Assembly: GCA_020846975.1 (NCBI GenBank)
Contig: JADLCX010000058.1
Span: 62,001-126,000 of the forward strand
Direction: 5' to 3'
Length of the DNA stretch: 64,000 nt
Source: Phycisphaerales bacterium
Lineage (GTDB): Bacteria > Planctomycetota > Phycisphaerae > Phycisphaerales > UBA1924
Shown here: in pieces, positions 1 to 64,000 of the stretch
How positions within the stretch are numbered: the stretch's first letter is position 1
Layout of the letters: each line of letters starts with the position of its first letter
Notes under the pieces: generated by a model
What the model saw: only the letters and a program-made list of their open reading frames with translations
Databases searched by the model: none
What the model was told of the DNA's origin: nothing
Made by a program: the position numbers and the translations under genes

Positions 1-23
1 TTCGGACTCGGTCACGACTCCGC

Positions 24-51
24 CACCGACCGCCGCAGCCGGCGGTCGGTG
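24..51 (-). terminator. Hairpin just after the dockerin-tailed gene
   Basis: An 11-base-pair perfect stem (24-34 with 41-51, six-base loop) begins six bases beyond the TAG stop of the minus-strand gene that ends at 57. It is placed like an intrinsic terminator, but no T-run follows it on the minus strand. It may act as a factor-dependent terminator or only as an RNA-stabilising 3' hairpin. Confidence 0.4.
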
Positions 52-56
52 TGCGT

Positions 57-833
57 CTACGGACATCCCGCGAACCACGCGCTCAGGTAGTCGAACAGGT
101 CCTGCAGCGTCACACCGCCCGCGCGGTTGAAATCGCCCGGGCACCCGACGCACGGCGCGGCCGCGCACGCAACACCGACACCCGCGAAGTTCAGGCCGAG
201 CGTCGCGCACGCCGCGGGCTCGGCCATCGCGCACCCGCCGTTGATCGTGTTGCAGCACGCGCCCATGCCCGGCGAGGCGCCGGAACTGGAGACTCGGAAC
301 GCGGGGAGTGTCGGAGCGGACGGGGACCACAACGCCGATCCGTTTCGGCTGGCGGTTGCTCCGGAGACGGTCGGTTCGGCCAAGTACCATGATGTGCCGT
401 CGGTCGCCTCGATGACGACCCAGTACGCCTGGCCCGCGTTGAGCATCGCCCGCGGCCCGGTGAAGGTGACGATCGCGCGGCCCTGGAGCGGGCCGCTGAC
501 ACCGGTAGCCGACCAGACCGGAAGCAGGCCGGGTATCCCGCCCAACGGACCTCCCGTGCTCTGCACTTCCGGCACGATCGAGAGCGAGCCCGAGACCGTG
601 GTCGGCCCGCCGCCGGCGCGGCCGAGTGATGTCTCGACGCGATCGAACTCGCCGCCGACCGGCGGTACGAACCTCGCCGCGCTCTTGCCGTAGCCTGCGA
701 ACGTTGTGCCGCCGATGAAGCCCTGCGAGTACGAGTCGCCCGGCCCGTAGTTGGAGTACAGCACCTGCGCGTGCGACGCGGCCGGGGCGAGCAGGGCGAG
801 CGCGAGCATGTTGGACAGGCGGTTTTGGCGCAT
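57..833 (-). CDS. Secreted protein with C-terminal dockerin-like tail
   Basis: Protein of about 258 residues. I start it at the ATG at 833 because it gives a clean signal peptide (MRQNRLSNMLALALLAP, then ASHAQ as likely cleavage site). The mature part is a beta-rich, Gly/Ser-rich domain of unknown function. The last 30 residues carry a CPGDFN...DLFDYL..WFAG segment, a shortened dockerin-type calcium-loop tail that is multiplied in Phycisphaerae genomes and presumably anchors or assembles exported proteins. Function of the main domain is not recognised. It is divergent from the fumarylacetoacetase gene and probably stands alone. Confidence 0.75.
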   Translation of the reverse strand: MRQNRLSNMLALALLAPAASHAQVLYSNYGPGDSYSQGFIGGTTFAGYGKSAARFVPPVGGEFDRVETSLGRAGGGPTTVSGSLSIVPEVQSTGGPLGGIPGLLPVWSATGVSGPLQGRAIVTFTGPRAMLNAGQAYWVVIEATDGTSWYLAEPTVSGATASRNGSALWSPSAPTLPAFRVSSSGASPGMGACCNTINGGCAMAEPAACATLGLNFAGVGVACAAAPCVGCPGDFNRAGGVTLQDLFDYLSAWFAGCP

Positions 834-973
834 GGGGCGTGGCAAGAGTGGGGCTGGTTCCTCGACCGCAACGCGATGACCGTCACGCGAGTTTACCCCA
901 TCGAGGGGGCCGAATGCAAGAGCAAAGCCCACGCGGAGCCTGTCCCGCTCGCATCGCCCTACGCTCCCAACCC

Positions 974-2359
974 ATGTCCTCAACCCCCAGCGCATCCAAC
1001 GCCCTCGTCAACGCCACCCACGATCCCGGCCTCAAGTCGTGGGTCGAGTCGGCCAACGATCCCGCGACGGACTTCCCGATCCAGAATCTCGCGCTCTGCG
1101 CGTTCCACGCCGAGCACAACGGCCACGCCCACGATCACCTGGGCGTGGTGATCGGCGACCAGGTGCTCGATCTCGGCACGCTTGTCGGCGCGGGGGTGTT
1201 CGCGGACGACGAGGCGCTGGCCTACCTGATGCACCTGCCGCGCTGGAACATGCTCGCCAGCGCGCCGAAGTACTGGCCGGTGGTTCGCTCGCGAATCCAG
1301 TCGCTGCTCAACGCCGAGTCGCACGCCGGCCAGCAGCTCCGGCGCGTGCGGGCCAAGGCCCTGCGCCCGTTGAGCCAGACGCCGCTGGTCATGCCCATGC
1401 ACATCGGCGACTACACCGACTTCTACGCGAGCATCCACCACGCGACCAATGTCGGCGCGATGTTCCGGCCCGACAACCCGCTCCTTCCCAACTACAGGCA
1501 CGTCCCGATCGGCTACCACGGCCGCGCTTCGAGCATCACGACCGCGGGAGGAGGGGCGGGCGATACGACGTCGGTTCGACGCCCCAAGGGGCAGACCAAG
1601 GCCGACGATGCCGCGGCGCCGACGTTCGGACCGTGCAAGATGCTGGACTACGAGATGGAGCTCGGCGCGTACATCGGCGCGGGCAACGCGATGGGCGATG
1701 CGATCCCGTTTGATCAGGCCGCGCAGCACCTCTTCGGCGTCTGCCTCGTCAACGACTGGTCGGCGCGCGATGTTCAGAAGTGGGAGTACCAGCCGCTCGG
1801 CCCGTTCCTCGCCAAGAACTTCGCGACGACCCTCTCGCCGATGATCGTGACCATGGAGGCGCTCGCGCCCTTCCGCGTGCCCGGCCCCGAGCGCGGCGAG
1901 GGCGACCCGCAACCGCTCGAGTACCTGCGCGGTGGGGAGAACTGGGGGCTGGACATCAAGGTCGAGGTTTGGCTTCGCAGCGAGCAGATGCGGGAGCGCG
2001 GCATGTCGCCCGTGATGCTCAGCCGCGGCAACTTCCGGCACATGTACTGGACCGTTGCGCAGATGGTCGTGCACCACGCCAGCAACGGGTGCAACATGGT
2101 GCCCGGCGATCTGATCGCCAGCGGCACGATCTCCGGCCCGGACAAGGCCTCGCGCGGCTGCCTGCTCGAACTCACGTGGGATGGGAACGGTCCCGACGGC
2201 AAGCCCAAGCCGCGCGTGCCCGTGCACTTGCCGACCGGCGAGACCCGCACCTTCCTCGCCGATGGCGACGAGGTCATCATGAAGGGCTACGCCGAACGCG
2301 AGGGCTATCGGCGCATCGGGCTGGGCGAGTGCCGCGGCCGGATCGAGCCGGCGGCCTGA
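974..2359 (+). CDS. fahA: Fumarylacetoacetase
   Basis: Cleaves fumarylacetoacetate to fumarate and acetoacetate, the last step of tyrosine and phenylalanine degradation, in the cytoplasm. The 461-residue length matches the family. Visible family signatures are DYTDFYAS near residue 146, HGRASS near 182, the metal-binding DYEMELGAYIG near 224 and NDWSARDVQKWEY near 260. The start at 974 gives the usual short N-terminal SH3-like domain; an upstream in-frame ATG at 839 would overlap the divergent gene's promoter and is less likely. No other homogentisate pathway gene lies in the window. It converges with the pseudopilin gene with a seven-base gap. Confidence 0.95.
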   Translation: MSSTPSASNALVNATHDPGLKSWVESANDPATDFPIQNLALCAFHAEHNGHAHDHLGVVIGDQVLDLGTLVGAGVFADDEALAYLMHLPRWNMLASAPKYWPVVRSRIQSLLNAESHAGQQLRRVRAKALRPLSQTPLVMPMHIGDYTDFYASIHHATNVGAMFRPDNPLLPNYRHVPIGYHGRASSITTAGGGAGDTTSVRRPKGQTKADDAAAPTFGPCKMLDYEMELGAYIGAGNAMGDAIPFDQAAQHLFGVCLVNDWSARDVQKWEYQPLGPFLAKNFATTLSPMIVTMEALAPFRVPGPERGEGDPQPLEYLRGGENWGLDIKVEVWLRSEQMRERGMSPVMLSRGNFRHMYWTVAQMVVHHASNGCNMVPGDLIASGTISGPDKASRGCLLELTWDGNGPDGKPKPRVPVHLPTGETRTFLADGDEVIMKGYAEREGYRRIGLGECRGRIEPAA

Positions 2360-2366
2360 GTCGTCC

Positions 2367-3197
2367 CTACGGCCGCGGCCAGATCGGCTGCGGCAGGAAG
2401 GTGTAGTCGGGCGTGGTGTTGATGACGCCCGCCGGAACCTTCACCATCGTGCCAACGTGGGCATCGAGGAAGAGCAGGTTGGCGAGCGAGCCCCCCCGCC
2501 CGCCCTCGCCCGTGCGCCGCCCGCTCGTGTACCAGTTGTGGCCGCGGTCGCCGTCGCCGTCGAAGTTGTAGATCGGGTGGGAGCCGAGCACCCAGGTCCT
2601 GGTCGTGTCCGTGATGGCGGGCATCGGGCCGCCCTGGTTGGGCACGAGCGTCGCGATCTCCGGGTCGGCATCGCTGTTCTTGAGCATGTGGTCGTTGAGC
2701 GTGTAGCTGCTGCCGAGCAGGTCGTACATCGACTCGACGGGCCCGATACCCGGGAGCGTTCCGCCGCGGTCGCACGGCGAGCGGAAGGTCTCGACCTCGA
2801 ACACCCCGGGCTCGGAATCGGGCGGGACCTCGACATCCATGACGTAGCGGTTGAGCGGCCGGCGCTCGGCTCCGAACTCGTCGATGCCGTAGGCGGGGAG
2901 CGAGCCCTTCTTGCCGCCGAAGAGCGGGCCGATGACGACCTTCTGGCCGAACAGGCTGACCCTGGTCTGCGGGAGCGTGTTGTCGAAGTCGTTGAGGTAG
3001 AGGTTGAGCGCGACGCCGAGCTGCTGGAGCCTGGCGGCGCACGTGGTGGCCCGCGCCTGCTGGCGGGCCGAGCCCAGCGCGGGCAGGAGGATGCCGACCA
3101 GCAGCGCGATGACGGCGATCACGACGAGCAACTCGATGAGCGTGAACGCGCGAGGGGTCGGTGTGCTTGATCGATCAGGGCGTTCGCAGCATCTCAT
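2367..3197 (-). CDS. Type II pseudopilin-like protein
   Basis: A 276-residue protein with a class III prepilin signal near its start: a short basic leader, then [20 protein letters not shown] with Phe18 and the conserved Glu at mature position 5. The rest is a large periplasmic domain ending in a [10 protein letters not shown]...[12 protein letters not shown] segment, reminiscent of the H-X9-DG-type C-termini common on planctomycete pseudopilins. Such proteins are processed by a prepilin peptidase, not seen here. The chosen ATG lies 23 bases inside the end of the phosphatase gene, suggesting translational coupling. Target or substrate is unknown. Confidence 0.85.
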
Positions 3198-3690
3198 CGA
3201 GCAGGGCCTCCGCGCCGGCGCGGACCAGTCCGTGCACTCGCACGAACCCATCCCGGTCGCCATCGTATGGATCGGGCACCTCGCGCGGCGCGGCGGGATC
3301 GTCCGCGGCGAGGTAGCCCAGGAACAGGCCGACGCGGTCGGCGGGGTAGCCGGCACGGATCAGGGACGCGACGTTCCGTGAATCCATGCCGAGGATCAGT
3401 TCGTAGCGAGCGGGGTCGCCGGCCGCATCGATCTGGCGCGCGCGGCTACGGAGGCGGATGCCGTGCTGATCCGCGACGGCAACGGTGCGCGGGTCGGGCG
3501 GGCTGCCGATGTGCCAGTGGCCGATTCCGCACGAAGCGACGGTGAAGTCACCGGTGATCCCGCGCTCCTCGAGCAGGTGCTCGAAGATCCCCTGCGCCAG
3601 CGGCGAGCGGCAGATGTTGCCGAGGCAGACGAACAGCACGCTGCGCCGGCCGCGTGCCGGCGGCGCAGGTTCGTCGCGGCCGGTGGTCAT
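3175..3690 (-). CDS. Low-molecular-weight protein tyrosine phosphatase
   Basis: A 171-residue cytoplasmic phosphatase of the arsenate-reductase-like fold. The phosphate loop CLGNICRS sits at residues 22-29 (nucleophile Cys22, Arg28), and the general acid Asp lies in DPYDGDRD at about residue 140. In many bacteria this family dephosphorylates tyrosine kinases that control polysaccharide export, which fits the glycosyltransferase gene just upstream. The start overlaps that gene's stop in ATGA. An arsenate reductase role is less likely because the family features are those of Wzb/YwlE-type enzymes. No partner kinase is in the window. Confidence 0.9.
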
Positions 3691-4874
3691 GCCGGCCTCC
3701 CGGCGAGGGCCAGCGGCTGCGGCAGGCCGGGCACGGGGACGGGCACGTTGGCGGCCTCGTTCCAGAGTTGCACGAGCCGCTCGGGGAAGGCCGCGGCGTG
3801 ATCGGCGGCGGCAGCCCGTGCGCGGGCGCCGATCGCGGCGCGGCGCGCCGGGTCTCCGACGAGCGTGAGCAGCCGGTCGGCGATGGCGTTGGCCGAGTCA
3901 TCGCGGGCGACGAGATCGGGCGTCGCGCGGCCGAGGGTCTCGGTGGCGATGTCATGGCGTGACGCGACGATCGGGAGGCCGGCGCCCATCGCGGCCGTGA
4001 GCAGCGTTGAGCCGCACGCCGGACGGCTGGCCGGACAGTCCCACACGGCGATATCGCAGGCGTGGAGGACTGTGGGAAGCGGGGCATCGGCGCGGTCGAA
4101 GCCCCAACCCTTGCCGTGGAGACGCACGAACCGCTTGGCGCGCGCGAGATTGGATGCACCGGGCGGCACGACACCGAAGACCCGGGCTCCGGTCGTGTAG
4201 AGCAGGCCGAGTGTGAAGGCGAATCGCTGGGAAGCGGCGCCGCGTGATGGATCGGCGAGCAGAGCGATCACCACCTGATCGTCGGCCGCGCCGAGGCGGG
4301 CGCGTATCGCCGCGCGTGTTCGGGGCTGGCGGGCGCCGAGGGCCGTGAAGGCGGGCGGGGGGAGCAGGCGGATGTCCTGCTCGCCGTAGCGGCCGCCGCG
4401 GAGCGCGGATGCGGCGGGCGCCCAGGCGCGGCGCGTGTGTCGGTCGAAGCAGAACAGGGTCGCATCGAGGAGCGCGGCGCGGGCGCGGAGATCGCGCACG
4501 AGCGAATCCGGGGCGGATCGAGGGGCACGAAGCAGCGCGCCGACGCGGACCGCGCCGCCCCCGCATGCGAGCCGACCCAGGCCCAGCACCGGCGCGGACC
4601 AGCACTGCACGATGTCGGGACGGGAGGAGGTGCCGGCGGGCAGCCTTGACGCGATGAGCCGTCGGAGGCGGCGGGCGGAGAGTTCGGCGGGGCCGGCGAG
4701 CGGCGCGAGCAGGTCGTCAATCGCAAGACCGAGCGCGGAGGCGACGCGTGCATCGCGCGACGAGCCGAGGGCGATGGTGTGGTGGGCGACACCGGGGATC
4801 GAGGCGGCGTGCCGGCACGCGAGCATGGGCTCGACGCCATCGTGCCGGAGGTCGATCAGGTGCAGAACGCGCAT
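3687..4874 (-). CDS. Glycosyltransferase, GT4-like
   Basis: About 395 residues with a GT-B layout. The N-terminus MRVLHLIDLRHDGVE resembles the nucleotide-sugar glycosyltransferase start, and the C-terminal half has the GT4-type segment AAMGAGLPIVASRHDIATET followed by a helical tail. The acceptor and donor sugars cannot be told. I start at 4874 rather than 4910 because the beta-strand of the Rossmann fold begins there. It overlaps the phosphatase gene by four bases, so the two are probably made together, in surface polysaccharide synthesis (inference). Confidence 0.8.
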   Translation of the reverse strand: MRVLHLIDLRHDGVEPMLACRHAASIPGVAHHTIALGSSRDARVASALGLAIDDLLAPLAGPAELSARRLRRLIASRLPAGTSSRPDIVQCWSAPVLGLGRLACGGGAVRVGALLRAPRSAPDSLVRDLRARAALLDATLFCFDRHTRRAWAPAASALRGGRYGEQDIRLLPPPAFTALGARQPRTRAAIRARLGAADDQVVIALLADPSRGAASQRFAFTLGLLYTTGARVFGVVPPGASNLARAKRFVRLHGKGWGFDRADAPLPTVLHACDIAVWDCPASRPACGSTLLTAAMGAGLPIVASRHDIATETLGRATPDLVARDDSANAIADRLLTLVGDPARRAAIGARARAAAADHAAAFPERLVQLWNEAANVPVPVPGLPQPLALAGRPA

Positions 4875-4919
4875 CGCGGAAGTGTTGGCGCGGCGAGGCG
4901 GGCGGGCCAAGCGAGGCGT

Positions 4920-5615
4920 TCACGTGCCGCCATCGCCGCCGACGCGCTTGGCGACATCCTCGGCCTCGTACTCGACGAAGATGCGGGCGATGTTGCGGCC
5001 GAGGAGTTCGGCGAGGTGGTTCTCGGCGACGGCGCGCTCGCTGTGGCTGCGGGGGATTCCCGAGGTCGCGGTGGGGACGGCGGCCTCGACGGGGACCCAT
5101 TCGCCCTTGTCGTCGACGGGCCAGAGGCGCTTGCGGGTCTTGGCGTCAACGACCTTGACCTGCGCGGTGGCGACCGGCGCGAACTGGGCTCCGTCGGGCG
5201 AGAGCCCGAAGGAGTCGACCTTGGCGTAGACGACCACTTCGGCGCCGACGCTCTCGCCGATCTGGGCGATCCCGGTGGGCTTGCCGAATCGCTCCTGGGT
5301 CGCGATCGGGAGCAGCGCGTCGGACGAGATGATCTCGGACTTGGTCTTGCCGGCGAGGAGGGTCTGCTCGGTCGCCTTGGCGATCCTCTGGCGCGTGGCG
5401 CGGGTCGGGAGCACGCTGCCGCGGTCATCGACGAACACCACGGTGGAACGCTCCGGCGGGAGGACGAACTGGGGCTTGACCTTCTCGGGGCCGTGGATGA
5501 AGTACACGGCGGGGCCGACGATGTTGCAGCCCGCGGTCAGCAGGCCGGCGACGGCCGCGCCGCTCAGGATGAGCGTGCGGGTGAGTCCGGGCAGGGTCGA
5601 TCGTTGGTTGGTCAT
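4920..5615 (-). CDS. Probable lipoprotein, unknown function
   Basis: A 231-residue protein with a lipoprotein signal (LILSGAAVAGLLTAGC, lipobox Cys near residue 29). The mature domain is alpha/beta and mentions no catalytic motif; it has a segment built around VVFVDDR, IAKATEQTLL and GAEVVVYAKVDSF that resembles periplasmic nucleotide-independent assembly or efflux-accessory folds of the CsgG/TolB-N type, though this is only a visual likeness. It follows another lipoprotein gene (5674-6357) with which it shares layout, suggesting an old duplication or a complex. Confidence 0.7.
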   Translation of the reverse strand: MTNQRSTLPGLTRTLILSGAAVAGLLTAGCNIVGPAVYFIHGPEKVKPQFVLPPERSTVVFVDDRGSVLPTRATRQRIAKATEQTLLAGKTKSEIISSDALLPIATQERFGKPTGIAQIGESVGAEVVVYAKVDSFGLSPDGAQFAPVATAQVKVVDAKTRKRLWPVDDKGEWVPVEAAVPTATSGIPRSHSERAVAENHLAELLGRNIARIFVEYEAEDVAKRVGGDGGT

Positions 5616-5673
5616 CGGCTGGTCTCGAAACCGCTCGCGGCCCGCCGCGCACCGGCGGAGCGGCGTCTGCAAA

Positions 5674-6357
5674 TCAATACTTGATGATGTTGGCTTCCTC
5701 GTGATCGTAGAAAAGCCATGAGGCGCGATCGACGAACCGCTTGAGCAGGACGATCTGCACGGTGCTGGAAGGGATCTCCTGCGGGCTGGAGCTGTCGTTG
5801 TCGGGGTACTTGACGGAGATGAACTCGCGGAACGCGGTGGTGACGCCGAGGTCGTTCTCGGTCTCGGCCACCGAGATCGACGCCGAAGCGCGGCCGTTCC
5901 ACAGGTAGGGGTTGCCGGGATCGGTCAGGCGGAACTCCTGCAGGTCGATGAACACGAGGCGCTCGACACCGAGTTTCTCGGCGATCTGCGTGGGCGAGAG
6001 CGTGACCCAGCTGGGCTGCTGGTACTGGAACTTCAGCACGTCCTCGGCGGCGACCATGCCCGCGGCGCCGACCGCGTTCTTTGGATCGGCCAGGCGTCGG
6101 GTCACCTCGCCGGTGATGACGCTCATGATGTCGGGGTAGTCGGCCTGGATGGCGCGATCCGCGGCGACGATGACCGCGAAGTTCTTGTCCGCGAGCCCGG
6201 TGTACCTGGCCTTGACATCGTGGTCGCTGGCGCGGCCGACGGATGCGCCGACGAACCCGACCAACTGGCAACCCTGCGCGCCCGCGAAGGCGGCCGCGCA
6301 GGCCAGCGCCGCAATGAGCGGGAGTGGCCGCGGTGAGGGAGAGTGATCGGGCTTCAT
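5674..6357 (-). CDS. Probable lipoprotein, paired with its neighbour
   Basis: A 227-residue protein starting at 6357 with a signal peptide ending in the lipobox AFAGAQGC. After it come GFVGAS, a domain with DKNFAVIVAADRAIQ, a segment on EKLGVERLVFIDLQEF, and a C-terminal YDHEEANIIKY. The order of secondary-structure-like blocks parallels the next lipoprotein: a strand-rich start, a helical middle, then a strand pair with a hydrophobic VDLQEF/VYAKVDSF core. Function is not recognised. The two genes are 58 bases apart on the same strand and probably co-transcribed. Confidence 0.7.
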   Translation of the reverse strand: MKPDHSPSPRPLPLIAALACAAAFAGAQGCQLVGFVGASVGRASDHDVKARYTGLADKNFAVIVAADRAIQADYPDIMSVITGEVTRRLADPKNAVGAAGMVAAEDVLKFQYQQPSWVTLSPTQIAEKLGVERLVFIDLQEFRLTDPGNPYLWNGRASASISVAETENDLGVTTAFREFISVKYPDNDSSSPQEIPSSTVQIVLLKRFVDRASWLFYDHEEANIIKY

Positions 6358-6526
6358 CGTCGTCGTCTCCGTGTGCGATGGCGTTCGGGATCGCCGCTGT
6401 CTGGCCGCGGTTGCGGGTCGGTTCACCCCAAGGAGGCGGGACGTCCCGTGCGCGTCCTCTCCCTGCCCCGATTCGAGCCGAGGCGGCCGCAAGTTCCGCG
6501 CTCGACCGTGCGCACCCTCACGACGG

Positions 6527-7009
6527 TCAGGCTCGCATGACCGCCCACTTGTAGGCCCAGGCCCCGAGCAGCAGAACGACCGTGCCAATGACCACCCGAG
6601 TTCCAAGCAGGCCCGCGATGAGCGACCCGAGGCGCGAGCCGAAGATCGCCACATGCAGACCGGCCCAGAATGATACCGCGACGGCGAGAGCCATTACAAA
6701 CCCGAACGGCTGTGTGCGTAGGCTGGTGAAAAACGACCGGTTGGCGGCCGCCGCGAACGCGGTGGTCATGCCGCAGGTTGGGCAGGGCGCGCCGGTGGCG
6801 AGGTACCAGCCGCAGGGCCAGAGACCGAGTTGGGTGTGGGTCTCAACCCCGCGTGCATCGGGCTTGAGCCACGAAGCGGTGCCGAGCAGGACGAGGGCGA
6901 GGAGCGCGACCAGGCCCGCGCCGATGCGCTGCGAGCACGAGGCCCGTGCGCGGCGGGGGGGCGGAGCGGGCGCGACCGTTGGGGGGGCGGGGGGGGCTGC
7001 GCTGGGCAC
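6527..7009 (-). CDS. DUF2752 membrane protein
   Basis: A 160-residue integral membrane protein with a GTG start. The hallmark is PCPTCGMTTAF at about residue 77, the Cys-pair motif that defines DUF2752. Hydrophobic helices are visible at about 30-47, 107-125 and 133-155. The N-terminus is a Pro/Ala-rich stretch encoded by long G-runs on the plus strand. The family's biochemical role is unknown; the CxxC pair hints at redox or metal binding. Confidence 0.85.
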   Translation of the reverse strand: MPSAAPPAPPTVAPAPPPRRARASCSQRIGAGLVALLALVLLGTASWLKPDARGVETHTQLGLWPCGWYLATGAPCPTCGMTTAFAAAANRSFFTSLRTQPFGFVMALAVAVSFWAGLHVAIFGSRLGSLIAGLLGTRVVIGTVVLLLGAWAYKWAVMRA

Positions 7010-7027
7010 GCACGAGGGTACGTGCGG

Positions 7028-8794
7028 CTAGGCCGCGAGGCGTTGAGCAGTCGGGCACGCGGCATCGTGGAAGACGAGCATCGAACCAGAGGCCCGCGAT
7101 TCGCCGGCGAGTTGTCCGTCGCGGACCTGTTCGCGGAGGCGCTGCTCCAGCCGGTAGACATCGCGGCAGCAGGTCGCGGATTGGAGCACGCCCTCGATGC
7201 AGAGTCCGAGCACGGCGGGCCGGCCGGCGGCCTCGGGCTCGCGCGCGGCCTGTTCATCGAACGCCTCGACGAGCCGTGCGACGCGGGCGCGGAGCAGTCC
7301 GGCGGGCGCGGTCAGGAGGAAGCGGTCCTCGCCGAGGTGGGCGAGAAACGCGTCGGGCAGGCTCGAAAGGACTACGGCGGAGATCATCTCGGCGAGGTCG
7401 CGGACGAGTTGATCCGCGCGGCGGCGGCCGTGGCGACCCTCGAAGGCCACGAAGGCGCGGACATCGATGAACGCCGCGTCGGCGTGCGTGCTCGCGTGGT
7501 CGGCGCCCGCGGCCCGCCGGGCGGCGATCTGTTCGGAGATGTGCTCGTCGGCCTTGCCGCGGCCGGGCAAGCCGGTCGTACCCGTGCGGCCAGAGGAGGT
7601 GAGTCGGCCCTCGGTCGCGACGATTCGGAGAATGTCACGCAGACGAACGATCCCGACCGGCTGCTCGCCGGACATGACGACGATGGGATCGGCGAGTTCG
7701 TCGGCGCCGGTGCGCACGACCTCGGAGAGGCACTCGTGGAGGCGGAGCGTGCCCGGGAGGGCCGCGATGTTCGTGGACATGATCGCGCGGATCGTTCCTG
7801 ACCCGGTCGTGTTCATCGCGCGAGCGGAGCACCAGCCCGCCACGCGGCCGGACTCGGTCACGATCAGGCCCCCGCCAACCCCGGCCTCGGGAGCGGTCGC
7901 GGCTCTCCTCGCTTCGGCGATGGGCGTGGCGGCCTCGCAGCATCCCATCGGGCGGCACACCGAGCGGATCGTGGGCTCGGCGAGTTCCTGCGGGAGCGAG
8001 GTCTCGACCGAGGCCCAGCGCGAGCGCAACTGCCCGAGGTATTCGGCGCTGGTGGTGTGGTCCCTGGCGCCGGGCTTTCCGAGGTAGTAGCCCTGCGCGA
8101 ATCGGACACCGAGCGAGGCGACGGTCTGGAGTTCCTGCGCCGACTCGATCCCCTCGGCGAGCACCTGCACGCCGCTCATCCGCGCGTAGTGCACGAAGAA
8201 GCGGACGAGGTTCTGGCGCAGCGCATCGCGGTCGATGCGGCGCACGAACTCGCGATCGAGTTTGACCCACTGAGGGCGCAGGGCCATCATGCGGTTGAGG
8301 CCGCTGGCGCCCGCGCCGGCATCGTCGAGGGCGACCTGGAAGCCGGCCGCGACGACGCGTCGCACCTGGTCGGCGAGTTCGGGAACGCTTTGTTCCTCGG
8401 AGAGTTCGGTGATTTCGAGCACGATCCGATCGGGCGCGAGGCCGGGGGCCTGCGAGAGGTCGCGGCCGAGCGAGACGAGGAAGCGAGGGTCGGCGAAGAC
8501 CGCGGGCGTGCAGTTGAGGAAGAGCCTGGTTCCGGGCGGCCAGACGGCCGCGGCCGCGATCGCGTTGCGGCGGGTCAGTTCTTCGAGGGGCCAGATCAGG
8601 CCGTGACGTTCGGCGGAGCGGAACAGCCCCTCGAGGTCGCGGACGGGTGAGTCGGCGGGCGTGCGCGTGAGCGCTTCGTAGGCGATGACCAGTCCATCGT
8701 GGAGATCGACGATCGGCTGGAAGTGCACGTCGAGGCGCGACTCCGCGATGAGCGAAGCGATCTGCGTCGGGTTGTAGTTGGCGTTCCCGGTCAT
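7028..8794 (-). CDS. EAL phosphodiesterase with CBS pair and degenerate GGDEF domain
   Basis: About 588 residues. The N-terminal EAL domain (to about residue 245) keeps the catalytic set: E40-A-L-T-R, the Asn of LFLNCTP, Glu of LEITE, the Asp pair in ALDDAGAGAS, Lys of VKLD, Glu of LAEGIES and Gln of AQGYYLGKP, so it should hydrolyse cyclic di-GMP to pGpG. A CBS-domain pair (about 290-400) follows, a likely sensor of adenine nucleotides. The C-terminal domain (about 430-570) is GGDEF-like but has HLGEDRFLL where the active motif should be, so it is likely a non-catalytic or regulatory domain. The start at 8794 is the better-spaced ATG. Confidence 0.88.
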   Translation of the reverse strand: MTGNANYNPTQIASLIAESRLDVHFQPIVDLHDGLVIAYEALTRTPADSPVRDLEGLFRSAERHGLIWPLEELTRRNAIAAAAVWPPGTRLFLNCTPAVFADPRFLVSLGRDLSQAPGLAPDRIVLEITELSEEQSVPELADQVRRVVAAGFQVALDDAGAGASGLNRMMALRPQWVKLDREFVRRIDRDALRQNLVRFFVHYARMSGVQVLAEGIESAQELQTVASLGVRFAQGYYLGKPGARDHTTSAEYLGQLRSRWASVETSLPQELAEPTIRSVCRPMGCCEAATPIAEARRAATAPEAGVGGGLIVTESGRVAGWCSARAMNTTGSGTIRAIMSTNIAALPGTLRLHECLSEVVRTGADELADPIVVMSGEQPVGIVRLRDILRIVATEGRLTSSGRTGTTGLPGRGKADEHISEQIAARRAAGADHASTHADAAFIDVRAFVAFEGRHGRRRADQLVRDLAEMISAVVLSSLPDAFLAHLGEDRFLLTAPAGLLRARVARLVEAFDEQAAREPEAAGRPAVLGLCIEGVLQSATCCRDVYRLEQRLREQVRDGQLAGESRASGSMLVFHDAACPTAQRLAA

Positions 8795-8979
8795 GGGGTG
8801 TGTAGCGGACGCGTCGGGGAGCCCGCACACACCACACATCGTTCAACGGGCTTGATGTCTGCTGCGCGGGATCGCGGTGACAGCCGGTCGCCGCGAGGCT
8901 GCCGTCATAAACCGTTCAGGTTGACACGGGGATGGCGAGGTTGAGAACCGAAGAATCTCAAGCAGGCTCTTGGGCGCGA

Positions 8980-9381
8980 TCAGTCGAAGCGGAAGACACC
9001 CTTACGAAGTCCGTATATATACGCGACGACGGTGGTCGCCATGAAGAACAGAATTCGGAAGAGCCAAACCTGGGCGTTGGTGGAGCCGGGATCGAGGTTG
9101 GGGAAGGTGGTTGCCCACGGGTAGAGGAAGATGATCTCGATGTCGAAGACGAGGAAGACCATCGCGATGAGGTAGAAGCGCACGTTGAAGCGCTTGCGGG
9201 CGGTGCCGATGGGGGCCATGCCGGACTCGTAGGTCTGGCCCTTGGTACCGCCATCCCGGCGCGGGCCGATCAATCGGCTGGCGATGACGTTGAACGCTCC
9301 GAAGGTGACCGCCATGGTCAGCAGGAGCATGACGGGGATGTAGGAAGAGACGGCTCCGTCGGCGAGAACGACCTCGATCAT
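8980..9381 (-). CDS. nuoA: NADH-quinone oxidoreductase subunit A
   Basis: A 133-residue membrane subunit of respiratory complex I. Three transmembrane helices are visible; the family core runs YESGMAPIG, KRFNVRFYLIAM, FDIEIIFLYPW, with the acidic residues of the quinone-site loop intact. Its start at 9381 gives the usual short N-terminus. Normally nuoA heads an operon with nuoB-N; here it lies alone, the next gene downstream being the EAL protein, and no other nuo gene is in the window. Confidence 0.93.
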   Translation of the reverse strand: MIEVVLADGAVSSYIPVMLLLTMAVTFGAFNVIASRLIGPRRDGGTKGQTYESGMAPIGTARKRFNVRFYLIAMVFLVFDIEIIFLYPWATTFPNLDPGSTNAQVWLFRILFFMATTVVAYIYGLRKGVFRFD

Positions 9382-9543
9382 GACGGGATGATAGCAAACG
9401 TCGCCCGAAACGTCACTCGGTGACTTGGACGGCCGAACTGCCATTCCGGCAGGCCTGGGGTGGCGGGACGCGGCGGGTGTCAGGCATCGGTGCGTCGGAA
9501 TCGCGCAAAGCCCGCCGCGGATAGGCTTCGCGAAGGTCCCGGC

Positions 9544-9558
9544 TGGCACCGAACTTGC
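9544..9558 (+). promoter_or_regulatory. Sigma-54-type promoter upstream of groEL
   Basis: TGGCAC at 9544-9549 and TTGC at 9555-9558 reproduce the -24/-12 consensus of RpoN, with the GG and GC dinucleotides separated by exactly ten bases. Transcription would start near 9570, leaving a leader of about 80 bases before the groEL ATG at 9649. No CIRCE element (the usual HrcA operator of groE) was seen in the 9381-9649 gap. No enhancer-binding site could be judged by eye. Confidence 0.5.
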
Positions 9559-9648
9559 CTGACGTCACGGGACAACCCGGGCGATCGGTCCATTCCGGCC
9601 CGACGCGCCATCGAACCCACAGGCATTACTCCACGGAGCACGCAACCC

Positions 9649-11409
9649 ATGGCGGTCAAGGAACTCACGTTTGATGTCGAAGCGCGTCAGGCCCTCCTCT
9701 CGGGCGTCGAGAAACTCGCCCGCGCGGTCAAGAGCACGCTGGGGCCCCGCGGCCGGAACGCGATTCTGGACAAGTCATGGGGCGGTCCGTCGGTGACCAA
9801 GGACGGGGTGTCGGTGGCGGAGGAGATCGAACTGCGCGACAAGGCGCAGAACATGGGCGTGCGGCTGGTGAAGGAGGCCGCGAGCAAGACCAGCGACGAT
9901 GCGGGCGACGGGACGACGACCGCGACGGTGCTGGCCGAGGCGCTGTTTCGCGAGGGTCTGAAGTACATCGCGGCGGGCGTGGACGCCAACGCGCTGATCC
10001 GGGGGATGAAGAAGGGCGTCGAGGTCGCGACGGAGGAGATCGGCAGGCTCTCGCAGCCGGTGGATCGCTCGCCGAAGAGTTCGGACATCGCGAACATCGC
10101 GACGATCTCGGCGAACAACGACGCGGAGATCGGCAGGATGATGGCCGATGCCTTCGCGAAGGTGGGCGCGGACGGGGTGATCACGGTCGAGGAGGGCAAG
10201 ACGCAGGACACGATCGTGGACGTCGTGGAGGGCATGCAGTTCGACCGCGGCTTCCTGTCGCCGAACTTCGTGACCAACGTTGACGAGATGACGTGTGAGT
10301 TCGACAAGTGCCTGGTGCTCATCCACGAGGACAAGATCGAGAGCGTGAGCAAACTCATCCCGCTGCTGGAGAAGGTGATGCAGGCGAAGAAGCCCCTGCT
10401 GATCATCGCCGAGGACATCACCGGCGAGGCGCTGAGCACGCTGGTCATCAACAAGCTGCGGGGCACGCTGCAGGTGTGCGCTGTCAAGGCGCCGGGCTAC
10501 GGCGACCGCCGCAAGGCGATGCTCGAGGACATCGCGGTGCTCACCGGTTCGGAGCCGATCATGAAGGACACCGGCGTCGAACTCGACAAGGTCGAGATGA
10601 GCCACCTGGGCATGGCGAAGAAGGTGGAGATCGACGCCGACAACACGACGATCATCGAGGGCGCGGGCGACACCAAGGACATCAAGGCCCGCATCGAGCA
10701 GATCCGTCGCGAGATCGACGTGACGACCAGCGACTATGACCGCGAGAAGCTCCAGGAGCGGCTCGCCAAGCTCGCGGGCGGCGTGGCCCAGATCAACGTC
10801 GGCGCGGCCAGCGAGGCCGAGTTGAAGGAGAAGAAGGCCCGCGTCGAGGATGCGCTGCACGCGACCCGCGCGGCGGTGGCCGAGGGCATCGTCCCCGGCG
10901 GCGGCGTGAGCTTCATCAAGGCCCGCAAGGCCGTGGCGAACATCAAGGAGTACAAGGCCGTCTACGGCGGGAAGGGCGAGGACAAGACCGCCGACGATGT
11001 CGGGCAGGCCAAGTACGACTTCGCCGCGGGCGTCGATGTCGTGTACAAGTCGCTGGCGCTCCCGCTCCAGACGATCGCCGACAACGCCGGGGCCAAGGGC
11101 ACGGTCGTCGTGGCGAAGGTCGAGGAGGGCCAGGACAAGAGCAAGGCGTTCGGCTTCAACGCGCTGACGCTCGAGTACGGCGACCTGCTCAAGCAGGGCG
11201 TCATCACACCCGCCAAGGTTGATCGCTCGGCCCTTCAGAACGCCGCGTCGGTCGCGACCATCCTGCTCGCGGCGGACTGCATCATCACCGAGAAGCCCGG
11301 CGACAAGGACGACCACCACGATCACGGCCACGGTCACGGCGGGGGCGGCATGGGTGGGATGGGCGGCATGGGCGGGATGCCGGGCATGGGCGGTGGGATG
11401 GGGTTCTGA
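9649..11409 (+). CDS. groEL: Chaperonin GroEL, copy 1
   Basis: A 586-residue subunit of the 60 kDa chaperonin that folds proteins with ATP and GroES. The nucleotide loop [10 protein letters not shown], the central [17 protein letters not shown] and the GGGVSFIK hinge are intact. The start at 9649 matches the usual MAxKE/DL N-terminus. The C-terminus carries a GGM-repeat tail, as in canonical GroEL, preceded by an unusual acidic/His stretch [14 protein letters not shown]. There is also an extra loop near residue 430-460 ([11 protein letters not shown]). groES follows 108 bases later, the reverse of the common groES-groEL order. Confidence 0.97.
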
Positions 11410-11517
11410 GCCCACCTTCGGTCCCTTCGGCGTCAGAGTTCGATCGTCATCAACCTCAGCCCGGGCAACCGGGCTTCCAAACAACAACCTCTAATCCAAG
11501 ACTTGGGAGATTGCAGC

Positions 11518-11808
11518 ATGGCCATCAAGCCCCTCGAAGATCGCGTCCTTGTCAAGCCCATCGAGAACGAGTCCAAGACCGCCTCGGGCATCTTCCTGCC
11601 CGAGAGCGCGAAGGAGAAGCCCGTCCGCGGCCAGGTTGTCGCCGTGGGTCCCGGCAAGCGACTGGAGAACGGGCAGCGGGCGCAGATGTCGGTGAACAAG
11701 GGCGACACGGTCGTCTACGGCAAGTACGCCGGCACGGAGGTCGAGTTCAAGGGCGACAAGGTGCTCATCCTCCGCGAGTCCGAGCTCCTCGGCATCATCG
11801 AGGGCTGA
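11518..11808 (+). CDS. groES: Co-chaperonin GroES
   Basis: A 96-residue co-chaperonin that caps GroEL and forms the folding cage. The family line MAIKPLEDRVLVKPIENE, the mobile loop KTASGIFLPE (residues about 20-29) and the GDTVVYGKYAGTEVEF core are intact. Its ATG at 11518 follows a purine-rich ACTTGGGAGATTGC. It lies just downstream of groEL1, so it most likely serves that copy, and possibly groEL2 at 15193 too. Confidence 0.97.
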   Translation: MAIKPLEDRVLVKPIENESKTASGIFLPESAKEKPVRGQVVAVGPGKRLENGQRAQMSVNKGDTVVYGKYAGTEVEFKGDKVLILRESELLGIIEG

Positions 11809-11877
11809 TCCGTCGCGGGCGGGCGTAGCCCCCACCACGCGCGGCTGCGCGGCGGGCGGTGGCGACGACAGCGAACC

Positions 11878-12984
11878 ATGGCCGATGCAAGCCTCCCATC
11901 TCCGACCGAGTCGCTGGCCGACAAGGCCCGGGCGGTGATACCGCAATCGGTGCGGGAGGCTCTGCGCCCGCTGGCCTCGAAGGTCGGGCTGGCCAGGTCG
12001 CACGCGGAGTCCGCGGCCGCGTTTCCGAGCGATGCCGACTCGGATGTGCTGCTCGAACTCTCGCGTCCGAGCATCAACGCCCACACCGTGGATATCCGCG
12101 GGCGCGTTCTCAAGTACTTCTTCCTCACCGGCTGCTGGCGATCCGGCACGCACTGGGTGGCGCGGGTGCTCAACCTCCACCCCGCGCTCGGCATCGTCGG
12201 CGAGTTCCACTTCGATCACCTGATCGACGCCTACAAGCGCTACACCGCGACCGATGGCGGGGTTGGGGGGTGGTATCTCGGCCACCGTCCCAACCAGCTG
12301 CGCATCGCGAACGAGGCGATGCAGACGACCATCCGTCGCGCGGTCTACGCCGCGGCGGGTCGAAAACTGACGGCTTCATGGATCGGCGACCACTCGCCGC
12401 GGCGCCTGCAGGAGGCCCTTCCCGGGGCCCGGAACATCGTGGTGGTCCGCGACGGGCGCGATGTGCTGGTGAGCCAGGCGTTCCACAGTCTGCGGGCGAA
12501 GCGGATCGACTGGTTCCGTCCGAGGTTCCGCCCGTTCGCGGGCCGGTACATCGCGGAGTTTCAGGCGAACCCCGACTCGTTCAAGGACGCCAGACGCGGG
12601 TTCCTGACCGAGGAGTCGTGGGTTCGGACGTTGGCCCGCGAGTGGGCGGGCCGGGTTCGTTCGGACCTCGATACCAGGAGGCGGCTGGAAGCCGAGGGCG
12701 CGGCCACGATGGTGGTCGGCTACGAGGACCTGCACCGCAACTTCGAGGAGCGGAGAGTCGAACTGTACCGGTTCTTCGGGCTTGACCCTGAGCAGGCCGA
12801 GGCGCCGACCCATGAGAACAAGGCCCTGCCGGGCTTCAAGCAGGAGACGGTGACGAGCGACAACCGCAAGGGGATTGTCGGCGACTGGATGAACTACTTC
12901 GACGAGAAGACCCGGCGCATCTACCGCGAGGAGGCGGGCGATGCGCTGATCGAACTCGGGTACGAGAAGGACCTGAACTGGTGA
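11878..12984 (+). CDS. Sulfotransferase, first of three tandem copies
   Basis: A 368-residue PAPS-dependent sulfotransferase-fold protein. The 5'-phosphosulfate loop is CWRSGTHWVARVLNLHP (residues about 86-102), and the 3'-phosphate motif is VVRDGRDVLVSQ near residue 187. A C-terminal RKGIVGDWMNYFDE (the GxWKxxF-type PAPS-binding motif) completes the set. The acceptor is unknown; glycans and polysaccharides are usual for this type of bacterial enzyme. It lies between groES and the next paralogue, on the same strand, and ends in the shared ELGYEKDLNW tail. Confidence 0.85.
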   Translation: MADASLPSPTESLADKARAVIPQSVREALRPLASKVGLARSHAESAAAFPSDADSDVLLELSRPSINAHTVDIRGRVLKYFFLTGCWRSGTHWVARVLNLHPALGIVGEFHFDHLIDAYKRYTATDGGVGGWYLGHRPNQLRIANEAMQTTIRRAVYAAAGRKLTASWIGDHSPRRLQEALPGARNIVVVRDGRDVLVSQAFHSLRAKRIDWFRPRFRPFAGRYIAEFQANPDSFKDARRGFLTEESWVRTLAREWAGRVRSDLDTRRRLEAEGAATMVVGYEDLHRNFEERRVELYRFFGLDPEQAEAPTHENKALPGFKQETVTSDNRKGIVGDWMNYFDEKTRRIYREEAGDALIELGYEKDLNW

Positions 12985-13000
12985 TCGCACCTCACGACGC

Positions 13001-14080
13001 ATGACGAGCCAGATCCGACAACTCGCCAGAAAGGTCGTGAACGTGGTGGCGCCGCCGCCGCCCGCGCCGCCGAAGCCGCCGCGCAACGAGCCGCCGGTGC
13101 TCGGCCATCGGGCCGGGATCGACCGGGCCGACTACGGGCTGTCGCTCGAGCAGTCGCTGGGGTGGAAGGAGCGGTTCACGGCCGAGGTGGAGGGGCGCCA
13201 GCACTACATTTTCTTCCTCTGCGGCCACCCGCGTTCGGGCACGCACTGGATGGACAACGTGCTCAACCGTCACCCGAAGGTGATGATCGACGGGGAGTAT
13301 CGCTTCGAGTCGCTCCGTCGCGCCACGGACGACATCACCGGCAGGCACTGGCACGCGGCGTTCCGCGAGCCGATGCGATCCGAGGCGGAGCGGTGCTTCG
13401 AGGACACGGTCCGGCGCGTTGTCGGTGCTTCGTGCAAGCGCAAGCCGGGCGCGCTCTGGCTGGGCGATCGCACGCCGCGGGCTCTGAACGTGTTCCTGAA
13501 GGGGGCTTCGCACTTCCTGATCATCCGCGATCCTCGCGACATCCTGGTCTCGTGGAGCCACCAGGAGCTGAAGAACTCCGGCCACCACTACACGACCGGC
13601 GACTTCGAGAGCCTTTTCGGGCCGCACCGGGCCGAGTTTCTGAAGGACCCCAACTTCTTCAACAAGAACCCGGAACTGCTCCTCTGCCACGAGCGCTGGG
13701 TCAAGACGCTGGCGGGCCGCTGGCGGTTCCACCTTCGGCTCGATCTCGAGGCCCTGAAGCGGATCGAGGCGGGCGAACTGGGCGGCGGGATTCCCGGTCG
13801 CGTGCACGTGGTTCGCTACGAGAAGATCCACGCCGATCCGGAGGGGGAGCGTCGGGCGATGTACGCGTTCCTGGGCGTCGACGAGGCGGAGGCCGAGCCG
13901 CTGACCGAAGAGTCGCGCTCGAAACCGGGATTGGCCAAGGAAGACCCGCACCACATCTACCGCAAGGGACAGGTGGGAGACTGGCAGCGGTTTTTCACGC
14001 CGCAGGCGCGGCAGTGGTTCAAGGAGCAGGCCAACGACACGCTGGTTGAGCTTGGTTACGAGAAGGATGCGAACTGGTGA
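13001..14080 (+). CDS. Sulfotransferase, second tandem copy
   Basis: A 359-residue paralogue of the preceding gene. The PAPS loop is FFLCGHPRSGTHWMDNVLNR (about residues 70-89), the 3'-phosphate motif LIIRDPRDILVSW (about 170-182), and the C-terminal YRKGQVGDWQRFF followed by the ELGYEKDANW tail. Its N-terminus is a Pro-rich stretch not seen in the other two. It starts 17 bases after copy 1 and overlaps copy 3 by four bases, so the three form one unit. Confidence 0.85.
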   Translation: MTSQIRQLARKVVNVVAPPPPAPPKPPRNEPPVLGHRAGIDRADYGLSLEQSLGWKERFTAEVEGRQHYIFFLCGHPRSGTHWMDNVLNRHPKVMIDGEYRFESLRRATDDITGRHWHAAFREPMRSEAERCFEDTVRRVVGASCKRKPGALWLGDRTPRALNVFLKGASHFLIIRDPRDILVSWSHQELKNSGHHYTTGDFESLFGPHRAEFLKDPNFFNKNPELLLCHERWVKTLAGRWRFHLRLDLEALKRIEAGELGGGIPGRVHVVRYEKIHADPEGERRAMYAFLGVDEAEAEPLTEESRSKPGLAKEDPHHIYRKGQVGDWQRFFTPQARQWFKEQANDTLVELGYEKDANW

Positions 14081-15138
14081 GCCTGAACGCGTCCAACCCG
14101 CCGCACCGACTGAACAAGCGGAAGCCGCCGCCGCGGTGGCTGATGCCGGTGATCCGCCCCTACCGGCGGTTGGTGCGCGCCCGCAAGGTAAGGCGAGCGC
14201 GGGTGTTCTTCGTGTGCGGGCACCCCAAGTCGGGGACCAACTGGATCGCCAACCTGATCAACCTGCACCCGCACATGCTGTGCAAGGGCGAACTGCACAT
14301 GCAGCACATCCGGCGCGCGGTGCTGGATCTGCGCGGCAACCCGATCTTCAGGCCCGGACGGAGGATGCGGCCCACGATCGAGCTGCACTTTGCGAGGTTC
14401 GTGCGCGAATGCATGGTCACGATGAACCGCGACCGGCCCGGCGCGTACGTGCTGGGCGACCACAGCCCGCTCCCGCTGATGGAGATGCTGCAGGACCCTG
14501 CGGCGCGGTACATCCACATCACACGCGACGGGCGCGACGTGCTGGTCTCGCACACCTACCACCTGCTCCGCGTCCGCCAGCGGCACTGGATTCCCGCGGA
14601 GGCGCGCGAGGTGTATCGTGAGGCCAAGGCGCGGATCGGGGCCTCGCCGGAATCCGCCCGCGAGCAGGCCCAGTCGCTGCTCTCGTGCGAGGCGTGGGTG
14701 CGTGAGCTGGGATCGCGCTGGGCCGAGCGGGCCCGGATCGATCAGGCCGCGCTCGACAATCCCAACTTCAACCTCGGGACGCGGACGCTGCGGGTCCGGT
14801 ACGAGCGGCTGCACGCCGACATCGACGGTGAGCGGCGCCGGCTCTACGAGTTCCTGGGCGTCGATCCGGGGCTCGCGATGCCGGTCTCGGCGCAGACGCG
14901 CACGCTCCCGGGCCTGGGCGCACCGGGCACGGATCGCGCGGAGAACCCTCGCTCGCTGTACCGCAAGGGCGCGATGGGGGATTGGAAGAACTACCTGAGC
15001 GACAAGGCCCGCCGCTGGTACCACGCGGCGGCGGGTCAGGAACTGATCCGGCTTGGTTACGAGCCGGACGATTCGTGGGCACGCACACAAACCGATGTCG
15101 TCGTCCGCCCGGCCGTGCCGGGTGTGACCGCGGCGTAA
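14077..15138 (+). CDS. Sulfotransferase, third tandem copy
   Basis: A 353-residue paralogue with a GTG start that overlaps the preceding TGA. The PAPS loop FFVCGHPKSGTNWIANLIN begins near residue 45, followed by ITRDGRDVLVSH near 149 and YRKGAMGDWKNYL near 298. It ends in LGYEPDDSW then a Val/Pro-rich extension that its sisters lack. The loop has a Lys in place of the Arg seen in copies 1 and 2, and Asn for His in GTNW, so its acceptor may differ. Confidence 0.85.
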   Translation: MSLNASNPPHRLNKRKPPPRWLMPVIRPYRRLVRARKVRRARVFFVCGHPKSGTNWIANLINLHPHMLCKGELHMQHIRRAVLDLRGNPIFRPGRRMRPTIELHFARFVRECMVTMNRDRPGAYVLGDHSPLPLMEMLQDPAARYIHITRDGRDVLVSHTYHLLRVRQRHWIPAEAREVYREAKARIGASPESAREQAQSLLSCEAWVRELGSRWAERARIDQAALDNPNFNLGTRTLRVRYERLHADIDGERRRLYEFLGVDPGLAMPVSAQTRTLPGLGAPGTDRAENPRSLYRKGAMGDWKNYLSDKARRWYHAAAGQELIRLGYEPDDSWARTQTDVVVRPAVPGVTAA

Positions 15139-15192
15139 ACCCGATTCACGAAACCAGACGCAACCCACCAAGTTACACGGAGACAGCAAGCC

Positions 15193-16806
<1,614 letters not shown>

Positions 16807-16884
16807 TTCGAGGCATTCCCGGCTCCACGGTCGAAACACCGTGGGGCCGATTCGCGATCGCGGCGTTCTCGAAACGAGGTCAAC

Positions 16885-17295
16885 ATGAGCGTCACTCTGT
16901 ACGTCAGTTGCAAGAAAGCCTCGCTGCCCAGCCGTCAGAAGTGGCAGGAGGCGATCAAGTCCGCAGGGTTTGACCTTGTGCTCGACAACTTCGATTGGCG
17001 CACGCACTCGGGCTTTCTGCCCGTCACTTTCGACGGCGAGCGCAGCGGTTTCGAGCTCCTGGTCGAGGACGCCAGGCCGCTGGCCAAGCAACTGCAGGTC
17101 ACGCTCCCCGCGGCGAACGACGTGGTCGTGAGTTTCGGTTTCGGCTCGGACAAGGCCGAGGGCGACGCGGCCGCGTGCGCCTCGGCCTCGCTCGCGCAGT
17201 GCGTCGGCGGCCTGTACTTTGATGAGTACAGCGACGACCTCCTCGACGGCGAGACCGCCATCCACATCGCCCAGGACAGCATCGCGGCCGACTGA
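16885..17295 (+). CDS. Hypothetical protein, 136 residues
   Basis: Small acidic soluble protein with no signal peptide or membrane helix. It has no motif I recognise; its sequence has a Trp-containing block ([17 protein letters not shown]) and an acidic C-terminus ([17 protein letters not shown]). It sits between groEL2 and dnaJ with short gaps on the same strand, so co-expression with chaperones is plausible. It has a good upstream sequence (GAAACGAGGTCAAC) for translation. Possibly an accessory or regulator, but nothing in the sequence proves that. Confidence 0.75.
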
Positions 17296-17321
17296 ACCGC
17301 GAATCCCCGCAAGCACCAGCC

Positions 17322-18476
17322 ATGCCCTCCACGCAGCGCGATTACTACGAAGTCCTCTCCGTCGAACGCACCGTTGACGGCGAAGAGATCAAGCGCGCCT
17401 ACCGCCGCCTGGCGATGAAGTACCACCCGGACCGCAATCCGGGCGATGCCGAGGCCGAGGTGAAGTTCAAGGAGTGCGCGGCGGCCTACGAGGTCCTGTC
17501 CGATCCCGACAAGCGGAAACGCTACGACCAGTACGGCCACGAGGGGCTTCGCGGCGGCGGCGGCCCCGCGCCGCACGACTTCTCCCGCATGGATGTCACG
17601 GACATCTTCTCGATGTTCAACGATATCTTCGGCGGGGGCGGCGGGTTCGGCGGGCGAGGGCGCCAGCAGGGACCGCCGCGAGGGTACGACCTCGAGACCG
17701 AGGTGAGCATCACGCTCGATGACGTGCTCAAGGGGTGCGAGCGAGAGGTGGATTTCACGCGCATGGACGCGTGCGAGAAGTGCGCGGGCTCCGGGGCCAA
17801 GCCGGGGACCAAGCCGGTGGTGTGTCCGACCTGCGGCGGTCAGGGCAAGGTCCAGCAGACCGGCCTGGGCGGGATGTTCCGGATGGTTGTCGGCTGTCCG
17901 AGCTGCGCCGGGCGGGGCAAGGTCATCAAGGAGTTCTGCGAGGGCTGCCGCGGCAAGGGGCGCGTGCCCAAGAAGCGCAAACTGAGCGTGCGGATCCCCG
18001 CGGGGATCGGCGATGGCCAGGCCGTGCGTGTCCGGGGCGAGGGCGAACCGCCGCCGATCGAGGTCTCGGCCAACGGCGAGGGGATGCGAGGCGACCTGCA
18101 CGTGGTTGTGCGGATCGAGGATCACGAGGCGTTCCAGCGCGAGGGCGAGCACCTGCTCATGGAACTGCCGATCTCGTTCGCGCAGGCGGCGCTGGGGTCG
18201 GAGGTCGATGTTCCTTCGCTGGACGGCCCGAAGAAGCTGACGGTTCCGCGCGGTACGCAGCACGGGACGCCGTTCAAGATGCCGGGGCTGGGGCTGCCGC
18301 GGCTGCAATCGCCCTCGCGCGGCGACCTGGTCGTGGTCGTCAACGTCGAGATCCCGAAGAAACTGACTCCGCCGCAGGAGAAACTGCTGCGCGACTACGC
18401 GGCCGGCGATGGCACATCGGTGCTCCCCGAGGAGCAGGGATTCTGGAAGAACATCAAGGACAAACTGAAGGGATGA
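17322..18476 (+). CDS. dnaJ: DnaJ co-chaperone
   Basis: A 384-residue type I (class A) J-protein that stimulates DnaK. The J domain (residues about 7-70) has the HPD motif in [10 protein letters not shown]; a Gly/Phe-rich linker follows ([10 protein letters not shown]); then four CxxCxGxG zinc-binding repeats ([32 protein letters not shown]), and a C-terminal beta-sandwich with GGDL/RGDLVV segments. Its grpE partner follows within 49 bases; dnaK is not in this window. Confidence 0.97.
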
Positions 18477-18524
18477 CCATCGGCGCCGGTGATTCGACCG
18501 GCCAGCGATCGAAGGGGTTCAACC

Positions 18525-19145
18525 ATGTTCGGCAAGAAACCAACCAATCCCTCGTCGAGCCCGGAAACGCCGCCGCGCGACCCGAAGGCGGAGTCGGGCG
18601 CGCCGGAAGGGCAGGCCGGGTATATCCCGATCGACGACTTCGCGGACATCGAGGCGATGGCCGAGGGCGCCGAGCCCGAGGCCGGCAAGACCGACGCCGC
18701 GCTGTCGCAGCTGCGGGCCGAGCTGGACGATGTCAACGACCGCTGGCGCCGCGCGCTGGCCGACTTTCAGAACTACCAGCGACGTGCGCTGCAGAACGAG
18801 CAGGAAGCGCGTCGGCAGGGCGTGATCGCGGTCCTGGGCAGCATGATCCCCGTGCTGGACCACTTCGACCTCGCGCTCTCGCAGAAGCCTGCCGACGCCG
18901 CCGCCGCGAGCATCATCGAGGGCGTCAAGGTCATCCGCGGCGAGATGATCAAGGCCCTGGAAGCGCACGGGGTGAGGCTCATCAACCCCGCGCCGAACGC
19001 CGAGTTCGATCCCAACAAGCACGCCGCGCTCATGCGGCAGGCCGCTGAGGGTGTGGAGCCCGGACGCATCAGCGCGGTCTTCCAGCCGGGCTACGAGCTC
19101 TTCGACCGCCTCGTCCGCGCCGCGAAGGTCGCCGTCGCCCCCTGA
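18525..19145 (+). CDS. grpE: GrpE nucleotide exchange factor
   Basis: A 206-residue homologue of the DnaK nucleotide-exchange factor. The long helical N-terminus (about residues 65-120) has LRAELDDVNDRWRRALADFQ, and the beta-domain at the C-terminus has the GVEPGRISAVFQPGYEL signature of the family. The start at 18525 follows GAAGGGG. The N-terminal 60 residues are acidic, low in complexity and not conserved in the family. It is part of the dnaJ-grpE-zinc-ribbon-acpS run of same-strand genes. Confidence 0.93.
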   Translation: MFGKKPTNPSSSPETPPRDPKAESGAPEGQAGYIPIDDFADIEAMAEGAEPEAGKTDAALSQLRAELDDVNDRWRRALADFQNYQRRALQNEQEARRQGVIAVLGSMIPVLDHFDLALSQKPADAAAASIIEGVKVIRGEMIKALEAHGVRLINPAPNAEFDPNKHAALMRQAAEGVEPGRISAVFQPGYELFDRLVRAAKVAVAP

Positions 19146-19152
19146 TCCCGCC

Positions 19153-19515
19153 ATGCCCACCTACGAGTACCAGTGCAAGTCGTGCGAGCACCGCTTCGAG
19201 CGGTTCCAGTCGATCAAGGACTCGGCGCTCCGCAAGTGCCCCGAGTGCGGGAAGAACACGCTCGAGCGGCTGATCGGCACCGGCGCGGCGGTGCTGTTCA
19301 AGGGCTCGGGGTTCTACCAGACCGACTACCGGTCAGAGTCGTACAGGAAATCGGCCGAGGCGGACAAGCCCGCGTCGAGCGAGAACAAGAGCGACAAGCC
19401 GGCGGAGAACAAGCCGGAATCCAAGGCCGCGCCGGCCAGCGCGGAGAAGCCCGCGCGAGCGGAAAAGCCGGCCGCGAAACCGGCGGGTGAGAAGGCCAAG
19501 AAGCCCAAGCCGTGA
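19153..19515 (+). CDS. FmdB-family zinc-ribbon protein
   Basis: A 120-residue protein starting MPTYEYQCKSCEHRFE. The two Cys pairs, CKSC near residues 8-11 and CPEC at about 30-33, form the small zinc ribbon of the FmdB family, whose role is uncertain (often described as regulatory). It has a long Lys/Ala/Pro/Ser-rich tail (residues about 68-120) that is low-complexity and may be disordered. Its stop overlaps the start of acpS. Confidence 0.85.
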   Translation: MPTYEYQCKSCEHRFERFQSIKDSALRKCPECGKNTLERLIGTGAAVLFKGSGFYQTDYRSESYRKSAEADKPASSENKSDKPAENKPESKAAPASAEKPARAEKPAAKPAGEKAKKPKP

Positions 19516-19925
19516 TGCCCGCGCCCGCGGACGAACCGCCCATGGAGATCATCGGCCACGGCATCGACATTGTCTCGGTCGCGCGGATCGGCGCGATGGT
19601 GACCGACCACCCGGACCGGTTTCTGGAGCGGTGCTTCACGGCGGATGAACGCGACTACCAGTCGGGCTCGAAGCGGTACCACGAGCACATCGCGGCGAGG
19701 TTCGCGGCGAAGGAAGCCGTGATGAAGGCGCTGGGCACGGGCTTGGCCGACGGGATCGGTTGGACGGAGATCGAGGTGGTCCGGTCGGCACGAGGGGAGC
19801 CGGGACTGCGTCTGTACGGCCGCGCGGCGGAGATCGCCGTCGAGCGCGGCATCCATCGGTGGTTCATCTCGCTGAGCCACACGACGGACATGGCGATCGC
19901 GTCGGTGCTGGCGATCGGGAGATAG
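19515..19925 (+). CDS. acpS: Holo-acyl carrier protein synthase
   Basis: Transfers the 4'-phosphopantetheine arm from CoA to acyl carrier protein. The family pattern GHGIDIVSVARI near the start (magnesium-binding Asp) and RFAAKEAVMKALGTG in the middle (catalytic Glu/Lys) are present, with a typical length near 125 residues. Several starts compete: a GTG at 19512, an ATG at 19515 that overlaps the upstream TGA, or an internal ATG at 19542 that begins MEIIGHGID, which fits the family best. The coordinates here use the ATG at 19515. Confidence 0.93.
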   Translation: MPAPADEPPMEIIGHGIDIVSVARIGAMVTDHPDRFLERCFTADERDYQSGSKRYHEHIAARFAAKEAVMKALGTGLADGIGWTEIEVVRSARGEPGLRLYGRAAEIAVERGIHRWFISLSHTTDMAIASVLAIGR

Positions 19926-19936
19926 CCGGGGGCGGG

Positions 19937-20995
19937 TCAGCCGGGGGTCGCGTTCTTGACGACTTCCTTCTTCTGGGCCTCGATCCTGTCGCGGTAGGGC
20001 TTGAACTCCGCGGCGTACCAGTCCTGCCACTTCTTCTGGTCCCACCCCATGGCGGAGGTGTCGCGCCCGTCCCATCCGGCGTTGCCGAGGGCGATCAGGG
20101 CGCGGTTGACCTCGGTGAGGTAGGTGATGACCACGGCGTCGATGACGCGGATGTAGTTGCCCTCGGTCGCGACGGCGACGGTGGGGTCGAAGGCGACGGC
20201 ACTGTCGCCGACGACGGGGGTGAGGTCCGACACGAAGGCGACCTGCTGGGCGATCATGATGTACGCGAGCGCGCCATCCCCTCGGTCGACGGTGCCCGTG
20301 CCCGCGGCCGAGCCGCCTCGCTGGACCTGGGTGTTGATGAGCATCGGGATGGCTTCGTAGAGTTTGAGCGGCGCGGCCATCTGGGCGGCGGCGGCGATGA
20401 CCTGGTTCTTCTGGTCACGCAGACCGAAGGCGATGACGGACTTGACGCGATCGGAGACGCCGCTCGGCGGGTCCTTGATGCGAGCGAGCAGGCGCTTGGT
20501 GGCCTCGTCGCGGAACCACTTGTCGTTGTCGAAGACGGCGGCCCACGCGATCGCGGCGTCGGCTTCGTCGCGGTTCTGGTCGACCAGGAGTTGGAGGACC
20601 TCGGCGCGAACGTCCTTGTCTTCCTGGGCGAACAGATCGAGGAGCGTGGGGTAGACGGCCGGATCGTTGAAGGCGCGGAGCTTGCTGAGGCCGACCTGGC
20701 GGATCTCGGTGTTGCGGATTCCACGGAAGTATTGAGCGCGGATCTTGCGGAGGTCCTTGTCCATCTCGACCCGCTTCTTCTGCGACTCGCGGTAGGCGAC
20801 TTCGGCCGGGCTGTTTGGGTCAGGAACCTTGATGACGCGGAGGCTGGTCTTGCCCCCGCCCCCCGCGCCCCCACCCCCCGAGCCCCCGCCGCCCGAGCCA
20901 TCGACTCCGGGCGCGGTGTGCGTCTGGGCCAGCGAGGAACCGGCGAGCGAAAAGGCGATGAGCATCATGCCCGTGCGGAGCGTTCGAGCGGCCAT
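19937..20995 (-). CDS. Secreted HEAT-like repeat protein with glycine linker
   Basis: A 352-residue protein with a signal peptide (MMLIAFSLAGSSLAQ). It is followed by a Gly/Ser linker (SGGGGSGGGGAGGGGK, residues about 34-49), encoded by C-runs on the plus strand, and then by helical repeats that read like HEAT/armadillo modules (QVGLSKLRAFNDPAVYPTLL and VRAEVLQLLVDQNRDEAD). These are likely protein-interaction scaffolds. The C-terminus has Trp-rich GWDQKKWQDWYAAEF. No enzymatic motif. It lies downstream of, and opposite to, the acpS gene, with an 11-base gap. Confidence 0.75.
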   Translation of the reverse strand: MAARTLRTGMMLIAFSLAGSSLAQTHTAPGVDGSGGGGSGGGGAGGGGKTSLRVIKVPDPNSPAEVAYRESQKKRVEMDKDLRKIRAQYFRGIRNTEIRQVGLSKLRAFNDPAVYPTLLDLFAQEDKDVRAEVLQLLVDQNRDEADAAIAWAAVFDNDKWFRDEATKRLLARIKDPPSGVSDRVKSVIAFGLRDQKNQVIAAAAQMAAPLKLYEAIPMLINTQVQRGGSAAGTGTVDRGDGALAYIMIAQQVAFVSDLTPVVGDSAVAFDPTVAVATEGNYIRVIDAVVITYLTEVNRALIALGNAGWDGRDTSAMGWDQKKWQDWYAAEFKPYRDRIEAQKKEVVKNATPG

Positions 20996-21170
20996 GCGGG
21001 AACTCCTGTTGATTTTTCCCCCATCGGCGGGTCTCCCCGTTGCCCGTGCGCCGATACCCGTGAGGATATAGACGCCCGATCGAGAAGGTGGTTCCCGGAA
21101 AAGCGACGTTCAAGCGTGTTCGCCGAAAGTTCGCTAGTCTATCCGATTCAGAACGCCGTTTGAGCCGCCC

Positions 21171-22721
21171 ATGTCGATCCACTGGCCCATCCTCAAGCAA
21201 CTCGTCTGGCACGCCCGGAAGCCGGTGATCGTTGACGATCAGCGGACGTTCAAGGCCGCGGAACTGGTGGTGGCCGCGATGCACGTGGCCTCGGCCGTTT
21301 CCAGCGCGGGCGGGGCGCGGACCGTGGGCATCCTGCTGCCGACGGGCGGCGCGTTCCCGATCGCCGCGCTGGCGTCGTGGATGCTGGGGCGCGTGGTGGT
21401 GCCGCTGAACTACCTGCTCAAACCGGAAGAACTCCGGTTCGTGATCGACGACTGCGGGACGGACACGATCATCACCGCGGGACCGATGCTGGAGTACATG
21501 CACGGGGCGCACGGTGGGGCGCCGCTGGACAAGGCGCACGGCGCCGAGCCCGACACCGGCAAGTGGCTTCCCGAGGGTGTCGGGCTGGTGCGGATGGAGC
21601 GGATCGGCTTCAAGTCGATGCCGGACCTGCGATGGCCGGCGCTCGCCGGGGATGGCGATCTGGGCGTGCTGCTGTACACATCCGGGACGAGCGGCAAGCC
21701 CAAGGGGGTGATGCTCTCGCACGGCAACATCACCGCGAACATCGGGCAGGCGATCGAGGCGCTGGGTGTGGACGATTCGGAGGTGATCCTGGGGGTCCTG
21801 CCGCAGTTCCATTCCTTCGGGCTGACGGTGCTGACGCTGCTCCCGCTGATGCTGGGGGCGCGGGCGGTGTACACAGCGAGGTTCGCGCCCGGCAAACTTC
21901 TGCGGCTGATGCGCGAGCATCGGCCCACAATGTTCGTGGGGATCCCGTCGATGTACAACGCGCTGCTGCACTCGCGGGACGCCGGTCCGGAGGACTTCGC
22001 GGGCTTCAAGCTGGTGGTCTCGGGCGGGGAACCGCTGCCGCGGGCGGTGGCCGAGGCATTCTGCGAGCGGTTCGGGGTGAGGATCACCGAGGGGTACGGC
22101 CTGACGGAGACCGCGCCGGTCACCAATGTCTGTCTCCCGTGGGAGTATCGGGCGGGATCGGTGGGGCGGCCGATGCCGCGGCTGCGGCAGCGGATCGTGA
22201 GCGTGGAGTCCGGGCGCGAGGTCGGCGCCAACGCCGATGGCGAGGTTCGGATGAAGGGTCCGAACGTGATGAGCGGCTACTTCAACCGCCCGGAGGAGAC
22301 AGCCGCGGCGTTCGATGCGGAGGGGTGGTTCCGCACGGGCGACATCGGGCGGTTCGATGATGACGGGCACCTGTACATCACGGGGCGGTTGAAGGAGATG
22401 CTGATCGTGGCGGGGGAGAACGTGTTCCCGCGGGAGATCGAGGAGGCGCTCAACGCGCACCCGTCGGTCAAGGACTCGGGCGTGGTGGGGAAGTCGGATC
22501 CGATGCGGGGGGAACTGCCGATCGCGTTTGTCGAGCTCAGGGACGACGGGCACGGCCGCAAGGCGGCGTTCAACGAGAAGGAAGTGTTGGCGTGGTGCCG
22601 GTCCCGGCTGGCGGGCTACAAGGTCCCGGACGAGGTCCGGGTGGTGGAGGCGTTGCCGCGGAACCCGACGGGGAAGGTGATGAGGCGGGAGTTGAAGAAA
22701 CTCGTGGTTGTCGGCGCGTGA
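21171..22721 (+). CDS. AMP-binding acyl-CoA synthetase
   Basis: A 516-residue member of the ANL superfamily, which activates a carboxylic acid with ATP and CoA. The P-loop is LLYTSGTSGKPKGVMLSH, the adenine motif EGYGLTETAPV, and the hinge/C-terminal domain has GDIGRFDDDGHLYITGRLKE and NPTGKVMRREL with the catalytic Lys. It is most like long-chain fatty-acid CoA ligases, but the substrate cannot be told from sequence. It lies alone on its strand before the transaldolase gene. Confidence 0.9.
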   Translation: MSIHWPILKQLVWHARKPVIVDDQRTFKAAELVVAAMHVASAVSSAGGARTVGILLPTGGAFPIAALASWMLGRVVVPLNYLLKPEELRFVIDDCGTDTIITAGPMLEYMHGAHGGAPLDKAHGAEPDTGKWLPEGVGLVRMERIGFKSMPDLRWPALAGDGDLGVLLYTSGTSGKPKGVMLSHGNITANIGQAIEALGVDDSEVILGVLPQFHSFGLTVLTLLPLMLGARAVYTARFAPGKLLRLMREHRPTMFVGIPSMYNALLHSRDAGPEDFAGFKLVVSGGEPLPRAVAEAFCERFGVRITEGYGLTETAPVTNVCLPWEYRAGSVGRPMPRLRQRIVSVESGREVGANADGEVRMKGPNVMSGYFNRPEETAAAFDAEGWFRTGDIGRFDDDGHLYITGRLKEMLIVAGENVFPREIEEALNAHPSVKDSGVVGKSDPMRGELPIAFVELRDDGHGRKAAFNEKEVLAWCRSRLAGYKVPDEVRVVEALPRNPTGKVMRRELKKLVVVGA

Positions 22722-22820
22722 GCGGCCCGGGTCGAACGCGGGACGGCCGCGCATCTATGATGGTTCGGATCTGATCGCACCACCACCCGCGGCAGGAGGC
22801 CGCAGAAAGGGAATCGCCAG

Positions 22821-23468
22821 ATGCAGTTGTACATCGACACCGCGAACATCGACGAGATCAAGGAGGCGGCGGCGCTGGGGGTGCTGGACGGTGTGACGAC
22901 CAATCCGTCGCTGATTGCGAAGGAGAAGATCGATTACAGGAGGCGGCTGGCCGAGATCTGCGAGGTGGTCAAGGGGCCGGTCTCGGCCGAGGTGATCGCG
23001 ACCGACTACGCGGGCATGATGAAGGAAGGGCGCGAGCACGCCAAGATCGCGTCGAACATCGTCGTGAAGCTCCCGACGACGGTGGACGGGCTCAGGGCGT
23101 GCAAGGCGTTCAGCGATGAGGGCGTGAAGACGAACATGACGCTGTGCTTCCAGCCGCTGCAGGCGCTGATGGTGGCCAAGGCGGGCGCGTTCCTGGTCAG
23201 CCCGTTCATCGGGCGGCTGGACGATGTCGCCGAGGACGGGATGGACCTCATCCACAAGATGCGGCAGATCTACGACAACTACGGGTTCCAGACCAAGATC
23301 CTGGCCGCGAGCATCCGGCACCCCAAGCACATCGTTGACTGCGCGCTGGCCGGCACGGATGTGGCGACGGTGCCGTTCGGCGTGATCAAGCAGATGCTGA
23401 ACCACCCGTTGACGGATTCGGGGTTGAAGAAGTTCGTCGAGGACTACAGGAAGGCGTTCGGCGGGTAA
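22821..23468 (+). CDS. Transaldolase, small (MipB/TalC/FSA) type
   Basis: A 215-residue TIM-barrel aldolase of the compact subfamily that includes TalC transaldolase and fructose-6-phosphate aldolase. The N-terminal MQLYIDTANIDEIKEA, DGVTTNPSLIAKE and Schiff-base Lys in NIVVKLPTT are intact, along with SPFIGRLDD near the C-terminal third. Sugar-phosphate specificity cannot be assigned. The start at 22821 follows AGAAAGGGAATCGCC. It lies between the acyl-CoA synthetase and the purine operon, about 50 bases before the latter. Confidence 0.92.
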   Translation: MQLYIDTANIDEIKEAAALGVLDGVTTNPSLIAKEKIDYRRRLAEICEVVKGPVSAEVIATDYAGMMKEGREHAKIASNIVVKLPTTVDGLRACKAFSDEGVKTNMTLCFQPLQALMVAKAGAFLVSPFIGRLDDVAEDGMDLIHKMRQIYDNYGFQTKILAASIRHPKHIVDCALAGTDVATVPFGVIKQMLNHPLTDSGLKKFVEDYRKAFGG

Positions 23469-23518
23469 GGGAGGCGGTGCAGGACGGGCGGCGGCCGTTC
23501 GCAGGTCGGTGTATTGTC

Positions 23519-25777
23519 ATGCTGCCCATGCACCGTCTCGAAGGCCTCGCCAAGCTGACCGGCGCTGAGCGCTACCTGGATGATGAGCCCATCCCCGGCT
23601 GTCTGTGGGGGATGACGGTTCGCTCGCCGGTCTCGCGCGGGCGGATCACGGCGGTGAAGTTCGATCCGGCGATCGACTGGTCATCGTTCATCGTGGTGGA
23701 CCACCGGGACATCCCCGGGCCGAACGAAACGTACCTGATCGAGAACGACCAGCCGGTGCTGGCGGCGGGCTGTGTGCGGCATGTGCACGAGCCGGTGGTG
23801 CTCATCGCGCACGAGGATCGGCGGCTCTTGCGGCGGGCGGTCGCGGGGGTGAAGGTGGAGGTCGATCCCGAGCCGCCGGTGCTGGACTACCGCGTACCGC
23901 CGCGGGCGGAGCAGGTGCAGCGGGGGAGTGACAACACGATCAAGTCGCTGCGGATCGCCAAGGGCGATGTCGAGCGTGCGCTGGCGAGCGCTGCGCGCGT
24001 GATCGAGGGGGAGTACCAGACGGGCGCGCAGGAGCACATCTACATCGAGCCGAACGCGATGGCGGCGTGGGTTGAGGGTGATGTGGTGGTGGTGCGGGGT
24101 TCGATGCAGTGTCCGTACTACGTGCTCAACGCGCTGAAACACGCGCTGGGAAGAGACGAGAGACGGGTCCGAGTGATCCAGGCGCCGACGGGCGGGGGCT
24201 TTGGGGGCAAGGAGGACTACCCATCGACCCTCGCGATGCACGCCGCGCTGCTCTCCTTGAAGGCGGGCGGGCGGCCGGTGAAGATCGTCTACGACCGCGA
24301 TGAGGACATGGCGGCGACGACCAAGCGGCATCCCTCGCGCGTGCGGCACACCACGGGCGTGGATGCGGACGGGCGGCTGACGGCGATGAAGATCGATGTG
24401 CTGCTGGATGGCGGGGCCTACGTGACGCTCTCGCCGGTGGTGCTCTCTCGCGGGATTATCCACGCGTGCGGGCCTTACTTCTGCCCGAACGTGCTGGTCG
24501 AGGGGCGCGTGGTGCTGAGCAACAGCGTGCCGTACGGCGCGTTCCGCGGGTTCGGCGCGCCCCAGACCCAGTTCGCGTGCGAGCGGCACATGGACCGCGT
24601 GGCCGGCGCGATCGGGATGGACCCGGTCGCGTTCAGGAAACTCAACCTGCTGCGCGACGGCCAGACGACGGCGACGGGGCAGACGATCGGGGGGATCAGC
24701 GGTGGGACGGATCGGGTGGCGCTGCTGGATCGGGCGTTGAAGCTGGGTGCCTGGGAAGAGCGGCGGGAGGAGGCCGCGGCGTTCAACCTCACGCACCCGT
24801 ACCTGCGGCGGGGTGTCGGTGTGTCGTGCGTGTGGCACGGGGCGGGGTTCACGGGCAACGGCGAGGTGTACCTGGACTCGAAGGTGCAGGTGGCGGGGCT
24901 GGCGGATGGGCGGATCGAGGTGCGGGCGGCGAGCACGGAGATGGGGCAGGGGACGAGCACGGTGTTCGCGCAGATCGCGGCGGCGGCGGCGGGATATGAC
25001 GCGGGCGAGATCGTCGTGGCGACGCCGGACACGGCGGTGGTGCCCAACTCGGGGCCGACGGTGGCCTCGCGCACGGTGATGGTGGTGGGGCGGTTGATCG
25101 AGAAGGCGTGCGGGGAGCTGAAACAGAAACTCGGAACTCGGGGTTCGGGACTCGGAGTTGGCGGCCTGAACGGAGATTCGCTGAGGCGGGCGATTGTCGA
25201 GTGGCACGCGCGGAATCCGGGCCGGGAACCGGCCGCGACGGCCACGTTCGAGCCGCCGCCGGGCGTGAAGTTCGACGATGAGCGGTATGTCGGCGATGCG
25301 TACGCGACGTACGCGTGGGGCGCGTGCGTGGCGCACGTGGAGGTCGATCTGCGCACGTGCGCGGCGAGGGTGCTGGACTTCGCGAGCGTGCAGGACATCG
25401 GACGGGTGATCAACCCGGTCCTCGCGAAGGGGCAGGTGCAGGGCGGCGTGGTGCAGGCGATCGGGTGGGCTCTGCTGGAGGAGTGCAGGTTCCGCGACGG
25501 CGCGATGGTGAACAACCAACTCACCAACTACATCATCCCGACCGCGGACGATGTGCCGCCGATCGAGGTGGAGTTCGTGGAGGTCCCCTACGCCCACGGC
25601 GGGGGCGGCGCGAAAGGGGTGGGGGAGTTGCCGATGGACGGCCCAGCGCCCGCGGTCCTCAACGCGATCGCGGATGCGATGGGGAGGGAGGTGGGCGCGG
25701 ACCCGATGACGATCCCGATGACCCCCGAACGGCTGATGACGCTCGTGGAAGCGGCGGAGGGTGCGCATGGCGTGTGA
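23519..25777 (+). CDS. Xanthine dehydrogenase, molybdopterin subunit
   Basis: A large subunit of about 752 residues (start at 23519 or 23528) that binds the molybdenum cofactor and hydroxylates hypoxanthine and xanthine to urate. Signatures are the GGGFGGKEDYPS turn near residue 226, GAFRGFGAPQTQ near 346 and the C-terminal GGGGAKGVGELPMDG with the catalytic Glu of GVGE. It heads the operon with the iron-sulfur and FAD subunits following. A heptanucleotide repeat near 25129 adds an odd Gly-rich insert. Substrate as purine is inferred from the adenine deaminase and uricase nearby. Confidence 0.92.
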   Translation: MLPMHRLEGLAKLTGAERYLDDEPIPGCLWGMTVRSPVSRGRITAVKFDPAIDWSSFIVVDHRDIPGPNETYLIENDQPVLAAGCVRHVHEPVVLIAHEDRRLLRRAVAGVKVEVDPEPPVLDYRVPPRAEQVQRGSDNTIKSLRIAKGDVERALASAARVIEGEYQTGAQEHIYIEPNAMAAWVEGDVVVVRGSMQCPYYVLNALKHALGRDERRVRVIQAPTGGGFGGKEDYPSTLAMHAALLSLKAGGRPVKIVYDRDEDMAATTKRHPSRVRHTTGVDADGRLTAMKIDVLLDGGAYVTLSPVVLSRGIIHACGPYFCPNVLVEGRVVLSNSVPYGAFRGFGAPQTQFACERHMDRVAGAIGMDPVAFRKLNLLRDGQTTATGQTIGGISGGTDRVALLDRALKLGAWEERREEAAAFNLTHPYLRRGVGVSCVWHGAGFTGNGEVYLDSKVQVAGLADGRIEVRAASTEMGQGTSTVFAQIAAAAAGYDAGEIVVATPDTAVVPNSGPTVASRTVMVVGRLIEKACGELKQKLGTRGSGLGVGGLNGDSLRRAIVEWHARNPGREPAATATFEPPPGVKFDDERYVGDAYATYAWGACVAHVEVDLRTCAARVLDFASVQDIGRVINPVLAKGQVQGGVVQAIGWALLEECRFRDGAMVNNQLTNYIIPTADDVPPIEVEFVEVPYAHGGGGAKGVGELPMDGPAPAVLNAIADAMGREVGADPMTIPMTPERLMTLVEAAEGAHGV
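25129..25159 (+). repeat. Heptanucleotide tandem repeat inside the XDH large subunit gene
   Basis: Four consecutive seven-base units (ACTCGGA, ACTCGGG, GTTCGGG, ACTCGGA) plus three more bases. They read in frame as a KLGTRGSGLGVGG linker, between two conserved parts of the protein, so the repeat has been tolerated as a flexible loop. Such heptad repeats are usually mutable. Confidence 0.7.
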
Positions 25778-26255
25778 GGATGGCCGGGCGATGGAGGTGC
25801 GACTGACGCTCAACGGCAAGCCCGTGAGGGTGGAGGTCGATCCGCGCGAGCGGTTGCTGGACACGCTTCGGTATCGCCTCGGCCTGACGGGGAGCAAGGA
25901 AGGGTGCGGGGAGGGCGAGTGCGGGGCGTGCACGGTGCTGATGGACGGCGTGCCGGCCAACTCGTGCCTGGTATTGACCGCCCAATGCCGGGGCCGGAGC
26001 GTGAGAACGATCGAGTCGGTGGATGCAAAGGCCCTGGGCCCGATGCTCGCGAGCGGGGCGACGCAGTGCGGCGCGTGCACGCCGGGGGTCGTGATGACCG
26101 CGCTGTGGGTGAAGGAGAATCCGGGCTTGAGGGATTCGCACACGCTGCGCGAGTTGATGGCCGGGAACCTGTGCCGGTGCACGGGTTACGACGGGATCAT
26201 CGACGGTCTGCACGCGTGGGTGGAGTCCGATGCTCGGTCGGGGGGTGCGGCGTGA
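25767..26255 (+). CDS. Xanthine dehydrogenase, [2Fe-2S] subunit
   Basis: A 162-residue iron-sulfur subunit that passes electrons from the molybdenum site to FAD. The plant-type cluster motif CGEGECGACTVLMDG with a further Cys in NSCLVL binds the first cluster; the second is bound by CGACTPG and CRCTGY. The ATG at 25767 is 11 bases upstream of the previous stop and follows GGAGGG; an internal ATG at 25791 begins MEVRLTLNG and is the alternative. Its end overlaps the FAD subunit start in GTGA. Confidence 0.95.
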   Translation: MACEDGRAMEVRLTLNGKPVRVEVDPRERLLDTLRYRLGLTGSKEGCGEGECGACTVLMDGVPANSCLVLTAQCRGRSVRTIESVDAKALGPMLASGATQCGACTPGVVMTALWVKENPGLRDSHTLRELMAGNLCRCTGYDGIIDGLHAWVESDARSGGAA

Positions 26256-27106
26256 AGGTGCACGCGCCGGCCACGGTCAACGAGGCGTGCGAGATGCTGG
26301 CCCGTGCCGCGGCGGAGGGTCGCACGCTGCGGCCGCTGGCCGGCGGCACCGACCTGCTCGTGCACTGGCCGTCGAAGTCGGCCGCGCACGAGGGGGAGTA
26401 CCTGGACCTGTCGGGCGTGTCGGAACTCCGGCCGCTTGTGTGGCGGGACGATGCGTTGGTGCTGGGCGCGTTGACGACGTACTGGGATGTCGTGCGAGAG
26501 GCGCGTGTCGCGGCGGAGCTGCCGCTATTGAACGCGGCCGCGCGGCAGGTCGGCGCGGTGCAGATCCAGTCACGGGGAACCTGGGCGGGGAACATCGCCA
26601 ACGCCTCGCCCGCGGCGGACGGTGTGCCCGTGCTCATGGCGTACGACGCGGGCGTGGCGCTGCGATCGTCCGGCGGCGAGCGGGTCGTTCCCCTGAGCGC
26701 GTTCTACACGGGGTATCGGGCGTCGGTGAGACGTCCCGACGAGTTGATCACGGCGATCGAGGTGCCGATCCGGTCCCGAGATGTGGCCGTGTTCCACAAG
26801 GTCGGGCCGCGGCGGGCGCAGGCGATCACGAAGATCGGCGTGGCGATCACGCGGCTGGCCGGGTCCGGCGCGGATCGATGGCGCATCGTGGCCAACAGCG
26901 TGGCGCCGACGGTGGTGCGCTGCCGAGAAGTCGAGCGGCTGCTGGATTCGGGCGCGAGGATTACCTCGGCGGGCGGGTTCATGCCCGCGCTCCAGGCCGA
27001 CATTTCGCCGATCGACGACATCCGCTCGACGGCGGCGTACCGGCGGACCGTCATGGGGCGGTTGCTCTACCATTCGCTGCTCGGAGCCTGTTCGAGCGTG
27101 GTGTGA
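26252..27106 (+). CDS. Xanthine dehydrogenase, FAD subunit
   Basis: A 284-residue subunit of the CO-dehydrogenase/xanthine dehydrogenase FAD-binding family that accepts electrons and passes them to NAD or another carrier. The GTG start overlaps the previous TGA and gives VKVHAPATVNEACEML, as expected. The FAD loop is LAGGTDLLVHWPSK near residues 31-44, and the second binding motif is RGTWAGNIANASPAAD near 107-122. No N-terminal signal peptide is present, so it works in the cytoplasm. Confidence 0.93.
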   Translation: MKVHAPATVNEACEMLARAAAEGRTLRPLAGGTDLLVHWPSKSAAHEGEYLDLSGVSELRPLVWRDDALVLGALTTYWDVVREARVAAELPLLNAAARQVGAVQIQSRGTWAGNIANASPAADGVPVLMAYDAGVALRSSGGERVVPLSAFYTGYRASVRRPDELITAIEVPIRSRDVAVFHKVGPRRAQAITKIGVAITRLAGSGADRWRIVANSVAPTVVRCREVERLLDSGARITSAGGFMPALQADISPIDDIRSTAAYRRTVMGRLLYHSLLGACSSVV

Positions 27107-27113
27107 GGAGCGC

Positions 27114-27914
27114 ATGACCGACGATCGTGAAGTGCTGTTGACGGCCGCCGAACTGCTCGAGAGCGGGGAGCCGTTTGTCATGGTGACGGTCGTGCGGGCG
27201 CAGGGGAGCACGCCGCGGAACCCGGGGGCGAGGATGATCTGGCGGCCGCACACGGCCGCGGCGGGCGGATCGCCGAACGGCGCGCACGGGACGGTGGGTG
27301 GGGGGCAGTTCGAGCACCTGGTGCTGGACGCGGCGCGGTCGTGCTACGACAAGCGTTCGCACGCGACGGAGAAGTACGTGCTGGGGGCCGATGCCGACCA
27401 GTGCTGCGGCGGGACGATGGAGGTGTTCTTCGAGTACCACGGCCGCCCGGCGCGGGTAGCGGTGTTCGGCGCGGGGCATGTCGCGCACGCGCTGGCGGAG
27501 ATGCTGAGCCACTCGCCGGTGGAGGTCATCGTGGTCGATGACCGGGAGGATTGGGGCTCGCGCGATCGCTACCCACGGGCCCGCTGCGTCCACTCGTGGG
27601 ATGAGGGCGTGCGGCTGGCCCACGAACACCCCGCGAGCACGCTCGCGGTGGTGATGACCTGCTCGCACGATACCGACTTTGAGCTGCTGCGGAAGCTGCT
27701 GGTGAGGATGCCGGTGTTCCTGGGCCTGATCGGTTCGAGGTCGAAGCGGGTCTGCCTCTTCGGGAGGCTGGTGGCGTCGGGGATCGATGAGGGGATCGTT
27801 CAGCAGGTCCACTGCCCGATCGGCGTGGGCGACACGGGGAAGGAGCCGCACGCCGTCGCGGTCTCGATCGCCGCGCAACTGCTGATGGAGGCGCGCAAGC
27901 TTGCCCGCGCCTGA
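27114..27914 (+). CDS. xdhC: XdhC, molybdenum-cofactor sulfuration/insertion factor
   Basis: A 266-residue XdhC/CoxI-family protein that protects and loads the molybdenum cofactor into xanthine dehydrogenase. The N-terminal domain has VTVVRAQGSTPRNPGARM and a conserved Cys-Cys pair (ADQCCGGTMEVFFEY); the C-terminal part is a Rossmann fold with VAVFGAGHVAHALAEML and LGLIGSRSK. Start at 27114 follows TGTGAGGAGCGC. It overlaps the next gene by about 14 bases, consistent with translational coupling. Confidence 0.9.
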   Translation: MTDDREVLLTAAELLESGEPFVMVTVVRAQGSTPRNPGARMIWRPHTAAAGGSPNGAHGTVGGGQFEHLVLDAARSCYDKRSHATEKYVLGADADQCCGGTMEVFFEYHGRPARVAVFGAGHVAHALAEMLSHSPVEVIVVDDREDWGSRDRYPRARCVHSWDEGVRLAHEHPASTLAVVMTCSHDTDFELLRKLLVRMPVFLGLIGSRSKRVCLFGRLVASGIDEGIVQQVHCPIGVGDTGKEPHAVAVSIAAQLLMEARKLARA

Positions 27915-28542
27915 ACGCACCCCTCCATCGCTCGCGCACGTGCTGGTGCTGGCCGCCGGGCGCGGCGTGCGCATGGGCGGGCCGAAGGCGCTGATGGATG
28001 TCGGCGGGCGGCCGTGGTGGCGGCACCAGCGGGACTGTCTGCCGCGCCCGGGCTTCACGACAACGTGGGTGGTCTCTCCCGGGGTGCGGGATGGGATGTC
28101 GGTGAAGAGCGACCGGCCCGAGCTGGTTGTGGTGGACCCGGATCGTCCGATGTTCGCGAGCATCCTCGCCGGCCTGGCATCGCTGCGAGCCTCGCCGCCG
28201 GGGTCGGTGTTCATCCTTCCGGTCGATTGCCCGGCCCCGTCGATGCACGTGTGGGAGGCGCTGGCATCACCCGCGAACCGTGACTCGGTCACCATCCCCA
28301 CGCACATGGGCGCGACGGGGCATCCCGTTCACCTGCCGTGGCGGTTCGTGACGGATGTACTGGACCCGGCCGTGTCGGCGGCGGCTGATGCGGACACGCT
28401 CCGGCTCGACACGTTCATCGGTTCGCGGGCTCGTCGCGTTCCTGTTGACGATCCCCGGATCGCGATGAACCTCAACACCCCCGGCGATGTGAAGGAGTGG
28501 TTGTTGTTCCGAAATCCACAGGCTGCCGATGCCCGGAGCTGA
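27901..28542 (+). CDS. MocA-like nucleotidyltransferase for molybdenum cofactor
   Basis: A 213-residue NTP-transferase-3 protein. LAAGRGVRMGGPKALMDVGG near residue 17 matches the nucleotide loop of MobA/MocA enzymes (LAAGxxxRMGxxK), and VDCPAPS is the metal-binding block (usually DxP). Homologues in xanthine dehydrogenase operons attach CMP to molybdopterin. The start is a TTG at 27901, overlapping xdhC; a later start is possible. It sits between xdhC and the deaminase gene, which supports the cofactor role. Confidence 0.8.
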   Translation: MPAPERTPPSLAHVLVLAAGRGVRMGGPKALMDVGGRPWWRHQRDCLPRPGFTTTWVVSPGVRDGMSVKSDRPELVVVDPDRPMFASILAGLASLRASPPGSVFILPVDCPAPSMHVWEALASPANRDSVTIPTHMGATGHPVHLPWRFVTDVLDPAVSAAADADTLRLDTFIGSRARRVPVDDPRIAMNLNTPGDVKEWLLFRNPQAADARS

Positions 28543-28546
28543 CGGC

Positions 28547-30274
28547 ATGGTATCGAACGACCTCATCGCGGTGGCGCGCGGCGACAGGACCGCCGATGTG
28601 GTGCTCACCAACGCCCGCATCGTCAACGTCATGAGCGGCGAGATCCTCGAAGGGTGCGTCGCGCTCGCGGGCGAGAGCATCGCCTGTGCCGGCGGCGATC
28701 ATGTGGTCGGGATGGAGACCATCGATCTGGAGGGCGCGTACCTGATGCCCGGCTTCATCGATGCCCACATGCACGTGGAATCGACGCTGCTCCCGCCGTC
28801 GGAGTTCGTCAGGCTGGCGACGCCGCACGGCACGACGGGCGTCGTGCTCGACCCGCACGAGATCGCCAACGTGCTCGGGATCGCGGGCATCCGCTTCGTG
28901 ATGGAGAACGCCCGCGGCCTGCCCATCAACGCGATGTTCGCGCTATCGAGCTGCGTGCCGGCCTCGCACCTGGAGACATCGGGGGCGAGGCTCGAAGCCG
29001 CCGACCTGGCGCCGCTGTTTGATGACGACCGCGTGGTCGCGCTGGCGGAGATGATGAACTTTCCGGGCATCGTCACCGGGCGGGCCGAACTGCTGGCCAA
29101 GGTGGAGCTCGGGCTTTCCCGCCGCGGCGTGGTGGATGGCCACGCTCCGGGCCTGCGCGGCCGGGCGTTGCAGGCCTATTGCGCGGCGGGGATTTCCTCC
29201 GACCACGAGTGCACCACCTCGGATGAGGCGATCGAGAAGGTGCGGGCGGGGATGACCGTCCACATCCGCGAGGGCAGCGCGGCGAGGAACCTCGAAGCGC
29301 TGTTGCCCGCGGTCAATCCGCACAACGCCCACCGCTTCTGCTTCTGCACCGATGATCGCCACCCGGCCGACCTGAGGGCCGAGGGCCATATCGACCACGT
29401 GGTACGACGGGCCATCGATCTTGGGCTCGACCCGATCACGGCCATCCGCATGGCGACGATCAACCCCGCGCGGCACTACCGGCGGCGAGATCTCGGCGCG
29501 ATCGCTCCCGGCTTCAAGGCCGACCTGGTGGTGTGCGATGATCTGAACGACCTTCAACCCACGCTCGTCATGCACCACGGCCGGGTTGTCGCGAGGGACG
29601 GCGCGTACGTGCATGAAGCGTGCTCGCCATCAGGCGGGAGCATCCCTCGATCACCGCTGCGGTTGCCCGAGCGTCTGTCGGTCGATTCGTTCAAGATCCT
29701 CACCCGCGGACCGGGTCAGGTCCGGGTCATCGGCATGGACCCGCACCAACTCACCACGGCCTCGCTCTCGGCCCACGCGAAGATCGAGGCCGGGTGTTGC
29801 GTGTCCGATCCCGCGCGCGACATCCTGAAACTCGCCGTTGTCGAGCGGCACAAGGGCACGGGCAACGTCGGCCTGGGCTTCGTGAAAGGGTTTGGTCTTG
29901 CCGCGGGAGCGATGGCATCGACCGTGGGCCACGACTCCCACAACCTCGCGATCGTCGGCACGAACGATGCCGACATGCTGGCCGCGGCACGCGCGCTCGA
30001 AGCGTGCGGCGGCGGCCAGTGCGCGGTGCGGGACGGCCGCGTGCTCGCGATCCTTCCGCTGCCCATCGCCGGGCTGATGTCCGACCAGTCCGCCGAGACG
30101 GTCATCGCCCAGCAGGCCGCGCTGCTCGAGGCGGCGAAGTCGATGGGCTGCCCGCACCACGACCCGTTCATGCCGCTCTCGTTCCTGCCCCTGCCGGTGA
30201 TCCCGCACCTGAAACTCACCGACCTGGGATTGGTCGATGTTGACAGGTTCGAGATCGTGCCGCTGTGGTTGTAG
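28547..30274 (+). CDS. ade: Adenine deaminase
   Basis: About 575 residues of an amidohydrolase that deaminates adenine to hypoxanthine, feeding xanthine dehydrogenase. Metal site DAHMHVEST near the start, HEC in SSDHECTTSDEA, and CFCTDDRHPADL in the middle agree with the two-metal Ade family; the C-terminal GFKADLVV and a beta-sandwich tail are typical. Two ATGs compete: 28529 (overlapping the preceding stop) and 28547, which has a better spaced GGAG; I use 28547. It ends the plus-strand purine operon. Confidence 0.93.
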   Translation: MVSNDLIAVARGDRTADVVLTNARIVNVMSGEILEGCVALAGESIACAGGDHVVGMETIDLEGAYLMPGFIDAHMHVESTLLPPSEFVRLATPHGTTGVVLDPHEIANVLGIAGIRFVMENARGLPINAMFALSSCVPASHLETSGARLEAADLAPLFDDDRVVALAEMMNFPGIVTGRAELLAKVELGLSRRGVVDGHAPGLRGRALQAYCAAGISSDHECTTSDEAIEKVRAGMTVHIREGSAARNLEALLPAVNPHNAHRFCFCTDDRHPADLRAEGHIDHVVRRAIDLGLDPITAIRMATINPARHYRRRDLGAIAPGFKADLVVCDDLNDLQPTLVMHHGRVVARDGAYVHEACSPSGGSIPRSPLRLPERLSVDSFKILTRGPGQVRVIGMDPHQLTTASLSAHAKIEAGCCVSDPARDILKLAVVERHKGTGNVGLGFVKGFGLAAGAMASTVGHDSHNLAIVGTNDADMLAAARALEACGGGQCAVRDGRVLAILPLPIAGLMSDQSAETVIAQQAALLEAAKSMGCPHHDPFMPLSFLPLPVIPHLKLTDLGLVDVDRFEIVPLWL

Positions 30275-30292
30275 TGGCCGTCACGACTTCAT

Positions 30293-30423
30293 CCCGGACA
30301 ACACGGAGATCGCGGAGCGGTCGCGGGGTTCGCGGCGGAAGACAGCGGCACAAGAGCAGCGTCAGCCCTGTTCCTGCTCCGAGATCTCCGCATCCTCTTT
30401 CCGACTTCTTCGCGTTGTCCGGG
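30293..30423. repeat. Degenerate long inverted repeat between convergent operons
   Basis: The ends are a perfect ten-base inverted pair, CCCGGACAAC at 30293-30302 and GTTGTCCGGG at 30414-30423. Inside each arm lies a related block reading CGGAGATC-CGGAG on the same sense, with extra bases in the right arm. It fills the gap between ade and the SDR stop. It could be a bidirectional terminator region or a decayed mobile repeat. No T-tract was seen, so I do not call it an intrinsic terminator. Confidence 0.5.
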
Positions 30424-30429
30424 CGCCGC

Positions 30430-31251
30430 TCACGGATACTCCTGCCTTACCGGGCGCACGAGCAGGTCCGAGACGTGCACGTGCGCCGGCTGCGAGACGA
30501 TGAAGCCGACCATCCGTGCAACGTCATCCGGGTCCAGCACCGGACCCATGCGGTCGAGCACGCCGCCGGGGCCGCGGAACCACGCGTCGGTGTAGCCGGC
30601 CACGCCCTGGAACTCGCTGACCACGAACGCGGGCTCGATCAGGCTCACGCGGATGCCCTTGGGTCCGAGCTCGCGTCGAACGCCCTCCGCCAGACCGTGC
30701 ACGGCGAACTTGGTCGAGCCGTACATGCTCGAGAAGGGCGAGACGTGGCGGCCGACGACCGAGCCGATGATCACGATGTCGCGGGGGTTGTCGCGCCAGG
30801 CCGGATCGAGCGGCGCCTTGGCCGGGTCGTCGGCCCCCAGCATCCGCTGCGCGGCCGTTCGGATCAGCCTCGCCGCGCCGAGCAGGTTCGTGCGGATCAT
30901 GTCTTCCCACTGCGCCGGGTCGCTGGTCACGACCGAACCCGCCAGCCCGCGCCCGGCGTTGGCGATCACCACGCTCGGCGCCCGGCCGAACTTCGCGGAG
31001 GCCTGCTCGAACATCGCGTCGATGACGGGTTGCTCGGCGCAATCGCCCGCGACGCCCGTGGCTCCGGGAAGTTGCGACACAACCTCGGCGAGCCGTTCCT
31101 TCCGGCGGCCGTTGACGATCACGCGGGCGCCGGCCCGGGCCAGGTGGCGTGCGATCGCCAGCCCGATTCCCGCCGTCGCGCCCGTGACGAGGGCGACACG
31201 CGACTGGCTCGTGCGGGGCTCGGGTGAGGCTGCTGATTGGGGGGTGCTCAT
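30430..31251 (-). CDS. Short-chain dehydrogenase/reductase
   Basis: A classical SDR of about 273 residues with TGATAGIGLA (cofactor loop), IANAGRGLAG, catalytic Ser in IIGSVVG and YGSTK (the YxxxK pair). An Arg in NGRRKERL after the second strand suggests preference for NADP(H). Its ATG overlaps the uricase stop by one base in TGATG, so it is translated from the uricase message. That coupling is unusual for uricase loci and suggests a role in purine breakdown, but the substrate cannot be named. Confidence 0.9.
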   Translation of the reverse strand: MSTPQSAASPEPRTSQSRVALVTGATAGIGLAIARHLARAGARVIVNGRRKERLAEVVSQLPGATGVAGDCAEQPVIDAMFEQASAKFGRAPSVVIANAGRGLAGSVVTSDPAQWEDMIRTNLLGAARLIRTAAQRMLGADDPAKAPLDPAWRDNPRDIVIIGSVVGRHVSPFSSMYGSTKFAVHGLAEGVRRELGPKGIRVSLIEPAFVVSEFQGVAGYTDAWFRGPGGVLDRMGPVLDPDDVARMVGFIVSQPAHVHVSDLLVRPVRQEYP

Positions 31252-32135
31252 CACCGAACGATAGTGGCCTCGATCAGCCCGTGCGGCTCATCGGTGGGCA
31301 CGAACACCTCGTTCGGATTGGTCATGCCGAAGGGCGAGAGGTCCACGAGCAGGCAGTGCTTGTTGGGCATCGAGATGTGGATGCTGTGGATCGCCTTGCA
31401 CGTTCGCAGCGCCGCCTCGCCCATGGCGTGGAGCGTGTGCTGCACCGATTCGCTCTTGTGATCCGCAAAGGTCTGGATCAGCGCGCCCCGGATCGCGCTG
31501 CGGCACGCGCCGAAGTCGATCCGGGCCGGGCGCTCCGGGTCGGAGAGGTAGTTCCACTCGGCGTTGAGGCTCGTGGCGAAGATCCGGTCACGCGTCGCCT
31601 TGAGCGTCGTGTACTGGTCGCGCATGAACCCCGAGAAGGCCGAGTCCGTGCTCTTGAGGATCGTGAGCGATTCGATCCCGCCGGAGATGTACGGACCTTC
31701 GTGCGCGTGCAGAACCCGGCACGTCTGTCTTTCCTCGCCGCCCCTGATGAAGCAGTGCGGGTGGGGCTTTCCGCGGGAGTTGAGCCGTTCCCACGCGGTC
31801 TCCTGGATGCTGACCCTCGCACGCTCGACGTGCCGGTTGCTCGAGTGGAAGTGCTCCGCCAGCCGCATCGCGAACGATTCGATGCTGGTGATGGGGTGCT
31901 TTTTGCCCAGCGCGTGCACGGTGTTCTTCATCGTGTCGGTGGGCAGGCACTTGCGGTTGTCGCCGCGCGTGTGGATGTCGTCGAAGTCGCCGGTCAGCGC
32001 GACATCGACCGTGAACTCCCGCACCGTGTGCACCCTGCCCTTGCGGGAGACCTTCACCATGCGGACGCGGGACTTGCCGTAGTTGTTGTGCAGGAGCAGC
32101 GTGCCGCCCGGAGCCTGCCTGATGCGCCTTGCCAA
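31251..32135 (-). CDS. Urate oxidase (uricase)
   Basis: A 294-residue cofactor-free oxidase that turns urate into 5-hydroxyisourate and peroxide. Catalytic residues are visible: Lys21 in NNYGKSRVR, the Thr-Asp pair in CLPTDTMKN (about 66-67), the conserved ARV and CFIRGGEERQT regions, and the C-terminal SMPNKHCLLVDLSPFG with Asn-His. I take the TTG at 32135, six bases after GAGGGAG; a TTG at 32141 is an alternative. It directly follows the HIU hydrolase gene and precedes the SDR, within one operon. Confidence 0.93.
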   Translation of the reverse strand: MARRIRQAPGGTLLLHNNYGKSRVRMVKVSRKGRVHTVREFTVDVALTGDFDDIHTRGDNRKCLPTDTMKNTVHALGKKHPITSIESFAMRLAEHFHSSNRHVERARVSIQETAWERLNSRGKPHPHCFIRGGEERQTCRVLHAHEGPYISGGIESLTILKSTDSAFSGFMRDQYTTLKATRDRIFATSLNAEWNYLSDPERPARIDFGACRSAIRGALIQTFADHKSESVQHTLHAMGEAALRTCKAIHSIHISMPNKHCLLVDLSPFGMTNPNEVFVPTDEPHGLIEATIVR

Positions 32136-32137
32136 TC

Positions 32138-32488
32138 TCAACTCCCTCGGTAGGTTGAATAGCCGAACGGGCTCAGCAGGAGTGGCACGTGGAAGTGCTG
32201 GCCCGCGGCCTTGATCTCGAACACGACATCCACGAACGGGAAGAACCCGCCGCCGGCGACGCCCCGGGCGGCGTGGTACGGACCGGTGTCGAATCGCAAC
32301 CGGTACGTGCCCGCCCGCAGCGTCTGGCCGGGCGACAGGAACTCGCGGATGCGCCCGTCGGTGTCCGTCGCCGCCTGCGCGAGGCCGATCCATGCATCGT
32401 TCGACCCCATCATGGCGAGCGACACGCTCACGCCCGCGGCCGGCTTGCCCAGCGCGGTATCAAGTATGTGCGTGGTCACGGCGCTCAT
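32138..32488 (-). CDS. 5-hydroxyisourate hydrolase
   Basis: A 116-residue transthyretin-like enzyme that hydrolyses 5-hydroxyisourate to OHCU. It has the N-terminal TTHILDTALGKPAAG with the catalytic His, DGRIREFL in the middle and the C-terminal signature FHVPLLLSPFGYSTYRGS. The length is normal. It has no signal peptide, so it acts in the cytoplasm, in step with uricase, whose gene begins two bases later. Confidence 0.95.
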   Translation of the reverse strand: MSAVTTHILDTALGKPAAGVSVSLAMMGSNDAWIGLAQAATDTDGRIREFLSPGQTLRAGTYRLRFDTGPYHAARGVAGGGFFPFVDVVFEIKAAGQHFHVPLLLSPFGYSTYRGS

Positions 32489-33036
32489 GAGGCGAGCATC
32501 CTTTCCAGCCGGATGCGGGTGATCCGGGACTGTTCCTGCGCGGCGGTGTGCAGTTCGGTGTGCGCCTCGTTGACAAGCCGACTGCGGAGTTGATCGAGCA
32601 TGAACGCCGCGGACTTGCCGGTGGCGCAGATCAGGAACACATGCCCGAATCGCTTCGCGTAGCGGGCGTTGAGGTCCTCGAACTCGTGCCGCTGATCGTC
32701 GGTCGCCGCGTCCATGCCCGACTGCTCGCGAGCCGATTGTGCGGCGGTGGCCGCGAACCTCGCCGAATCGAGTTTCCGCTCGCCGATCCGAGGATGGTGG
32801 GCGAACGCCTCGAGCCACTCGCCCTCGGGCAGCAGAAACCACGTGTCCTGCGCCGCACGGAAAAAGTCTTCGACGGTCGCGTACGGACGCCCGTCGGCGA
32901 CGGCCGCGGCCCAGACTTCCGAGCCGCAGCAGGCGTGCAGGGCCTTCACGGCCTCCCGATGGTCCCGCTCGTTGAACCGCGCGAGCCCGTCGCTGAGCGG
33001 TTGATCTGCGGGCGGAGTGGGCGGCGATCGGCTCAT
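32485..33036 (-). CDS. OHCU decarboxylase
   Basis: A 183-residue enzyme for 2-oxo-4-hydroxy-4-carboxy-5-ureidoimidazoline, which it decarboxylates to S-allantoin. The conserved HPRIGE lies at residues 81-86, and a later EFEDLNARYAKRFGHVFLI with ATGKSA completes the family pattern. Its stop overlaps the HIU hydrolase start in ATGA. The enzyme completes the urate-to-allantoin route with the two genes downstream. Confidence 0.94.
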   Translation of the reverse strand: MSRSPPTPPADQPLSDGLARFNERDHREAVKALHACCGSEVWAAAVADGRPYATVEDFFRAAQDTWFLLPEGEWLEAFAHHPRIGERKLDSARFAATAAQSAREQSGMDAATDDQRHEFEDLNARYAKRFGHVFLICATGKSAAFMLDQLRSRLVNEAHTELHTAAQEQSRITRIRLERMLAS

Positions 33037-33047
33037 GTCGCCACAGT

Positions 33048-34118
33048 CTATCGTGCCGGTCGGCCGAGCATCCGCAATCGACTGACGCCGCCATCCGGGA
33101 AGATGCTCAGCCTTGCGTGCGTCACCGGCTGCCCGGCCACGCCCGAGGCGAACCCGCCCGTGAAGCGGTGCTCGCGATCGCCCTCCAAGCGTGTCCGGGG
33201 AAGCAGTTCCCGCCACGGCGCGTTCGCAAGATCGGCCTGCTGGTCGGGCTTGGCGGGCGCATCGCATACCTCTATCCGGCAACTGTGGGGGAAGTTGCCC
33301 TTGAAGTGGTTGGTGTCCACCACGACCTCGTCGATCGTGCCCCGGCTGCCAAACCGCACGATGCACCAGTCGTGCTCCTTCGGGCCGTCGGCGCCCCAGG
33401 TCAACCCGCGCTTGCGGCGGGTCTCCCAGCCATCGCCCATGTCCTCTGCGCGACCCGGCATGATCAGGTTGTGCCGCGAGCCGAAGTGCATGTCGTTGGC
33501 CGCGACGACCAGCCCGCCGTTCACGGCCGCGGCGAGGTCGATCGGACCGGTCGCACGCGACATGGTTTCCCAGTCCGGCCGCACGTGCCCGAACACGCGA
33601 AACCGCGCCACGCCCCCATCGGGGAAGATGTTCAGCCGGATGTGCGTGAACCTCGAATGCACCGCGTGGCCGAGCGCGGCGATGAAGTGTTCACGGTTCG
33701 GGCCGAGCGGGGTCCGTGACACGATCTCCCGCCACGAAACGCGGCCGGCGCCTCGCGAGAGTTCGTCGTCGGTGACACCCGGCGCACACTCGGCGCCCTC
33801 GATCGTGCAGGATTCCGGCTGGTTCCCGTTGAAGTGGCTTGTGTCCACGTTCACGCCCGCGATCGAGCCCGCCACGCCCAGCGCGACGATGCACCAGTCG
33901 TGCCCGGGCTCCCGCTTCCGCCGCGACTCCCATCCATCCATCCACTTGCCGCGCTCGGTGAACTTGCCGGGAATGAACACCGCCCGCTCGGGCCTGAGCA
34001 GGTTCTCCTTCTCGGCGAAGAAGTCGTCGCTCGCCGCCATCGCGCGGCCGCCGATGCGCGAGCCGGCGAGGTCGATCAACTCGGCATATCCCGGCGTGTC
34101 CGTGCTCGCTTGATCCAC
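33048..34118 (-). CDS. Allantoicase
   Basis: A 356-residue protein that hydrolyses allantoate to ureidoglycolate and urea. It is a clear two-repeat protein: the blocks VAGSIAGVNVDTSHFNGNQP and SRGTIDEVVVDTNHFKGNFP are duplicated jelly-roll halves, each followed by a SIFPDGGV/NIFPDGGV strand. The start at 34118 gives the LIDLAGSRIGGRAMAASDDF expected at the N-terminus. It overlaps the end of the allantoinase gene by 43 bases. No ureidoglycolate lyase gene is in the window. Confidence 0.95.
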   Translation of the reverse strand: MDQASTDTPGYAELIDLAGSRIGGRAMAASDDFFAEKENLLRPERAVFIPGKFTERGKWMDGWESRRKREPGHDWCIVALGVAGSIAGVNVDTSHFNGNQPESCTIEGAECAPGVTDDELSRGAGRVSWREIVSRTPLGPNREHFIAALGHAVHSRFTHIRLNIFPDGGVARFRVFGHVRPDWETMSRATGPIDLAAAVNGGLVVAANDMHFGSRHNLIMPGRAEDMGDGWETRRKRGLTWGADGPKEHDWCIVRFGSRGTIDEVVVDTNHFKGNFPHSCRIEVCDAPAKPDQQADLANAPWRELLPRTRLEGDREHRFTGGFASGVAGQPVTHARLSIFPDGGVSRLRMLGRPAR

Positions 34119-35518
34119 TGACCCTTCGCCTCCGTTGCCAGACCGTCAACACCGCGGCCGGCTTCGCCCGGCAGGTGTGGTGCCCAACTCGGGTCCGTGA
34201 ACACCGGGCGGCCCCGCGAAAGCGTCGCCATGACCCGGCCTTCCACGGTCATTCCATCATACGGCGTCAACTTGTGCCGATGGTGCAGTTGTTCAGCCTC
34301 AACCTTCCACTTCTGTCCGGGATCGAACACCACCAGATCGGCGTCGTAGCCCGGGGCGATCCGTCCCTTGAACGCATCAATTCCCGCCAGGCGCGCCGGA
34401 GCCACGGTCAGGAGATCGGCGAGTGTTGGAAGGTCAATCCCCCGCGTGCTCGCGGCCTGCCACAGCGCCGGGAGCGTGAGTTGCAGCGATGAGATACCGC
34501 CCCATGCGCTCGAGAAGTCTCCTCGCTCGGCGTGCTTCATGAGCGGCGGGCAGGGTGAGTGATCGGAGCCGATCAGGTCCAGCGTGCCATGGAGCAGTCC
34601 CTTCCAGAGCGAAGCCAGATTGTTCCTGCCGCGGATCGGCGGGGCGCACTTGAACTGCGTGGCCCCATCGGCGATGTCTTCCGCGGCAAAGAGAAGGTAA
34701 TGCGGGCATGTCTCGGCGGTGATGGCGGTTCCCTCACGCCTGGCCGCCGCGATGATGGCGAGCGACTCCGCGGCCGAGATGTGCACGATGTGAAGCCTCG
34801 GATGCGCTCTCGCGTGGCGTCGGGCAACCCGCAGCAGGGTATCGATCGCCCGCGTCTCGGCTTCCGGCGGTCGCGAACGCAGGTACGCCGCGTAGTTCCG
34901 CGGGTGGCGGTCCAATCCCGCGGTCATCCTCGCGGCATCGATCGTCGCCGGGTCTTCCGCGTGCGCGAGCAGCACCGCGCCCAACCCCGTCAGCACCGGC
35001 ATCGCCTCTTCCAAGTCCCGCTCGGTCACGTTCGGAAACTCGTCTATCCCCGAGTGCACCATGAAGCACTTGAACCCGAGCGCCCCCGCTTCCCACAGCG
35101 CCCGCAGGTTCCCCGCGTTGCCCGGCACCAGCCCGCCCCAGAGCCCGTAATCCACCAGGCATTTTCCCCCCGCGGCCTGCGCTTCAAGCCCCAACGCCTC
35201 CGCGCTCGTCACCACCGGGTCGCAGTTCAGGGGCATGGCGACCATCGTGGTTACACCGCCCGCGGCCGCGGCCCGACCAGCGGTATGGAAGCCCTCCCAG
35301 TCGGTCCGCCCCGGCTCGTTCACGTGCACGTGCGCATCCACGATGCCCGGCATCAGCACCAGGTCGCCGAGTTGAAGATCCGCGTGAGGCAGATCCTCGC
35401 GTGCGAATCGCTGCACGGAGGCGATGCGCTCGCCCCGAACCACGACCCTCCCCGTTCCCTCCTCGCCATCGGCGACAAGCCGGTTGCTGCTGATCGAGAA
35501 CTCGCCGGGCTGAGTCAT
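34076..35518 (-). CDS. allB: Allantoinase
   Basis: A 480-residue amidohydrolase that opens the hydantoin ring of allantoin to give allantoate. The metal-ligand motif DAHVHVNEPGRTDWEG begins at Asp61, the bridging Lys is Lys150 in GALGFKCFMVH, and further His and Asp lie in VHISAAES and IGSDHSPCP. It is the first gene of the minus-strand purine operon, which then reads allantoicase, OHCU decarboxylase, HIU hydrolase, uricase and SDR. Confidence 0.94.
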   Translation of the reverse strand: MTQPGEFSISSNRLVADGEEGTGRVVVRGERIASVQRFAREDLPHADLQLGDLVLMPGIVDAHVHVNEPGRTDWEGFHTAGRAAAAGGVTTMVAMPLNCDPVVTSAEALGLEAQAAGGKCLVDYGLWGGLVPGNAGNLRALWEAGALGFKCFMVHSGIDEFPNVTERDLEEAMPVLTGLGAVLLAHAEDPATIDAARMTAGLDRHPRNYAAYLRSRPPEAETRAIDTLLRVARRHARAHPRLHIVHISAAESLAIIAAARREGTAITAETCPHYLLFAAEDIADGATQFKCAPPIRGRNNLASLWKGLLHGTLDLIGSDHSPCPPLMKHAERGDFSSAWGGISSLQLTLPALWQAASTRGIDLPTLADLLTVAPARLAGIDAFKGRIAPGYDADLVVFDPGQKWKVEAEQLHHRHKLTPYDGMTVEGRVMATLSRGRPVFTDPSWAPHLPGEAGRGVDGLATEAKGQWIKRARTRRDMPS

Positions 35519-35547
35519 CCGATCAGCATACCCACCCCGAAACGCAA

Positions 35548-35575
35548 GCGACCCCCCGCACGCGCGAGGGGTCGC
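35548..35575 (-). terminator. Hairpin between the coiled-coil gene and allantoinase
   Basis: An eight-base stem, GCGACCCC at 35548-35555 with GGGGTCGC at 35568-35575, lies 55 bases beyond the stop of the minus-strand gene at 35630. On the minus strand it is followed by a TTGCGTTTC stretch, a weak U-rich tail. It would separate that gene from the allantoinase operon that begins at 35518. Confidence 0.45.
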
Positions 35576-35629
35576 CTTCTTGTGGCACGGGCGTCCCCGC
35601 CCGCGCGTCTTTCACCTCGTGTTCGCCTC

Positions 35630-36613
35630 TCAGCGGTTCACGGCCATCGGCCCTTCCGTCTTGGGCGCGGTGGTTGCAGGCAACTTGTCCGGGTTGATCT
35701 CGATCACCGTCGGCTCAACCTTGCTCCGCCCGTGCGGGCCCCGCGCGCTCCTGGCCGCCTCGCTCGCCGACTCGCGGTCGAGCTGGCTCTTGGCGACATC
35801 CTCGTAGCCGAAGTGCGAGGCCGACTGGGCGAGCGAATCCAGCGTGGCCTCCTGCCGCGCCCGGATGTCCGCGAGCTTGCTCGTGATCTGGTCGAGGCTC
35901 GCCGCGCGGTAGCGAGACTGCTCTTCCAGGCCGTCCTGCCGGTCCTTGATGATGTCGATCATGCGGTCGTTCCGCGCGATCGCGTCGATCTGCCGGTCGA
36001 GGTCGAACATCTGGGTCTGGAAGCCGGTCTGCTCGGTCTCGAGTTTCTTCAAGAGGCCCGAGAGCTGGCGTTCCTGCTGGCCCAGGTAGCCCAGGTCGCG
36101 GGTGATGTCGGCGATCCGCGAGGCGTAGGCGTTGCGGGTCGCGCTGATCTGGTTGGTCTTCACCTGAGCGGCGGGCACATCGATCCGCTCACCCTTGAAC
36201 AGGATCAGCACCTGTGAGGGCGACTCGGAGCCGTCGAAGCTCGCATTCTGGATGCTCGCCGAGCCGGCGTGGTCGATCGCCGCCGCCAGCTTGTCGAGGT
36301 CCGTATCTGCGAGGTCGATCACGCGGTTCGAGACCGCCTGGTCGCGCTTGAGCTGAGCCACCTGCTCGCGAAGCTGGGCCAGGTCGCCCCGAACCTCGGC
36401 GATCCGCTTGGGGTACTGCGCCTGCAGGCTCTTGAGCTGGGCCCGCAGCGCGACCGGATCGGTGATGTTCTTGTCGATCTGGTCGTTGATGTTCGAGCGA
36501 GCCTGCGTGAACAAGCTCCCGATCCGGTCCGGCCCGGCGATCACCGCCACCGCGCCCAGGCCGAGCGCGCCGATGACGGCCCCACGAATCACGACTTTGC
36601 TGAATGGAATCAT
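35630..36613 (-). CDS. Membrane-anchored coiled-coil protein, unknown
   Basis: A 327-residue protein starting MIPFSKVVIRG after a strong AGGAGGA. A single hydrophobic segment (about residues 9-27, GAVIGALGLGAVAVIAG) anchors it, and most of the rest is helical with coiled-coil heptads (residues about 49-110 and 160-260, for example LGQQERQLSGLLKKLETEQ). No catalytic motif seen. It might be a structural or tethering protein. It stands between the purine operon and the AT-rich island. Confidence 0.75.
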   Translation of the reverse strand: MIPFSKVVIRGAVIGALGLGAVAVIAGPDRIGSLFTQARSNINDQIDKNITDPVALRAQLKSLQAQYPKRIAEVRGDLAQLREQVAQLKRDQAVSNRVIDLADTDLDKLAAAIDHAGSASIQNASFDGSESPSQVLILFKGERIDVPAAQVKTNQISATRNAYASRIADITRDLGYLGQQERQLSGLLKKLETEQTGFQTQMFDLDRQIDAIARNDRMIDIIKDRQDGLEEQSRYRAASLDQITSKLADIRARQEATLDSLAQSASHFGYEDVAKSQLDRESASEAARSARGPHGRSKVEPTVIEINPDKLPATTAPKTEGPMAVNR

Positions 36614-36823
36614 TGGCCGATTCCTCCTGAACTGGCCCGTGAGACTGGCCGCGGGCGAACCTGCTGGGCGGAACACCCCCCACCCCGCCCGCGTATCCGA
36701 GGGACGAGGCGGCGGAGGGCTCAGCGGTAGTGTGGTTGGGAGAATGCGCAGATGCGTTTCAGGTGTCCAGCGAACGATATGAGGCGTCGCCATCCTGATT
36801 TACAGCTTTTGTTTGGGCGAGCC

Positions 36824-36851
36824 TTGCAAGTGCTCCCCCTTCGGGTACATT
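36824..36851 (+). promoter_or_regulatory. Possible sigma-70 promoter for the cysteine-peptide island
   Basis: TTGCAA at 36824-36829 and TACATT at 36846-36851 are separated by 16 bases, close to the vegetative -35/-10 pattern. The same TACATT with the same spacing is used by the noncoding RNA promoter near 53.7 kb. The leader before the ATG at 36908 would be about 50 bases. Confidence 0.4.
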
Positions 36852-36907
36852 TGCATGTGGTAAACTGCCGCACTGCACGTACAGGGACGATTTTTGAAAG
36901 GATCTCA

Positions 36908-37192
36908 ATGCGGCCTTTCCGCAAGAGTGTCTTGTTCCCATCTATCACCGCGTTCGTCGTGGTCACATGTGTGGCCTACTCGGCCTACGCCACCGGCTCA
37001 GCGACCACTTTCTGCCCGACATCCGGCAGCTGTGTCGCCGGTCCGGGGTGTGCTACCCCCAACTTGGCGTGCTGCTGCAAAGCGGGCGCGGGGGGATTCG
37101 TCTGTCAGTGCATAAGCGCTGAATTGTGCCTGGATCCAAAAGGGGGGCCCGGAACGCCGTGGCCTGCCGGTGTGACAATAAAGTGCGAGTGA
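36908..37192 (+). CDS. Small exported cysteine-rich peptide
   Basis: A 94-residue protein with a signal peptide (basic MRPFRKS, hydrophobic core to VAYSAYA), giving a mature peptide of about 65 residues with ten Cys, including a CCC triplet, CQC, and further single Cys spread to the second-last residue. This spacing looks made for disulfide bonds or metal binding. It follows AAAGGATCTCA. It belongs to the AT-richer island with the next two genes. I do not recognise a family; a toxin, pheromone or redox-substrate role is possible but unproved. Confidence 0.75.
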   Translation: MRPFRKSVLFPSITAFVVVTCVAYSAYATGSATTFCPTSGSCVAGPGCATPNLACCCKAGAGGFVCQCISAELCLDPKGGPGTPWPAGVTIKCE

Positions 37193-37248
37193 TCGTGCCG
37201 AACAAGGCACTTGTCGCCAACAATCACAACAATTGATTGGAGGTCCAC

Positions 37249-38118
37249 TTGACACGCAGGTCACTGCACGGGTGGATTGGCACGCTGGCAGTGGTTAGCC
37301 TGTGTGCAGGTATAGCGATTTGGCAGCTTACTGCAGGAAAAAAAACCATCTCGACTTGGGCGGATGCACTGCAAGCCGGACGAGATGCGTATTCGCGCAT
37401 TTCCGTGCAGAGGATTGATGCGTTGGCCTCGGTGGACGACGTGCGCGCTGTGTTAGAAGCAATGCCAGTTCGAGATGAGACACAGGGCCTCCGACGTGCA
37501 AGAGACGAGTTGTTAGACGAGGCGGCACAGTTTATTTACTACCGGTTCTGTCAATCTTCGCCAGAAAACTATGTCGGTTGGCGGATTTCCAAGGGATATC
37601 GTTACAAATCGAAGGAAAAACTGATTCGGCCCGGCTTGATAGACGGCGACTACACGCTGTACTTTGGCGAGCCATTTCCTGAGAACACGGCTATTGGCGA
37701 GTTATTCCCGAAGTACTGGACAGTCGGGCTAGCTTACGGCGATGGCACGAACAAACCGATCGCGTTGGCAAAAGAAGAAAAAGGTTTGGCAGGTGCGATA
37801 GGCATCATGCGGGCTTCAAATCAACGGGAGCGACCGCGGCTCGTCGGCGATCTTCCTGAGTCACTATGGACTGGTCAAGCCGGAATGACAATGAGGTGTT
37901 GGTGGGACACGCCCAAGCCATTGGAAGCGCTCTTTGCTGCCTCGCCGGACCTCGTATGTGCTGAGCTGGGGATGATTTTGGAGTATGGCGACGGCGCCCG
38001 CCGCCCGCTCCGATTGACCTATGTGCATGACGCAATGGCTAAGTCATGGTACCTTCAGTACGTAGTCATGTACAATTTCAATCAGAAAGTAGCCACGTAT
38101 TCATCACTGGAGTACTGA
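37249..38118 (+). CDS. Membrane-anchored protein of unknown function
   Basis: A 289-residue protein starting at a TTG five bases after GGAGG (37239-37243). A single N-terminal hydrophobic helix (about residues 8-26, WIGTLAVVSLCAGIAIWQL) anchors a large, likely periplasmic domain with no recognised motif; it has four Cys, of which one is in the helix. The codon use is AT-richer than the neighbours. It sits between the Cys-rich peptide and the MauE-pseudopilin gene, so it may be a third component of the same function. Confidence 0.75.
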   Translation: MTRRSLHGWIGTLAVVSLCAGIAIWQLTAGKKTISTWADALQAGRDAYSRISVQRIDALASVDDVRAVLEAMPVRDETQGLRRARDELLDEAAQFIYYRFCQSSPENYVGWRISKGYRYKSKEKLIRPGLIDGDYTLYFGEPFPENTAIGELFPKYWTVGLAYGDGTNKPIALAKEEKGLAGAIGIMRASNQRERPRLVGDLPESLWTGQAGMTMRCWWDTPKPLEALFAASPDLVCAELGMILEYGDGARRPLRLTYVHDAMAKSWYLQYVVMYNFNQKVATYSSLEY

Positions 38119-38119
38119 C

Positions 38120-39376
38120 GTGGATCAACTTTCTATTGAAATGAGAGATCGCCGAGTTACCATGGGCTGGCGGTATGTTTGTATTTTTGTTGGTGTCTTG
38201 TTTACTTGCTCTGCATTCATTAAAGCTTGCAATAGCATCCAGTTCTCGTCTGTCGTTGCCCATTTATTGCATGTCGGATACAGGGACATTGCGGCCGGGT
38301 TCTGTTCGATCGCTGTCATTGCCGCAGAGGCGTTCTTCGCGGGTCGGTTGATCTTAGGCTCACCGACTCGGCGGCTTTTGGGGGCAATCATGCTTGCCCT
38401 TGTGGCTTTCACGGCCGCATTGGTACTGCTAGCTTTCGATCCAGCAGCGCCATCGTGCGGATGCTTTGGAGCTGTTCGAGTGCGTCACGCGCGCATTGAT
38501 GCTTCTATAGGTATCGTCCGAAACGTAGCGTTGTTTGGGTTAGTTGCGTGGGCGTTTTGTGTTGCCGCGCCCGATGGCTTGAAATCAGGCCGCTCTACAC
38601 CTCGGATCACGAGCAGTAGAATCGGGGGCGCGGCTCCAGGTCAAGGTGCATTCACGCTTGTCGAATTGATGGTAGTCATCGTCGTTCTCGCCATCTTGAT
38701 TGCGCTCGTCATCCCCGCACTAGGCGAAGCGCGTCAGAAGGGGAAGGATTCTACGAGTCTTTCGCTACAACGGCAGGCGTTTGGTGCGTTGTCGATGTAC
38801 GCGACAGATAACAAGTCATTCCATCCGTATTTTCAAACCCCGGGTGAGCCGAATGGCCCCAAGATCCTACACGGTTTTGACCTGCCAAGACAGTACTTCA
38901 ATGCTGGTCGCGGGTTCTGGGCAACGCTCGTTGTTCCGGCATACTTCGAACCCGGAGATGCGATCGATGTCGATCCTCGCGGGAGGCGTGAATGGAATGC
39001 AGTGCATGGCTACCCTGTTGAAGTTGTATCTTCTCGTCTCGCCTTGACGGATACAGCATTTGCAGTTCCAAAGTATTGGCAAGGTGACTTAGAGCCGACT
39101 GACGCAAGCCTCTTCCGGGGAACCACCCATTCGGATATCGCGTTCCCGTCAAACAAAGGGCTAACGGTTGACCTGCTTATCGGGGCGCTTGTTCCCAGTA
39201 ACAGTGACCGAAGGGCTTCCACACCGTCTGCATCGGTTGGAAAGTGCGATGGATCAGCCTCGTTTGTGGCGTGGCCAGATACCCGCTCCGACTTGGTGGT
39301 CGAACGATCATATGGCGCGATTCCGCTTCCCGTTCTCTCCACGCGAGATGGTCTCAGAGGTCGGGATTTTCGCTGA
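38120..39376 (+). CDS. MauE/DoxX-like domain fused to a type II pseudopilin
   Basis: A 418-residue protein with a GTG start (seven bases after GGAG). Residues 17-150 hold four membrane helices with CGCFG at 113-117, the Cys pair typical of MauE/DoxX-type redox membrane proteins. A linker follows, then a full pseudopilin core: GAFTLVELMVVIVVLAILI from residue 176, with Glu at the fifth position after the processing site, and a large C-terminal domain with VGKCDGSASFVAW, like the H-X9-DG end of planctomycete pseudopilins. The fusion would expose the pseudopilin after four helices, so it is unclear whether prepilin peptidase can process it. Confidence 0.8.
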   Translation: MDQLSIEMRDRRVTMGWRYVCIFVGVLFTCSAFIKACNSIQFSSVVAHLLHVGYRDIAAGFCSIAVIAAEAFFAGRLILGSPTRRLLGAIMLALVAFTAALVLLAFDPAAPSCGCFGAVRVRHARIDASIGIVRNVALFGLVAWAFCVAAPDGLKSGRSTPRITSSRIGGAAPGQGAFTLVELMVVIVVLAILIALVIPALGEARQKGKDSTSLSLQRQAFGALSMYATDNKSFHPYFQTPGEPNGPKILHGFDLPRQYFNAGRGFWATLVVPAYFEPGDAIDVDPRGRREWNAVHGYPVEVVSSRLALTDTAFAVPKYWQGDLEPTDASLFRGTTHSDIAFPSNKGLTVDLLIGALVPSNSDRRASTPSASVGKCDGSASFVAWPDTRSDLVVERSYGAIPLPVLSTRDGLRGRDFR

Positions 39377-39663
39377 AATTGATCGGTCAGCCCGCTGAGA
39401 ATCGGCTGAAATCGGTTGCGTTTCAGACAGGCGCAGCCGCATAGCACTTTATCGGTCTGCTTGCTCCTCTTTCCGCCCTGCCGTACTGGCATATGAAACC
39501 CCAACATCCAGTGTCGGAACAAGTATGGCGGTTCGATTCGGGCTACGAAGCCCGAGGCGAGCTTGGTCGAGGGGCACGCGGCTTGCACCTGTTGTTGAGG
39601 CAACCACCTGCCATGATCGTGCAGGGTAACCGAGATGGCGGAACGAAGGAGGCAGGTGGTCGG

Positions 39664-40479
39664 ATGCTCAACCAGCTCACAACCAGCTTCGTGGCACGGC
39701 TGAGGGCCCAGGATCAGGCCGCGTGGTACGACCTGTGGGAGACCTTCGGCCCCGTGCTGCGGGCCCAACTGACCAAGTGGGGCAAGGGTCGAATCGGGGT
39801 CGAGACCGTGCGGGACCTTTCGCAGGAGACCCTCGCCGCCCTCTCCGACTCCATCGACCGCTACGATCCCGGCCGCGGGGCTCGATTCTCAACATGGCTG
39901 CTGGCCATCGCCAAGCACGTCCTGGGCGATGAGCTCGACCGCCGCGGAGCCCAGAAACGAGGCGGCAGCAAGCGGGCCGCCGTGCTCGACGAATCATGGA
40001 TGATCGCCTCCACCGCCGCCGGGGCCGATGCCGAGTACGAAGCGGCCATGTTCCGCGCCAAGGTCGAGGCCGCCATCCGTCTGGTCGAGAAGGAAGCCGA
40101 CTTCACCGATTTCTCCATCTACCGCATGCGCATCCTCGACGGCCAGAGCGGCAAGGAAGTCGCCGACGCCCTCGGGATCAGCGAGCCCACGGTCAGCCGG
40201 AGACTCGCCAAGGTCCGCGAATCGCTCCGCAAGCGGCTCGAAGATGTCATCGCCACCTACTCCTTCACCGACGACGAGCTCTCGGAGGCGGAGCGAAACG
40301 GCCTGCAACTGAATCCCACCAAAGCCGACGATGTGCTTTTCGACGAAGCCGTCGGCGAGATCTACCAGCGTCAGGTCGCCCTCCGAAAGCGGGACGACGA
40401 GCTGAGGACCGCCGCCGGGTTTGCCAAGCCGGCAGCCGTTTCCGCGGGAGCGAGGGGAAGCAAGCCACGCGTTTCGTGA
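39664..40479 (+). CDS. ECF-type RNA polymerase sigma factor
   Basis: A 271-residue sigma-70-family factor. Region 2 is visible as VRDLSQETLAALSDSIDRYD with FSTWLLAIAKHVLGDEL, and region 4 as MRILDGQSGKEVADALGISE then PTVSRRLAKVRESLRKRL, the helix-turn-helix. Between and after are long extensions that typical ECFs lack, notably a 60-residue C-terminal tail. The ATG at 39664 follows AAGGAGG at some distance; upstream in-frame ATGs at 39613 and 39493 are possible. The next gene, a membrane kinase, is a likely control partner. Confidence 0.88.
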   Translation: MLNQLTTSFVARLRAQDQAAWYDLWETFGPVLRAQLTKWGKGRIGVETVRDLSQETLAALSDSIDRYDPGRGARFSTWLLAIAKHVLGDELDRRGAQKRGGSKRAAVLDESWMIASTAAGADAEYEAAMFRAKVEAAIRLVEKEADFTDFSIYRMRILDGQSGKEVADALGISEPTVSRRLAKVRESLRKRLEDVIATYSFTDDELSEAERNGLQLNPTKADDVLFDEAVGEIYQRQVALRKRDDELRTAAGFAKPAAVSAGARGSKPRVS

Positions 40480-40500
40480 CGCGCGTGAAGGACTCCGACC

Positions 40501-42882
40501 ATGGGATCGCAGGTGCTCGCCATCGGATTGATCGTGCTCGTCGCCGTGCCCCTGGGCATCGCGCTGCTGGTCTATCTGATCGTTCCGGCGTTCAAGGGGC
40601 TCGGCTGGCTGCTCTCTCAGGTCTTCCGCTTCATGGTCGGCGAGATCGGCGACGCCCTCCGTGTCGTCGGCGGCGTGCTCACGACGCTCTTCTTCGTGTT
40701 GGCGACCATCGGCAGCATCCTCATCGGACGCTGGTCGGCCGCTTCGCACTTCGGGCGATCCATCCAGTCCGAACTCAAGTCGATGGGCGGGTGCCTGTAC
40801 CGCATCGCGATCGGCCACCCGGCCCGCCTTCTCTGCCTCTCGGCCATGACCGAGGGCATCGAGCAGCGTCTCCCGCAGGCGTTCGCCGCCGCGCCGGGTC
40901 CCGACCGCCCGCGCGGCGGGAAGGCCGGCCAGTTCGACGGCTATTCCATCGTCGGCTCCCTGCCCGGCGGAGGTTCCGGCGGCAAACTCTACATCGCGAA
41001 CCCTTCCAACGAGAAACTCGCGGCGTTCGCGCGGGGCGGTCTGGCGGATGTCGGTCAGGTCGTCATCAAGTCGTTCTCGCTCCGTGACGGAAGCAGCCTG
41101 CCGCAGATCGTCCGCGAGAACCGCGCCCTGCCCGCGGCCAAGCGGCTCGGCCTGATCCTCGAACACGACCTCAACGACGAGCGGTTCTACTACGTCATGC
41201 GGTACGTCCCGGGCGAGTCGCTCGGCCTGGTCACGCAGCGACTGCACGCCGAGTCCGGCGCGGGCGGCCTGGCGCCCCGGCAACTCCGCGATGCCGTCGA
41301 GTTCGCATCAGACCTGGTCCGCACGCTCTGCCACTACCACCAGGGCGGCCTCTGGCACAAGGATGTCAAGCCCGACAACATCATCGTCGCCGACGGCCAG
41401 GCCCACCTCGTGGACTTCGGTCTCATCACCCCGCTCCGCTCCAGCCTCACCCTCACGACCCACGGCACCGAGTACTTCCGCGACCCCGAGATGGTCCGCA
41501 TGGCTCTGCGCGGTGTGAAGGTCCACGAGGTTGACGGCGCCCGGTTCGATCTCTACGCCGCCGGCGCGGTGCTCTACTCCGTCATCGAGAACTCCTTCCC
41601 CGCCCACGGCGGGCTGAGCCAGATCACCAGGCGTTGCCCCGAGGCGATCCGCTGGATCGTCCGGCGCGCCATGACCGACTACGACAAGCGCTACGAGTCC
41701 GCCGCCGTCATGCTCGCCGATCTCGAGTGCGTCGCCGCCGCCGCCGACCCCTTCGCCATCAAGCCCGCCATGCTCCCGAGCTTCGGCGGTCAGGACGACG
41801 GCGCCGTTGCCTCGCTCCCCGCCGAGGCCCGCCACGAGTGGGAGGCCGCGATGCCCGCCGCCGCGGCCGGCGTGGCAAGCCTCGCCGCGCACACGCCGCG
41901 CCCGCACGAGTTCCGCCCGCAGCCGATCCGGGGCGCGGCGTTCCCCGCGCCCAGCGTGGGGGCATCGACCCCGTCGGGTTCCCCACGCGTGCGAGTCACC
42001 AACTGGCTCACCGGCCAGTACGTGCTGGACGGCCAGCACGCGCCGCGCGGCGATGGCGCGTCGTCGCCTCGCCCCCGCGTCGCCGGCGCGACCGCCGCCG
42101 AGCAGCTCGCCCGTGCCCGTGCACGCGCCAAGTCGGCCCAGGCCCGCGCCCACCAGCGCATGCAGCGGTACTCGCCGGGGGCCTTCAAGCCGATGAACCT
42201 CGGCGTCGGCATCGCCGTGCTCGCGTTTCTCACGCTCGTCGGCGCCGGCGTGTTTGTGTTTGGGGTGTTCGGTATCCACCGCACCGTCACGCTCGAGCAG
42301 CCCGGCGCCGACGGTCTCAACCGCACCGTCCGTATCGGCCCCAACGGCATCCACATCTCCACCAGTATCGCCGTGCACGAGGATGAAGCCGCCGCGGACT
42401 CACCCGAAGAGGACTTCGGCCGGGTCGGTTCACTGGTCGTGCCCGGTCCCGAGGTGGCCAGTCCGTCCGGCGAGGAAGGCTCGGCGCTGGTGCTCTGCGA
42501 CCCCGCGACCTACAAGAGCCCGCTGAAAGAGACGGTCGAGCGGTCGCTCGCCAACCTCCGCAGGGCCGGCTTCCGCCTGCACGGCAACATCAAGCCGATC
42601 GAGGGTCAGAGCGAGGAAGCGACCAGGGCCGATGTGGACCTCGTCGCGGACCTCCGCAACGACATCGGTGTGGCCAACTTCGATTCCCCCGAGGCCCGGC
42701 AGGCGATCCTCGCGTGGCTTGATCGGCACCCGCGGATGCAGTTCGTGCTCTGGCTCGGCCGCGGCGACGGCGCGGAACCGACGACCTGGATGGTCGGACG
42801 CCGCGAAGCCCCCAGCGACCTCCTCAAAGCCGCGGCGGATGTCTTCGCCGAAGGGATGACCGCCGCGAACTCACGCCGCTGA
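40501..42882 (+). CDS. Membrane Ser/Thr protein kinase
   Basis: A 793-residue protein with two N-terminal helices (about residues 6-30 and 55-78), then a eukaryotic-type kinase domain: Gly-rich loop GSLPGGGSGGKLYIA near 152, Lys in VVIKSFS near 188, catalytic loop HKDVKPDNIIV near 285 (HKD for HRD), DFGL near 305 and a DPE for APE. A Pro/Ala-rich linker, one transmembrane helix (about 565-590, VGIAVLAFLTLVGAGVF) and a C-terminal outer domain follow. The kinase starts 22 bases after the sigma-factor stop; the two probably form a signalling pair. Confidence 0.88.
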   Translation: MGSQVLAIGLIVLVAVPLGIALLVYLIVPAFKGLGWLLSQVFRFMVGEIGDALRVVGGVLTTLFFVLATIGSILIGRWSAASHFGRSIQSELKSMGGCLYRIAIGHPARLLCLSAMTEGIEQRLPQAFAAAPGPDRPRGGKAGQFDGYSIVGSLPGGGSGGKLYIANPSNEKLAAFARGGLADVGQVVIKSFSLRDGSSLPQIVRENRALPAAKRLGLILEHDLNDERFYYVMRYVPGESLGLVTQRLHAESGAGGLAPRQLRDAVEFASDLVRTLCHYHQGGLWHKDVKPDNIIVADGQAHLVDFGLITPLRSSLTLTTHGTEYFRDPEMVRMALRGVKVHEVDGARFDLYAAGAVLYSVIENSFPAHGGLSQITRRCPEAIRWIVRRAMTDYDKRYESAAVMLADLECVAAAADPFAIKPAMLPSFGGQDDGAVASLPAEARHEWEAAMPAAAAGVASLAAHTPRPHEFRPQPIRGAAFPAPSVGASTPSGSPRVRVTNWLTGQYVLDGQHAPRGDGASSPRPRVAGATAAEQLARARARAKSAQARAHQRMQRYSPGAFKPMNLGVGIAVLAFLTLVGAGVFVFGVFGIHRTVTLEQPGADGLNRTVRIGPNGIHISTSIAVHEDEAAADSPEEDFGRVGSLVVPGPEVASPSGEEGSALVLCDPATYKSPLKETVERSLANLRRAGFRLHGNIKPIEGQSEEATRADVDLVADLRNDIGVANFDSPEARQAILAWLDRHPRMQFVLWLGRGDGAEPTTWMVGRREAPSDLLKAAADVFAEGMTAANSRR

Positions 42883-43938
42883 TCGTGTCAGCTCGACCAG
42901 ACGCTCGAGCGTCGCCGATGCCTCGCCGCGATCGATGGCACCGGCCGCGGCGGTGATCCCCGACCGCAGATCGCTCTCGCAGCCGCACACCACCAGGGCC
43001 GCGCCCACGCTCAGGAGCACCATGTCGCGCTGCGGGCCGGCGGATCGGTCGAGCACGCGCCGGACCGTGGCGACGGCCTCGTCGAGCGAATCGCACCGCA
43101 ACTCGCCGACGTCCGCCCGAGCCAATCCGTACTCGCGGGCATCGATCTCGAACGCGTGAGTCATGATGCGCCCCGACCCGACCTCGCAAACGAGTGTTCG
43201 ATCGGTGATGGTCAGTTCGTCAAGGCCGTCCATGCTTGAATACACCCACGATCTCCAGGACCCGGGGCTCGCGCTGTTGAGCCGCGCCAGGGCTTCGGCC
43301 AGCAGCCGGGCGTTGGCGTGCGACCACGTCCCGATGATCTGGTGCTCCGCGCCCGCCGGGTTCGCCAGCGGTCCGACCAGGTTGAAGATTGTGCTGAACC
43401 CCAGGCTCTTTCGCGCCGCCGCGGCGTGCCGGGCCGCCGGATGGTGCCGCGGCGCCATCGAGAAGCACACGCCGGCCTCGCCGAGGCACCGAGTCTGCAC
43501 GCCCGCTTCCGCATCGACGTTCACGCCCAGGCCCCGCAGCACCTCCACGCTCCCGCGCCCGGATCGGCTGGTGTTGCCGTGCTTGGCGACCATGACGCGG
43601 CCGCGACTCGCGGAAGGGACGACCAGCGCGGCCGCGGTAGAGACGTTGAACAGCTTGGCCGCTCCCCCCGTGCCGCAGGTGTCGAGCAGTCTCGCGTCCG
43701 CGAACGGGCCCGAGACGGGCCGACTCACGGGCTTGGCGTGCCTTCGGAAGACGTTCGCCGCGCCCGCGACCTCATCGACGCTCGGACCCGCCGGCCGCGC
43801 GGCGATGAGCGAGAGAAACGCCGCGATCCTCGCGTCATCGATCCGCCCCGAGAGGATGTGCTCGAACGCCTCCTCGCTCTGGGCCTGGCTCATCGGCGCG
43901 AGCGTGAGCAGGTGCTGGATGGTTTGGTTGAAGTCCAT
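42871..43938 (-). CDS. trpD: Anthranilate phosphoribosyltransferase
   Basis: A 355-residue enzyme that joins anthranilate to PRPP in tryptophan synthesis. The PRPP loop DTCGTGGAAKLFNVSTA begins at residue 86, and the anthranilate-site segment KHGNTSRSGRGSVEVLRGLG near 118 has TSRSGRG in place of the usual RSVSSKSG, a visible deviation. NLVGPLANPAG is present. The gene converges on the kinase gene and overlaps its end by 12 bases. No other trp gene is in the window. Confidence 0.9.
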   Translation of the reverse strand: MDFNQTIQHLLTLAPMSQAQSEEAFEHILSGRIDDARIAAFLSLIAARPAGPSVDEVAGAANVFRRHAKPVSRPVSGPFADARLLDTCGTGGAAKLFNVSTAAALVVPSASRGRVMVAKHGNTSRSGRGSVEVLRGLGVNVDAEAGVQTRCLGEAGVCFSMAPRHHPAARHAAAARKSLGFSTIFNLVGPLANPAGAEHQIIGTWSHANARLLAEALARLNSASPGSWRSWVYSSMDGLDELTITDRTLVCEVGSGRIMTHAFEIDAREYGLARADVGELRCDSLDEAVATVRRVLDRSAGPQRDMVLLSVGAALVVCGCESDLRSGITAAAGAIDRGEASATLERLVELTRSAA

Positions 43939-44039
43939 GCAAGATCCCGCGAAGGGCGATAGTCCTTCGGAGGTTGGGTACCGCCATTATCGACCGATTC
44001 GCGGATCAACCCGCGTCGTGATCGATTGTATGATTGGGC

Positions 44040-46859
44040 ATGGGGCATGTTGAACGGGTTGCACGGCTGGCGCGGGGTCGGATGACCGCACAGGCCGCGA
44101 TTGCGCGACTCGGACCGGCCCTGCTCGCCGGGGCGTGCGGCGCGGCCGCCCTGGTCGCCATCGACCGGTTGGCCGATGTCTCGATCCCGCTCTCTCTGAG
44201 CCTGACCGTCCCGGTCGCCATCGCCGCCGTGGTCGGTTTAGCAGCGGCGTTCCGCCGCCGTCCCTCGCTGCTCGCGGCCGCGCAAGAGGTTGACCTGCGC
44301 CTGCGGCTGTCCGACAAGGTCTCGACTTCGCTCTCGCTCGCGCGCGCGAAGGACCCCTTCTCGCGGCTCGCGGTCGAAGCCGGCGAGTCCGCGGCGGCGG
44401 GCGCCGATGCCCGGCGCGCGGTGCCCATCCGCCTCGGCCGATCGTGGGGCGCGTGGCCCGTGATCCTGGGCCTGGCAGCCGCCGCGGGGCTGCTCGCTCC
44501 CAAGTGGTCCCCGGGTGCGCGAGCGAGGGAGGAGAGCCGACGCGATGCCTCCGCTCGGGCCGGCGTGCTGGACTCTCGCCTCGGAGCCGCGATCGAGAGC
44601 GTCAGGCAGACCGCCGATCCGTCTCTTCCCGCCAGCGAGTCCCAGACCAGGGCGCTCGAGGAACTCCGGCGCGAACTCGAAGGCGATCCACCGTCGCCGG
44701 CCGCGTCCTTGACGGGCGATCAACGCGCCGACCGACTCGACGAAGCCGTCTCGCGAGCCTCCGAAACGCTGAGTCAACTGGCCAACCAGCACGAACAGGC
44801 CGCCGAGGCCGCGCAGTCGGAGTCGGATGCGGTCCGTGACGAACTCGCGGGCCTGCCGGCATCCGAGCAGGATTCCTCGGCGCTCTCGCGGGCCATCCGC
44901 CGCGGCGATCTTGAGGCCGCCAAGCGTGCCGCGGACCAGCTTCTCAACCGCAACCGTTCGCTCGCGCCCGAGCAGCGTGAGCGCGCGGCCCGGGACCTCG
45001 AGCGCCTGGCGCAGGACCTTGACAAAGCCCGCGCGCCGGAGCCCGCCGAGTCGCCAGAAACACCCGCGAGCCGATCCAACGAGGCCGAAACTTCGACCCC
45101 TCCATCGCGAGATGCCGATCCAATCGAGGAGCATCCGGCCGAGCCCAAGCCGACCGCCGCGGAGAAGCAGGTCAAAAGCCTGCGCGACCGGGTCAAGGAA
45201 CTCGCTGATCGCTTGAAAGCGTCCCCAGAGCCGCCCGCCGCGGAGCATCCGGCGGGTGAGCCGGCGATGCGCGACGATGGCAAGCCGCGGACCGAGCCGC
45301 CGACGCGCAAGGCCAGCGATCGTTCCAGGCCGGAGCAGCCGACCGGATCGCAAGCCGATAGAGCCGACCAGCCCAGCGACAACGCTGACCAACCGGCGAT
45401 GACGCCGGAGCGAAACTCCAAAGCGAACCCGCCAGGCGAGCCGGGGTCCGGCGAACAGCCGAACAAGCCCGAGCAAGAGACCAAGCCGCAGCCATCTCCG
45501 ACCCGCGAGGCTCCCTCCGGAGGCGAGGCGGGTCGGCGGAAGCCATCGGAGAGCGGCGGGCGCGAATCCGGAGATTCCCGCACCGATCACAAGGCCGACC
45601 GACCCTCGACAGGCGAACAGACGACGCAACAGGCGACCAGCGGCAAACCGAGTCAACCCAAACCGACGGAGAAGCCGGCGCAGGGGACGGGCGAGTCCAA
45701 GCCCGGGCGGCAAGTCGGGGAACCCGAGCCCGGCGAGCCATCCAAGCCTCAATCTCAGCCCGCCGAACGGAAGGAGTCGCAAGCCGGGCGCGAGCCGACT
45801 CAGCGCACGCCATCGGAGAGTGGCGAGCAGCGACCGGGCGACACCAAGCCCGAGCAGCAAGTCGGTGAACCCAAGCCCGGCGATCAGCCCAAACCCCGGG
45901 CCGAGCCAACTTCGCCAGCGTCCAAGCGCACCGAACAATCGAAGGCGGGCGAGCAGAAGGCCGTGCGTGAGAACCCGGGGGAATCGCCCAACGCAAGCCC
46001 GGGCGAGGGCGAAGCCCCGAAGCCCCCGCCGCAAGGCGCTTCCGACTCGCGCCCGCGGCAGGGTCAACGCGGTGAACAGCCACGCGCTGAAGGCCAGCAG
46101 CCCGAGCCGGCGACGGGCGACCGTTCGAAGTCCGGTCAGGCTTCCGATACGAACTCCAAGCCCAATCCAGGCCGCTCGGATCGCCCGAACCCGGAGAAGC
46201 CCTCGTCCGATCAGACGTCGCGGAAGGCCGATGGCGAATCTCCCGATTCCAGCACACCGCCGCTTACAGATTCGCAGCGAGAGTCGGTCGAGGACCTCCG
46301 CAAGCAACTCGAAGAGATGTCCAAGCCCGGTCAGGACGCCGCGAAGCGCCGACAAGCGGCGGATGAACTTCGCAGGCGCGCGCAAGACCTGTACGACGCG
46401 GCCAGCCCGGAGCAGAAGGCGAAGATGGAGCGCTGGGCCCGCGAAGCGGCTCGCCGGCATGACCGGGGTGCCGCTCGACCGTCCGATCGTCCCGGCGAAC
46501 AGCCCGGCCGCGACAACGTGGCGACCAAGCCCGATGCGCCGACCGGCAAGCCACGGTTCGCGCCGGTCGATGCCTCGCCGCGAGAACTTCCCCGCTCGAG
46601 CGCCGAGTCGCGCGACCAGGTGGTGGCCGAGTGGCTGGGTGATGGTCAACACCGGTCCTCCACATCCGATGAAGCCGTCGAGGGTCGCCTGCGCGAAGCG
46701 GCACGCAGCGCGGAGCAGGCGATCGGCGATCGCACGGTGCCCAGCCGGTACGACCGCGTCCTGCGCGAGTACTTCAACCGGCTGCCGGCGCGGGTCCTGC
46801 ACAAGCCCGCGCTTCCCTCGGAAACGCCCGCGGCCGCTCCCGCCAAGGATGCGCCGTGA
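44040..46859 (+). CDS. Large membrane protein with a Pro/Glu/Lys-rich repeat region
   Basis: About 939 residues. Three hydrophobic segments lie near the N-terminus (about 25-42, 50-72 and 140-157), followed by an acidic, helical stretch to about 340. The next 500 residues are low-complexity and rich in Pro, Glu, Lys, Ser and Gly, with recurrent units such as VGEPKPGDQPKP and KPSESGG. A final helical region (about 740-800, ESVEDLRKQLEEM) and a short conserved tail follow. Its end overlaps the VWA gene start. The layout resembles DUF4175-type membrane proteins near VWA genes; function unknown. An ATG at 44040 is used; a TTG at 44034 is possible. Confidence 0.8.
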   Translation: MGHVERVARLARGRMTAQAAIARLGPALLAGACGAAALVAIDRLADVSIPLSLSLTVPVAIAAVVGLAAAFRRRPSLLAAAQEVDLRLRLSDKVSTSLSLARAKDPFSRLAVEAGESAAAGADARRAVPIRLGRSWGAWPVILGLAAAAGLLAPKWSPGARAREESRRDASARAGVLDSRLGAAIESVRQTADPSLPASESQTRALEELRRELEGDPPSPAASLTGDQRADRLDEAVSRASETLSQLANQHEQAAEAAQSESDAVRDELAGLPASEQDSSALSRAIRRGDLEAAKRAADQLLNRNRSLAPEQRERAARDLERLAQDLDKARAPEPAESPETPASRSNEAETSTPPSRDADPIEEHPAEPKPTAAEKQVKSLRDRVKELADRLKASPEPPAAEHPAGEPAMRDDGKPRTEPPTRKASDRSRPEQPTGSQADRADQPSDNADQPAMTPERNSKANPPGEPGSGEQPNKPEQETKPQPSPTREAPSGGEAGRRKPSESGGRESGDSRTDHKADRPSTGEQTTQQATSGKPSQPKPTEKPAQGTGESKPGRQVGEPEPGEPSKPQSQPAERKESQAGREPTQRTPSESGEQRPGDTKPEQQVGEPKPGDQPKPRAEPTSPASKRTEQSKAGEQKAVRENPGESPNASPGEGEAPKPPPQGASDSRPRQGQRGEQPRAEGQQPEPATGDRSKSGQASDTNSKPNPGRSDRPNPEKPSSDQTSRKADGESPDSSTPPLTDSQRESVEDLRKQLEEMSKPGQDAAKRRQAADELRRRAQDLYDAASPEQKAKMERWAREAARRHDRGAARPSDRPGEQPGRDNVATKPDAPTGKPRFAPVDASPRELPRSSAESRDQVVAEWLGDGQHRSSTSDEAVEGRLREAARSAEQAIGDRTVPSRYDRVLREYFNRLPARVLHKPALPSETPAAAPAKDAP

Positions 46860-49800
46860 GCCTGCGTCTGCTCGAACCGATGTGGTTGCTGGTAGCGGCC
46901 GCGGCGGTTCCGCTCGCGCTGGTGGGTGTGCGCTGGCTTCGTGCCATGAGCGAGGGGCGGCGGTGGCTCTCGGTGCTCATCCGCTGCTTGTTTCTGGCCG
47001 CGGCCGCGCTGGCGCTCGCGGGCGCGACGTTGACCCGGGAGGTCGATCGCGTCTGCGTTGTCGCGCTGCTCGATGTCTCCGGGTCGGTTGAGCGCCTCTT
47101 CGATCCCGGGGTTAATGCGCAGGGGCGGAGGCTCGGCACGTGGGACCGCGTGCGGCCCCTGCTCGACCTCGGGTCCGCGCGACGTCGGCCCGACGACACT
47201 TCGGCCCTGATCGCCTTCGGAAAAGGCGCCTCGGTTCTCGCCGCGCCGCAGGCCGCGCCCCGCGACCGGTTCCTCGCCCAGGCCCCGGATTTCACCACGC
47301 TGCCCGCGTCCGCCTCCGGCGAGACCAACCTCGCCGAGGCCCTGCGTCTGGCGCCCGCGGTCGCGCCGCCAGGCTCGGCGCTGCGTGTGGTGGTGATCTC
47401 CGACGGCGTCGCAACGACCGGCGACACCGAGCAGGCGCTGGCCGAACTGGTCGGTGGGAGCGGCCGGAGACGGCAGGTTGCCGTCAACACGATCGGCCTT
47501 GTCTATCGGGCCGATCACGAGGTGTCGATCGAGTCCGTCGAATCTCCCGCGGCCGCGCCGAGCGAATCGACGGCCAGGATCCGCGTCACGCTCGCTTCGA
47601 CCGGTCCGGCATCGGGCACGCTCGAACTCTCGCGCGAGAACGAGCCGATCGACATCAACGGCGACGAACCGGGCACTCGTCGGGCGATCACGCTGGGCGC
47701 GGGCCGCACCACGCTGCTTCTGCCGGTGCGGCTGCCGCCGGGGCGCGTTCACAGGTTCGAGGCCGTGTTCACGCCCGACGCGGGGCAGGACACGATCGCC
47801 GACAACAACCGGGCACGGGCCGTCACACTGACGCCCGGCCGGAGTTCGCTCCTGCTCATCGACGGTGTCGGAGGGGGCGATGAGTCGGGCGCGGGCGCGA
47901 CACTGGCCAAGGCCCTCGGCGCGGCCGGCGTCGAAGTCGAGATGATCGCGCCCGAGCGAGTGCAGGCCGACCAGTTGTGGATGCAGCGTTACGACCTGAT
48001 CGTGCTGCAGAACGTCTCCGCCGATGCGCTCAACGAGGGCGTGAGCAGGGCGCTGGCGGAGTATGTCACGCGGTTCGGCGGGGGGCTGGTCATGGTCGGC
48101 GGCCCTGATTCGTTCGGCGCGGGCGGGTGGAAGGGCACGCCGATCGAGCCGATCCTGCCCGTGATCCTCGACCTGCCCGAACGGTTGATCTCGCCCGCCG
48201 CGGCCGTGGTGATCGTCATCGATTGTTCCGGGTCGATGGGCTTCCGGGTCATGGGCACGGGCAAGACGCAGCAGGAGATCGCCAACGACGGCGCGGCGGC
48301 GGCGGTGCGCACGCTGGACAAGACCGACCTGCTCGGCGTCATCATCTTCAACCAGACGCACCAGGTGCTGATCCCGCTCGGGCCCAACCGCGATCCGGAG
48401 GCGTCGGCCGAGAAGGTGCGGTCGATCTTCCCCGATGGCGGGACCAACCTGCCGCCCGCGCTCGAAGAGGCACACCGCCAGCTCCGCGCCGTCAAGGCCG
48501 ACGTCAAGCATGTCATCGTGCTCTCCGACGGCGTTTCGCAGGGTGCTCGCGAGTTGCCGGCGATGTGCGAGCGGCTGAAAGAGGACAACATCCGCGTGAC
48601 GACCATCGCCGTCGGGGATCGCGCCGACGCGGCGGGGATGCAGCAGATGGCGGCGCGGGGTGATGGCACCTTCTTCATGGTCACGGACCCGTCGCTCTTG
48701 CCCAGGATCTTCATCAAGGCGGTTCGCATCGTCCGCTCGCCGCAGATCCGGCTGACGCCCTTCACGCCGCGGCTGTTGGCGATCGGTTCCGCGCTGGTCG
48801 ATGGGCTGACCGATCCGCTCCCGGTGCTCGGTGGGCTGGTCCTGACTCAGGCCAGGCTCGAGCGCGGCGCGATGACGCCGATCGTCACGCCCGGCGGCGA
48901 GCCGGTGCTGGCGCACTGGAACGCCGGGGTCGGTCAGGTCGGCGCGTTCACGTCGGATGCGCACCTGTGGGCGAGGCAGTGGCTGACGCGGCCGGCGTAC
49001 TCGCGGATGTGGACGCAGGTTGTCCGCGGTCTGGCGCGTCCGCAGCCCGAGCGCGGGCAGGAACTCTCGCTCGAGACCGATGGGGACGACCTGCGCATCC
49101 GTGTGCTCGCGAGCGATGCCGCGGGCAGGCCCCGCGACGGCATGACGGTTTCCGGCTGGGTGCACGGCGGCAGCGATGAACGGCGCGAGGTCGTGCTCGC
49201 GCAGGTTGGGCCGGGCGAGTATGAGGGCCTGGTGAAGGGCCTGGGGGCGGGAAGCCAGAGCAGCCGGATCGTCACGCTCACGCCGAGCCTCGCCGGAAAG
49301 CCGATGGCTCCGCTGGTTGGGGGTGTGACTCCGGCCGCAAGCCCGGAGTTCGCCAGCCTGCGCTCGAACGAAGCCGGCCTGGCGCGGATCGCGGAGAGCA
49401 CCGGAGGGAAGTCGGTGGTTGTTCAGAGTGGCTCCGCGGCGGCGACGCCCGCCGAAGCGCCGTTTGACCTCTTCGACCGCTCGAAGGTCGTGCCTTCGCT
49501 TGCGCGGACACCCATCTGGCACGCGCTGCTGATCGCGATCATCGCCGTGTACCTTCTTGATGTCGGCTGCCGGCGCATCGCGTGGGATCGTTTGTTGAGC
49601 CGCGAGTTCGGGCGGTCGCTGCGGCGGACCGCCGCGGAGGCCGTGCGTGAGCGCGGCGATTCGGCGGCGCAGGCGGTGGGCCGGCTGCGCCAGACCGAGC
49701 AGGCGATCGATCAGCGGCTCGATGAGGGCCGGCTCGCGGCGGGGCACCCGAAGCAACTCTCGACCGACGATGCCAGGGCGTTGATCAAGGCGGAGCAGGC

Positions 49801-49966
49801 TCGCCGGAAGTCTGCAAGAGCCGCCGCAAAGGCCGGTTCGGGTGGGGAAGCGACCACGCCCCCGATCATCGAAGAGCCGGCGAAAGAGCCGGCTCCCGAT
49901 ACGCCGCCGAGCCTGGCCGAGGCCAAGCGTCGCGCGCGCAAGCGCATGGAAGAGGGGGATGGGTGA
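46856..49966 (+). CDS. VWA-domain membrane protein with glutamine-amidotransferase-like part
   Basis: A 1036-residue protein with a GTG start overlapping the previous TGA. Two N-terminal helices (about 8-60), a first VWA-like block from LLDVSGSVERL near residue 72, a class-I GATase-like block (LIVLQNVSADAL, GGGLVMVGGPDSFG), then a canonical VWA with MIDAS DCSGSMG near 455 and SDGVSQGAREL later. A C-terminal helix near 885-905 and a Lys/Arg/Ala-rich tail complete it. Such genes often belong to MoxR-DUF58-BatA-like operons; no MoxR or DUF58 gene is visible here. Confidence 0.85.
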   Translation: MSLRLLEPMWLLVAAAAVPLALVGVRWLRAMSEGRRWLSVLIRCLFLAAAALALAGATLTREVDRVCVVALLDVSGSVERLFDPGVNAQGRRLGTWDRVRPLLDLGSARRRPDDTSALIAFGKGASVLAAPQAAPRDRFLAQAPDFTTLPASASGETNLAEALRLAPAVAPPGSALRVVVISDGVATTGDTEQALAELVGGSGRRRQVAVNTIGLVYRADHEVSIESVESPAAAPSESTARIRVTLASTGPASGTLELSRENEPIDINGDEPGTRRAITLGAGRTTLLLPVRLPPGRVHRFEAVFTPDAGQDTIADNNRARAVTLTPGRSSLLLIDGVGGGDESGAGATLAKALGAAGVEVEMIAPERVQADQLWMQRYDLIVLQNVSADALNEGVSRALAEYVTRFGGGLVMVGGPDSFGAGGWKGTPIEPILPVILDLPERLISPAAAVVIVIDCSGSMGFRVMGTGKTQQEIANDGAAAAVRTLDKTDLLGVIIFNQTHQVLIPLGPNRDPEASAEKVRSIFPDGGTNLPPALEEAHRQLRAVKADVKHVIVLSDGVSQGARELPAMCERLKEDNIRVTTIAVGDRADAAGMQQMAARGDGTFFMVTDPSLLPRIFIKAVRIVRSPQIRLTPFTPRLLAIGSALVDGLTDPLPVLGGLVLTQARLERGAMTPIVTPGGEPVLAHWNAGVGQVGAFTSDAHLWARQWLTRPAYSRMWTQVVRGLARPQPERGQELSLETDGDDLRIRVLASDAAGRPRDGMTVSGWVHGGSDERREVVLAQVGPGEYEGLVKGLGAGSQSSRIVTLTPSLAGKPMAPLVGGVTPAASPEFASLRSNEAGLARIAESTGGKSVVVQSGSAAATPAEAPFDLFDRSKVVPSLARTPIWHALLIAIIAVYLLDVGCRRIAWDRLLSREFGRSLRRTAAEAVRERGDSAAQAVGRLRQTEQAIDQRLDEGRLAAGHPKQLSTDDARALIKAEQARRKSARAAAKAGSGGEATTPPIIEEPAKEPAPDTPPSLAEAKRRARKRMEEGDG

Positions 49967-50041
49967 GGCGCGTGGCATCAGAACGCTCCGGACGCGACCG
50001 CGCGCGGCGTACCTGCTGCGATGGCGAGGCGTTGTGGATCG

Positions 50042-51856
50042 TTATGCGCGAGGTTGGACGGTCGCGAGTCGGCGCGCGGTTGCGGCTTCGTCGGGAGGGG
50101 TGGCGACGATCTCGCCCATGAGCGAGAGCGATCTGGCGGCGGTAATGCGCACCGAGATGATGCGCCCGATCATGGCCGCGGCCTGCTGTGGGCCGCTATC
50201 ACTCGCCGGAAGATCGACGTGCACAATGAGGTCGCCTTCGGTGCGGGCGGAGATCTGCACGGCGGCGGGGGACGACTCGGGCTCTTCGATGTGCGAGGCC
50301 TCGCAGCCGCAGGCGACCTCGCACGCACCCTCCATGTGGTGGGGCTGGTGGCCGCGGATGGTGAGGCCGACAAGGCCGTTGGCGTGCGGCTTGGCCTTCT
50401 GGTCCCGGGCCTTCTTGCGGACTTCGTGCTGGCTGAGGCCCTCGACGAAGACTTCGAGCGTCTGGCCGATGTACTCGCGAGAGACCTCATCGCTGATGCG
50501 CTGCTGGAGCGCGAGCAGGGCGTTGTTGCGCCGGCGTTTGACGGCTTCGGGGATGTCGTCGGTCAGTTTGTCGAAGGCGATCGTGCCGGGGCGCGGCGAG
50601 TACTTGAAGATGAAGCAGTTCTTGTACCGCGCCCCTTCCAGCAGCGTGACGGTTGCGCAGTGGTCCTCTTCGGTCTCGCTCGGGAAGCCCACGATGATGT
50701 CGCCCGCGATGGTGAGCGGGCGGCCAAGTTCCGGCTGGTGCAGGTGCGAGCGGGCGCGGTCGAGGAACTCCAGGTACTCCTCGACGGTGTACCCGCGGTT
50801 CATCATGGAGAGGATGCGGTTGGAGCCGCTCTGGGCCGGGACGTGCAGGTAGCGGCAGATGCGGGGGTGGTCGCGGATGACTTCGAGGACATCGTTGCCG
50901 AAGTCTCGCGGGTAGCTGGTCACGAAGCGGAGGCGCCGGATCGCGGGGACCTCTTCGTGGATCATCGCGAGCAGGTCGGCGAAGGTGGTGGTGCGCTCGC
51001 CGGCGAAGGGGTCGCGGTCGTGGCCGCCCTTGTAACTGCGGCCCTTCTGGGGCTGCGTGATTCCGCCGACGCTCACGGCCGCGCCGTGCTCGAAGCGGTA
51101 GTGGTTGACGGTCTGGCCCAGGAGCGTGACTTCGAGGACGCCCGAATCGGCCAGCCGCTTGCACTCATCGACGATGTGCCGCGGCGGGCGGTGCATCTCG
51201 GCGCCGCGGGTGAAGGGGACGACGCAGTAGGTGCAGAACTTGTTGCAGCCGCGGGTGATTCGGACGTACGCGCTGCGCGTGTGGCCGTGGTCCTCGGGGC
51301 TGACGGCGCGGGAAAGGTCGAGCAGTTCGAGCGAGTCTTCCGCGGCGGCGAGGGTCGCGCTGCGGCGGGAGGTGTTGCCCTGGAGGGCGACCTGGCGGGC
51401 GGAGGGGGTGGCATGTCGGGCCTCCGGCCCGGCGTCAGGTCGCACGCACGCTTCGCTGTCGGGCGGGAGACCCGACGTACCAAGAGGCATCCGCGTCCGC
51501 ACCGCGTTGTCGAGCAGGCTCGGCAGTTTGTCGAGCTCGCCCGGTCCGCAGAGGATGTCCACGACGGGCATCCGCTTGATGAGGTCCTCGCCGTCGCGCT
51601 CGGCCATGCAGCCGAGGACGCCGACGACGATCTCGGGCCGGACCTGCTTGCGGAACTTGTCGAGGCCCAGACGCGACCAGACCTTCTGCTCGGCGTGCTC
51701 CCGGACCGAGCAGGTGTTGTAGAGGATGACATCCGCCGCATCGGCATCGGTCGTGAAGCGGTAGCCCAGGGCGCGGAGACTTCCGGTGACGAGTTCGCTG
51801 TCGAGCTCGTTCATCTGGCAGCCGAAGGTTTCGAGATAGACGGACTTGCTGGGCAT
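50042..51856 (-). CDS. miaB: tRNA-2-methylthio-N6-dimethylallyladenosine synthase MiaB
   Basis: A radical-SAM methylthiotransferase that modifies A37 of tRNAs reading U-starting codons. The N-terminal domain has the three Cys for the auxiliary cluster (FGCQM, NTCSVRE, LGCMAE); the radical SAM motif is RGCNKFCTYCVVPFTRG near residue 203, and a TRAM domain closes the protein. It is about 604 residues, longer than the usual 440-480, owing to two insertions: one at about residues 125-149 from palindromic DNA (see the repeat entry) and another in the TRAM region. The start at 51856 fits the family. Confidence 0.92.
   Translation of the reverse strand: MPSKSVYLETFGCQMNELDSELVTGSLRALGYRFTTDADAADVILYNTCSVREHAEQKVWSRLGLDKFRKQVRPEIVVGVLGCMAERDGEDLIKRMPVVDILCGPGELDKLPSLLDNAVRTRMPLGTSGLPPDSEACVRPDAGPEARHATPSARQVALQGNTSRRSATLAAAEDSLELLDLSRAVSPEDHGHTRSAYVRITRGCNKFCTYCVVPFTRGAEMHRPPRHIVDECKRLADSGVLEVTLLGQTVNHYRFEHGAAVSVGGITQPQKGRSYKGGHDRDPFAGERTTTFADLLAMIHEEVPAIRRLRFVTSYPRDFGNDVLEVIRDHPRICRYLHVPAQSGSNRILSMMNRGYTVEEYLEFLDRARSHLHQPELGRPLTIAGDIIVGFPSETEEDHCATVTLLEGARYKNCFIFKYSPRPGTIAFDKLTDDIPEAVKRRRNNALLALQQRISDEVSREYIGQTLEVFVEGLSQHEVRKKARDQKAKPHANGLVGLTIRGHQPHHMEGACEVACGCEASHIEEPESSPAAVQISARTEGDLIVHVDLPASDSGPQQAAAMIGRIISVRITAARSLSLMGEIVATPPDEAATARRLATVQPRA
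51411..51482. repeat. Twin palindromic repeat inserted in frame within miaB
   Basis: Two hairpin-forming elements lie 26 bases apart: CGGGCC/GGCCCG (51417-51422 with 51426-51431, loop TCC) and GTCGGG/CCCGAC (51458-51463 with 51471-51476, seven-base loop). They resemble bacterial REP-like palindromes, which normally sit between genes. Here they are read through in the miaB frame as a loop near SGLPPDSEACVRPDAGPEA, between the first domain and the radical SAM core. Confidence 0.6.
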
Positions 51857-52028
51857 GATGGGGGCGTCTGGGAGCGTGAGGCCGGCAAGTTTAGGGGGAA
51901 ATCCGGCTCTCGCCCAGCCGCGAACCACGAGACTGCCGACGCGGGTCGCGGCGTCATGCCGAGCGCGACAACGCATTGCGGAGAGTCATGGGAAACCTGA
52001 TGGCGCTGGTTTCGGGTAGACTGAGGCC

Positions 52029-53219
52029 ATGCTGCAACGCGTGCTCTCGGTTTGTCTGCTCGTTGTCTCGATGTCGGTCGCCGGGTGCGGGGTCAACGGC
52101 CCGGCGCAGTGTCGATCCTCCGAGCCGGATACCGGCCTGAGGGGTCATCTGCTGGTGATCGGCGGCGGACTGGATGATGACAACAGGCCGGTGTACGAGC
52201 GGTTCGTCACATTGGCGAAGCAGGCTGCGAGGCCCGAGGACAGGGAGGCCCCGCGGGTCGTCATCGCCACGGCCGCAAGCGGGAACGAGGAGCCGAACGT
52301 CACGGGGAAGCGACAGTCGATCTCGGCGTATTGTCCGACCTGCCGGATCGATGCGGTCATGCGGGCGACTTCGACGGAGGAGACGGTCGCGCTGATCGAT
52401 GCGGCGAGCGCGATGTTCTTCACCGGGGGCGATCAGAAGCGGATCACGACGCGGTACCTCAAGGATGGGCAGGACACGCCCGAGTCGCTGGCGATGCGGC
52501 GGCTGCTCGCTCGCGGCGGGGTGATCGCCGGGACCAGCGCGGGCGATGCGATGATGTCGGACCCGATGTTCTTCACGGGCCGGAGCGCCGAGGCGCTGGG
52601 GATCCGGTCGAATCGCACCCAGCGCGGCGACGATGATGATGCCGATGACAAGCGCCAGGGGGGGGCGCGCGAACTGCCGCTGGGGCCGCAGATCGGCCAG
52701 GGGATGAACTTCGTGCCGTGGGTGATCACGGACTCGCACTTCTTCGAGCGGCATCGGTTCGGGCGGCTGGTCGCCGCGTGCGAGGCGAGCGGCAAGCGGC
52801 TGGGGCTGGGTGTTGGGGAGGATGCGTGCGTGGAGATCGACCTCGCAACGGGCGAGTGCATCGGGGTGAGCGTGGCGGATTCGCTGTTGGTCGATGCGGG
52901 GGGGATCGAGCGGGACAACCTCACGCGCCGGAACATCCGGGCGATGGTGGTCCAGAAGGGGACGCGCGTGTCGCTGCCGTTGCGGCTGCGCGTGAAGCCC
53001 AACCCCGCGCCGGCGATGCCGACGATCGTCGATGAGGTCCCCGTGGTCGAGCCGGGGCAGAACCGGCAACTGGCTTCGTGGCGGTTCTTCCTGAACGCGC
53101 AGATGCCGACCGCGCCCGGCGAGGCTCCGGTGGTGCGGCGGTTGAAACTCGACGGATTCGAGCAGTTCGGCTGGAGCGCGGGTGGGGGGTGGAGCGTGGT
53201 GGAGATCCGGCCGCTGTGA
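52029..53219 (+). CDS. Lipoprotein cyanophycinase (peptidase S51)
   Basis: A 396-residue S51-family serine peptidase that would cut the Asp-Arg polymer cyanophycin to dipeptides. The nucleophile elbow is IAGTSAGDAMM with Ser near residue 170, preceded by FFTGGDQKR, and ITDSHFFERHRFGRL carries the His region. A lipoprotein signal (VCLLVVSMSVAGC) puts it on the outer side of the inner membrane or the outer membrane, unlike most cytoplasmic cyanophycinases. It has an acidic insert (RGDDDDADDKRQGG) near residue 200. No cyanophycin synthetase gene is seen nearby. Confidence 0.9.
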   Translation: MLQRVLSVCLLVVSMSVAGCGVNGPAQCRSSEPDTGLRGHLLVIGGGLDDDNRPVYERFVTLAKQAARPEDREAPRVVIATAASGNEEPNVTGKRQSISAYCPTCRIDAVMRATSTEETVALIDAASAMFFTGGDQKRITTRYLKDGQDTPESLAMRRLLARGGVIAGTSAGDAMMSDPMFFTGRSAEALGIRSNRTQRGDDDDADDKRQGGARELPLGPQIGQGMNFVPWVITDSHFFERHRFGRLVAACEASGKRLGLGVGEDACVEIDLATGECIGVSVADSLLVDAGGIERDNLTRRNIRAMVVQKGTRVSLPLRLRVKPNPAPAMPTIVDEVPVVEPGQNRQLASWRFFLNAQMPTAPGEAPVVRRLKLDGFEQFGWSAGGGWSVVEIRPL

Positions 53220-53490
53220 AAGGGAAGGTGGCGCGAGCGATGGGGCGGCGTGGTGCGCGGTTCGGAGAGCCGCCATACCGGGAGATCGAGCGGGTGAGGG
53301 GGTAACCTGGCCGCCGTTCCTGTGGCAGTTCAGAGGCGAGGAGCTGCGTGCACGCCGTCTGCGGCGGGCAACAAGCGCTTCCGGGGGCGCAAGAAACGGA
53401 GCAGTGGACGCGACGCGGCGAGCATTGGCGCGGAGCCACACAATCCACGGTGTCGCGAAGCGGCGGCGGTGAAAGCCTCGACGATCGCAA
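53220..53490. other. Gap with no supported gene
   Basis: This stretch after the cyanophycinase gene holds only short overlapping open frames with no start signal or recognisable product. It lies just downstream of the minus-strand terminator at 53491-53531 and has no repeat I could find. Confidence 0.5.
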
Positions 53491-53531
53491 AAAGAAAAAT
53501 CCCCGCTACGACCGGTCAGTTCGTAGCGGGG
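53491..53531 (-). terminator. Strong intrinsic terminator
   Basis: A perfect 11-base stem (53501-53511 with 53521-53531, nine-base loop), followed on the minus strand by a T-rich run (ATTTTTCTTTTT). It is the best-formed intrinsic terminator in the window and ends the noncoding RNA entry at 53491-53708. Its orientation shows that the transcript comes from the minus strand. Confidence 0.85.
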
Positions 53532-53708
53532 TTAGAGGACTGTTTAGGCCCTCTCTCGCCTCTCTCTCACTCCAGAAGCTCCCTCGGGCTATCCCTCTCT
53601 CGCTCCACCCTCTCTCTCGCGTCTCTCTCTGTGCTCCAGACCCGGAAGGAGTCTTTTGCTAACGCAGGGTTTCGCAGGACGCCGTCTTTGGGAACTATCC
53701 GGTAAGGC
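53491..53708 (-). ncRNA. Candidate GA-repeat noncoding RNA, about 215 bases
   Basis: Between a well-formed promoter (53715-53742) and the terminator at 53491-53531 lies about 215 bases of minus-strand sequence without a convincing open frame. It is strongly purine-rich, with three related modules of the form UGGAG...GCGAGAGAGGG (about 53639-53608, 53606-53592 and 53574-53548), and seven GGA triplets in all. Small hairpins are visible, including AGACUC/GGGUCU and AGAGGGC/GUCCUCU. It is not 6S, tmRNA, SRP or RNase P RNA by any feature I can see. A protein-sequestering (CsrB-like) or SD-like role is an inference. Confidence 0.6.
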
Positions 53709-53714
53709 AAGTGC

Positions 53715-53742
53715 AATGTACCAGATGCACCGGCAATGTCAA
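53715..53742 (-). promoter_or_regulatory. Sigma-70 promoter of the candidate RNA
   Basis: On the minus strand a perfect TTGACA (-35, at 53737-53742) is followed after 16 bases by TACATT (-10, at 53715-53720). Transcription would begin near 53708. The -35 is a full consensus match; the -10 matches four of six. No operator could be recognised. Confidence 0.65.
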
Positions 53743-54002
53743 GGGTGCGGGTGGTGAGGGCGACGAAAAAAGCGCAAAAAAGCGTTACCGGTCGAAAACT
53801 TGAGAAAATAACCGGAAATACGGTCGATCGCCGGGGAAAAGAGCGCGAAACGAGGGCCGCCGAAACGGGGTGGAGGTCGCTGGGGAGGTGCGATCGGCTT
53901 TCCGTACGTGCGATGGGCCGATCGCAAGGCGAACGGCAACGCCAGCGGCCTCGCCCGTGGGTGGGCGGCCGCGCGGCATCAACGTCTGGAGCCGGATGGG
54001 AA
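53743..54002. other. Gap between candidate RNA and tRNA
   Basis: About 260 bases downstream of the tRNA on the minus strand, with T-runs (for example near 53765-53781) but no clear stem-loop. It contains no supported open frame, so it is mainly the tRNA's 3' flank and the RNA promoter's upstream region. Confidence 0.5.
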
Positions 54003-54076
54003 TGGGCGCAACAGGGCTCGAACCTGTGACCTCAGCTATGTGACAGCTGCGCTCTAGCCAACTGAGCTACGCGCCC
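54003..54076 (-). tRNA. tRNA-Val, anticodon CAC
   Basis: The minus strand folds into a complete cloverleaf: acceptor GGGCGCG with UGCGCCC, D stem GCUC/GAGC, anticodon stem CAGCU/AGCUG with loop GUCACAU (anticodon CAC, reading GUG), a five-base variable loop, and T arm ACAGG/CCUGU with the TTCGAGC loop. The discriminator base is A. CCA is not encoded in the DNA, so it must be added by the tRNA nucleotidyltransferase. Codon GUG is abundant in this GC-rich genome. Confidence 0.97.
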
Positions 54077-54116
54077 GGGATTTCAGGACAGACGATAGCC
54101 GCGTTGCGAGGCGGCG

Positions 54117-54221
54117 TCATCCGGTGATGATGGAGATGACCCAGATGACCAGGAGCACGGCGACGACGAGGATGAGGATGCCCGCGAGGGCGGTGCCGAG
54201 GTTGGTTTTCTTCTTGACCAT
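54117..54221 (-). CDS. Short membrane protein, 34 residues
   Basis: A small ORF starting at 54221 after AGGAGT spaced eight bases before ATG. The product, MVKKKTNLGT followed by AGILILVVAVLLVIWVISII and a TG end, is one positively charged N-terminal patch and a single hydrophobic helix, typical of a small membrane protein. It lies between tRNA-Val and thiG on the same strand. No family recognised, and function unknown. Confidence 0.7.
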   Translation of the reverse strand: MVKKKTNLGTALAGILILVVAVLLVIWVISIITG

Positions 54222-54250
54222 GGCTGCGACTCCTGTTCGGATCCGATCGC

Positions 54251-55117
54251 TCACTCTCCGGGAATGTACGAGATCGTGCCTTCCCACGGCGAGCTCGCGC
54301 TGGCGTAGAGCTTCTTGGGGATTCTTCCCGCGAGGTAGGACTGACGCCCGGCGAGGGTGGCGTGCCGCATGGCGTGGGCCATGAGCACGGGATCGCGGGC
54401 GTGGGCGACGGCGGTGTTGAGCAGGATACCGTCGGCGCCGAGTTCCATCGCGGTCGAGACATCGCTCGCGCTGCCGACGCCCGCATCGACGATCACGGGG
54501 TAGTCGGGGTCGCCCTGCTTGAGCAGTTCGAGGCAGAGCACGATGTTGTTGCGGTTGAGCACGCCCTGGCCCGACCCGATGGGCGAACCCGCGGGCATGA
54601 CGCTGGTTGCGCCGGCTTCCTTGATCCTGATCGCGGAGATCGGGTCGTCGGAGGTGTAGGCGAGGACTTGAAAGCCATCCGCGACAAGTTGGCGAGTGGC
54701 CTCGAGCGTTCCGACGGGGTCGGGCAGGAGCGTTTTTTTGTCGCCGAGCACTTCGAGTTTGACCCAGCCCGCGCCGGGGTTGCCGAGCTGGCTGAGGAGT
54801 TCGCGGCCGAGCCTCGCGACGCGAACGGCATCCTCGGAAGTGAAGCAGCCGGCGGTGTTGGGGAGGATGGTGTAGCGAGACAGGTCGAGGAAGTTCAGCA
54901 GGGACTCGCCGCGTTCGTTGACGAGTCGCTCGCGCCGGACGGCGACGGTGACGACCTGCGCCCCACTGGCATCAAGGGCCTGCTGCATGAGGTCGTAGGT
55001 CTTGTACTTGCCGGTGCCGACGATGAGGCGTGAGGCGAACTCGCGGCCGCCGATGCGGAGGGTTTCGGTGGCTGGGGAGGGAATGGGCGAGAGCGGCTTG
55101 GCTTCGATGTTGGGCAT
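54251..55117 (-). CDS. thiG: Thiazole synthase ThiG
   Basis: A 288-residue TIM-barrel enzyme that makes the thiazole phosphate of thiamine from deoxyxylulose phosphate, dehydroglycine and ThiS thiocarboxylate. The signature [19 protein letters not shown] and the Schiff-base Lys in [14 protein letters not shown] are visible, as are [18 protein letters not shown] and [13 protein letters not shown]. It is a little longer than usual at the N-terminus, and I start at 55117 to skip a non-conserved stretch. ThiS lies 80 bases upstream, on the same strand. Confidence 0.94.
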
Positions 55118-55196
55118 GGTTGTGGTCGAGGTGTGAAGCGGGAGTCGCGAGTGGGCCGATGCCTGCCGCGTCGGTCTGGGGGGAAGGGGGGGGTGG

Positions 55197-55397
55197 TCAG
55201 CCGCCTCCGACGAGCGTGACGATCTCGACGCGGTCGCCATCGGCGAGTTGGGTTTCCGCATGGGCGGACTTGGCGACCAACCGCTTGTTGACCTCGACAG
55301 CGCAGGGTTGCTTGTCGAGTTTCAACTCGGTCAGGAGGGAGGCGATGCTCGCCTTGTCGGGGAGGCGCCTCGGCTGGTCGTTGACGACGATCGTCAT
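55197..55397 (-). CDS. thiS: Sulfur carrier protein ThiS
   Basis: A 66-residue ubiquitin-like carrier that ends in the Gly-Gly needed for thiocarboxylation (TLVGGG). The beta-grasp pattern [17 protein letters not shown] and [11 protein letters not shown] is typical. It supplies sulfur to ThiG, next door on the same strand. No TPP riboswitch element was seen in the 100 bases upstream. Confidence 0.93.
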
Positions 55398-55495
55398 GCT
55401 AGAACAATACGCGACCGGGACCGGGAATCGCGGTAGAACCAGCGTGCGAACGATATCGGGAGGGGGTTCGGGTCGTGGTGGGCAGGAGGCGTTCG

Positions 55496-56746
55496 ATGAC
55501 CTGCGGATCCAGCGTGGAGCGGCTGACGGCGCATCATTTGGTGCGGCGAGTGTTGGGGCACGGGCTGGTGTTCGCCGCGGTGCTGGCGCTGACGGTTGGC
55601 GTCGGCGGATGCTCTCGGAAGAAAAAGTACAGCCAGCGCTCGCCGGACGAACTCATCGCGTCGGCGGTGCAGATGATCAAGGACGGGAAAACTACGCAAC
55701 TGCCGGACCTGATCTACGCGGACTCGCCGGAGATGCGGGTGGTGTTGAACAACATGGGCAAACTGGCGGGACACATGCAGAGCATGTCCGCGGCAGCGGC
55801 CGAGCGTTTTCCGGACGAACTCGCGAAACTCAAGGACAAGGCGGCGGAGTCGGCCGCGGACGGCTCGGCGGTGGAGTTTCTCAACAAGATGATGTCCGGC
55901 GGCGGGCCGGGAGGTGGGGGGCGTGGGGGCCGGGTCAGCGTGCGTGTCGGGAGTGGTGGCGTGTCGGCCTCGCCCTCGGGCGGCGGGCCGATGGACGAGC
56001 GGCAGATGGAGGACCTGTTCAATCGGCTGTTCGCCGATCCGTACGGCTGGCTCGAGCGCAACGCGTCGCGGCTCTCGACGATCAAGACCGCGGACGACAC
56101 GGCGTCGATCATGCTCGACGGGGAGCCGATCATCCCCGGGCTCGGGCTGCCGATGAAGCTCGAGGAGGGAAGGTGGTACATCGCGCTCCCGACGAACATG
56201 CCCGGGGCGTCGAGTTTCTGGCCGCGGAGCAAGGACCAGTGGAGCATCCTGAACTCGCTGGTGACGGTGCTGGACAAGACTGTGGTGGACATGGAGCACG
56301 ACATCCGTTCGGGGCAGACGGCGACTCTGAGTTCGCTGGGGACGGATGCGAGGAAGAAGGTGATCCTGCCCGGGGCGATCGCGTTCGCGGCGTACGGCAA
56401 GGAGGTCGATGTGCGGATGCGTGTGGACCGGCGCGTGAAGCAGGTTCAGGCCAAGAACAAGGAATGGACCAGGATGAAGGAAGAGGCGGGGGTCGAGGTG
56501 CCGGCAAGGCTGCTCTCGACGATCGCGAGGCTCGCGCCCGACGAGATCGAGCCGCTGGTCCGGCAGAACAAGGCGCCGAACATCGAGCGGTTGACGCTGC
56601 GCGAGTACGAGGAGCTCGCGGGCGCGTGGCTCTCGAAGGCGGGGATCGGGGTGAGACTCGATGGGGAACTCAGCAAGGATGTTGTCGAGGCCGAGGTGAA
56701 GAAGTGGGAGGAATCGCGCAAGAAGGCTGTTGCGGCGAAGAAGTAG
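55496..56746 (+). CDS. Lipoprotein of unknown function
   Basis: A 416-residue protein with an ATG at 55496 after AGGAGG (55484-55489). A lipobox GVGGC follows a hydrophobic start. The mature part begins with a Lys-rich SRKKKYSQRS and has long helices (for example ERFPDELAKLKDKAAE) and Gly-rich linkers (GGGPGGGGRGG). No recognised domain. It is divergent from thiS, and the next gene on its strand is a PEP-CTERM-like protein. Confidence 0.72.
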   Translation: MTCGSSVERLTAHHLVRRVLGHGLVFAAVLALTVGVGGCSRKKKYSQRSPDELIASAVQMIKDGKTTQLPDLIYADSPEMRVVLNNMGKLAGHMQSMSAAAAERFPDELAKLKDKAAESAADGSAVEFLNKMMSGGGPGGGGRGGRVSVRVGSGGVSASPSGGGPMDERQMEDLFNRLFADPYGWLERNASRLSTIKTADDTASIMLDGEPIIPGLGLPMKLEEGRWYIALPTNMPGASSFWPRSKDQWSILNSLVTVLDKTVVDMEHDIRSGQTATLSSLGTDARKKVILPGAIAFAAYGKEVDVRMRVDRRVKQVQAKNKEWTRMKEEAGVEVPARLLSTIARLAPDEIEPLVRQNKAPNIERLTLREYEELAGAWLSKAGIGVRLDGELSKDVVEAEVKKWEESRKKAVAAKK

Positions 56747-57009
56747 TGGACCGAATACGGCGCGCGAAGAGTCGAGCTTGCGAGATTGCGAGAGAGCGAG
56801 CTTGCCCCATTCGGGGGAAGCACACGCTTTCATTGCCCTCTTCGGGTGATCGCGGGAAGTGCGAACGCGGTGAATAACTCGGTCGAACTCCGGTTCGTGC
56901 TTGCGGATGGACCGCCGAGTGAGACAATGCCTCCGTGCGCTGACTCGGACGCAAGCCCGTCCGGTTGCGATGGACACTGCGGCCCGAGCGGTGTGCAGGA
57001 GGATCGAAC

Positions 57010-57687
57010 ATGAGAGAGAGCAATGTTCGTCTCGGCGCGGTGGTTGTGTCTGCGTGCGGCGCGGCGATGATCTCATCGCCGGCGCTGGGCTGGGGCAACA
57101 GCAGCGTCAACGGCTTCGGGTTCGGAACGGCGGAGGTTCGTGTGTGGTGCGCGCCGAACGCGCCGCCGGCGGCGCCCAATCACTTTGTTTCCAACGGTCC
57201 GATGTTCGGGCCGTCGGCTTCTCTCGGGCCGGGCCTCGCGGGCTGCAATCCGGCCACGTTCGGATCGCTGACGGGCGGCGGACTCTGGCGCTGGAACGTG
57301 GCTTCGTCCGCGCTGGGCGGCGACGTTGTTGACGGGTACGACCTGTACCCATTGGTCACGCCCACCTCGTTCTCGGCTTCGGCATCGCTGGTTACGTCGG
57401 GGTCGGTGCTGTCTTCGAGCAGCGCGATGTTCACGATCTCGTGGTCGGGCTCGGACATGGGCACCGCGCAGCGTCTCCGCTGGCTGGAGCCGGATGGCTC
57501 ATTGATCCGCGAAGAGCTGCGCGTCGGCCCGTGGAGCGAGACATTCACAGCGTTGATCACATCCTCGTTCCCAATCGAGGAGATTCGGCTTGAGACTTGC
57601 GGGGTCGTGACGAGCATCCCATCGCCGGGAGGCGCGATCCTGCTGGCGCTGGCGGGCTTCGCGATTCCGAGGCGTCGCCGCGTGTAG
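57010..57687 (+). CDS. Secreted protein with PEP-CTERM-like tail
   Basis: A 225-residue protein with an ATG after AGGAGGATCGAAC. It has a signal peptide (about residues 1-27, ending SSPALG), and a Ser/Gly-rich beta domain with two Cys. The C-terminus is IPSPGGAILLALAGFAIPRRRRV: a short Pro-rich motif, a hydrophobic helix and an Arg cluster, the layout of PEP-CTERM sorting signals. That suggests processing by an exosortase-like enzyme, none of which is in the window. The function of the mature domain is unknown. Confidence 0.78.
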   Translation: MRESNVRLGAVVVSACGAAMISSPALGWGNSSVNGFGFGTAEVRVWCAPNAPPAAPNHFVSNGPMFGPSASLGPGLAGCNPATFGSLTGGGLWRWNVASSALGGDVVDGYDLYPLVTPTSFSASASLVTSGSVLSSSSAMFTISWSGSDMGTAQRLRWLEPDGSLIREELRVGPWSETFTALITSSFPIEEIRLETCGVVTSIPSPGGAILLALAGFAIPRRRRV

Positions 57688-57813
57688 CGGCGGCCCGAAG
57701 ATCGATTCCGCTCTTCCCGGCCGTCGCTCTCACGCGATGGTCGGGGGTTTCAACCGTGTGGCGTGATCTCTGGCGGAACGCACGAGCCGGGGCGGAGCGG
57801 TACGCTTGCGCCC

Positions 57814-59064
57814 ATGCCGACCATCACCTCGTCACGCTCCCGCCGTTCCACGATCACCTCCACGCCGCTCGCCGAGTACGTCCAACGCCGCGAGCGGCTG
57901 CTCAAGTCGCTCGGCAACTCCGCGGCAGTCGTTTTCGCGGGCGAGGCCGGCAACCACCTGACCGGAAAGTGGCGGCCCGACCTGCACTTCCTTTATCTGA
58001 CGGGGATCGAGACTGAGACCGGCGCGGCGGTGCTGTTCGATCCGTCGAACCCGAACCCCAACCGGCGATGCGTGCTGTTTCTCAGGCCGCTCAACCCCGA
58101 GGCGGATCGGTGGGACGGCTTCCGCGACGAGATCAGTTCGGACCTTCGATCGAGCACCGGCTTCGCGACGGTGATGCGGACGACGATCCTGCCGTCGATG
58201 CTCGCGGGCGCGGCGCGAAGGACCAAGAAACTCGCTTGCGTGCATCCGGTCTCGACGCACACCGCCGACGTGGGGCCGGACCTCGCCGTCTACCGCAGGG
58301 TGTGCGAGCGCGTGCCGGGCTGCGGGATCGAAGAGCGGACGATGCTGATCCCGTCGATGCGCGCGGCCAAGAGCCCGGGCGAGATCGGGCTCATGAAGCG
58401 GGCCGCGGCGGCGACGGCGGCGGGCTACGCGGCCGCGCTGCGGATGCTGAGGCCGGGCGTCGGAGAGGTCGATGTTCAGCGTGCCATGGAGTCGGCGTAC
58501 ATCTCGGCGGGCGCGGAGGGCACCGCGTACCAATCGATCGTCGGCTCGGGGATCAACGCGACGATCCTGCACTACCAGGTCAACAGCGGCGTGTGCCGCG
58601 AGGGTGAGTTGCTGCTGATCGATTCGGGGGCGCAGTTCGCGGGCTATGCGTGCGATGTCACGCGGACCTTCCCGGTCGGCGGACGATTCTCGACCGAGCA
58701 GCGCAAGGTGTATCAGATCGTGCTGCAAGCGCAGGCCGCGGCGATCAAGGCGGCGCGGGCGGGGCGGTACATGTGGGAGGTGGACAAGGCCGCGAGGGAC
58801 GTGATCGACAAGGCCGGGTTCGGGGACCGCTTCCCGCACGGCACGGGCCACCAGCTCGGGCTTCACGTGCACGATTCCGATCCCGAGACCAGGCTCGAGC
58901 CGGGCATGGTCATCACGATCGAACCGGGGATCTATCTCGCCGAGCGGAAACTCGGCATCCGCATCGAGGATGACATCCTGATCACGAAGACCGGGAATGA
59001 AAACCTGACCGTGGCGATTCCCAAGTCGATCGAGGCGATCGAGCGTGCGATGAAGGCCCGGTAG
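57814..59064 (+). CDS. M24 family Xaa-Pro aminopeptidase
   Basis: A 416-residue creatinase-fold metallopeptidase of the aminopeptidase P type, which removes an N-terminal residue before Pro. The metal ligands are visible in the C-terminal catalytic domain: Asp in LIDSGAQF, Asp in CDVTRTFP, His in PHGTGHQLGLHVHD, Glu in TIEPGIYL and Glu in GIRIEDDILI. The N-terminal domain is conserved as usual. The start at 57814 is preceded by a poor ribosome-binding site, with ATG at 57763 as the alternative. Confidence 0.92.
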   Translation: MPTITSSRSRRSTITSTPLAEYVQRRERLLKSLGNSAAVVFAGEAGNHLTGKWRPDLHFLYLTGIETETGAAVLFDPSNPNPNRRCVLFLRPLNPEADRWDGFRDEISSDLRSSTGFATVMRTTILPSMLAGAARRTKKLACVHPVSTHTADVGPDLAVYRRVCERVPGCGIEERTMLIPSMRAAKSPGEIGLMKRAAAATAAGYAAALRMLRPGVGEVDVQRAMESAYISAGAEGTAYQSIVGSGINATILHYQVNSGVCREGELLLIDSGAQFAGYACDVTRTFPVGGRFSTEQRKVYQIVLQAQAAAIKAARAGRYMWEVDKAARDVIDKAGFGDRFPHGTGHQLGLHVHDSDPETRLEPGMVITIEPGIYLAERKLGIRIEDDILITKTGNENLTVAIPKSIEAIERAMKAR

Positions 59065-59096
59065 CCGTCGCGGGAGGAGTTGCCCGATCGCACCGG

Positions 59097-59849
59097 TTAT
59101 CGAGATCGAGCGGGCTTGGCGATTGTGCGGGCGTTTGCGTCCGCGGATCGACCGCCGGCCGGTTGGCCCGCGGCGCGGTGCGCCGATTTCGCGGTTGGTC
59201 GCGGCGGCTTGTTCAGGAAGGGCGCGAGTTCGGCGGGAACCTGCTTGATGCCGCGGCGCCTGGCCTTCTGCACGGCGTACCAGAGCGACATGTGCACGCG
59301 GTACCGCACGGCGTCGGTGATGTTGAGCCCGTGCCGCTCCATGGCTTCGAGGGCCCATCGCCAAGCGTGGTACTCCTCGAGGCAGCGCGGCTTGTACACG
59401 TCGAAGCCGATGGCGTGGTGGCCGATCTCGTGCAGGAAGACCGCGATCGACATCGGCCCCTTCGGGCGCGGCGACTCGATCAGCCGCTGGATGCGTCCGT
59501 CGTGGTAGGTCACGTACCACGCGATGCCCGACATGCCGCTGCGCCACTTGCGGACGCGGATCTTGTACTCATCCAGATGCAGTCGCACGACGGCGTCGTA
59601 GCGGGCCTGCATGGAGTCGGGGCTGGTTCCCGGGCGCGGCCCCGGTCCGCGCGGTTGCCGCGCTCTGGTTGTGTTTTTCGAGGCGGCCGGATCGGCGCGA
59701 TCGGGCTGCGGGCGTTCGGGCCGGTTCGGGCCCGGCCTCGGCGCGGGCCTTCCGGCGAGCGGCTTGGGTTCGCGCAGGGGATAGCGTTCCCGGGGCGGCG
59801 GGCGCAGTTTGCGTCGGATCGGTTCGATCAGGTCCCACAGCGTGAGCAT
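59097..59849 (-). CDS. Zinc-metalloprotease-like protein
   Basis: A 250-residue protein with HEIGHHAIGFDVYKPR near residue 140, an HEXXH zinc motif with a further conserved His and Glu (CLEEYHAWRWALEAMER) that may complete the metal site. The N-terminal 80 residues are rich in Pro and Arg and probably disordered. It resembles small metalloproteases of the M48/M78-like or DUF-type group, but I cannot assign it. Its ATG overlaps the fmt stop in TGATG, so it is coupled to fmt. Confidence 0.75.
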   Translation of the reverse strand: MLTLWDLIEPIRRKLRPPPRERYPLREPKPLAGRPAPRPGPNRPERPQPDRADPAASKNTTRARQPRGPGPRPGTSPDSMQARYDAVVRLHLDEYKIRVRKWRSGMSGIAWYVTYHDGRIQRLIESPRPKGPMSIAVFLHEIGHHAIGFDVYKPRCLEEYHAWRWALEAMERHGLNITDAVRYRVHMSLWYAVQKARRRGIKQVPAELAPFLNKPPRPTAKSAHRAAGQPAGGRSADANARTIAKPARSR

Positions 59850-60817
59850 CAGGCGTCCTGCCTTGCGGAAGCAACCATCGTGCTTGGGAGAAGCGTTCGG
59901 CCGTTTGCAAAGTCCGACCACGGCATGGCTCGCTTGCCCGGCGGCTGGACTTCGAGCAATGCCAGCACCGTGCCGTGGCCGCACGAGACCAGGCCGCGGC
60001 GAGGATCGATCAGGGTTCCGGGGTCGGCGTTCGATCGTCCATCCTCGGCACGAACGCGCAGCAGCTTGAGCGCGACGGGCGCGGCGGGCGGTGCGGCGTT
60101 CGGGTTGGTCAGCACGACCGAGATCCCCGGCCACGGCGTCAGGGCGTGCACTTCTCGCCGGAGAAAATCCGCGGGCTGATGGAAGTCGATGTCGTCGTTG
60201 TCCTTGCTGAGCTTGGTGGCGATGGTGACCTGAGACTCGTCCTGGGTCTGGGGCTGGAGCACGCCCGCGGCGTGGTCTGCGAGCACGCGCATCACCAGGT
60301 CCGGTCCGTCGGCCGCGAGCGCATCGTGCAGTTCGCCGGCGGTGCTCAGCGGGTCGATCGGACGGATCGAGGTACCCAGGACCAGCCCCGCATCCATGCG
60401 GTCGGCGAGCGTGATGACGGAGTTGCCGGTGACCGGATCTCCCGCGAGGATGGCGGCGTTGATCGGGGCCGCGCCGCGCCAACGCGGGAGGAGCGAGGCA
60501 TGAAGGTTGATCGCGAACCGGTCGGCGAGCAGCGGCTTGGAGAGCTTCTGGCCGAAGGCGATCACGACCCAGGCGTCGGCGGGAACGCCGCGGACGGCCT
60601 GAACAACGTGCGGCAGATTGACCTTCTCGGGCTTGAGCAGCGGCACATCGGGCAGGCACTCGGCCGCCCATGCTCCGATCGGCGTCGGTGAGAGTCTTCC
60701 GCCGCGGCCCGCGGGCTTGTCGGGCTGCGTGACGACCGCCACGACTTGGTGTTCGCGCGACAGTCGCGCGAGCGTGGGCAGGCCGAAAGCGCCGGAACCG
60801 AAGAAGACAATCCTCAT
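59849..60817 (-). CDS. fmt: Methionyl-tRNA formyltransferase
   Basis: A 322-residue enzyme that formylates initiator Met-tRNA with 10-formyl-THF. The Rossmann start MRIVFFGSGAFGLPTL, the catalytic INLHASLLPRWRGAAPI (Asn, His and the SLLP loop) and DAGLVLG are intact, as is the C-terminal OB-like domain. Polypeptide deformylase, often next door, is not seen here. Confidence 0.95.
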   Translation of the reverse strand: MRIVFFGSGAFGLPTLARLSREHQVVAVVTQPDKPAGRGGRLSPTPIGAWAAECLPDVPLLKPEKVNLPHVVQAVRGVPADAWVVIAFGQKLSKPLLADRFAINLHASLLPRWRGAAPINAAILAGDPVTGNSVITLADRMDAGLVLGTSIRPIDPLSTAGELHDALAADGPDLVMRVLADHAAGVLQPQTQDESQVTIATKLSKDNDDIDFHQPADFLRREVHALTPWPGISVVLTNPNAAPPAAPVALKLLRVRAEDGRSNADPGTLIDPRRGLVSCGHGTVLALLEVQPPGKRAMPWSDFANGRTLLPSTMVASARQDA

Positions 60818-60890
60818 GGGCGGGCGATGGTACGTCCGGCGCCGGTCGAGGGTGCCGGTGCTTCGATCCGCTCGCGAGTATCATGCGGCC

Positions 60891-61796
60891 ATGAAGCCGA
60901 TCATGCACATCGTCACGGTGCTCGCTCTTTCGCCGCTGCTCTCGGGCTGTATCGCGTGGGAGATCCGCGATGAGATTCGAGCGACCAACCAGAACCTCTG
61001 CGAGGTCAAACCCGCGCTGGTGCACACGCTGCACAGTGTCGAAGAGACCAACCAGAAGATCGCGGTGACCCAGGCCCAACTCGCGGAGATTCAGGCCGCG
61101 CTGGTCGTCACGCAGTCGAAGCTCGATGCCGTTCACGCTTCTCTGACCCGCACGGACGAGCACCTCACCACGGTGGGCGGCACGCTCGGCCAGACCAATC
61201 CCAAGCTCGTCGACCTGGACGGCGGACTGGAGCGCATGAAGGTCCTGAACGACGTCCACGCGACGCTCAAGGACGTGCAGGCGGCGCTGGGACCGTTGAG
61301 CGGCGCGATGGGGTCGCTCGGTGGTGCGATGTCGTTCCTCGGGCTGAGTTCTGACAGTTCGACGGACCTGCTGGAGGCTGAAGAGGAATCGGCTGCGGCC
61401 GATGCTGCGCCCGTTGAAGCTTCGGCGGCCGATTCAACAGCCAAGCCCGCGGCCGGGTCTGCCGCGGATGCCTCCGAGGCCGGAGCGTCCAAGCGCCCGG
61501 ACCCCCTCCTGGGGACCTGGGTGCAGGTCTATCCCCCGCCATCGGCGCAGGCGCCGGGGACGACTTCCGTGCGGATCACCGTCGTCACCGCCGATGGCCG
61601 AGTGGTGAGCGCGCACGATGGTCAGAAACCTCGCTCGGGAAAGTGGACGCGACAGGGACGTACGCTCACGTTTTCGTTCGATCCGGTGAGTGCGGGAGCG
61701 CAGCCCGAGGTTGAGACCGGCGAACTGCTCTCGCTGAACTCGCGGGCGCTCACGATCCGTGTCGGCGACTCGATCCGCGTCCACGCGCGGCCGTAG
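60891..61796 (+). CDS. Lipoprotein with coiled-coil region
   Basis: A 301-residue protein whose lipobox is LSGC. A helical coiled-coil region (about residues 25-125, with LVHTLHSVEETNQKIAVTQ and VTQSKLDAVHASL) is followed by an Ala/Glu-rich linker and a beta-rich C-terminal domain (TWVQVYPPP, TFSFDPVSAG). Function unknown. It is divergent from fmt and converges on the LacI gene after seven bases. Confidence 0.75.
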   Translation: MKPIMHIVTVLALSPLLSGCIAWEIRDEIRATNQNLCEVKPALVHTLHSVEETNQKIAVTQAQLAEIQAALVVTQSKLDAVHASLTRTDEHLTTVGGTLGQTNPKLVDLDGGLERMKVLNDVHATLKDVQAALGPLSGAMGSLGGAMSFLGLSSDSSTDLLEAEEESAAADAAPVEASAADSTAKPAAGSAADASEAGASKRPDPLLGTWVQVYPPPSAQAPGTTSVRITVVTADGRVVSAHDGQKPRSGKWTRQGRTLTFSFDPVSAGAQPEVETGELLSLNSRALTIRVGDSIRVHARP

Positions 61797-61803
61797 CCCG
61801 GAT

Positions 61804-62922
61804 TCAGAAGTTCATCGCCGTGCTGCTCTCGCGCACAATCAGCCGCGTCGCCAGTCGCACGCACGTGGGAGGGGCGCTCCGCTGCTCGATCCGGCGCATG
61901 AGCGTCCGCACCGCCGTTGCCCCCATCTCGGCCATCGGCAGCGCGACCGTGCTGAGCCGCGGCCGCACCAACTGCGACATCTGCGAGTCGTTGAAGCCGA
62001 CGATCCGCAACTGGCTGGGCACCCACACCCGTGCCGCTTCCGCGGCGTCCATGATGCCGCAGGCGATCTTGTCGTTGGCCGCGATTACCGCGCCCACGCG
62101 GCCCTTCTGGCCCGACTGGCTGCCGAGCAGGCCGCGCTGCACCATTCTGGTCGCCCACTCCTTGCCCCAATCGACGCTGTAGTCGCCCATCGCGACCTGG
62201 TCGCCGGACGGTGTGCATCCCCGCTCGCGGAGCGCACCGGTGAACGAGCTCGCCCGCTGGGTCGAGTCGAAGTTCGTCCGCGGTCCGCCGACGAAGTACA
62301 GCGAGTCCGGCTCGACCCACCGCAGCAGGTGCTCGACCGCCTCGCGAGTCCCCCTTTCGTTGTCGAGCACGACGCTGTCAAGGCCTCGGTCGCTCAGGTC
62401 GGCATCGACGATCACCGCCGGAACGCCGGATTCGCCGATGTCCTCGGCGATCGAGTCGGCGGCGTCGGTCACCACCACGATCATCGCGTCGATGAGCCGC
62501 GAACCGATCAGCGACCGGCGGCGCTTGCCATCCGGGCCGCGGGGGGGGGTGATCGTCGTCATCATCAGGTGATACCCGAGCCGCGCGGCCTCCTCATCGG
62601 CCCCGTGCAGCAGCCAGCTCATGAACTCGCCGTGGAAGCGGGGCAGGGCCAGGCCGATGACCCGGGTTTCACCCGTGCCGAGCCCCTTGGCCAGCGGGTT
62701 GGGAACGTACCCCAGTTGCTCCACGACCCGGCGCACCTTCGCCGCCGTCGCGCTGGCCACCGAGGGCGCGTTGTTGATGACGCGGCTGACGGTCGCGATC
62801 GATACGCCCGCCGCGGCCGCGACTTCGTGGATCGAGACGGTGTTGCCCCCCGGACCGGCGCCGGCCCCTGAACCCGCACCCGCCTTGTCGTGGCTGTTCG
62901 GCACGGGGTTGATGTTACGCAT
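61804..62922 (-). CDS. LacI-family transcriptional regulator
   Basis: A 372-residue regulator. The helix-turn-helix is at residues about 30-50 (SIHEVAAAAGVSIATVSRVI), with the LacI hinge YVPNPLAKGL after it. A periplasmic-binding-protein fold follows for the effector, with RVIGLALPRFHGEF. A Gly/Ala-rich stretch at the N-terminus (about 14-27) precedes the DNA-binding domain and is unusual. The effector and target are not deduced; the divergent NUDIX gene may be regulated. Confidence 0.9.
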   Translation of the reverse strand: MRNINPVPNSHDKAGAGSGAGAGPGGNTVSIHEVAAAAGVSIATVSRVINNAPSVASATAAKVRRVVEQLGYVPNPLAKGLGTGETRVIGLALPRFHGEFMSWLLHGADEEAARLGYHLMMTTITPPRGPDGKRRRSLIGSRLIDAMIVVVTDAADSIAEDIGESGVPAVIVDADLSDRGLDSVVLDNERGTREAVEHLLRWVEPDSLYFVGGPRTNFDSTQRASSFTGALRERGCTPSGDQVAMGDYSVDWGKEWATRMVQRGLLGSQSGQKGRVGAVIAANDKIACGIMDAAEAARVWVPSQLRIVGFNDSQMSQLVRPRLSTVALPMAEMGATAVRTLMRRIEQRSAPPTCVRLATRLIVRESSTAMNF

Positions 62923-62996
62923 GGCGTCACGGAGTCAAGCCCGTCGCGTGCGATTCGGTGGAACCGCCGATCACAACCGCCGATATCATCGGGCGC

Positions 62997-63590
62997 ATGA
63001 ACACCAGGCCCGGCCAGAGCGGAACGAACTCCGTGGCGAACACGCCGAGCGTGATCGACCGCCGGCTCATCCGCAAGGGCCGGAAGTTCGACTTTGAGCT
63101 GTTGACGGTGCGGCGGCCGGGCGGGTCGGTGCTGGAGCGCGAGGTCGTCCGCCATCCCGGGGCGGTGGTGGTCGTGCCGGTCACCGATCGCGGCGAGATC
63201 GTGCTCATCCGCAACTTCCGCGTGACGGTCGAGGAGCACCTGTGGGAGTGCTGCGCCGGAACGCTCGAACCCGGGGAGGATCCGGCCGTCTGCGCATCGC
63301 GCGAACTGATCGAGGAGACGGGATACCGTGCGGCGAAGATCGAGTCGCTCGGCTGGTTCTACACCACGCCGGGCCTGACCGACGAGCGCATGCACGCCTT
63401 CTTCGCTTCCGGGCTCTCGCACGTGGGCCAGGACCTCGAAGACGATGAGACCATCGAGGTCGAGGCGGTTCCCGCGGCGCGGGTACTCGAGATGATCGAC
63501 TCCGGGCGGTTGCGAGACGGCAAGTCGATGGTCGCGCTCCTCATCGCGCTGCAACGCGGCCACATCCAGACCGGTAGAGGGGGGCGCTGA
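62997..63590 (+). CDS. NUDIX hydrolase, ADP-ribose pyrophosphatase-like
   Basis: A 197-residue hydrolase that likely cleaves ADP-ribose or a related nucleoside diphosphate derivative. The Nudix box is GTLEPGEDPAVCASRELIEE with TG next (residues about 87-108), a match to G-x5-E-x7-R-E-x2-E-E. The surrounding FYTTPGLTDERMHAFFA is typical of the ADP-ribose pyrophosphatase group. It is divergent from the LacI regulator, and its end overlaps the M50 gene start. Confidence 0.92.
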   Translation: MNTRPGQSGTNSVANTPSVIDRRLIRKGRKFDFELLTVRRPGGSVLEREVVRHPGAVVVVPVTDRGEIVLIRNFRVTVEEHLWECCAGTLEPGEDPAVCASRELIEETGYRAAKIESLGWFYTTPGLTDERMHAFFASGLSHVGQDLEDDETIEVEAVPAARVLEMIDSGRLRDGKSMVALLIALQRGHIQTGRGGR

Positions 63591-64000
63591 TGGGCTGGCA
63601 AGATCGCCGCTACGAAGACCACGAGGAGAGCTTTGGCGGCCGTGTGCGCCGGGCGATGCGCCGGATCTTTGTCGAGGGCGACGATTTCTTCTCGTGGTCC
63701 GTGCCCCTGTTCACGGCCTGGGGCATCCAGGTCCGCATCCATCTGTTCTACATCGTGATGATCGCGGGCTTCATGATCTGGCCCGTGCGTCGCGACACCT
63801 GGGGCTACGCCTTCAGCGCGTTCTCGATGGCGACCCTGTTCGTGCTCGTGCTCCTGCACGAGTTCGGACACTGCATCGCCTGCCGAAGAGTCGGCGGCGA
63901 GGCCGACCGGATCCTGATGTGGCCGCTGGGCGGGCTGGCGTCGTGCAGGCCTCCGCACAACTGGATGGCCGACATCGTCACCGTCATCGGCGGGCCACTG
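63590..64000 (+). CDS. Site-2 protease family (M50) membrane protease, 5' part
   Basis: The first 137 residues of a gene running off the window. HEFGH at residues 90-94 is the zinc-binding motif of M50 proteases, set in a hydrophobic segment. A preceding helix (about 51-66, HLFYIVMIAGFMIWP) and the AWGIQVRIHL entry are typical of the planctomycete S2P branch. Such enzymes cleave membrane substrates in regulated proteolysis. The start overlaps the NUDIX stop in TGATG, so the two are co-translated. Confidence 0.9.
   Translation, partial: MGWQDRRYEDHEESFGGRVRRAMRRIFVEGDDFFSWSVPLFTAWGIQVRIHLFYIVMIAGFMIWPVRRDTWGYAFSAFSMATLFVLVLLHEFGHCIACRRVGGEADRILMWPLGGLASCRPPHNWMADIVTVIGGPL

Follow-up and report, generated by a model that had tools for sequence, protein, structure and literature searches.

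A family-restricted small RNA with GA repeats in Phycisphaerales, possibly a decoy of PEP-CTERM translation starts

The window analyzed here is a stretch of 64,000 nucleotides from a Phycisphaerales bacterium (genome G000). On its minus strand, a -35 box TTGACA (53737..53742) and a -10 box TACATT (53715..53720), the latter with GG just before it (GGTACATT), stand 16 nt apart, as the preliminary description of this locus had stated. The pair is the sole promoter-like match in a local scan, in which 0.2 matches are expected by chance, and the pattern TTGACA-N15-18-TANNTT occurs only once in the whole 64 kb. The predicted transcript is read from the minus strand from a conserved 5' end, GCCU (53705..53708), to a U tract and should measure about 220 nt (53489..53708), close to the 215 bases or so proposed earlier; its start site was placed according to the promoter spacing and the conserved GCCU. 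A tRNA-Val(CAC) gene, thiG and others lie upstream, and a convergent cyanophycinase-like gene is the neighbor on the plus strand (52029-53219).

The body of the predicted RNA contains three GA-rich modules, previously described as UGGAG..GCGAGAGAGGG and indeed present on the minus strand at 53608..53638 (module 1, TGGAGCACAGAGAGAGACGCGAGAGAGAGGG), 53593..53607 (module 2, TGGAGCGAGAGAGGG) and 53548..53574 (module 3, TGGAGTGAGAGAGAGGCGAGAGAGGGC), the last being the most conserved stretch. The AGGC that ends module 3 is complementary to the 5' GCCU, and the two would form the closing helix of a rod. Two hairpins on the minus strand make up the 3' part. The first, P3 (53535..53553), has the stem GAGGGC/GUCCUC, with 100% of cells paired and two one-sided changes. 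The second is the terminator hairpin (53501..53531), a perfectly paired 11-bp stem (arms 53531-53521 and 53511-53501) with a 9-nt loop, ACUGACCGG, that includes a conserved UGACCG. It is followed by the U-rich tail ATTTTTCTTTTT (53489..53500), which is kept in most members of the family and lost in G005. Our terminator scan, limited to loops of 8 nt, missed this hairpin because of its 9-nt loop; the stem-loop and T-run reported earlier are nevertheless exactly as described.

A BLAST search of 60 relatives found a similar stretch in four other genera, and alignment of the homologues showed that the promoter, the GA-rich 3' module and the terminator hairpin were common to all. The preliminary description had suggested a covariance search of related genomes. 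Built on the 3' module, a first covariance model picked out 12 clear members in the 163 genomes of the family; they score 53-105 bits and come from 12 genomes and 8 genera of one Phycisphaerales family. A second model returned the same 12 members among 400 genomes of the order, and in 392 sampled genomes of the phylum nothing convincing turned up beyond the family. With 34 bits, the promoter, an AUGACCG loop and an AhpC gene downstream, G031 is a borderline case for a 13th member. Of the other weak matches, those inspected by eye (among them L063-L065, L067, L070, L072, L073, L078, L128 and L129) looked like ordinary terminators or like coding sequence. The -35 box is identical in 12/12 clear members and in G031, the -10 box reads TA[CGT]ATT, and the 16-nt spacer is kept in every one of these resolved by script; in G108, where the script had picked an upstream TTGACA, the promoter (CTTGACA..GGTACATT) was read by eye. 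In G004, the GCCU has apparently been swapped for UCACC/GGUGA (by eye). Rfam 15 identified only a tRNA in the whole window at the gathering threshold and only tRNA in the first five loci, and returned nothing for the RNA locus at a permissive threshold of up to E = 10, in agreement with the earlier remark that the RNA does not match 6S, tmRNA, SRP or RNase P RNA. A literature search found no regulatory sRNA described from Phycisphaerae.

By sequence comparison, promoter, structure and GA segments are conserved and an open reading frame is not, and the promoter, the GA segments and the hairpin are under selection across genera rather than neutral. The locus thus almost certainly specifies a real, new and previously uncatalogued sRNA of about 220 nt that is restricted to this family.

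Covariation supports the predicted structure. In the terminator hairpin, five pairs are changed on both sides, in nine cells, and 100% are paired; 0/500 shuffles scored as high, and none of the slid controls reached the covariation of this stem. The two 3' hairpins together fold with z = -4.9, and 0/200 shuffles were equally stable. The UGACCG loop stays constant across members while the stem sequence changes, and this includes G005, in which the U tract is gone and a second terminator is found downstream, ahead of an ECF sigma factor gene. The hairpin with the UGACCG loop therefore probably has a role beyond termination. The 5' domain of G000 folds no better than its shuffles (z = -0.25). Since RNAalifold did not resolve the arms from a plain MAFFT alignment, we used an alignment-free swap test. 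Own 5' and 3' arms paired better than arms exchanged between genera, with 14/20,000 permutations as good, and 4/20,000 when G085 was left out. The earlier reading, that this is an orphan RNA of regulatory type with a promoter and a terminator of its own, is thus strengthened by conservation across genera and by a covarying structure.

In an alignment of eight closer members, nearly all invariant columns fall into the GA segments and the arms are variable. Minimum free energy folds place the GA segments in internal loops and bulges of the rod, the GG of GGAG often appearing paired, and GA positions are unpaired more often than the remainder (0.44-0.73 versus 0.26-0.37). Invariant GA segments combined with varying, co-pairing arms are the pattern of conserved, predictedly unpaired sites on a scaffold. 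In L011 (G115) and other members, a U-rich tail, UUUUUCAUUUUU, can pair with the final GA module in the predicted fold and might mask it.

The preliminary description had pointed to seven GGA triplets. Seven are present, six in the body and one in GGGGAUU, but they are not the signal: the 6 GGA of the window RNA compare with 6.4 or 7.3 in shuffles, whereas GAGAG occurs 12 times versus 0.6 or 5.2 (motif excess was judged against mono- and dinucleotide shuffles). The large excess of GAGAG recurs in every GA-bearing clear member, and in no member are GGA or ANGGA significantly above the expectation from composition; the counts for G019 and G108 cover only the first part of the body, owing to an early GAGGGC match. 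Spread of the GA module through the genome as a mobile repeat is unsupported, and the module was not found in viral contigs. Another GA-array element, with modules like GGAGAGAGAGAU and GCGAGAGAGUGGCGAGAGAGUGC and a terminator at its end, lies in the 3' UTR of a PEP-CTERM-like gene (L028, G183:C193:13126-13220; L030, G182:C3:20731-20823) and resembles the 3' module of the sRNA.

Genomic matches to GGAGNGAGAGAG included several at the very start of secreted-type genes, with AGGAGUGAGAGAG-AUG in G000, AGGAGAGAGAGAG-AUG in G183 and GGAGUGAGAGAG-AUG in G015. The same GA motif was present in the 5' regions of orthologous genes of G115 and G116. In 1.18 Mb of G000, GAGAGAG was found no more than 22 nt ahead of the start in 5/10 putative PEP-CTERM genes versus 5/867 others, the former being defined crudely by a PEP-CTERM pattern and a signal-peptide start, with guessed start codons and some false members (about 7/10 look genuine by their C-termini). 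Without the gene that prompted the test, the fraction was 4/9 (p = 6e-7). A looser first pass with GAGAG gave 5/24 PEP-CTERM genes versus 40/853 others. How genes were filtered, which starts were chosen and how far upstream the test reached were all decided during the analysis. In other genomes, GAGAGAG was found at 0/2 PEP-CTERM starts in G015, 0/2 in G115 (GAGAG at 1/2) and 0/4 in the RNA-free G117 (GAGAG at 1/4), numbers that are too small. We regard the association, which comes from one genome and small numbers, as a lead and not as proof; the GA-rich starts could be merely strong Shine-Dalgarno regions. An aside of the preliminary description, that the purine runs resemble repeated Shine-Dalgarno sequences, turned out to be the better lead. 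In the window itself, a PEP-CTERM-like gene (ORF 56965-57687) has AGGAGG ahead of its probable AUG and GAGAGAGAG directly after it (57012-57020, plus strand).

The occurrence of GAGAGAG both in the RNA and at PEP-CTERM translation starts makes a decoy probable among the functions one might consider. The model that we favor, though with somewhat less than even confidence, is that of a decoy with several sites on a scaffold, which imitates the region around the translation start of PEP-CTERM mRNAs and titrates a factor. A free-standing small RNA would be made from its own sigma-70 promoter, with an intrinsic terminator marking its end. The 5' and 3' halves of the molecule would pair into an imperfect rod, and the GA-repeat segments (GGAGUGAGAGAG and variants) would jut out unpaired from the 3' strand of this rod; two 3' hairpins would follow, the last with the invariant UGACCG loop. 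The GA segments would copy the GA-rich translation-start region of the mRNAs for PEP-CTERM proteins, which are exported surface proteins. The RNA would bind and titrate the reader of this region, which might be the 30S subunit, an RNA-binding protein or an RNA of complementary sequence, and titration would alter the output of the PEP-CTERM gene set in trans. Expression, trans action, the GA-reading factor, its targets and the direction of the effect are what we infer. The strongest objection to the decoy model is L018 (G085:C77:17034-17123), a member that keeps the promoter, the GCCU end and both 3' hairpins and is without GA repeats, which it has lost or never had. Either the GA part is dispensable somewhere or the copy in G085 has changed its role.

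Several other readings of the locus have to be weighed against the decoy model. A small-protein gene, or a neutral GA microsatellite, would account for the Arg-Glu-rich open frames that run across the GA repeats in several members and for the GA microsatellites of some relatives, such as G114. In this RNA-free relative, long GA microsatellites occur with dispersed repeat cassettes (L144-L147). However, the longest minus-strand frame at the locus is a 49-aa TTG frame that is not conserved in relatives, so the earlier judgment that no convincing ORF is present holds. A conserved short protein in relatives, named beforehand as an observation that would speak against an RNA, was looked for, and no start, frame or stop was common to the members. 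Distances between anchors are not the same modulo 3, two bases are added in G005, and a stop interrupts module 3 in G004; cross-genus conservation of promoter, GA segments and hairpin also speaks against neutrality. Both versions are very unlikely. A sponge for CsrA/RsmA of the CsrB type, the partner proposed originally, would fit the GGA that opens most modules and never varies in module 3, and also the two csrA genes that a check suggested in the preliminary description brought to light in G000. The main copy lies directly behind fliW, between flagellin-type genes (L048, G000:C89:29000-37000), the second at C89:109551-109718. Yet CsrA is present in 26/26 relatives tested, with or without the RNA, while the RNA is found in only 12/163 family genomes. 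In other bacteria with the fliW-csrA arrangement seen here, the FliW protein antagonizes CsrA (PMC6529632, PMC4894983). On the composition shuffles and the distribution of csrA, we dropped GGA and CsrA as the leading reading and consider such a sponge distinctly improbable. Base pairing of the GA segments with CUCUC-type sites in mRNAs, or of the UGACCG loop with CGGUCA sites, would make good use of repeated, unpaired segments and of an exposed, invariant loop. CTCTC, however, is not enriched at gene starts (0/24 PEP-CTERM genes versus 33/657 others), and ECF translation starts show no obvious CUCUCU tract by eye. We consider a base-pairing sRNA of this kind quite unlikely.

The genes downstream of the RNA raise the question of a role in cis. 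Seven genomes, belonging to four genera, have an ECF sigma factor gene immediately downstream of the RNA and in the same orientation, and after it a gene for a VIT/VWA protein of about 1450 aa. An orthologue of the ECF gene is found in only 11/163 family genomes, and 9/11 of these, G000 included, bear the RNA (4e-6 in a Fisher test by genus, without correction for phylogeny). These observations would be explained if the RNA were the 5' leader of the ECF/VIT-VWA operon and its 3' hairpin a regulated terminator. In G000, however, the ECF gene is unlinked to the RNA, on contig C47, where a 1524-aa ORF follows it, and the RNA faces the cyanophycinase-like gene. In G108, RNA and ECF gene are about 3 kb apart, and G019, G015 and G004 have no ECF orthologue, the RNA preceding an AhpC/TSA gene instead. 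In G005, it is the second terminator that sits before the ECF gene, and attenuation needs no arrays of GA segments. We therefore regard a leader or attenuator as an unlikely general explanation, although a role in cis is possible in some lineages. Persistence of the RNA in G000 without the downstream operon favors action in trans. The AhpC/TSA gene was rejected as a partner, its orthologue being widespread and, in most of 30 loci inspected, not preceded by such an RNA. The ECF orthologues themselves (L117-L127) resemble one another around the start codon, where they read much like CGGCCAUGA, and show no purine-rich Shine-Dalgarno sequence. Several have a GGAGACG-like box upstream, perhaps a leaderless, self-regulated promoter.

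The link to the ECF/VIT-VWA operon suggests an envelope or surface response. This association, and that of GAGAGAG with PEP-CTERM gene starts, are both new. The wider claim, that planctomycetes possess a new family of decoy RNAs which imitate PEP-CTERM start regions and control this class of genes via a GA-reading factor, is possible but on balance unlikely. If the decoy model holds, it provides a named and testable post-transcriptional circuit built on a decoy RNA whose motif is not GGA, and a candidate regulon consisting of the PEP-CTERM surface proteins, together with the linked ECF sigma factor. The RNA would also serve as bait for a new RNA-binding partner in a genome without an Hfq match (Pfam model PF17209 in G000, 95.8% complete).

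Among known systems, 6S RNA, tmRNA, SRP RNA and RNase P RNA share only the size range with the GA-repeat RNA. The leader attenuators of ECF operons are like it in the seven genomes where it lies upstream of the operon and ends in a terminator hairpin. Unlike them, the GA-repeat RNA is kept without the operon in the window genome and others, and has a sequence-conserved hairpin loop and GA segments in multiple copies. AG-repeat RNAs, ligands of the distal face of Hfq in Gram-positive bacteria, likewise combine unpaired AG/GA repeats with a U-rich 3' end, but the host genome of the GA-repeat RNA has no Pfam Hfq match. Free-standing, terminated sRNAs that carry many copies of a short unpaired motif on a scaffold, a motif also found near mRNA translation starts, are exemplified by CsrB, CsrC, RsmX, RsmY and RsmZ, and in these respects the GA-repeat RNA resembles them. 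It differs in that it has no Rfam match and CsrA is unsupported as its partner, in that its motif is (GA)n and not GGA in hairpin loops, and in that its segments are arranged on one strand of a rod, whereas the CsrB-type decoys display theirs on a row of hairpin loops.
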